32,411 nucleotides of DNA, from NCBI GenBank assembly GCA_001830045.1, contig MIDA01000083.1, forward strand, positions 1-32,411. The letters run 5' to 3'. This document shows, piece after piece, positions 1 to 32,411 of the stretch. The notes under the pieces were generated by a model that was not told the DNA's origin, ran no database searches, and saw nothing but the letters and a program-made list of their open reading frames with translations. The stretch comes from Tenericutes bacterium RIFOXYA12_FULL_35_10 (GTDB taxonomy: Bacteria > Bacillota_I > Bacilli_A > Acholeplasmatales > Acholeplasmataceae). Numbering within the stretch: position 1 is the stretch's first letter; every line of letters starts with the position of its first letter. Made by a program: the position numbers and the translations under genes.

Positions 1-1
1 T

Positions 2-1612
2 GGCCAATGGGTATATGTCGTTGGTGGATTTCGACAAACTAATAGCGAATTATCAAAAAGTGTTTTGAAATTTGATAACGCATCCTTTGGCGATTTTAAA
101 GCGGAATTTTCATTAAATGTCCATGAAATGGCAGAAAATGGATATGTTGCATATCGCTTTGGACTTGATCATCAAAATGTTGATATCGATCAAGGTTACA
201 TGCTCAAATTAGATAATCAAGGGCATGTTCAACTACTAGAAAACGGTACAAAGATTGGTGAGTTCGATATCCAAGGTTTCGAATTAAATCAAGAATATCG
301 TTTGATTGTTGATGTTCAAGATTCAATGATTCGAATCTATATGAACGAAAGAACAATACCAGTTCTTTCAGTAATAGCGCAACAAGATATTTCAGGTTAT
401 ATGCAAATAACTTCAAGTTTTTCAGATTATTCAATAATTAGTCCTAATGTGTTTCATCAATCAATTAATTGGTTTATTGCACAAGGTAGTGTCACGGTGA
501 ATGATTCAAATGTTAATTTGAATCCTGCAAGCGCTAATCAGCCATATCATTATTCATACTTAATGAATCAAGGTGTGACAGATGTCTTGTTTGCTGCAAA
601 TGTTAAATTAGAAAAAATGAACATTGATCGTGCTCATTTTGGAATCACGATTGGTTCTACAGTTGGGAAACACCCGCTTTACAATGGGCTTTACATCGGT
701 ATAAATGATTTTGGTCAAATAGTTATAAAAGAAAACAATGAAGTTCTTGCTTATCATCAATTAGAAGATATCAATACACAAAGTTTTTATCTTGTTGTCG
801 CTGTTCAGAATCAGGAAATTAAGATATATATCAACGATGATACGACTCCTGTATTAACCTATATGGATGATCAAACAAGAGGAGGAGCTATCGGGTTTTA
901 CACTGAATCTGCTCAAGTTACACTTAATTATTTAGACATCATTGGATTAAACAATCAAGAAAATTATGAATTATTAGATGCATTCCAACAAAGAACGATT
1001 GATGCACCACCTATTCCCAATCCGTCAGTTAGTGATCAACTGGTTACAGAAGACATATACCTTGATTTAAATGATCAAGCTACACTCGGATTACTTAATC
1101 GCTATAATGGAACTTGGGAAATTGTTGATGGCACCCTTCGTGTAACATCTGGACAAAACAATTGGAATGCTGGTGCAACGATTGCAGCAGGTAAATTCAA
1201 GGATTTTGAATTATCTTACAGCATTAAAGTTGAACAAGGTGCATGGGGAGGACCCATTATTCGCAAAAATGGTTTCAATGACAGCCACGAAGCTTCGGGT
1301 TTATTAATGTATCAAAACGTGGGCGATGGAAGCATTGTTTTATATAGCACCATCGAATCTCGTCCTTTTAGTACAATCTTGCTTGATAGTGAAGGATTTG
1401 CACATGTCATAATCAAAGTTGTGGGTAACACTGTTGAAATCTCGATAGGAGACGGTGTTAGTTTTGAGACAGCTACATACGAATTAACTAATGCTGGAAG
1501 ACTTATCGGTGAACAGGGTTATATATCTTTCAACAGCGGAAACGCAACCACAATCTTCAAAGATATCAGTGTAAGAATTCTTGATGCTAATGGCTTATAT
1601 GTAAACGAATAA
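2..1612 (+). CDS. C-terminal part of a large, probably extracellular protein with tandem LamG/concanavalin A-like (DUF1080-like) beta-sandwich domains; 5' end lies outside the window
   Basis: The frame stays open to the window edge (GQWVYVVGGFRQTNSELSKSVLKFDNASFGDF...), so the TTG at 65 is not the true start. Repeated motifs such as YRLIVDVQDSMIRIYMN / FYLVVAVQNQEIKIYIND. Confidence 0.75.
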   Translation, partial: GQWVYVVGGFRQTNSELSKSVLKFDNASFGDFKAEFSLNVHEMAENGYVAYRFGLDHQNVDIDQGYMLKLDNQGHVQLLENGTKIGEFDIQGFELNQEYRLIVDVQDSMIRIYMNERTIPVLSVIAQQDISGYMQITSSFSDYSIISPNVFHQSINWFIAQGSVTVNDSNVNLNPASANQPYHYSYLMNQGVTDVLFAANVKLEKMNIDRAHFGITIGSTVGKHPLYNGLYIGINDFGQIVIKENNEVLAYHQLEDINTQSFYLVVAVQNQEIKIYINDDTTPVLTYMDDQTRGGAIGFYTESAQVTLNYLDIIGLNNQENYELLDAFQQRTIDAPPIPNPSVSDQLVTEDIYLDLNDQATLGLLNRYNGTWEIVDGTLRVTSGQNNWNAGATIAAGKFKDFELSYSIKVEQGAWGGPIIRKNGFNDSHEASGLLMYQNVGDGSIVLYSTIESRPFSTILLDSEGFAHVIIKVVGNTVEISIGDGVSFETATYELTNAGRLIGEQGYISFNSGNATTIFKDISVRILDANGLYVNE

Positions 1613-1624
1613 ACATGTATTTCA

Positions 1625-1652
1625 ATATGAACAGGGGTTTCCCTGTTCATAT
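1625..1652 (+). terminator. Intergenic hairpin with a perfect 12-bp stem (ATATGAACAGGG-gttt-CCCTGTTCATAT)
   Basis: Inverted repeat just after the stop at 1612, followed by CTATTTTC. Confidence 0.7.
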
Positions 1653-1680
1653 CTATTTTCTAAGGGAGAATGAATAAAAC

Positions 1681-2910
1681 ATGATTGATGAAATTAGATT
1701 ATATATTAAAGAGGGATGGCTAAAGAGTGTCATTCATGCAAAAGAGGAAAACTCATTTTCTATGGCTTTACCACATCCCTATGTTCCACCATGCTATGAT
1801 GGTATCTTCAAAACATTGATTTACTGGGACACCTATTTTACAAATAAAGGTTTAATTCAAGATGGGTTTCTTGATCTAGCAATCCATAATGTTGAAAATA
1901 TTTTCTTTGCCATCGATCAATTAGGTTTTGTTCCAAATGGCTTAGCGAAAGATTTTTTCTCTAGGTCACAACCACCGTTACTAACATTGTGTGTAAAAGA
2001 TATTTTTGTTAAGACAAATGATTTAAAATGGCTTGATAAAGCTATTGGTTACGTGATTAAAGAATATGATTTTTGGATGAATCAACGCATAACTCCACTA
2101 GGACTTAATCGATACGGAAATCAAGCATCTGATGAAGAGTTAGCTGGCTTCTGGCTTTATGTTAAAAATCGGTTACAACTTGATGACGATGAAGTTGATC
2201 CAATAGAGAAAGGTTCACATTTTTTGTCTGAAGCAGAAAGTGGTTGGGATTTTACACCACGATTCAATCAACGATGCAATGATTATGCACCAGTTGATTT
2301 GAACTCAATACTTTATTTGAATGAAATCACCATTGCTCAATTTTGTGAAAAAACAAAGAGAAACACAAAAAAAGTATATTTTCTAAACCAATCAGTTAAA
2401 AGAAAAGCACTCATAAATCAGTATTTACTAAGAGAAGATGGTATTTATTTAGATTATAATTTTATTACAAAAAAACACTCTAATGTCATTAGCGCCGCAT
2501 CGTTTTTACCTTACTATGCAAGCATTGTTACAGAACAAATTGATAGCTCTGTTAAAATACTTTTACATGAATTGGAGCTTGTCCATGGATTGAGTGCTTG
2601 TATGAACTCAAATCACTCGTTGATTTACCAGTGGGATTATCCTAACATGTGGCCACCTCTAGTTTATTTTGCTTTTGAAGGATTGTCGGCATATGGCTAT
2701 TTAGATGACGCACAACGTATTGCACATAAGTATATTATGACAGTCAATCAATCGTTTAAAACAAGTTCTTCACTTTGGGAAAAGTACGATGCCCTTCTTG
2801 GAGATGTAGCAAAACACAATGAGTATCCGATGACCAAAATGTTGGGTTGGACAGCAGGTGTATATGTGCATTTGACTTCTATATTGAAAATAAGGAGTGA
2901 GGATCTATGA
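1681..2910 (+). CDS. Trehalase-like (GH37-type, (alpha/alpha)6) glycoside hydrolase
   Basis: Motifs ESGWDFTPRF, QWDYPNMWPP, YWDTYF and WEKYD resemble GH37 signatures; substrate uncertain. Confidence 0.7.
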   Translation: MIDEIRLYIKEGWLKSVIHAKEENSFSMALPHPYVPPCYDGIFKTLIYWDTYFTNKGLIQDGFLDLAIHNVENIFFAIDQLGFVPNGLAKDFFSRSQPPLLTLCVKDIFVKTNDLKWLDKAIGYVIKEYDFWMNQRITPLGLNRYGNQASDEELAGFWLYVKNRLQLDDDEVDPIEKGSHFLSEAESGWDFTPRFNQRCNDYAPVDLNSILYLNEITIAQFCEKTKRNTKKVYFLNQSVKRKALINQYLLREDGIYLDYNFITKKHSNVISAASFLPYYASIVTEQIDSSVKILLHELELVHGLSACMNSNHSLIYQWDYPNMWPPLVYFAFEGLSAYGYLDDAQRIAHKYIMTVNQSFKTSSSLWEKYDALLGDVAKHNEYPMTKMLGWTAGVYVHLTSILKIRSEDL

Positions 2911-5891
2911 TAAATACAGAAAATCAATATCATAATTTAGCATTTTGGGCTTGGAATGGCGATATGAATGATGAAGAGGTTATTGAACAGATTCAAGGTT
3001 TTTATCGTCAAGGATTTGGTGGCTTCTTTATTCATGCACGAGCGGGTTTAACCATCCCTTATATGGGTAAAACTTGGATGCACGCCTGTGACTTAGCCAT
3101 CCAAGAAGCGAAAAGACTAGGATTATCCGTCTGGTTATATGATGAGGATGGATGGCCAAGTGGTTTTGCTGGGGGCAAAGTCAATGCACTCGGCAAAGAC
3201 TATCACATCAAAAAATTAAACATTAGTTATTCAAAACAAGAAGAAGTCAAAGGGACTGTCATTGCTCAGTACAAGAAATCTACTTCTGGTTATCAGTCGT
3301 GTGATCAAAATCAAGATGCTGATATTACGATATACTATACTTCTGACGAACACTATGTGGATTTATTAAACCCACGTGTAGCTGATGCGTTCCTGCAGTA
3401 TACTCACGATCAATATTTTGATGCTTTTGGACAGTATTTTGGCAACACGATCAAGGCTATGTTTACAGATGAACCACAGGTATTTGGCCAAGGACTGGTT
3501 TGGTCAAATTACTTACCTGATGTTTTCTTTCAACTCCATAACTACCCGATTCAAACTGAACTTTATCAGTTGTTTTTTGATAACGAGTCAGGAAAAAAAT
3601 TTCGCCATGACTATTTCCAAACAGTAAACTACGCGTTTTATCATCATTACACAAAACCTTTAGCAGATTGGTGCGAATCACATCATATATCTTTAACAGG
3701 ACATTTTTCTGCTGAAGATGGTTTATGTGATCAATCTGCATGTAATGGTGGCGTTATGTCTATGTATCCGTTGATGCAAATTCCAGCCATTGATTTTTTA
3801 GGCCGAAGATTACCATCGATTGTTTTACTCAAGCAAATAGAAAGCATTAAAAACCAGTTTGACAAACCTTTTATTTTAAGTGAAACATTTGGATGTTCTG
3901 GATGGTCTACCACGTTTAGTCAATTTGCATGGTTGTGGTCTTATCAAGCTGCTCACGGTATCAATTTAGCATGTCTGCATATCTCAACATTTTCAATCAA
4001 AGGTATTCGTAAACGCGATTATCCAGCATTCTTTTCATATCAAGAACCTTGGTGGCATCAGTTTCATCATCTATCATCATGGATGAACCGATTAAATCAA
4101 TTAATGTCAGTGGGAAAAAAGAAACCTAAAGTTCTTGTTCTTAACCCAATATCTTCAATTTGGTCTTTATCTTATTTAAGTGATGATCAAAGACATATAT
4201 CGAATCAATATAGATTACTGCTAGAAAATCTGAATGATTTTCAAATTGATTTTGATATTCTAGATGAATCTTTAATCGAAGAATATTGCGTAATCCTCAA
4301 CAATCAGATTTATGTGAATCATAAGCCTTATGAAATGCTTATCGTCCCTGAAACTATCAATATTGAAACACATACCTTGAAATTGCTGATGGAGTATAAT
4401 CGAGAACAAGGGCATGTTGTATATACGAATAAATTACCGAAGTATGTATCTGGAATCAGCGATGATTCACTGCAGCAAACAATCAAATCTCATCGTTCTC
4501 CAATTGTGATGAACCGAAAAGGTCTGTGGCATAAATTTTTCGAAAATATGTCATTTAAAAAACCAATCTCATTTGTTTCAAGATATGATCATTCTCCTGT
4601 TTCAGAACTTGAGGTTAGTTTAGTTGAATCAGAGAATAGTGCACATTGTTTGGTATTGAACAAATCGACAAACTCAAAAAAACAGCTGCTTTGTATCATG
4701 AATGAACCTTACAAAGCAGTATCGATGATTTCTATTGAATCTAACAAAATTACACCAATTCAGATAACACACTCGAAAAACAAGAATTATTTTGAGATTG
4801 AAATCAATCCGATGGAAACGTTAGTTTTTAAATTATCAACACAAGTTGACAATAGTGCATTGTTGAAAAAACAAACAATCGTTGAAGACATTGTACAAGT
4901 GGAAGTGTCTAGAGCTACTCCCAATTCGCTATTGCTTGATCGATGCTCTTACAGTGTTGAAAACGGACCATTTGAAGCTATCGAACCTGTCATCAAAGTG
5001 CTTGATAAAGTATATGCGATTGCCCATAAAAACCAAAGAAATACATCACTCATAGTGAGATACTCTTTTGACACCCAGTATCTCATTGAAAATGCTGAAA
5101 TACATATTGAGAGTGAGAGTGCAAAAGATATCTTCTTTAACGGCATAAACATCAGAAATGAAGCCCAAGGTTGGTACATCGATAAAGCTATTCACAGTTA
5201 TCCTATATCTAACCTCATATGTGAAGGAACGAATTATTTGGATGTACATTATGAAATTCCATTTCGCAAGGAATCATTCCGCATTGAAGACGTTTATGAA
5301 ACCGAACGCAATCGATTTTATCATCCAGTTGATATAGAAAATGTCTATGTAACAGGGGATTTTAATGTCAACTACATACAAGGACTTATAGAAAAAAGTT
5401 CATATTACACATTATCCGATGGTCATTTTGAATTAGGAAGGACTACAAATCTCACTTTTGATTCAGATTTAACTAGACAAGGTTTGTGGTTTTATAGAGG
5501 AAACATTGAGATGACATTTGATGTACTTTATGAGTCTGAATCTGAAGTCATATTGAAGATTGATGATCTTAAAGCACCCGTTGTCGAAGTCTTTTCAGAC
5601 AATGAACTTATTGGGGCTATCTATGTATCACCCTATCAGTTAGACATAACATCTTACCTTAAACAAGGTCATAACCAAATAACTCTTCGAGTGATCAGTT
5701 CAAATCGAAACTTACTAGGTCCACACCATCACTATAAAGGTGAACCTAATTTTGTTGGGGTAAGTACATTCAAAGGCCAGTATGGATTCGAGGATTTTAT
5801 AAATTATGATGCTCAGCCAATCACATGGGTAGAATCTTATAGTTTCATTGAATTTGGACTAAAATCAATCAAAATAATAAAAAATACCTAG
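2907..5891 (+). CDS. GH106-like alpha-L-rhamnosidase
   Basis: 994 aa; N-terminal FWAWNGDMNDEEVIEQIQGFYRQGFGGFFIHARAGL and LYDEDGWPSGFAGG typical of GH106-like proteins; ATGA overlap with the upstream gene; next to rhamnose catabolic genes. Confidence 0.8.
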   Translation: MINTENQYHNLAFWAWNGDMNDEEVIEQIQGFYRQGFGGFFIHARAGLTIPYMGKTWMHACDLAIQEAKRLGLSVWLYDEDGWPSGFAGGKVNALGKDYHIKKLNISYSKQEEVKGTVIAQYKKSTSGYQSCDQNQDADITIYYTSDEHYVDLLNPRVADAFLQYTHDQYFDAFGQYFGNTIKAMFTDEPQVFGQGLVWSNYLPDVFFQLHNYPIQTELYQLFFDNESGKKFRHDYFQTVNYAFYHHYTKPLADWCESHHISLTGHFSAEDGLCDQSACNGGVMSMYPLMQIPAIDFLGRRLPSIVLLKQIESIKNQFDKPFILSETFGCSGWSTTFSQFAWLWSYQAAHGINLACLHISTFSIKGIRKRDYPAFFSYQEPWWHQFHHLSSWMNRLNQLMSVGKKKPKVLVLNPISSIWSLSYLSDDQRHISNQYRLLLENLNDFQIDFDILDESLIEEYCVILNNQIYVNHKPYEMLIVPETINIETHTLKLLMEYNREQGHVVYTNKLPKYVSGISDDSLQQTIKSHRSPIVMNRKGLWHKFFENMSFKKPISFVSRYDHSPVSELEVSLVESENSAHCLVLNKSTNSKKQLLCIMNEPYKAVSMISIESNKITPIQITHSKNKNYFEIEINPMETLVFKLSTQVDNSALLKKQTIVEDIVQVEVSRATPNSLLLDRCSYSVENGPFEAIEPVIKVLDKVYAIAHKNQRNTSLIVRYSFDTQYLIENAEIHIESESAKDIFFNGINIRNEAQGWYIDKAIHSYPISNLICEGTNYLDVHYEIPFRKESFRIEDVYETERNRFYHPVDIENVYVTGDFNVNYIQGLIEKSSYYTLSDGHFELGRTTNLTFDSDLTRQGLWFYRGNIEMTFDVLYESESEVILKIDDLKAPVVEVFSDNELIGAIYVSPYQLDITSYLKQGHNQITLRVISSNRNLLGPHHHYKGEPNFVGVSTFKGQYGFEDFINYDAQPITWVESYSFIEFGLKSIKIIKNT

Positions 5892-5931
5892 TATAGAATG
5901 TCATTAATGATATAATTTTTTTGGTGATGTT

Positions 5932-6954
5932 ATGAAAGCGACAAGAAAAGACGTAGCTCAAAGAGCTGGTGTCAGTGAACAGACAGTCTCTTATATTTTA
6001 AATAAAAGTCGAAAATTCTCTCAAGATGTTGAAGCGAGAGTTCACAATGCAGTTAAGGAACTTAATTATGTACCAAACATGACAGCAAAGAGTTTAGTTA
6101 CAAACAAAAATTATAGTGTCAGTGTTATTGTACATGATATTTCCAATCCGATTTTCAACGAGATAATGGTAGGTTTTCAAGAAGCAGCGCACGAACACGA
6201 TTATTTTGTTACTTTATGTGATGCACATCATGAAATTGATAAGTATGTTTCTAATTTAATTGCAAGAAATACCGAAGGTGTATTCATTTATGTTTTAGCT
6301 GCGTATGACGATATTTCGTTCTTAGAAAGATTTATAGATTGTGATGTAAAGATCGTCTTAGGTGGTAATATAGCCATTAATAAAAAGAAGATCAGTAAGC
6401 ACGTTTCAATCATTGATGCTGATCATATTGATGGTATGCACCAAATTATCGACTATTTAGCTGATCTTGGACATGAAGATATCGTATATCTATCAGGTAT
6501 TGACATTCATTCAAAGTTAGACCATAGATATCATGCATTTCACGATTACTATGAAAAAGTATTTAAACGAAAAGCTCAAGTAATTGAAAATATTGCTCCA
6601 TTCGATACAACACCAGAATCTGGGTATTTTCTAGCTAAAAAATTGATAGAAAGCAACAAACCTTTCACTGCCTTGGTAACAACAAATGATCTGATGGCAT
6701 ATGGTGTTATCGAATATTTAAATGAACACGGAATTCAAGTTCCAAATGATGTTTCAGTAATTGGTATTGATGACTTGAAGTTCTCAAAATATTACAATCC
6801 TAAACTTACTAGTCTCGGATTTGATAAAAAAATGTATGGAAAAGTTGTATTTGAACAACTCTATTCGATGATTCATCTTTTATCAGATGTTAAAGATGTT
6901 AGGATTCAAACAACATTGATCAAACGCGAATCATGCAAAAAAATAAGCACCTAA
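5932..6954 (+). CDS. LacI-family transcriptional regulator
   Basis: N-terminal HTH ATRKDVAQRAGVSEQTVSYILNKSRKFS plus periplasmic-binding-like domain. Confidence 0.93.
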   Translation: MKATRKDVAQRAGVSEQTVSYILNKSRKFSQDVEARVHNAVKELNYVPNMTAKSLVTNKNYSVSVIVHDISNPIFNEIMVGFQEAAHEHDYFVTLCDAHHEIDKYVSNLIARNTEGVFIYVLAAYDDISFLERFIDCDVKIVLGGNIAINKKKISKHVSIIDADHIDGMHQIIDYLADLGHEDIVYLSGIDIHSKLDHRYHAFHDYYEKVFKRKAQVIENIAPFDTTPESGYFLAKKLIESNKPFTALVTTNDLMAYGVIEYLNEHGIQVPNDVSVIGIDDLKFSKYYNPKLTSLGFDKKMYGKVVFEQLYSMIHLLSDVKDVRIQTTLIKRESCKKIST

Positions 6955-7008
6955 TAAGGTGTATTATTTTGAACAAAAAATACTACACGAGTAGCAATAG
7001 GAGATATT

Positions 7009-8247
7009 ATGACGACAATAAAAAGGAATTATGAAGTTGCACGAGAAATATATAGGACTTATGGAGTTGACACTGATTTGGTCATTGAAAAAATAAAAAT
7101 GATTCCACTATCAATCCATTGTTGGCAATTAGATGATATCCGTGGTTTCGAAGGAAAAAAATATGACTTATCAGGTGGTATTGCGGTTACAGGTGAATAT
7201 CCCAAGATCAATTACTCTTTAGACGCTTATAGGAACGACATGGCAAAAATCTTAAAACTAATACCTGGCAAGAAAAAACTCAATTTGCACGCCATTTATT
7301 TAGATGCTGGAAATGAGATGGTTGATCGGGATCAAATTAAACCAGAACATTTTAAATCATGGGTTACATTTGCTAAAGAAAATAACATTGGGATTGATTT
7401 CAATCCGACTTGTTTTTCTCATCCGATGAGTCAACAAGGACAAACGCTCTCCTCAAGTGATGACTCTATTAGAAATTTTTGGATTAACCATATTAAACAA
7501 TCAAGAAAAATTGGAGAATATTTTGGAAAAGAGTTAGGTATACGGTGTATCACTAATATCTGGATTCCGGATGGGAGTAAAGAAGTTCCTGTTGATCAAC
7601 TTGGTCCACGGAAACGTCTTGAACAAAGTCTTGATGAAATATTTAGTGATCAGGTGAATCCACTTTATAACATGGATGCACTTGAATCAAAACTTTTTGG
7701 TATTGGTACAGAGAGTTATGTGGTGGGTAGTCATGAGTTTTACACGAATTATGTAGCAAAAAAAGGACATTCAATGATTTGTCTCGATGCCGGACACTTT
7801 CATCCTACTGAAACTATAAGTCAAAAGATTACAGCATATTTAGCTTTACAAGATGAACTACTGATACATGTCAGTCGACCAGTAAGATGGGATAGCGATC
7901 ATGTTGTTTTGTTTGATGATGAAACGAAAGCTATTATGCATGAGATTGTTAGATCTGATGCGCTTGATCGTGTTCATTTAGCCTTAGATTTTTTTGATGG
8001 AAGTATCAATCGTTTTGTTGCTACAGTTTTAGGTGCAAGAAATGCATTAAAATCATTGCTATTCGCGATGCTTGAACCTACTCGTCTTTTGAAAGAACTT
8101 GAATCAACTGGAAAAACGACAGAACGACTTGTTCTCATTGAAGAATTAAAAACATTACCATTTGGATTTATATGGGATAAGCTATGTGATGATTATGGCA
8201 TTAATCCCAAAGATTTTCTTGGAGAAATACATACAATTAGGAAGTGA
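7009..8247 (+). CDS. rhaA: L-rhamnose isomerase
   Basis: Full-length RhaA-like sequence (IPLSIHCWQLDDIRGFE..GGIAVTGEYP, LNLHAIYLD, CLDAGHFHPTETI). Confidence 0.95.
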   Translation: MTTIKRNYEVAREIYRTYGVDTDLVIEKIKMIPLSIHCWQLDDIRGFEGKKYDLSGGIAVTGEYPKINYSLDAYRNDMAKILKLIPGKKKLNLHAIYLDAGNEMVDRDQIKPEHFKSWVTFAKENNIGIDFNPTCFSHPMSQQGQTLSSSDDSIRNFWINHIKQSRKIGEYFGKELGIRCITNIWIPDGSKEVPVDQLGPRKRLEQSLDEIFSDQVNPLYNMDALESKLFGIGTESYVVGSHEFYTNYVAKKGHSMICLDAGHFHPTETISQKITAYLALQDELLIHVSRPVRWDSDHVVLFDDETKAIMHEIVRSDALDRVHLALDFFDGSINRFVATVLGARNALKSLLFAMLEPTRLLKELESTGKTTERLVLIEELKTLPFGFIWDKLCDDYGINPKDFLGEIHTIRK

Positions 8248-8254
8248 TGACCTT

Positions 8255-9508
8255 ATGAAATTTCTTGAATATAGTTTTGCAAAACAAATAGCATTAACCA
8301 TGGATAGAATTTATCAAAACGGATTAACCACCACATCTGGTGGGAATATATCTGTTTGTGATAAGCATGGAAATATTTTTATATCTCCAAGTGGCGTAGA
8401 TAAAGGAAAACTTGAAGAACAAGATATAATGAAAATTAGTCCAAACGGACAAATCATAGGTAAACACAAGCCCAGTGTTGAATTTCCATTTCATCAACAT
8501 ATTTATCAAGTTAGATCAGACATTAAGGCTATAGTCCATGCTCATCCACCTGGACTGGTTGCATTGAGTGCAGCGCGAAAGAATCCGATGACTCACTTGA
8601 TTGGCGCTGTAAAGAATCTTATTCCACATACAACCTTTGCACCCTACGCTTTGCCTGGAAGTAAGGATTTAGGAGAGAACATCGCTAATGAATTTATGAA
8701 GGGATTCAACGTTGTTTTAATGGAAAACCATGGTATTGTCATTGGAGCAAAAAATCTACAAGAAGCTTTTTTAATCATGGAAGTTTTAGAGCACTATGTT
8801 CTAACAGAAATCAAAGCATTGTCTGTTAAGTCTCAGTTTACTCAGTTTCCTGAGTTTCACTATAAACCATATGCTTTAAAGCATTATGAAGAAAAATCTG
8901 TGATATCAAAAGATATCATGGATGAGTTTATCTATTTAGTTAAAAGGGCATATCGATTGAAGTTGATTTCCGGTTATTATGGCGTCTTTAGTTTGAGAGT
9001 ATCTGAACATGCTTTCTTAATAACACCTCATCAGATGGATTTAAATGATATCGATATCAATGATCTCGTTCTTGTTAATAACGGTAAAGTACCTTATGGT
9101 AAATATCCTGATCAAGCATGGACAATGCATGCTGATATTTATGATAAAAATAAAGATATAAATGCTCTTATTCAAACAGCGAGTATACATTCAATGGTAT
9201 ACACGATTACAACAAACTCTTTTGACACGCGGATTATACCTGAGGGGTATATTATGTTAAAAGAGATAAGAAAATGCCTCCCAGAATCATATTTAGATAT
9301 TATTGATATATCAAAACAAAGACCTGTTACATTAGTACAAAATAATTTTGTTTTGGTTGCAGGAAAAACTCTTTTTCAAGCCTTCGACCGTCTTGAGGTT
9401 CTAGAATTTGGTGCAAATTCACTTCTGATGGCTTCTCAATATGAACACATTTTCCAAATAAATGATGATGAAATTAAACTGATAGATAATTCTTTTAATG
9501 CATGGTGA
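8255..9508 (+). CDS. Rhamnulose-1-phosphate aldolase-like protein with two tandem class II aldolase/adducin domains
   Basis: Start set at ATG 8255 (track ORF begins upstream inside rhaA). N domain has TSGGNIS, SPSG, HAHPP, ENHG; C domain is a divergent copy. Confidence 0.85.
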   Translation: MKFLEYSFAKQIALTMDRIYQNGLTTTSGGNISVCDKHGNIFISPSGVDKGKLEEQDIMKISPNGQIIGKHKPSVEFPFHQHIYQVRSDIKAIVHAHPPGLVALSAARKNPMTHLIGAVKNLIPHTTFAPYALPGSKDLGENIANEFMKGFNVVLMENHGIVIGAKNLQEAFLIMEVLEHYVLTEIKALSVKSQFTQFPEFHYKPYALKHYEEKSVISKDIMDEFIYLVKRAYRLKLISGYYGVFSLRVSEHAFLITPHQMDLNDIDINDLVLVNNGKVPYGKYPDQAWTMHADIYDKNKDINALIQTASIHSMVYTITTNSFDTRIIPEGYIMLKEIRKCLPESYLDIIDISKQRPVTLVQNNFVLVAGKTLFQAFDRLEVLEFGANSLLMASQYEHIFQINDDEIKLIDNSFNAW

Positions 9509-9512
9509 TTAT

Positions 9513-10931
9513 ATGAAAGTTCTATCATTTGATTTAGGCGCAAGCAGTGGAAGAGCTGTATTAGGAATTCATCATGAACAAGGAATCAAATTAATCGAAA
9601 TTCACCGATTTGTTAATAGACCGATTAAAGATAATCAACATGTTCGATGGGATATCCCCATGCTCTTCAAAGAAATAAAAAAAGGGATTTCAAAATGTGT
9701 TGAGCTTGGGCATCGTGATATTACATCAATAAGTATTGATACATGGGGTGTCGACTTTGGTCTCATTGATTCCAATGGTGTCCTTATGCAAAACCCGATT
9801 CATTACCGAGATCCTAGTTTCTCTGATCAACATATGGAAAGCATAATATCAAAAATTGGCAGAGAGAAAATGTATAAGGCTACAGGGATTCAATTTATAA
9901 ATTTTAATTCCATTTATCAACTTGCTTATCTAAAGTCGTTTTATCCAGATTTAATGCGTAATGTCCATCACATATTGTGGATACCTGATTTATTCAATTA
10001 TCTATTAACTGGTGTTATGGTAACTGAGTATACAGTAGCAACAACATCAGGAATGATTAATCTCGAGAATCACACATGGGATGTTGATATACTGAATGCA
10101 TTAGATCTAGATTGTGGTGTTTTTCCACCATTACAGGATGCAGGAACTCAGGTGGGTTTTTTATCCGAAGACATCATGAAAGAATGCAAGATTGGTAAAA
10201 TTCCAGTTCATCTTTCAGCAAGTCATGATACAGCAAGTGCTGTTTTAGCAATCCCATTCTCTTCAAATAGTGCATTTATATCATGTGGAACATGGAGCTT
10301 GATTGGTGTTGAACTTGAAAAACCTATAACGACAAAACTTTCATATCAAGCAAACTATACCAATGAAGGTGGATATGGAGGTACCATTAGATTTCTAAAA
10401 AATATCAATGGACTTTGGCTTATTCAAGAATTGATTAAATCGCTCGAAGAATCTCAGGTTGTTATTAATTATGAAATGCTTGAAGAAGAGATAGCCAGAA
10501 CAAAATCAATGGAATGTTATATCAATCCAAATGATAAATTATTTATGGAATCAGGTAATATGTTTCATAAAATTCAACAGTATTTTCGTGAACATAACAT
10601 GCCGATTTTAGAGAGTCGTTCAGAAATAGGGCGATGTATTTTAGAAAGTTTGGCTCAAACATACCTTATCAACATCAACCAGTTAGGGGATATATCGCAT
10701 AAGGAAATTGATACGATTCATCTAGTTGGTGGCGGAGCACAGAGTGAAGTACTATGCCAGCTTACAGCGAATAAAACTCATCGAAAAGTAATTGCAGGAC
10801 CTGTTGAAGCTACTGCACTGGGAAACATTATCACACAATTAATTGCACTAAAAAGTATAAAAGATCTTGTTGAAGCCAGAGATATCATACGAAAATCATA
10901 TGAGTTTAAAGAATATCTTCCTCAGTCATAA
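9513..10931 (+). CDS. rhaB: Rhamnulokinase
   Basis: FGGY kinase start MKVLSFDLGASSGRAVLG, DTWGVDFGLID, SHDTASAVLA; ATG at 9513 preferred over the track start 9498. Confidence 0.93.
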   Translation: MKVLSFDLGASSGRAVLGIHHEQGIKLIEIHRFVNRPIKDNQHVRWDIPMLFKEIKKGISKCVELGHRDITSISIDTWGVDFGLIDSNGVLMQNPIHYRDPSFSDQHMESIISKIGREKMYKATGIQFINFNSIYQLAYLKSFYPDLMRNVHHILWIPDLFNYLLTGVMVTEYTVATTSGMINLENHTWDVDILNALDLDCGVFPPLQDAGTQVGFLSEDIMKECKIGKIPVHLSASHDTASAVLAIPFSSNSAFISCGTWSLIGVELEKPITTKLSYQANYTNEGGYGGTIRFLKNINGLWLIQELIKSLEESQVVINYEMLEEEIARTKSMECYINPNDKLFMESGNMFHKIQQYFREHNMPILESRSEIGRCILESLAQTYLININQLGDISHKEIDTIHLVGGGAQSEVLCQLTANKTHRKVIAGPVEATALGNIITQLIALKSIKDLVEARDIIRKSYEFKEYLPQS

Positions 10932-11139
10932 GAATTATAATTTGAAAAGCACTAAAATGTTTAATGATTAAGTATAATCTAAGTGCCGTATGCAATCTCA
11001 TTTATATGATGGTTCAATTACGATAGATTACTGAAATTGCAGCTAGACTAATGGTACATAGGCGAATAGTGTCATAAAACTAACCAATAGTGTTCCAAGT
11101 TTATATCAGATTTAATTTCATTTTACAGTTCAAAAGCAT

Positions 11140-11166
11140 AGGCCGGATACCTCGGTATCAGGCCTT
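11140..11166 (+). terminator. Rho-independent terminator
   Basis: AGGCCgGATACC-TC-GGTATCaGGCCT followed by TTTAT. Confidence 0.8.
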
Positions 11167-11315
11167 TTATCATGCGAAAAATTCGTTTTCACATCAACAA
11201 CTATAAAAATGGCAATATCGATCCTTCGAACTATAATCGATATTAGTAATCTTATAATATCTCTCTCCATAACTTTTCAATGATTACTCAAAGAATCGCA
11301 TAAGCACCTCGCATC

Positions 11316-11861
11316 TTAATGGATTAATGGCATTATTTTCTTCATCAAGGAAATGATTTCATATTCAGATAGTTCGTCAGGATTTGATAACCAATAGACT
11401 AGTATACCAATCATACCGGATAGTGTATATTCTAAAATATACTCAGTTTGGACTGATTCCATAATCTCTTTTACAGGCATATGATTATATAAAGATTGTT
11501 TTATAGAGTGTTTGAGTTTAGAGACAAATCTCGGATCCCCATTTTCACCTAAAAGAACAACATAATAATCTTTATGCTGTTTAAAATATTCGACGTATTG
11601 ATCAATGGGCATACCAATGTTGATATTCATAGATTCTACGGGTGGCATAGTATCAATGGATGGTATAACGGATTCCTCAATCTTTTCTAAAACGTTTTCT
11701 AGGTCAACATAATAATCATAAAAGGTACTACGATTATAGCCAGCTTTTTTAATTACATCTTTAACGGTAGTATGACTAAACCCTTTCACTTTGTACAGTT
11801 CCCAAAAAGCCTCTAGTATATTTTTCTCTGTTTGAATCCTAGTTTCACTATTCTTTTGCAT
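11316..11861 (-). CDS. TetR/AcrR-family transcriptional regulator
   Basis: N-terminal HTH (ILEAFWELYKVKGFSHTTVKDVIKKAGYNRSTFYDYY); start moved to ATG at 11861, preceded by AAGGAGATATT. Confidence 0.9.
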   Translation of the reverse strand: MQKNSETRIQTEKNILEAFWELYKVKGFSHTTVKDVIKKAGYNRSTFYDYYVDLENVLEKIEESVIPSIDTMPPVESMNINIGMPIDQYVEYFKQHKDYYVVLLGENGDPRFVSKLKHSIKQSLYNHMPVKEIMESVQTEYILEYTLSGMIGILVYWLSNPDELSEYEIISLMKKIMPLIH

Positions 11862-11935
11862 AATATCTCCTTTTTCCGACAAATCCAAATTGTTTGTGGG
11901 TTGTTATCGGTACGACATCATTATAAAATAAAAAT

Positions 11936-11947
11936 ACAACACGTTGT
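11936..11947. promoter_or_regulatory. Candidate operator in the tetR/ABC divergent region (ACAAC-AC-GTTGT)
   Basis: Inverted repeat between the divergent TetR and ABC genes. Confidence 0.4.
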
Positions 11948-12005
11948 CGGGTGACTTAATTTTATTAAATGCACATCAATTTGTCAACAGAGAAGGAGAA
12001 TTAAT

Positions 12006-12899
12006 ATGTCAATGATAAAGATTTATAATGCAACGAAAAACTATGGAGAAAATAAGGGAATATTCAATCTTAGTTTTAATGTAGAAAAAGGAGAAGTGTT
12101 TGGTTTATTAGGACCCAATGGTGCTGGTAAAACAACAACTATTAGACATCTTTTAGGTTTTTCAAAACTAGATTCAGGGATTATGTATATTGACAATGAG
12201 GAAACTTGGACAGAATCAGCTAAAGTTCAAGATAAGTTGGGATATTTACCCGGTGAGATATCGTTTCCTGAAAACCTAACAGGAATGGAGTTCATTGAAT
12301 ACATAGGTCAACTTAGAGGAATGAAGAGTTTCGATAAAGCAAAAAGACTTCTCGAGTACTTTGACTTGAATGCAAGTGCAAAATTAAAAAGAATGTCAAA
12401 GGGTATGAAGCAAAAAATTGCACTTGTAGTAGCTTTTATGCATGATCCCCAAATTGTAATTTTAGATGAACCTACGAGTGGTCTTGACCCTTTAATGCAA
12501 GAAAGATTTATACAGTTAATTGCTCAAGAAAAGAAAAACGGGAAAACAATCTTATTGAGTTCTCATATGTTCAATGAAATCGAAAGAACATGTGACAAAG
12601 TAGCGATTATCAAACAAGGAAGACTTATCACTGAGATATCCATGAAGAGTATTCGACAACATAGCAAGAAAATATATGAAATTGGATTTAATAAAACCGA
12701 AGAACTTGAAAAATTCACAGAATTTGACTTTAGAATAGAAATGTTAAACCTAGAAAAACAAAAGATTAAGATTGAGATCAATGATACAAATATCAATCAA
12801 TTGATCTCAAAACTTTCGTTAATGGATATCAAATACATTAAAGAAGATGTTTATACACTAGAAAAACATTTCATGCAATACTATGGAAAGGAAGTATAG
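12006..12899 (+). CDS. ABC transporter ATP-binding protein
   Basis: Walker A GPNGAGKTT, MSKGMKQKIAL signature, ILDEPTSGLDP Walker B. Confidence 0.95.
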   Translation: MSMIKIYNATKNYGENKGIFNLSFNVEKGEVFGLLGPNGAGKTTTIRHLLGFSKLDSGIMYIDNEETWTESAKVQDKLGYLPGEISFPENLTGMEFIEYIGQLRGMKSFDKAKRLLEYFDLNASAKLKRMSKGMKQKIALVVAFMHDPQIVILDEPTSGLDPLMQERFIQLIAQEKKNGKTILLSSHMFNEIERTCDKVAIIKQGRLITEISMKSIRQHSKKIYEIGFNKTEELEKFTEFDFRIEMLNLEKQKIKIEINDTNINQLISKLSLMDIKYIKEDVYTLEKHFMQYYGKEV

Positions 12900-12902
12900 A
12901 AA

Positions 12903-13655
12903 ATGTTCTCATATACAGTTTTTAAACATGCTCTTAAATCTAATTATTTTCTTTGGTTAATCGTAACACTAACAACAACCATATTTTTAAGTGCAACCAT
13001 ATTTGCTGTAGAAAGTTTGACTAGTGATGGTGCTTCATTGCCAGGTGCTGATGGTAATATATTCTCATTATTAAATCAAACCTTCTTTTCAATGATAGGT
13101 ATCCTACTACCGCTAATTTATATTGTAGTTGTAAGCAATAAAGTGATTTCAAAGGAAGTAGATAATGGATCGATGGCATTCACAATGACCACTCCTGTAG
13201 GGAGAACAAGACTGATTTTTTCAAGGTTACTCTTTCTATTTATCTCAATAGTTACAATGTTCACTATCATTACCATAGGTGGATTAGCAGCAGCAAGCAC
13301 TCTATCGATTAATTTTGATTCTGGGACAATGCTAAAATTGATGTTGAATCTTCTTTTTCTAGAGTTATCGTTTGCGGGTATTACGATATTGATGTCTTCA
13401 ATTTTTAATAAATCTTCATTATCATTGGGACTTGGTGCGGGATTGACGCTAGGGATGTTTTTGGTAAGCACGATCGCTAGTTTAGCAACTGATCTTGAAC
13501 CTCTAAAGTATTTATCATTAGTACAGTTTTACGATGTTAATGGTATAATTAACAATAGTGAAAATCAGATAAATATCATAATTTTGGTTGTAGTATTTAC
13601 AACATTGAGTTTTATTGGAATACAAGTTTTCAGAAAGAAAAACCTCCCACTATAA
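12903..13655 (+). CDS. ABC-2 type transporter permease
   Basis: Multi-TM protein, directly downstream of the ATPase. Confidence 0.85.
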   Translation: MFSYTVFKHALKSNYFLWLIVTLTTTIFLSATIFAVESLTSDGASLPGADGNIFSLLNQTFFSMIGILLPLIYIVVVSNKVISKEVDNGSMAFTMTTPVGRTRLIFSRLLFLFISIVTMFTIITIGGLAAASTLSINFDSGTMLKLMLNLLFLELSFAGITILMSSIFNKSSLSLGLGAGLTLGMFLVSTIASLATDLEPLKYLSLVQFYDVNGIINNSENQINIIILVVVFTTLSFIGIQVFRKKNLPL

Positions 13656-13687
13656 GCAAATTGTCCTTTTATTAAGCTTTTTTAAAG

Positions 13688-13780
13688 TGGTGCTAAAAAT
13701 CTACATGATTTCGGCTAAGTTGCTAAAATTGAATTATATCACATTACTTCACACAGTACAGTAAATGGAATTTTAACTAA
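13688..13780. repeat. Degenerate dispersed repeat, copy A
   Basis: Shares GGTGCTAAAA and ACACAGTACAGtAAATG..ATTTTAAC with copy B near 17397-17463. Confidence 0.5.
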
Positions 13781-13959
13781 CAATCACACTTATAAACAAG
13801 AACTATAAAGTATATTTTTTTTGTCTACAATAGCGCGATGAAAGCCTACATCATCCCATCTCAAGTTTTTGAATCAGAAGAACAAAAAGAAGATCTATTA
13901 CGTTTTATTGAGCGTAAAAGAAATTAATTAATATCAAAAGTTATTAGGGGGGATTCAAC

Positions 13960-14673
13960 ATGAAAAGAATCGTGTTTATAGTTATTGCTTTATTATTAAC
14001 AACTTTATCATCTTGTGTTTCTTTCGAATTAAGAAATTTACCAGAATCTTTTACAGAGTGGTCATCAACTGATGATGCATTCTCTTTTCAAATACAAGGA
14101 TTATCTGATTATGTAGGTCATGGTGAAATCAGTTTGACTGATGAAACCATTGAAGTTTATGTCCTAATCAATGTAATTCAAGGTGAAGTCTATCTACATC
14201 AAACAGATACAGATGATATCCATGGTGAACCCTATCTTACTTTTGATATAGAAAAGGGAAGTTTAGATGGAAAAACCATGACACTTGTTTTAATGGATCC
14301 TGAAACAGATGAGATTAAAAGTGATGCACTTCGCTTTGATATGGAAAAACGCATACTAACTGAAGATGATGATTTTGATGCGATCTATTATATTGAAAAT
14401 GGTTGGGAAAATAAGGATTTAGGATGGGAGTTACTCCAAACAAGTGGGTTTATGGTTAAGCATCAGATGCTTGGTTATATTCAACATGAAGAGACAAAAA
14501 TCAGTATCCTATTTACCTTTAAAGAGCAACAAACATTTGAAATTACAAATAATGGTGTTATTATCTTATCAGGAACTTATGAAACAAAATGGTTAACTTT
14601 AAAACTTATGTTTCAAGAAGATGATCCTAATCTTGCCTATAACGAGATCGAATTAACAGCTGCATACATCTAG
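13960..14673 (+). CDS. Hypothetical lipoprotein
   Basis: Signal peptide with lipobox: MKRIVFIVIALLLTTLSSC. Confidence 0.8.
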   Translation: MKRIVFIVIALLLTTLSSCVSFELRNLPESFTEWSSTDDAFSFQIQGLSDYVGHGEISLTDETIEVYVLINVIQGEVYLHQTDTDDIHGEPYLTFDIEKGSLDGKTMTLVLMDPETDEIKSDALRFDMEKRILTEDDDFDAIYYIENGWENKDLGWELLQTSGFMVKHQMLGYIQHEETKISILFTFKEQQTFEITNNGVIILSGTYETKWLTLKLMFQEDDPNLAYNEIELTAAYI

Positions 14674-14702
14674 TTTTTTACCCATCCAAGGAGATAGATT
14701 AT

Positions 14703-15245
14703 ATGATGATTGAAACAGATCGCCTTATCATCCGCGATTTTGTCAATAGCGATTCCTCTTTTTTCACTAAGTTAGAAACTCACCCATACACTTATCACTA
14801 TGAAAAAGATCAATGTCCCACACCCCTTTATGTGAGTGAATCATTCTCGAATATCATGATGTTACAAACAAGTGATATTCGAATAAAGTATTCGTTACTG
14901 ATTACGCATAAAGAGACTTTAAAGCCTTTAGGACGTGTTGTTTTATGGGAAACTGATGACGATATCAAAGAATGGGAAATCGGATGGTCCATATGGCATG
15001 AAGAAGTAGGAAAAGGATATGCTACTGAAGCTGCACAAGCATTGATTGATTTTGCATTTCATACATTACAAGTACACCGCATCCAAGCGCTCTGTCATGA
15101 GGATTATATAAGTTCAGAAAAAGTGATGATCAAACTCCATATGAAAAAAGAAGGATTATTAAGAGGTATTAAAAAACTACATGACTCATGGGTTAACATG
15201 ATGATTTATGCTATTTTAGATTCAGATATTAATCCGAATAATTAG
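14703..15245 (+). CDS. GNAT-family N-acetyltransferase (RimJ/RimL-like)
   Basis: ETDRLIIRDF, GWSIWHEEVGKGYATEAAQALIDFAF, HRIQALCHEDYISSEKVMIKLHMKKEG. Confidence 0.9.
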   Translation: MMIETDRLIIRDFVNSDSSFFTKLETHPYTYHYEKDQCPTPLYVSESFSNIMMLQTSDIRIKYSLLITHKETLKPLGRVVLWETDDDIKEWEIGWSIWHEEVGKGYATEAAQALIDFAFHTLQVHRIQALCHEDYISSEKVMIKLHMKKEGLLRGIKKLHDSWVNMMIYAILDSDINPNN

Positions 15246-15294
15246 ACAAAAAAACATACACAAATTCAATGAAATCGTGTATTTTTTATTTTTC
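15246..15294. terminator. Degenerate copy of the 17999-18038 terminator
   Basis: aaaaaacatacacaaattcaatgaaatcgtgtattttttatttttc, near-identical to the sequence at 17996. Confidence 0.6.
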
Positions 15295-15395
15295 TTATAA
15301 CCAATTGTTTAGATTTTCTTTGATAAACACATCAAATGATTTTGTTTTTCTGCCAAGTAATGTCTCAATTGATGAAGTTTTTTTAATTGTTGTTC
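15295..15395 (-). pseudogene. 3' fragment of an NmrA-like gene (partial duplicate of the end of 18046-18876)
   Basis: Minus strand encodes SSIETLLGRKTKSFDVFIKENLNNWL*, compared with STIETLLGRKATSFDTFIKENLNIWL* at the intact gene. Confidence 0.85.
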
Positions 15396-15524
15396 ATAAT
15401 TAGAAGCAATATTATAATGTTTTGAGGAGAAAAAACATGAATTTCCGAACTCCAAAATGACTAATTTCTTACTCAATTGGGATGGGTCATTTTTATTATC
15501 TATGGACATTTAATATAGAAATTA

Positions 15525-15563
15525 TGTGACATTATTTCTGGCTTAGGATGAAAAAAAGTCACA
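15525..15563. promoter_or_regulatory. Inverted repeat operator IR1 upstream of the AbiE pair (TGTGAC-N27-GTCACA)
   Basis: TGTGAC 15525-15530 and GTCACA 15558-15563. Confidence 0.65.
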
Positions 15564-15614
15564 AGTTCAGTGAACATATTATTAAGTCCCATTGAAAGTA
15601 TCTATGTATAATAT

Positions 15615-15653
15615 TGTGACATATTTTCATAACAATAACGAAAAAAAGTCACA
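15615..15653. promoter_or_regulatory. Inverted repeat operator IR2 upstream of the AbiE pair (TGTGAC-N27-GTCACA)
   Basis: TGTGAC 15615-15620 and GTCACA 15648-15653; exactly 90 bp from IR1 with the same spacer length. Confidence 0.65.
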
Positions 15654-15705
15654 AATCAATAAACTTATGATATAGTGAGTATGAGGTTATCTTTTGGAGG
15701 TACGT

Positions 15706-16368
15706 ATGGAAAATTTAAGTCTAATCGACAGAATCTATATGTTTATTAAAACCAACTATAAAACTAGTCAACCGTTTTTTCTCAAAGATTTGTATGCTCA
15801 ATTTCCAGAGATAAACGAAGGAACGATTAGAGAGTCCATTCGAAGACTACTAAATGAAGAAAAAATACTTAAGGCTAAAAATGGGGTTTATGAATTGCCG
15901 AATCCCGACAGAGTACTTAAATCACATGTAGTTAATGTATCGAATGTGGTCGAACAAACATACTTGAAAGATAAAGAGAATAATGTAATCGGGTATAGAA
16001 GTGGCATTAATTTTGCTAATATGCTGGGATTAACATCACAAACAGCAAGCGTTGAGGTTGTCTACTCAAATGCGGTTTCAAACAGAAAAAGAGAGATTAA
16101 ACTTAATAAGAGTAGATTGATTATCAATGCGCCAAGAGTAGAAGTCACAAATAAAAATTTCAAATTACTTCAAGTATTAGATCTTTTGACAGAGTTTGAA
16201 AAATATAGTGAATATGATTTAATACAAGCAGAATCAAAGCTTTTGTCATACATTTCAGGGATTATGTTGTCGGTTGATGAACTGGATCGTATTGTAGAAT
16301 CATATCCACTAGCTGCACAAGTGAAATTCTATAAAATTGGAGGAGCCAATGTTATTACAAAGAGATAA
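15706..16368 (+). CDS. AbiEi-like (DUF6088-type) antitoxin of a type IV toxin-antitoxin system
   Basis: Winged-helix N-terminus (FFLKDLYAQFPEINEGTIRESIRRLLNEEKILKAKNGVYELP); overlaps the downstream nucleotidyltransferase; ATG 15706 has an upstream GGAGG. Confidence 0.8.
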   Translation: MENLSLIDRIYMFIKTNYKTSQPFFLKDLYAQFPEINEGTIRESIRRLLNEEKILKAKNGVYELPNPDRVLKSHVVNVSNVVEQTYLKDKENNVIGYRSGINFANMLGLTSQTASVEVVYSNAVSNRKREIKLNKSRLIINAPRVEVTNKNFKLLQVLDLLTEFEKYSEYDLIQAESKLLSYISGIMLSVDELDRIVESYPLAAQVKFYKIGGANVITKR

Positions 16369-17290
16369 AGAAGTTTTTCAGGAATTAGTAATTGCAACTG
16401 CAAGTGATTTGGGTCTTGAAAACTTCCAAGTTGAAAAAGATTATTATGTTTCACTTTTCCTGAAAGCACTAACGAAACTTGAATCCAACATCTCTATCGT
16501 GTTTAAAGGAACATCATTATCTAAATGTAATTCCATCATTGATCGTTTTTCTGAAGATATCGACTTAGCATTACAGTTCAAAAGTGCAAAAGTCACACCA
16601 GGTGAAAGAAAACATCTGAAGAACTCGATATTGGAAGTCATTAACATATTAAATATGACTTTGCTTAATGAAGGAGATATTCGATCAGGAAGAGATCACA
16701 ACGAATACCATATTGGGTATGCCAATACTTTTAATGGAGATGGTAAGATGGTGCCACACATCATTGTTGAAACCATTGTTGTATATAGACCCTATCCTTG
16801 TGTAAATCTAGATGTTAGTAATTATATAACCAAGTATTTAACTAAAGCAAGTGAAGATCAACTAATTGCGAAATATGAACTAGAGCCATTTAAAATGCTG
16901 ATTCAATCGGTTGAAAGGACTTTTATAGATAAACTTTTTGCTATCTGTGACTATCATTTAGAAGGCAAATATAACCGCTATTCAAGGCATATCTATGACA
17001 TTCACATGATTTGGCAAAGTGGGAAGTTAAATATGGAGCTGGTGAAATCGATTGTTTCTGATGTCGTGAAAGATAGACAAATTTACGGCGTTCGAAATTC
17101 ATCATGTCTACCCGGAGCAAAACCTATCGAAATATTAAGAGAGATAATTAAAACAAACGTATATGAAAATGACTATAACGATGTAACGTCTAAATTTATA
17201 TATAAATTGGTTGATTACAGTGCTGCAATCAAGAGTCTAACGGAGATAATCGATTCAAACATTATCCCGAGTCTTATAGAAGCTTATTAG
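16349..17290 (+). CDS. AbiEii/AbiGii-family nucleotidyltransferase toxin
   Basis: VFKGTSLSKCNSIIDRFSEDIDLAL and KLFAICDYHLEGKYNRYSRHIYDI motifs of the DUF1814/AbiEii family; 20-nt overlap with the antitoxin gene. Confidence 0.87.
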   Translation: MLLQRDKEVFQELVIATASDLGLENFQVEKDYYVSLFLKALTKLESNISIVFKGTSLSKCNSIIDRFSEDIDLALQFKSAKVTPGERKHLKNSILEVINILNMTLLNEGDIRSGRDHNEYHIGYANTFNGDGKMVPHIIVETIVVYRPYPCVNLDVSNYITKYLTKASEDQLIAKYELEPFKMLIQSVERTFIDKLFAICDYHLEGKYNRYSRHIYDIHMIWQSGKLNMELVKSIVSDVVKDRQIYGVRNSSCLPGAKPIEILREIIKTNVYENDYNDVTSKFIYKLVDYSAAIKSLTEIIDSNIIPSLIEAY

Positions 17291-17396
17291 GTTAAATTTT
17301 CTAGAAAATAACAAGATTAGCATTAGTATATTCATAAAATCGATTGAGTGAATACGATAATAGTTTAGAAAATCATAGGCTGTTCCAGCTTTGTAG

Positions 17397-17463
17397 GGGT
17401 GCTAAAATCAATCTGGGGTGCTCCTCGTTCACCTTACACAGTACAGCAAATGAGATTTAAACC
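17397..17463. repeat. Degenerate dispersed repeat, copy B
   Basis: GGGGTGCTAAAA..ACACAGTACAGcAAATGAGATTTAAAC; see copy A. Confidence 0.5.
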
Positions 17464-17560
17464 CACATTCCACTTTAATTATAATTTTCACAATAGTAAT
17501 ATGAGCATCACTTAATTACAATGAATTATTATCCTATACGAAAATAGGGAGAAAGATTAT

Positions 17561-17995
17561 ATGAGAGCTATCCATCTAAGTTTAATCACCATATGTTTAT
17601 TGATCATTCGAATCATTGAAGTTATATTTAATCTTTATTTCATGTTTTACATACACGATATCATCTTAATTGTTCTTGTCTTAAGTACTTTAGTTTATGG
17701 CATCCTATATCGAAGACAATATCTTTATGAACTATTTAAACGAATTGATCGAATGAGTATAAAAATAGTTAACTTGGTATTACTCATACTTTTATGGTTC
17801 ATCATGTTTATTTTTTCAATTCAGGGTATCTTTAGGATTTCAGATTATCTCTTAACGACACAAATGAGTCAACTTGGATGGGGGTTAAGAGATCTCTTAT
17901 ATGGTAAGTTGGTGAATGTGATGCAGTACCTTATTCAACTTATACCACTATTGGTATACATGATGTTCTTTAATCTAAAGAAACAAGAATCATAA
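17561..17995 (+). CDS. Hypothetical integral membrane protein (about 4 TM)
   Basis: Hydrophobic segments; AGGGAGA upstream of ATG. Confidence 0.7.
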   Translation: MRAIHLSLITICLLIIRIIEVIFNLYFMFYIHDIILIVLVLSTLVYGILYRRQYLYELFKRIDRMSIKIVNLVLLILLWFIMFIFSIQGIFRISDYLLTTQMSQLGWGLRDLLYGKLVNVMQYLIQLIPLLVYMMFFNLKKQES

Positions 17996-17998
17996 AAC

Positions 17999-18038
17999 AA
18001 AAAACATACACAAATTCAATGGAATCGTGTATGTTTTT
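17999..18038. terminator. Bidirectional terminator between convergent genes
   Basis: AAAAACATACAC...GTGTATGTTTTT. Confidence 0.75.
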
Positions 18039-18045
18039 ATTTTTC

Positions 18046-18876
18046 TTATAACCAAATGTTTAGATTTTCTTTGATAAACGTATCAAACGATGTTGCTTTT
18101 CTACCGAGTAAAGTCTCAATCGTTGAAGTTGTCTTTTTAGCTGTTCCTAAGCGTGTCATGAAATAAAGCATTTTTGTGACACTCACATAATCTTTTGGAT
18201 ATCCTAGGGAAATCATATGTTTTCCATAGTCATTCATGTTTGGATTTGCGTACGTGATCTTTCTTCCTAAATGGTTACTAAACATGGCTGCAACCTCATC
18301 ATAATCTAAAGCATCAGATCCAGTGATTGTGTAAGCTTGATTGATGTGTTTATCACTTTCATGAAGCGATACACCACATGCTTCACCAATATCTTTTGCT
18401 GCGATAAACGATGTTTTCGATTTTCTAGCAGGGACGATAATTTGATTCAATGTTTTGATATCTTTACCATGAGGAGATATTAAATTTTCCATAAAGAAAC
18501 TTGGTCTAATAAAGGTGTAGGGTAAAGCTATTTTTTTAATATATTTTTCAATTTTTGCATGTGGGGGTATCGGATTCTTTTCAACACCCATCAGTGAAAC
18601 AAAAACGATGTGTTTAATCTGATGATCTTTACATGCATTTAAAAAGGGATAAATAGCTTTTGGGTCACCGATTTGAGGAGGTCTAATAAAGAAGACTTTC
18701 GTAATACCTTCCAGGGCTTTATCATATGTGTGTTCATCTAAAAAATCAAAGGGTACAACATGTTCGTTTGTTATCTTAGGTTGGTATAACCCTTCTTTAA
18801 AGGGTAATTGATGTTTGATTACGTAATCTTTAACGTATTTTCCGATGTTTCCTGTTGAACCGATCAGTAAGATCAT
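18046..18876 (-). CDS. NmrA-like NAD(P)-binding / SDR-family oxidoreductase
   Basis: MILLIGSTGNIGKYV Rossmann start; NmrA-like body. Confidence 0.88.
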   Translation of the reverse strand: MILLIGSTGNIGKYVKDYVIKHQLPFKEGLYQPKITNEHVVPFDFLDEHTYDKALEGITKVFFIRPPQIGDPKAIYPFLNACKDHQIKHIVFVSLMGVEKNPIPPHAKIEKYIKKIALPYTFIRPSFFMENLISPHGKDIKTLNQIIVPARKSKTSFIAAKDIGEACGVSLHESDKHINQAYTITGSDALDYDEVAAMFSNHLGRKITYANPNMNDYGKHMISLGYPKDYVSVTKMLYFMTRLGTAKKTTSTIETLLGRKATSFDTFIKENLNIWL

Positions 18877-19262
18877 TTGATGTCCTCTACGTGTTTTTTA
18901 AGTAAGATATTTAGCTTTTCAATCGTTTGTGAGAATTTAATGACATCATGATGGTTATACCAATCAATAAAGGGCATTTGACTACCTAATTCTTGCATCG
19001 TTATCTCAATGTTTTTAGGGATTAATAATAAGTTTTTACTAAACTCTTTTTTACCAAGATCTGTTAATACATAAACTTTTGTTTTACCTTCAATGGTGCC
19101 TTTGACATAGCCTTGTTCTTCAAATTTTTTAAGATTGTAAAAAATAGCGCCATTAGATGCTTCAATGTTGTTTTTTTTAAGCATTAATTTAAAACGATAA
19201 CCAATAACTTTATGTTCTTCGAGCAATGTTTTAATGAGCATTGCTTTAATGATACCGTGCAT
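18873..19262 (-). CDS. PadR-type transcriptional regulator
   Basis: GAIFYNLKKFEEQGYVKGTIEGKTKVYVLTDLGKKEF; ATG 19262 preceded by GGTGGTGATCTT; 4-nt overlap with the NmrA-like gene. Confidence 0.8.
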   Translation of the reverse strand: MHGIIKAMLIKTLLEEHKVIGYRFKLMLKKNNIEASNGAIFYNLKKFEEQGYVKGTIEGKTKVYVLTDLGKKEFSKNLLLIPKNIEITMQELGSQMPFIDWYNHHDVIKFSQTIEKLNILLKKHVEDIK

Positions 19263-19401
19263 AAGATCACCACCAAACGGATTATAGCACATCGTCTTTA
19301 ATGTGTCAACATTGACATATATTTAAGTTTTACTTTTTAAATAGCTTAATGATACAATATAAATGTTAAATCATTCAAACAGTTTATTCATCATGTGAGG
19401 T

Positions 19402-19776
19402 ATGACGTTGAAACTCAAAGAAAAAGCGAAGGAACTTAAAGAGAAGTTACCCATTATCTATATAGCGATGAAAAGTAAACAAACACCATGGTTTGCAAAA
19501 ATAGTCGCTTTTTCAGTGATCATCTACGCACTTTCACCCATTGATCTTATTCCAGATTTTATCCCCATCTTAGGTTATCTTGATGATTTGATCATCTTAC
19601 CTTTTCTGATCATATTGGCATTTAAACTCATCCCTAAAGACCTTATGGAAGAATTCAAGGAGCAAGCAAAAACGATCTGGGATCAAGGAAAACCAGTTCA
19701 CTGGTATTATGCCATACCTTTTCTTTTTATATGGTGTATAGTACTATTCTTTGTTGTAAAAGCAATCTGGTTTTAA
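19402..19776 (+). CDS. DUF1232 (YkvA-like) membrane protein
   Basis: VIIYALSPIDLIPDFIPILGYLDDLIILP. Confidence 0.9.
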   Translation: MTLKLKEKAKELKEKLPIIYIAMKSKQTPWFAKIVAFSVIIYALSPIDLIPDFIPILGYLDDLIILPFLIILAFKLIPKDLMEEFKEQAKTIWDQGKPVHWYYAIPFLFIWCIVLFFVVKAIWF

Positions 19777-19880
19777 GTGATGTATTTATAGTCTATTTGG
19801 ATGAAAACAAGATGTAAATGAGGTATATGTGAGTTAAGTATGTTATTATAAAATTAAGAATAGTGTTGGTGGAGGTTATC

Positions 19881-21800
19881 ATGATGCCGTCTGTTATGAT
19901 TGTCAGTAACATAACTTTTTATGTTAGTATCATCATCGTTTCCCTTGTTTATCTTGGTCTGCTCTTACTCTACATCCATAAACAGAAGGATTATCAAAAG
20001 AAGGTTAATCTGCAGTATGAACGTATCGATCAAATTTTAAATGCGACACATGCAGGACTTTTTGAGTGGGACTATACCACAGGTAAAATCACATTAAGTG
20101 ATTCATTTGGATCATATATTGACACCAAACAATTTCAATTAAATCAGCTAACCATAGATGACCTGAAGAACTTTGTATACGAAGACGATCGGTCATCTTT
20201 TATTTCTGTCTTTGAGAGTATGTTAGGAGGACATCGTCCTTATATGGATTTTGATTGTCGCATGATTGGCTATGATCAAAACCTCGTGAACATCCACATT
20301 TTTTCAAAAATTATTTCAAAAGATGCTCATGGGAAACCTCTTAAAATCGTAGGTATTGTTAATCAAGTATCATCCGAAAGACAAGCAACCAAAGAAGTTG
20401 AGCAGGTCACTTATTTACTTAAAAACATCATTGAAAATTCAAATGGTGGCGTCGCTGTGTTTGATCGAAAGATGAATTATCTTTATGTCTCTGAAACCTA
20501 TAAAAAACAATTTCATCTCACGGAAAGTCCCATTGGTAAAAATCATTATCAACTATTTCCAGACTTACCAGAGAAATTTAAAGATGCTCACAGAAGATCT
20601 TTAAAAGGTGAAGTCTTAAGTCAATCAAAAGATACATACTTAAGATCATCAGGTGATCAACTTTTCACTAACTGGTCAACACGTCCTTGGTATGACATCA
20701 ATGGTCAAATTGGTGGGATCATTTCCTATGTTCAAGTGGTGACAGATCAAGTTCAAAAAGAGATGAAGTTAGAGTATGCGAGTAAACACGATACCTTAAC
20801 AGGGCTATTTAATCGAGCTTATTTTGTTGAATACTTAGCAGAAATTGATTCAACGACCTATTTACCTTTAGGGATCATGATGATGGATTTAAACGGTTTA
20901 AAATTAATTAATGATGCATATGGTTACCAAAGTGGTGATGAGGTTATCAAACTTGTTGGTGATAAGTTAAAAGATTGTTCAAAAACATGTGGTGATATTT
21001 TTCGATTGGGTGGCGATGAGTTTGCGTTTATTGCAGTCCACACGGATGAAGATCAAATGAGAAACTACGTCAGACAAGTTCATGAAAAAGTAAGAGAATT
21101 AGTTTATAAAAACATTAAGTTGTCTGTTTCAATCGGTTTTTCGAATAAAATAGATGTCAAAACTAGTATGAGAGATATCTTAAAAGAAGCAGAATCTAAT
21201 TTACTTAAAAATAAACTACTTGATTCAACCAGTTTAAGAAACTCAGCGATCAACGGTATTTTACAAACATTAACCGATAAATATGAAGTTGAAAAGACAC
21301 ATTCAAATCGTGTTCAAAAATTATGTTTATGGATGGGTGAAGCATTAAATTTTGATAAAGAAGAAATGGATGAACTCTCATATGCATCGATTCTTCATGA
21401 TATTGGTAAAATCGCAATACCAGATGCTATCTTAGGAAAACCAGCTAAATTAACTGATGAAGAGTTTGAAATCATGAAGACACATACAACCAAAGGTTAT
21501 GAGATCTTAAGAGCTGCGGATGAATATATCGATCTTGCCAAATATGCATTAACACATCATGAAAGAGTGGATGGTTCAGGGTATCCGAATGGTTTAAAAG
21601 GAGATCAAATTCCTTTGATCTCAAGAATTATATCGATTGCTGATTCCTATGAAGCCATGACTGCTGATCGTCCTTATCGGAAGGCACAGCCATTATCTTA
21701 TGCAATCGACGAATTAAACAAGTATGCTGGTTCTCAGTTTGATGAAACACTGGTTAAAGTTTTTATCGAACATGTTATTCCACAAGAACAAAACATTTAA
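19881..21800 (+). CDS. Membrane-anchored PAS-GGDEF-HD-GYP protein (putative bifunctional c-di-GMP enzyme)
   Basis: TM helix, PAS-like regions, DTLTGLFNRAYF...RLGGDEF, LHDIGKIAIP...HHERVDGSGYP; ATG 19881 with GGAGG upstream. Confidence 0.93.
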   Translation: MMPSVMIVSNITFYVSIIIVSLVYLGLLLLYIHKQKDYQKKVNLQYERIDQILNATHAGLFEWDYTTGKITLSDSFGSYIDTKQFQLNQLTIDDLKNFVYEDDRSSFISVFESMLGGHRPYMDFDCRMIGYDQNLVNIHIFSKIISKDAHGKPLKIVGIVNQVSSERQATKEVEQVTYLLKNIIENSNGGVAVFDRKMNYLYVSETYKKQFHLTESPIGKNHYQLFPDLPEKFKDAHRRSLKGEVLSQSKDTYLRSSGDQLFTNWSTRPWYDINGQIGGIISYVQVVTDQVQKEMKLEYASKHDTLTGLFNRAYFVEYLAEIDSTTYLPLGIMMMDLNGLKLINDAYGYQSGDEVIKLVGDKLKDCSKTCGDIFRLGGDEFAFIAVHTDEDQMRNYVRQVHEKVRELVYKNIKLSVSIGFSNKIDVKTSMRDILKEAESNLLKNKLLDSTSLRNSAINGILQTLTDKYEVEKTHSNRVQKLCLWMGEALNFDKEEMDELSYASILHDIGKIAIPDAILGKPAKLTDEEFEIMKTHTTKGYEILRAADEYIDLAKYALTHHERVDGSGYPNGLKGDQIPLISRIISIADSYEAMTADRPYRKAQPLSYAIDELNKYAGSQFDETLVKVFIEHVIPQEQNI

Positions 21801-21804
21801 AACA

Positions 21805-21842
21805 AAAACCTCGATGAATTCGCCTAAATTCATCGAGGTTTT
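21805..21842. terminator. Bidirectional terminator
   Basis: AAAACCTCGATGAATT-cgcct-AAATTCATCGAGGTTTTC. Confidence 0.85.
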
Positions 21843-21867
21843 CTATGTGTTAACATTAATAAATAAC

Positions 21868-22713
21868 TTAACCATGAGAAACGACTATACCCATCGTTTT
21901 GCTGTTTGGATGATAGATGTTTCCACATACATCACTATAAACTGATATCTGATTGAATCCTGCTGCATTGAGTTCCTTTTTGATCGAATCTTCGTCAAAT
22001 GATTGGTCCCAAATACGGTAACTTTCGATATTATCTTTCTCATCCATCACAATATATTCATCTAAATGAAGATGTCCTTCATAGATCAGGTGACGTTCTA
22101 GACACATATGTGGTTCATTTCGCCAAAATCCAGGTTGTTCACTGAAATACCATGTTGATGATTCTTTTTCATTTTCGTACTGTTGATGTGTAAAAACATC
22201 AAAAATAAATAAACCTTTCGGTTTGAGTGATTGTTTGATTTTTTTTAATAAATGAAGTCGATTCTCTTGAGATAAAACGGCATAATCACAATAAATTAGT
22301 GTGATGACATCATACGCTTCTTTTTCATCTAAATCTAAATAGTTTTGATAACGATAAACGATATTCAACTCTTTTTTTTCTGCTTGTTCTTTCGCATAAG
22401 CAATTGATCTTTTTGAAAAATCCAATCCAACAACACGAAAACCTTGTTGGTGAAAATATGTAGCATAAATACCGGGACCACACCCTAAATCTAAAAGTTT
22501 TGGGTGATCTAAATCTTTTACAAGACTTCTGATCCATGTTGCTGATGCTTCAACAAATGTTAAGCTTCTTGTTGCTGCATCGTGATTTGGGTTTAGATGA
22601 GCATCAAGCAACCCAATGGAGATGTATGCATCATCCCAAAAGGGGGAAGTTGATGCTTCATAAGGTGCAGGTTTAGGTAGCAAGGTAAATAAGTTCTTGT
22701 TTTCTGACTTCAT
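21868..22713 (-). CDS. Class I SAM-dependent methyltransferase
   Basis: LLDLGCGPGIYATYFHQQGFRVVGLDFSKRSIAYAKEQA. Confidence 0.92.
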   Translation of the reverse strand: MKSENKNLFTLLPKPAPYEASTSPFWDDAYISIGLLDAHLNPNHDAATRSLTFVEASATWIRSLVKDLDHPKLLDLGCGPGIYATYFHQQGFRVVGLDFSKRSIAYAKEQAEKKELNIVYRYQNYLDLDEKEAYDVITLIYCDYAVLSQENRLHLLKKIKQSLKPKGLFIFDVFTHQQYENEKESSTWYFSEQPGFWRNEPHMCLERHLIYEGHLHLDEYIVMDEKDNIESYRIWDQSFDEDSIKKELNAAGFNQISVYSDVCGNIYHPNSKTMGIVVSHG

Positions 22714-22732
22714 TAAAAATTCTCCTTTATGT

Positions 22733-23461
22733 TTAAAATAGGATGAGAAGCAATTGAAACATTAAAAATGATAGAATGTTCCATGCATTATGAATGATGA
22801 TCGGAATGATCAAGTTACGTGTTTTTATAAAATAATGACTTTGTATGGCACCTAAAGCGAATGAAGTAAACAGTTGATAACGATCATAACTGATTTTCCA
22901 AGGAAAAAAGGTGTGATTTAGGTGCGCTAAAGTAAAGATCGTTGCAGATAAAACAATCAGAAAAAAGTGATAGGTCTTTGATGGAGTATTTTGATTTTTC
23001 CAAGGATGATAAAGGAAAAGCATGAGAAGTGCACCACGATAAAGCGTTTCTTCACTGATTCCTGGAAGGATACCAGTTTTCAAGATGGATATAACAAAGT
23101 CTATCAATGTTGATGGTGACTGCTGAGTGAGCATATTCCATGTAGTTTGATCAAAGAAATAAACAATAACGTAAGCCAAAGTTAAGGCGATAACCATCCA
23201 TAAGAATATAAAATAAAAAGATCGTTTGATCGGTAAGTAGTCACTTCGGTGAAAACCAATATCTTTAATGTGTCCTTTTGTAAAGAGTAAGTATAGGCAT
23301 AATCCTGAAATGAACATGGTTAATTGAATGAGGATATCACGTAAATAAGGATGAAAAAGAGAAGTTATTTGTGAATATGTGCTTAGACAAAAATGGATAA
23401 GAATATCGATAAGTAGAATGAGTGTTACACCCAAGATCTTTTGGATGATTTTTTTTGACAT
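22733..23461 (-). CDS. CPBP-family intramembrane metalloprotease
   Basis: ISEETLYRGALLM, FTLAHLNH and HNAWN motifs; start at ATG 23461. Confidence 0.88.
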   Translation of the reverse strand: MSKKIIQKILGVTLILLIDILIHFCLSTYSQITSLFHPYLRDILIQLTMFISGLCLYLLFTKGHIKDIGFHRSDYLPIKRSFYFIFLWMVIALTLAYVIVYFFDQTTWNMLTQQSPSTLIDFVISILKTGILPGISEETLYRGALLMLFLYHPWKNQNTPSKTYHFFLIVLSATIFTLAHLNHTFFPWKISYDRYQLFTSFALGAIQSHYFIKTRNLIIPIIIHNAWNILSFLMFQLLLILF

Positions 23462-23670
23462 TTGTAAACACCTTTTAGTTAGAAATTTCATAAATACGTT
23501 TGTTTTTAATATACCAAATAATAAGTGGTATCACAAGTTAGCTTTAGTAATCTTTCCCTTTTTCATGAAATAAACCCTTGTTTTTATAGATGTTCTTGTT
23601 TTTAAAATGATTTCCATGTATAATTCGGCTAAACTTTTCTAAATCATAGATCCAATGGAGGAATTAATCC

Positions 23671-24486
23671 ATGAAAAATCAACAACACTATCGCATTATT
23701 GATATTCCTGATAATCGCATAGGTACAATCGATATCGGTGTAGCTAGCAGAAGTAAACATCATATTAATGCCATGGTTGAATTTGATGTAACTGAAGCGA
23801 GATTGAAACTCAAACAAGAAGCTTTGTCACATCTATCATTTACAGCATGGTTAATCAAATGTATCAGTACAGCAATCAGCGAACAAAAACAAGTTCAAGG
23901 GATACGTTACAAACGTCAAAAAATCATGGTTTTTGAGGATGTTGATGTTTCAATCATGGTAGAAAGAGAAGTCGAAGGTATAAAAGTACCTCTTCCCTAT
24001 GTCATTCGTAAAGCAAACGAAAAGTCAATTGAAGCCATAACATTAGAAATAAGACAAGCTCAAAAAGAGAATGTCTTATCACAAAACGATCTTGTATTAG
24101 GCGAGAAAAAGAATCAAAAATTGATGAAGTTATATGCTAAAATGCCCGCATGGTTAAGAAATATGATTTGGAGAAATATCTTAAAAAATCCTCGAATGAT
24201 TCAACGTCAAATGGGAACCGTGATGGTGACATCCATTGGTATGATGGGGAAAATCAACGGTTGGTTTGTACCAAAAACAGTTCACCCGGTTGCATTTGCT
24301 GTGGGATCAATTGTTAAAAAACCAGGTGTTGTTGCTAAATCAATCGCAATCAGAGACTACCTTTATGTCACCATTACGGTTGATCATGATGTCATTGATG
24401 GTGCACCGGCTGTGCGAATGTTATCAAAGTTATCTAAGATGATCGAATCTGGATTTGGTTTAGATACTGAATTAAAAGATGATTAA
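23671..24486 (+). CDS. Stand-alone 2-oxoacid dehydrogenase acyltransferase (E2 catalytic)-like protein
   Basis: C-terminal VTITVDHDVIDGAPAVRML; no lipoyl domain. Confidence 0.8.
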   Translation: MKNQQHYRIIDIPDNRIGTIDIGVASRSKHHINAMVEFDVTEARLKLKQEALSHLSFTAWLIKCISTAISEQKQVQGIRYKRQKIMVFEDVDVSIMVEREVEGIKVPLPYVIRKANEKSIEAITLEIRQAQKENVLSQNDLVLGEKKNQKLMKLYAKMPAWLRNMIWRNILKNPRMIQRQMGTVMVTSIGMMGKINGWFVPKTVHPVAFAVGSIVKKPGVVAKSIAIRDYLYVTITVDHDVIDGAPAVRMLSKLSKMIESGFGLDTELKDD

Positions 24487-25630
24487 ATGAGATGTGTTCC
24501 ATCAGAAGGTTTTACTTGATAGAACGTTGGCTCATAGCCAATCTTTTTTGTATAAACATCCGTTACATCATCAATGACTTGATCTAAAATGTCCGTTGGG
24601 ATGATGGATACAACACAACCTCCAAACCCTGCACCAGTCATTCTAGCACCCACTGCACCTGCATCAAGGAGTGCTTGTTGCAGTGTGTCTAGCTCAACAC
24701 CTGTCACTTCATAATCATCTTTGAGTGATTGATGTGACTGATTCATCAGTTTAGCAAACGTGATTAAATCGTGTTGTTTAAGTGCTTTTGCTGATTCGAT
24801 GGTTCTTGTTTGTTCTGTTATGACATGTTTTGTTCGCTTAAAGATTAAAGGATCTAAAAGGGTTGAGATCTTATTAAGATCATTTTCTTGAAGTTCACAA
24901 AGATAGTTGATGGAATACGCTTTTTGAAGTGTTGAAAGCGATGTTTGACATTCACTAAACCGTTCATTATATTTTGAATCTGCTAACCCTCTTTTTTTGT
25001 TGGTATTGACGATGAGTAGCGAATAATTATTAAGTTCTAAGGGGATTTGTTCATACGCTAGGGTATCTGTATTCAGTAAGAGTGCATGATTTTCTTTACC
25101 AGCAACGACTGCAAACTGATCCATAATGCCTGAATTAACACCAACATACTTATTTTCAGCGTATTTACCAAGGCGTGCTTTATCTTCTAAGGAGATATTT
25201 AAATGAAACAAATGATCTAATAGGGTGATGATAAGCATCTCTAAAGATGCAGAAGAAGAAAGACCTGCAGATAATGGCATGGTAGTTGTCATGTATAAAT
25301 CAATACCAAAAGGAATATCATAACCATGTTTCATCAATGCATGAATGGATCCTTTAATGTAGTTTGCCCAAGCATGATGAGGATCTTTTTCTAAATGATC
25401 CATTGAAAATGAATAGATCTCCTTAGTAAATGGTTCTGAATAAACATAAATCATGCGATCTTCTCTTTTACCAGCGATCCCGTACGTGCCATCAGAAAGT
25501 GCACACGGAAAAACAAATCCACCGTTATAGTCAATGTGTTCACCGATGAGATTAACTCTACCCGGTGAGAAGAAAGAGATACCGTCTTCACGGTTAAAGA
25601 GATTTTTAAAGTTTTCTATGAGTTTTGTTT

Positions 25631-25634
<4 letters not shown>
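24483..25634 (-). CDS. galK: Galactokinase
   Basis: SPGRVNLIGEHIDYNGGFVFPCAL, PLSAGLSSSASLE, GARMTGAGFGGC. Confidence 0.96.
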
Positions 25635-28144
<2,510 letters not shown>

Positions 28145-28220
28145 ATTTTTATAAAAAATAAAAAAGGATAAAAAGTGTTTATGATACAATAGAACTAACA
28201 AAAACGGAGAGTTTAAACAG

Positions 28221-28715
28221 ATGAAAATATCACGCTATGAAATCTATCACGAACAAAAAGAAGAGAAATTAAAAAAGCTTTATGACATGATTGGTTTTCC
28301 CTTAAAAGATGAAGCTATTGCATTAACTGCCATTACATGTTCAAATTTTGCTAAAGAATATAATGACTGCGGAAAAGACAAAATTTATGAACATGATGGA
28401 TTAGCTGTTGTGGGTGATGCCATTTTAAAAACCATTTTATCGATTGCATTTTTTACACCTGCCATGACTGAAGGCGATTTAACATCCATTAAACAAGGAA
28501 TGGAAAATAATGCAACCCTTCAGGAATTAGGTATGAAACTTGAATTACCCGAAATCTTATTTTATTCGAATACCGATTTACAAGGTAAAAAGAAAATAGC
28601 AACCGCTGTTGAAGCCATCATTGGAGCTATCTATTTTAGTCATGGGTTTGATGCGTGTCATACGTTTATTCATGAGAAAATCATGCCACTCATCAACGTT
28701 TCATGTGATCATTAA
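28221..28715 (+). CDS. Stand-alone RNase III-like domain protein
   Basis: GLAVVGDAILKTILSIAFF and IATAVEAIIGAIYFSHGFDACHTFI resemble RNase III signatures; no dsRBD. Confidence 0.75.
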   Translation: MKISRYEIYHEQKEEKLKKLYDMIGFPLKDEAIALTAITCSNFAKEYNDCGKDKIYEHDGLAVVGDAILKTILSIAFFTPAMTEGDLTSIKQGMENNATLQELGMKLELPEILFYSNTDLQGKKKIATAVEAIIGAIYFSHGFDACHTFIHEKIMPLINVSCDH

Positions 28716-28735
28716 AAAGAAGAAGGAACGAATCT

Positions 28736-29295
28736 ATGAATCTCATCATTATATTTGGTCCACATGCAGTCGGCAAAATGACGGTAGGACAACACTTATC
28801 AGAGTTAACAGGTATACCTTTATTTCATAATCATGAAAGTATAGAACTTGCGTTAAGACTTCTGCCAAATGATGGAAAATCATGGGGGGGCTTAAGTAAC
28901 GACATACGTGATGTCGTTTTCAAACACGTTTCAAAAGCCCATCAAAAAGGACTTATTTTTACGTTTATGTGGGCGCTTGAGAAATGAGTGACCATGATTA
29001 TATAAAGAAACTAGAAACAATGTTTAAAGAAGAAGGATTTAAGGTTTATTATGTTGAACTTTATGCAGATAAAGACATGAGATTAGAACGCAATAAATCA
29101 GAGAATCGCCTTCAACATAAACCTTCAAAAAGAAATATAAGTGAAAGTGAAGCACGGTTTATCAGATTAGAAGAAAAGTATCGCCTTAATTCATATGAAG
29201 GCGAAATCAAAAAAGAAAACTATATAAAAATGGATAATACACATTTAACTCCTTTAGAGGTTGCATTAATGATCAAGGATACATTTAACCTATGA
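28736..29295 (+). pseudogene. P-loop NTPase/kinase-like protein split by an apparent frameshift (ORFs 28736-28987 and 28984-29295)
   Basis: N part GPHAVGKMTVGQHL...IFTFMWALEK*; C part MSDHDYIKKLETMF...YRLNSYEGE. One extra A in GAGAAATGAG would fuse them as WALEKMSDHDYI. Confidence 0.7.
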
Positions 29296-30011
29296 AAACA
29301 ACCGTATGGAATCCAGTGCGTGGATGTCATAAAATCTCTTCGGGATGTAAGCATTGTTACATCGCATTAGGTGATCAAAAAAAAGGACGTGATTTCAATC
29401 ACATTGAATTGACGTCGCAATACGATAGAATTATTCGAAAGAATAAAAAAGGGGAGTATGTCATTCCCTCAAATACATTGGTCTACACCTGTTTTTCGAG
29501 CGACTTTTTTCTTGAAGAACTCGATAACTATCGTCATGATTGGTGGGCTATGATCAAAGAAAGAAACGATCTTTCGTTTTTATGTTTAACAAAACGTATT
29601 GATCGAATCGATCATGCTTTACCCCTTGATTTTCCGCTTGGTTATGAGCATTTTACAATAGGCGTTTCGGTAGAAAACCAATCCATGGCTGACTATCGAT
29701 TACCCTTCTTATTAAGAAGTTCATTTCAGCATAAACTGATTGTCTGTCAACCTCTTTTAGACTACATCAATCTTGATGCATACTTAGCTGGAATTGAAGC
29801 TGTGGTAGTTGGTGGAGAAGCTGGTAAAGAGGGAAGAGAGATGGATTATGCATGGGTGCTTAAAATCAGAGATACATGCATTAAGCATCGGGTTTCATTT
29901 TCATTTAGGCAAACATCTTCAAACTTCATCAAAGATGGCATTACCCATCATATTCCTTGGAGAATGCTTTCTTCAATGGCTAAATCTTTTGATTTAGATG
30001 TGACATTTTAA
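29292..30011 (+). CDS. DUF5131 (phage Gp37/Gp68-like) family protein
   Basis: TVWNPVRGCHKISSGCKHCYI, FCLTKRIDR-type motif, VVVGGEAGKEGREMDYAWV. Confidence 0.9.
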   Translation: MKTTVWNPVRGCHKISSGCKHCYIALGDQKKGRDFNHIELTSQYDRIIRKNKKGEYVIPSNTLVYTCFSSDFFLEELDNYRHDWWAMIKERNDLSFLCLTKRIDRIDHALPLDFPLGYEHFTIGVSVENQSMADYRLPFLLRSSFQHKLIVCQPLLDYINLDAYLAGIEAVVVGGEAGKEGREMDYAWVLKIRDTCIKHRVSFSFRQTSSNFIKDGITHHIPWRMLSSMAKSFDLDVTF

Positions 30012-30015
30012 ACAA

Positions 30016-30036
30016 AAAAGGGACTGAGTCCCTTTT
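30016..30036. terminator. Bidirectional terminator
   Basis: AAAAGGGAC-TGA-GTCCCTTTT. Confidence 0.85.
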
Positions 30037-30043
30037 ACGTTGT

Positions 30044-30754
30044 TTACTGTTCAATTTTAATGGATTCAATGACCATTTCATAAGGTAGGTCTTCATCATG
30101 AATAGCACCACCATACCAACCACCAACCGCTAAATTGATAATTAAGTAATAAGGATGGTCAAAGGGCCATTCACTCACGGTATCACCAGCTGCTTTATCG
30201 ACTCTAAAGTATTCTTTACCATCGATTTGAAATGATAAATAATCTTTGGTCCAATCAAGAGTGTAATCGTGGAATACATCTGATGCATCTAAGACTTTAA
30301 TTTTCGCACCTTTATCGGTGTTGATCTTATGGTTATAGGTATCTGTATGAATTGCACATGTAATAAGACCTGGTCTATTACCTGCAAATTCTACTAAATC
30401 AATTTCACCACAAAGTGGCCATCTCACTTGATTTTGATCAGTGTTTCCCATGAGCCATAATGCGGGCCATGCACCTTTTCCATGTGGCATTTTTGCCCGA
30501 ATGGTGAGTTTTCCATAAAGGAATTCGAGTTTTCCTTTTGTATTAATTCGTGCAGATTGATACTTGCATGTTTGATCATCTTGATGTAGAGTTGCTTTGA
30601 TATGAAGTTTTCCATCTTTGATGTAAGCATGTGTATCATCTTCAACATAACATTGTGATTCATTATTAGCCCATTTGGTTCCGACTTGATAAGTCCATAC
30701 GTTTGGGTCAGGTTTTCCATTTTTTTTGAATGTTTCATGATAAATCGTTTTCAT
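30044..30754 (-). CDS. GH16-family glycoside hydrolase (beta-glucanase/laminarinase-like)
   Basis: WPALWLMG and GEIDLVEFAG (ExDxxE) motifs; no signal peptide visible. Confidence 0.9.
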   Translation of the reverse strand: MKTIYHETFKKNGKPDPNVWTYQVGTKWANNESQCYVEDDTHAYIKDGKLHIKATLHQDDQTCKYQSARINTKGKLEFLYGKLTIRAKMPHGKGAWPALWLMGNTDQNQVRWPLCGEIDLVEFAGNRPGLITCAIHTDTYNHKINTDKGAKIKVLDASDVFHDYTLDWTKDYLSFQIDGKEYFRVDKAAGDTVSEWPFDHPYYLIINLAVGGWYGGAIHDEDLPYEMVIESIKIEQ

Positions 30755-30866
30755 AATATCCTCCGAATTCTTAGATAGTATATCATATGCGTTTTCAAAT
30801 GTGTTAATATAATTAAGGGAGTTGACTAACTATTAAAAGTCAAGTACTTTTATTAGATAAACAGTA

Positions 30867-30899
30867 AAAACCTCCTATAGCAGATAAAATATGGAGGTT
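30867..30899 (-). terminator. Terminator downstream of the IS110 transposase
   Basis: Minus strand AACCTCCATA...TATaGGAGGTTTTTAC. Confidence 0.6.
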
Positions 30900-30952
30900 G
30901 GCTTATATTACAGATGACTTTTTTACTTAACCGCCACAGTTTAAGTAATCAG

Positions 30953-32113
30953 TTATTTGAGTTTAGATGAATCGAAATCTTCTTGATGTGTCTCGAGATG
31001 ATGGATCACTCTCACCAACTTTTTAGCGAGATGAACCATCGCGACTCGATGATGTTTTCCCTCTTGTTTCTTCTTGGTGTAATAGTCATAGAAAACTGGA
31101 TTATTGATCATCACCATCATTGAGATATTGATGAGTGTTGCGCGTAGATATTTGCTACCACGTTTAACGAGTTTGCCAGTGGAAGACATTGTACCTGATT
31201 GTTTGATGGTTGAATCAAGGCCAGCATAGGATAACATTTCAGCGGGATTCGAAAATAGAGTGATGTCTCCATATTCACATAAAATGATGGCTGCTGAAAT
31301 GATGCCGATACCCTTAATCGTTTGAATCTTTGTTGGATACTTATCCATTAAAGAAACGATTTGTTTCTCAGTTTCTAAGATATCTAGGTTGAGCTTTTCA
31401 ACATAAGATATGGAAGTCTTCAACTTAAAGAGTTGGTGATCTTGTGTCACACCAATGGTTGATTTCGCGAGTTCCTTCAGCTTAACAAACTTAGGATAAC
31501 TGAATTTACCCTTAGTTCGTCTCCGAAGTTTATCAAAGTGACTATCGGTCATCTTTGCGATTTTATCGGGTGATGAAAATTCCTTTAAGATAAATAAAGT
31601 GGTTTCAGAATAGCCTTGTTCTCGCATAAAAGGCTTGAGTTCGGGAAAGATAACATCTAAGACCTTAGTCATCATGTTGTAATGTTTAGTGCGCATTGAG
31701 ATGAGCTTAAATCGTAACCTAGTCAGTGATTTTAAGGCACTTATATGATAAGATTGATGATGATAGGCTTTGTAGTCTACAGATCTCATATACGTTGAAA
31801 TCATTTGTGCATCTTTCTTATCCGTCTTTGTTTTTCTGAGTGAATGGGCTTCTCCAAACTTCTTCACGAGAAAAGGATTAATCTCCATGAACGAATAGCC
31901 ATGGAGGGTAAGAAATGACTTAAGGTTTTCACCATAATGACCTGTAGCCTCTAAGCCTATTATCATTTCTTGCTTCAAATAGGGTTTAAAATGTCCTAAT
32001 AGTCCATTAAACCCAGACTGACTGTTCTCAAAAGAGAACTGATAATCAACTGTTTCGGTGGCGATGAAACAGTCGTGTTTGTACTTAGCGATATCGATGC
32101 CGATATAGATCAT
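30953..32113 (-). CDS. IS110-family DEDD transposase/recombinase
   Basis: GIDIAKYKHD, GLEATGHYG, KTDKKDAQMIS, and C-terminal SGTMSSTGKLVKRGSKYLR. Confidence 0.96.
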   Translation of the reverse strand: MIYIGIDIAKYKHDCFIATETVDYQFSFENSQSGFNGLLGHFKPYLKQEMIIGLEATGHYGENLKSFLTLHGYSFMEINPFLVKKFGEAHSLRKTKTDKKDAQMISTYMRSVDYKAYHHQSYHISALKSLTRLRFKLISMRTKHYNMMTKVLDVIFPELKPFMREQGYSETTLFILKEFSSPDKIAKMTDSHFDKLRRRTKGKFSYPKFVKLKELAKSTIGVTQDHQLFKLKTSISYVEKLNLDILETEKQIVSLMDKYPTKIQTIKGIGIISAAIILCEYGDITLFSNPAEMLSYAGLDSTIKQSGTMSSTGKLVKRGSKYLRATLINISMMVMINNPVFYDYYTKKKQEGKHHRVAMVHLAKKLVRVIHHLETHQEDFDSSKLK

Positions 32114-32159
32114 AAGTACACCTCCTAAAAAGTATTATCGTACATGTGGTAAGTCCAGC

Positions 32160-32360
32160 CGAGTCTTTATCTCATAATCATGTAAAAAGCGTCTGGCGCT
32201 AACTAACTATTGCTGATTAAAATAAAGACCGTGGTAAGCGTCAACTCCAAACAGTCTTAGCTGTAATAAGATGATGCAAATCCACAGTACATTATTAGTA
32301 TATTAAATTAGACCGAAAGGAGTAAAGATTTAAATGAGTCTTAAGTACTAACTTAATACA
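32160..32360 (-). ncRNA. Candidate IS110 bridge RNA (core loops 32163-32288; 5' end uncertain)
   Basis: Two stacked stem/internal-loop/hairpin units with four guides matching the element junctions (see findings). Confidence 0.8.
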
Positions 32361-32411
32361 GTTTAAATCTTACATGATTAAAGATGATTCAACTAAAAGA
32401 AATAACAAAAG

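What the first reader, a model, noticed from the sequence alone, without database searches (positions are those of the whole stretch)
32163..32288. Complete bridge RNA readable in the IS110 left end, with four guides that explain this insertion
Minus (transposase-sense) strand of the non-coding left end. Target-binding loop: basal stem ACUGUGG (32282-32288) / CCACGGU (32228-32234); upper hairpin ACAG-cuaaga-CUGU (32251-32264). Its 5' side, UUGcAUCAUCUU (32268-32279), matches left flank TTGaATCATCTT (32381-32392) at 11/12. Its 3' side, GGAGUUGAC (32240-32248), is the exact reverse complement of right flank GTCAACTCC (30818-30826). Donor-binding loop: basal stem GUCUUUAU (32222-32229) / AUAAAGAC (32163-32170); upper hairpin AGCG-ccaga-CGCU (32188-32200). 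Its 5' side, AAUAGUUA (32204-32211), equals the right end AATAGTTA (30827-30834). Its 3' side, UUACAUGAUUA (32175-32185), is the exact reverse complement of the left end TAATCATGTAA (32370-32380). This is the LTG/RTG/LDG/RDG logic established for IS621-type IS110 elements, in the right order and strand. The two donor guides overlap on TA, and the two target matches stop exactly on either side of TA, so the core is TA (or lies within the shared TTA). The two basal stems share 2 nt, so the TBL stem is probably 5-6 bp in practice. The target guides do not pair with the core itself. Bridge RNAs are known as a class; this instance and its guide assignment look new.
Basis: partly seen in the sequence, partly recalled or inferred. 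Interest (0 to 1): 0.93.

Follow-up and report, generated by a model that had tools for sequence, protein, structure and literature searches.

The report
Transposon RNA aimed at gene starts
This mobile DNA element encodes a guide RNA that matches both sides of its own insertion site, and about 60 related elements show that these guides are aimed at the ribosome-binding site and start codon of genes, so the element slips in between the two.

Summary
The finding holds. The IS110 left end encodes a two-loop bridge RNA. A covariance model built on 13 close copies finds it upstream of the transposase in about 70 relatives, and every base pair of both loops shows compensatory changes.
The guides work as guides: across 55-58 insertions the right target guide tracks the right flank (4.25/5 matches after the core; shuffled 2.63±0.12; 0 of 5000 shuffles as high). 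The left guide also tracks its flank, but in a register that slips by 0-3 nt.
(1) The core is CA, not TA: TCA occurs at both ends and once in two orthologous empty sites; the guides do pair with the core. (3) The target's meaning was missed: right flanks are reverse-complemented Shine-Dalgarno sequences, left flanks start codons. Of 81 insertions, 64 lie 3-21 nt before an ORF start (control 11%). Here the hit gene is a GNAT acetyltransferase.
Bridge RNAs are known, and IS900 is a precedent for start-site targeting. New: the guide-level explanation, a natural CA core, repeated CA/CT switching. RNA expression and activity are untested.

The parts
30825..32374 (-). IS110-group element without core (1550 bp; left end 261 nt, right end 128 nt)
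   Evidence: ends set by alignment of 16+ copies, shared core trinucleotide and orthologous empty sites
30953..32113 (-). IS110 recombinase, 386 aa, DEDD + Ser: D7, E55, D98, D101, S306
   Evidence: Pfam PF01548 and PF02371; alignment to IS621 D11/E60/D102/D105/S241
32375..32376 (-). left copy of the core dinucleotide CA (P7 = T at 32377)
   Evidence: empty sites
30823..30824 (-). right copy of the core dinucleotide CA
   Evidence: empty sites
32163..32288 (-). bridge RNA, two-loop part (target loop + donor loop)
   Evidence: structure and covariation
32228..32288 (-). target-binding loop: basal stem 32282-32288 / 32228-32234 (inner 5 pairs 32282-32286/32230-32234), hairpin 32251-32264
32265..32279 (-). 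left target guide UUGCAUCAUCUUAUU; matches left flank TTGAATCATCTT 11/12, shifted ~2 nt from the canonical register
32240..32248 (-). right target guide: GGAGU (32244-32248, pairs right target ACTCC), UG (32242-32243, pairs core CA), AC (32240-32241, handshake guide to donor GT)
32163..32229 (-). donor-binding loop: basal stem 32222-32229 / 32163-32170, hairpin 32188-32200
32201..32211 (-). left donor guide AAUAGUUAGUU (matches right end AATAGTTAGTC with a U.G wobble at the core)
   Evidence: sequence; the donor end is nearly invariant, so this guide has little covariation
32177..32185 (-). right donor guide UUACA (pairs TGTAA), UG (core), AU handshake
30838..30843 (-). -35-like TTGACT at the right end; 17 nt from TAAGAT (32367-32372) in the predicted circle junction (TATAAT in distant relatives)
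   Evidence: sequence; transcription not tested
32297..32326 (-). promoter-like TTTACT-18-TATACT just upstream of the target loop; no more such matches than in shuffles
30818..30822 (-). right target ACTCC = reverse complement of the Shine-Dalgarno GGAGT of the hit gene
32384..32411 (+). start (MIQLKEITK) of the hit gene, a GNAT acetyltransferase by orthology, cut by the contig end

Best explanation
This is an IS110-group insertion sequence. Its left end is transcribed into a bridge RNA that, with the DEDD/Ser recombinase, brings the circular donor (right end-CA-left end) to a target and exchanges strands at a CA core. The target loop is written to read a translation-initiation region: the right guide (GGAG-type) pairs with the strand opposite a Shine-Dalgarno sequence, and the left guide (...CAU...) carries the complement of a start codon. 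The element therefore inserts, in one orientation, between the SD and ATG of a gene; in this window, a GNAT acetyltransferase gene divergent from a GH16 gene. Shown by sequence: guides, structure, core, empty site, target class. Inferred: transcription, RNP formation, strand exchange.
For: Recombinase domains and all five catalytic residues align to IS621. The two-loop RNA is conserved with compensatory changes. RTG-right flank covariation: per-position z 5.8-8.4 at the five positions after the core, ending there; 4.25/5 vs 2.63+-0.12, 0/5000. LTG-left flank: 8.07 vs 7.24+-0.11, 0/1000. RDG-left end: 6.44 vs 5.81+-0.07, 0/1000. Same guide, different insertions, same flank motif: pairs in G052, G021 and zrk7. 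Core trinucleotide mostly identical at both ends and single in two orthologous empty sites. Handshake match to donor P6 57/59 vs target P6 6/59, as described for IS621 (PMC11208158). 64/81 left flanks open an ORF of at least 40 codons from a start codon 3-21 nt away vs 186/1620 controls. Reconstructed empty sites have strong SDs (mean -10.0 kcal/mol, n=43). Hit genes include GAPDH, a class I aminoacyl-tRNA synthetase, D-Ala-D-Ala ligase and ribonucleotide reductase, read from the predicted start codon.
Against: No RNA or activity data. The LTG match is not in one fixed register (offset 0-3 nt); in this window it is 2 nt off. Part of the LTG-CAT agreement may be a by-product of SD targeting, since a start codon always lies nearby. 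MFE folds of the single sequence are only modestly better than shuffles and also show a competing long-range stem. The window's genome has only one copy and the contig ends in the hit gene.
Confidence: 0.9

Rival explanations
1. The recombinase protein itself recognises SD/ATG sequences; the left-end RNA matches flanks because it is a relic or a regulatory leader.
For: All flanks in the subfamily share SD-like and CAT sequences, so part of the match is common to all.
Against: Guides follow lineage-specific flank variants (ACTCC, CCCC, CTCCC, CCTTC, TCTCC, CCTTTC) position by position, and the correlation stops at the guide boundary; RTG bases match the donor at P6; conserved stems flank fast-changing loops.
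Confidence: 0.05
2. Core is TA (or TTA), with the element ending in ...GTTA and starting with TAATCATG.
For: In this window alone TA occurs at both ends next to the guide matches.
Against: TA is absent at the left junction of nearly all other copies; empty sites contain TCA once and lack the predicted C.
Confidence: 0.02
3. The core is the dinucleotide TC (or the exchange covers all of TCA) rather than CA.
For: All three bases are usually shared by both ends (28 TCA/TCA).
Against: End-to-end mismatches fall mostly on the first base (7/60; the few at bases 2-3 are L093 and two elements with doubtful end placement); with CA as core the two bases before it behave as handshake positions P6-P7; CT-core relatives agree with the IS621 register.
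Confidence: 0.08
4. The left guide is not used in target choice; the RTG plus core alone select SDs, and CAT in the left flank follows from gene anatomy.
For: LTG register slips 0-3 nt between insertions, even for one guide (zrk7 pair L035/L036).
Against: Own-flank LTG matches exceed permuted ones (0/1000), with several 11-12/13 matches (L091, L048, L054) beyond CAT; the 12-mer in this window scores 11 against at most 9 elsewhere.
Confidence: 0.2

Closest known systems
IS621 bridge RNA and recombinase (Durrant 2024 PMC11208160; Hiraizumi 2024 PMC11208158)
   Same: DEDD+Ser recombinase, bridge RNA in the left end, loop order, four guides, dinucleotide core, handshake guides, right-left junction promoter motif
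   Different: 386 vs about 330 aa and distant in sequence; targets SD-ATG rather than REP; CA core where IS621 relatives keep T at the second core base (PMC11208158); RTG covers core+5 nt rather than the 4-bp IS621 RTG; LTG register loose
ISEc21 seekRNA, IS110 type (Siddiquee 2024 PMC11187229)
   Same: upstream non-coding RNA with short matches to both target strands
   Different: different target and sequence; that paper gives no SD-ATG target as far as the passages read show
IS900 of Mycobacterium avium paratuberculosis (Doran 1997, read only as cited in PMC8141618)
   Same: IS110-family element reported to target translation-initiation signals
   Different: other lineage; described before guide RNAs were known; its guide was not examined here

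Membership tests
[quoted passage not shown]
   E 2.3e-35; D7, E55, D98, D101 align to IS621 D11, E60, D102, D105
IS110 family recombinase | C-terminal PF02371 domain with catalytic Ser | tested here: met
   E 1.7e-21; S306 aligns to S241
IS110 group (vs IS1111 group) | long left end holding the RNA, upstream of tnp | tested here: met
   left end 261 nt, right end 128 nt; RNA model matches directly upstream of tnp in relatives
Bridge RNA | two internal loops with conserved pairing | tested here: met
Bridge RNA | RTG complementary to right target top strand | tested here: met
Bridge RNA | LTG complementary to left target, fixed register | tested here: inconclusive
   above chance (0/1000) but offset 0-3 nt
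Bridge RNA | LDG/RDG complementary to donor ends | tested here: met
   RDG covariation; LDG matches the conserved right end, little variation to test
Bridge RNA | core dinucleotide shared by target and donor, paired by the guides | tested here: met
IS621-like core | CT core with nearly invariant T | tested here: not met
   CA in this element; among 59 rows of the tree CA 31, CT 28
Bridge RNA | handshake guides matching the partner DNA at P6-P7 | tested here: met
   TBL P6 57/59 donor vs 6/59 target; DBL weaker: P7 51/59, P6 24/59
Bridge RNA | RNA expressed and bound by the recombinase | not testable with these tools
   no expression data
IS900-like start-site targeting | insertion between SD and start codon | tested here: met

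The most novel reading that the evidence does not exclude
A widespread Bacillota/Mycoplasmatota IS110 subfamily carries bridge RNAs whose target loop is a copy of the translation-start signature, making one RNA guide usable at a large set of genes. Its lineages have repeatedly rewritten core (CA/CT), RTG and RDG together in nature, and its left guide tolerates a 1-3 nt slip between start codon and core, a looser pairing rule than IS621's.
Probability: 0.5. Interest if true: 0.78.

Novelty: new variant of a known kind. Interest (0 to 1): 0.62.

Why it matters
It offers a mechanism for an old observation (IS110 elements such as IS900 landing on translation starts): the guide RNA encodes the Shine-Dalgarno. 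It gives a natural data set of roughly 60 insertions for learning bridge-RNA rules (RTG length, handshake bases, core change), including a CA core outside the IS621 rule, which is useful for programming these recombinases. It also suggests how one guide can serve a large number of sites, including essential genes.

Tried and rejected
Rfam: no bridge RNA match in this stretch (only a chance snoRNA, E 0.32). Other copies in the window's own genome: none, so guide-flank tracking was tested in relatives. The continuation of the left flank on another contig: not found. Empty site for the G052 copy in its genus: no ortholog. The promoter scan gives no excess over shuffles. My first guess that the hit gene was an ABC transporter, from nine residues, was wrong; orthologs show GNAT. 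The idea that the inserted element always restores an SD was rejected: only the CCT-core class keeps a moderate one (-6.1 kcal/mol); the window's clade loses it. No held paper joins bridge RNA and Shine-Dalgarno targeting, but most subscription papers and all preprints are missing, so priority is not settled. Caveat on all permutation tests: elements in one clade share guides by descent; flanks are separate insertions, but a few pairs (L063/L066, L076/L109) may not be fully independent.

Full report
What is there. The minus strand of 30825-32374 is one IS110-group element: a 386-aa recombinase with PF01548 and PF02371 and the IS621 catalytic set D, E, D, D, S at D7, E55, D98, D101, S306. The left end is 261 nt and the right end 128 nt. 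Every string in the finding is at its stated place.

RNA structure. Thirteen close copies were aligned. A covariance model finds the RNA directly upstream of the transposase in about 70 relatives with mostly 40-56% identical recombinases. There, all 21 pairs show changes on both sides, 95.8% of cells pair, and no shuffle does as well.

Guides track flanks. For 58 elements I aligned the reverse-complemented right target guide with the sequence after the right-end motif ATAGTTA. The five positions after the core match in 98, 95, 90, 84 and 60% of cases, each far above permutation, and the signal vanishes at the next two positions. Summed: 4.25/5 vs 2.63±0.12, 0/5000. Examples: GGAGTTGA with TCAACTCC (window, G009), GGGGTGA with TCACCCC (zrk7), GAAGGTGA with TCACCTTC (G021), AGAAAGG with CCTTTCT (L049), GGAGATGA with TCATCTCC (L061-L068). 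The left guide also exceeds permutation (8.07 vs 7.24±0.11, 0/1000), but its best register relative to the element end is 0-3 nt, not fixed. By symmetry with the donor loop the expected register is 1; in this window it is 3. The 12-nt left match of the window scores 11, while the same 12-mer scores at most 9 in 80 other left flanks.

Core. In 60 elements with both ends readable, the three bases before the left-end anchor usually equal the three bases after the right-end ATAGTTA[G/A]: TCA/TCA 28, CCT/CCT 16, TCT/TCT 6. Disagreement is mostly at the first base. So the core is CA here and CT in relatives, and the first base is position P7. The bases before the core in the RTG behave as handshake guides (PMC11208158): they match donor P6 in 57/59 and target P6 in 6/59. 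In a FastTree of 59 recombinases the CA/CT label needs 6 changes, at least 4 of them forced by well-supported branches, so core, RTG and RDG have been rewritten together more than once.

Empty site. In two same-genus genomes the GH16 gene next to the element has an uninterrupted neighbour: G017 CAT-CGGTA-TCA-TCTCCC (L131) and G011 CAT-ATGTA-TCA-ACTCC (L132). Joining the window's flanks with TCA once aligns with both. The neighbour gene is a GNAT acetyltransferase, and the window's left flank encodes its first nine residues.

Target meaning. Read on the other strand, right flank + core + left flank is Shine-Dalgarno, spacer, ATG. In 64 of 81 insertions a start codon 3-21 nt from the element opens at least 40 codons, mostly at 7-9 nt; random positions in the same loci give 186/1620. 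Reconstructed empty sites pair with the anti-SD at -10.0 kcal/mol on average; after insertion this falls to -3.4. Hit genes include GAPDH, a class I aminoacyl-tRNA synthetase, D-Ala-D-Ala ligase, DegV and a ribonucleotide reductase, read from the predicted start codon. How essential ones stay expressed is open; only the CCT class keeps a moderate SD.

Known and new. Bridge RNAs, their guides and handshake bases are established (PMC11208160, PMC11208158, PMC11187229). IS900 was reported in 1997 to target translation-initiation signals (Doran, cited in PMC8141618). New here, as far as the held literature shows, are the RNA-level explanation of start-site targeting, a natural CA core with repeated CA/CT switching, and the loose left register. 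Nothing here shows that the RNA is made or works; that step is inference from covariation.

Noticed in passing
about 32313-32328 (-), and the same place in relatives: A motif CTCCTTTC (antisense GAAAGGAG, SD-like on the other strand) is conserved in the left ends of the subfamily, next to an inverted repeat (AAGATTTAAA...TTTAAATCTT here; GTATAATTA...TAATTATAC in L047). Function unknown.
   Followed up: no
32282-32290 with about 32140-32150 (-): The 5' strand of the target-loop stem can also pair with a sequence shortly before the transposase RBS (GUACUGUGG with CCACAUGUAC; GCACC/GGUGC in zrk7 L035; GUACUGUG/CACAGUAC in G021). It competes with the target-loop stem and might be a switch or an outer stem.
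   Followed up: partly
about 32111-32126 (-): The transposase's own start, read on the other strand (CATAAGTACACCTCC), resembles the family's target except for A instead of T at P7; possibly a way to avoid self-insertion.
   Followed up: no
L033:2001-4525 (zrk7 chromosome): Two copies in tandem; the second lacks a left end and its recombinase frame is broken; its right end is followed by TCATGTAA, which looks like a left-end start.
   Followed up: no
L013, L017, L018, L020, L023 and other contig ends of relatives: Many draft contigs of relatives end inside this element, as expected of a repeat that breaks assemblies; the window also ends 35 bases beyond its left core.
   Followed up: no
recombinase residue 108: Residue 108 (Tyr in CA-core elements, Lys/Met in CT-core ones), seven residues after catalytic D101, is the column that best separates the two core classes; shared descent may explain it.
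   Followed up: partly
30044-30754 (-) and 29292-30011 (+): Neighbours: a GH16 glycosyl hydrolase and a DUF5131 protein.
   Followed up: no
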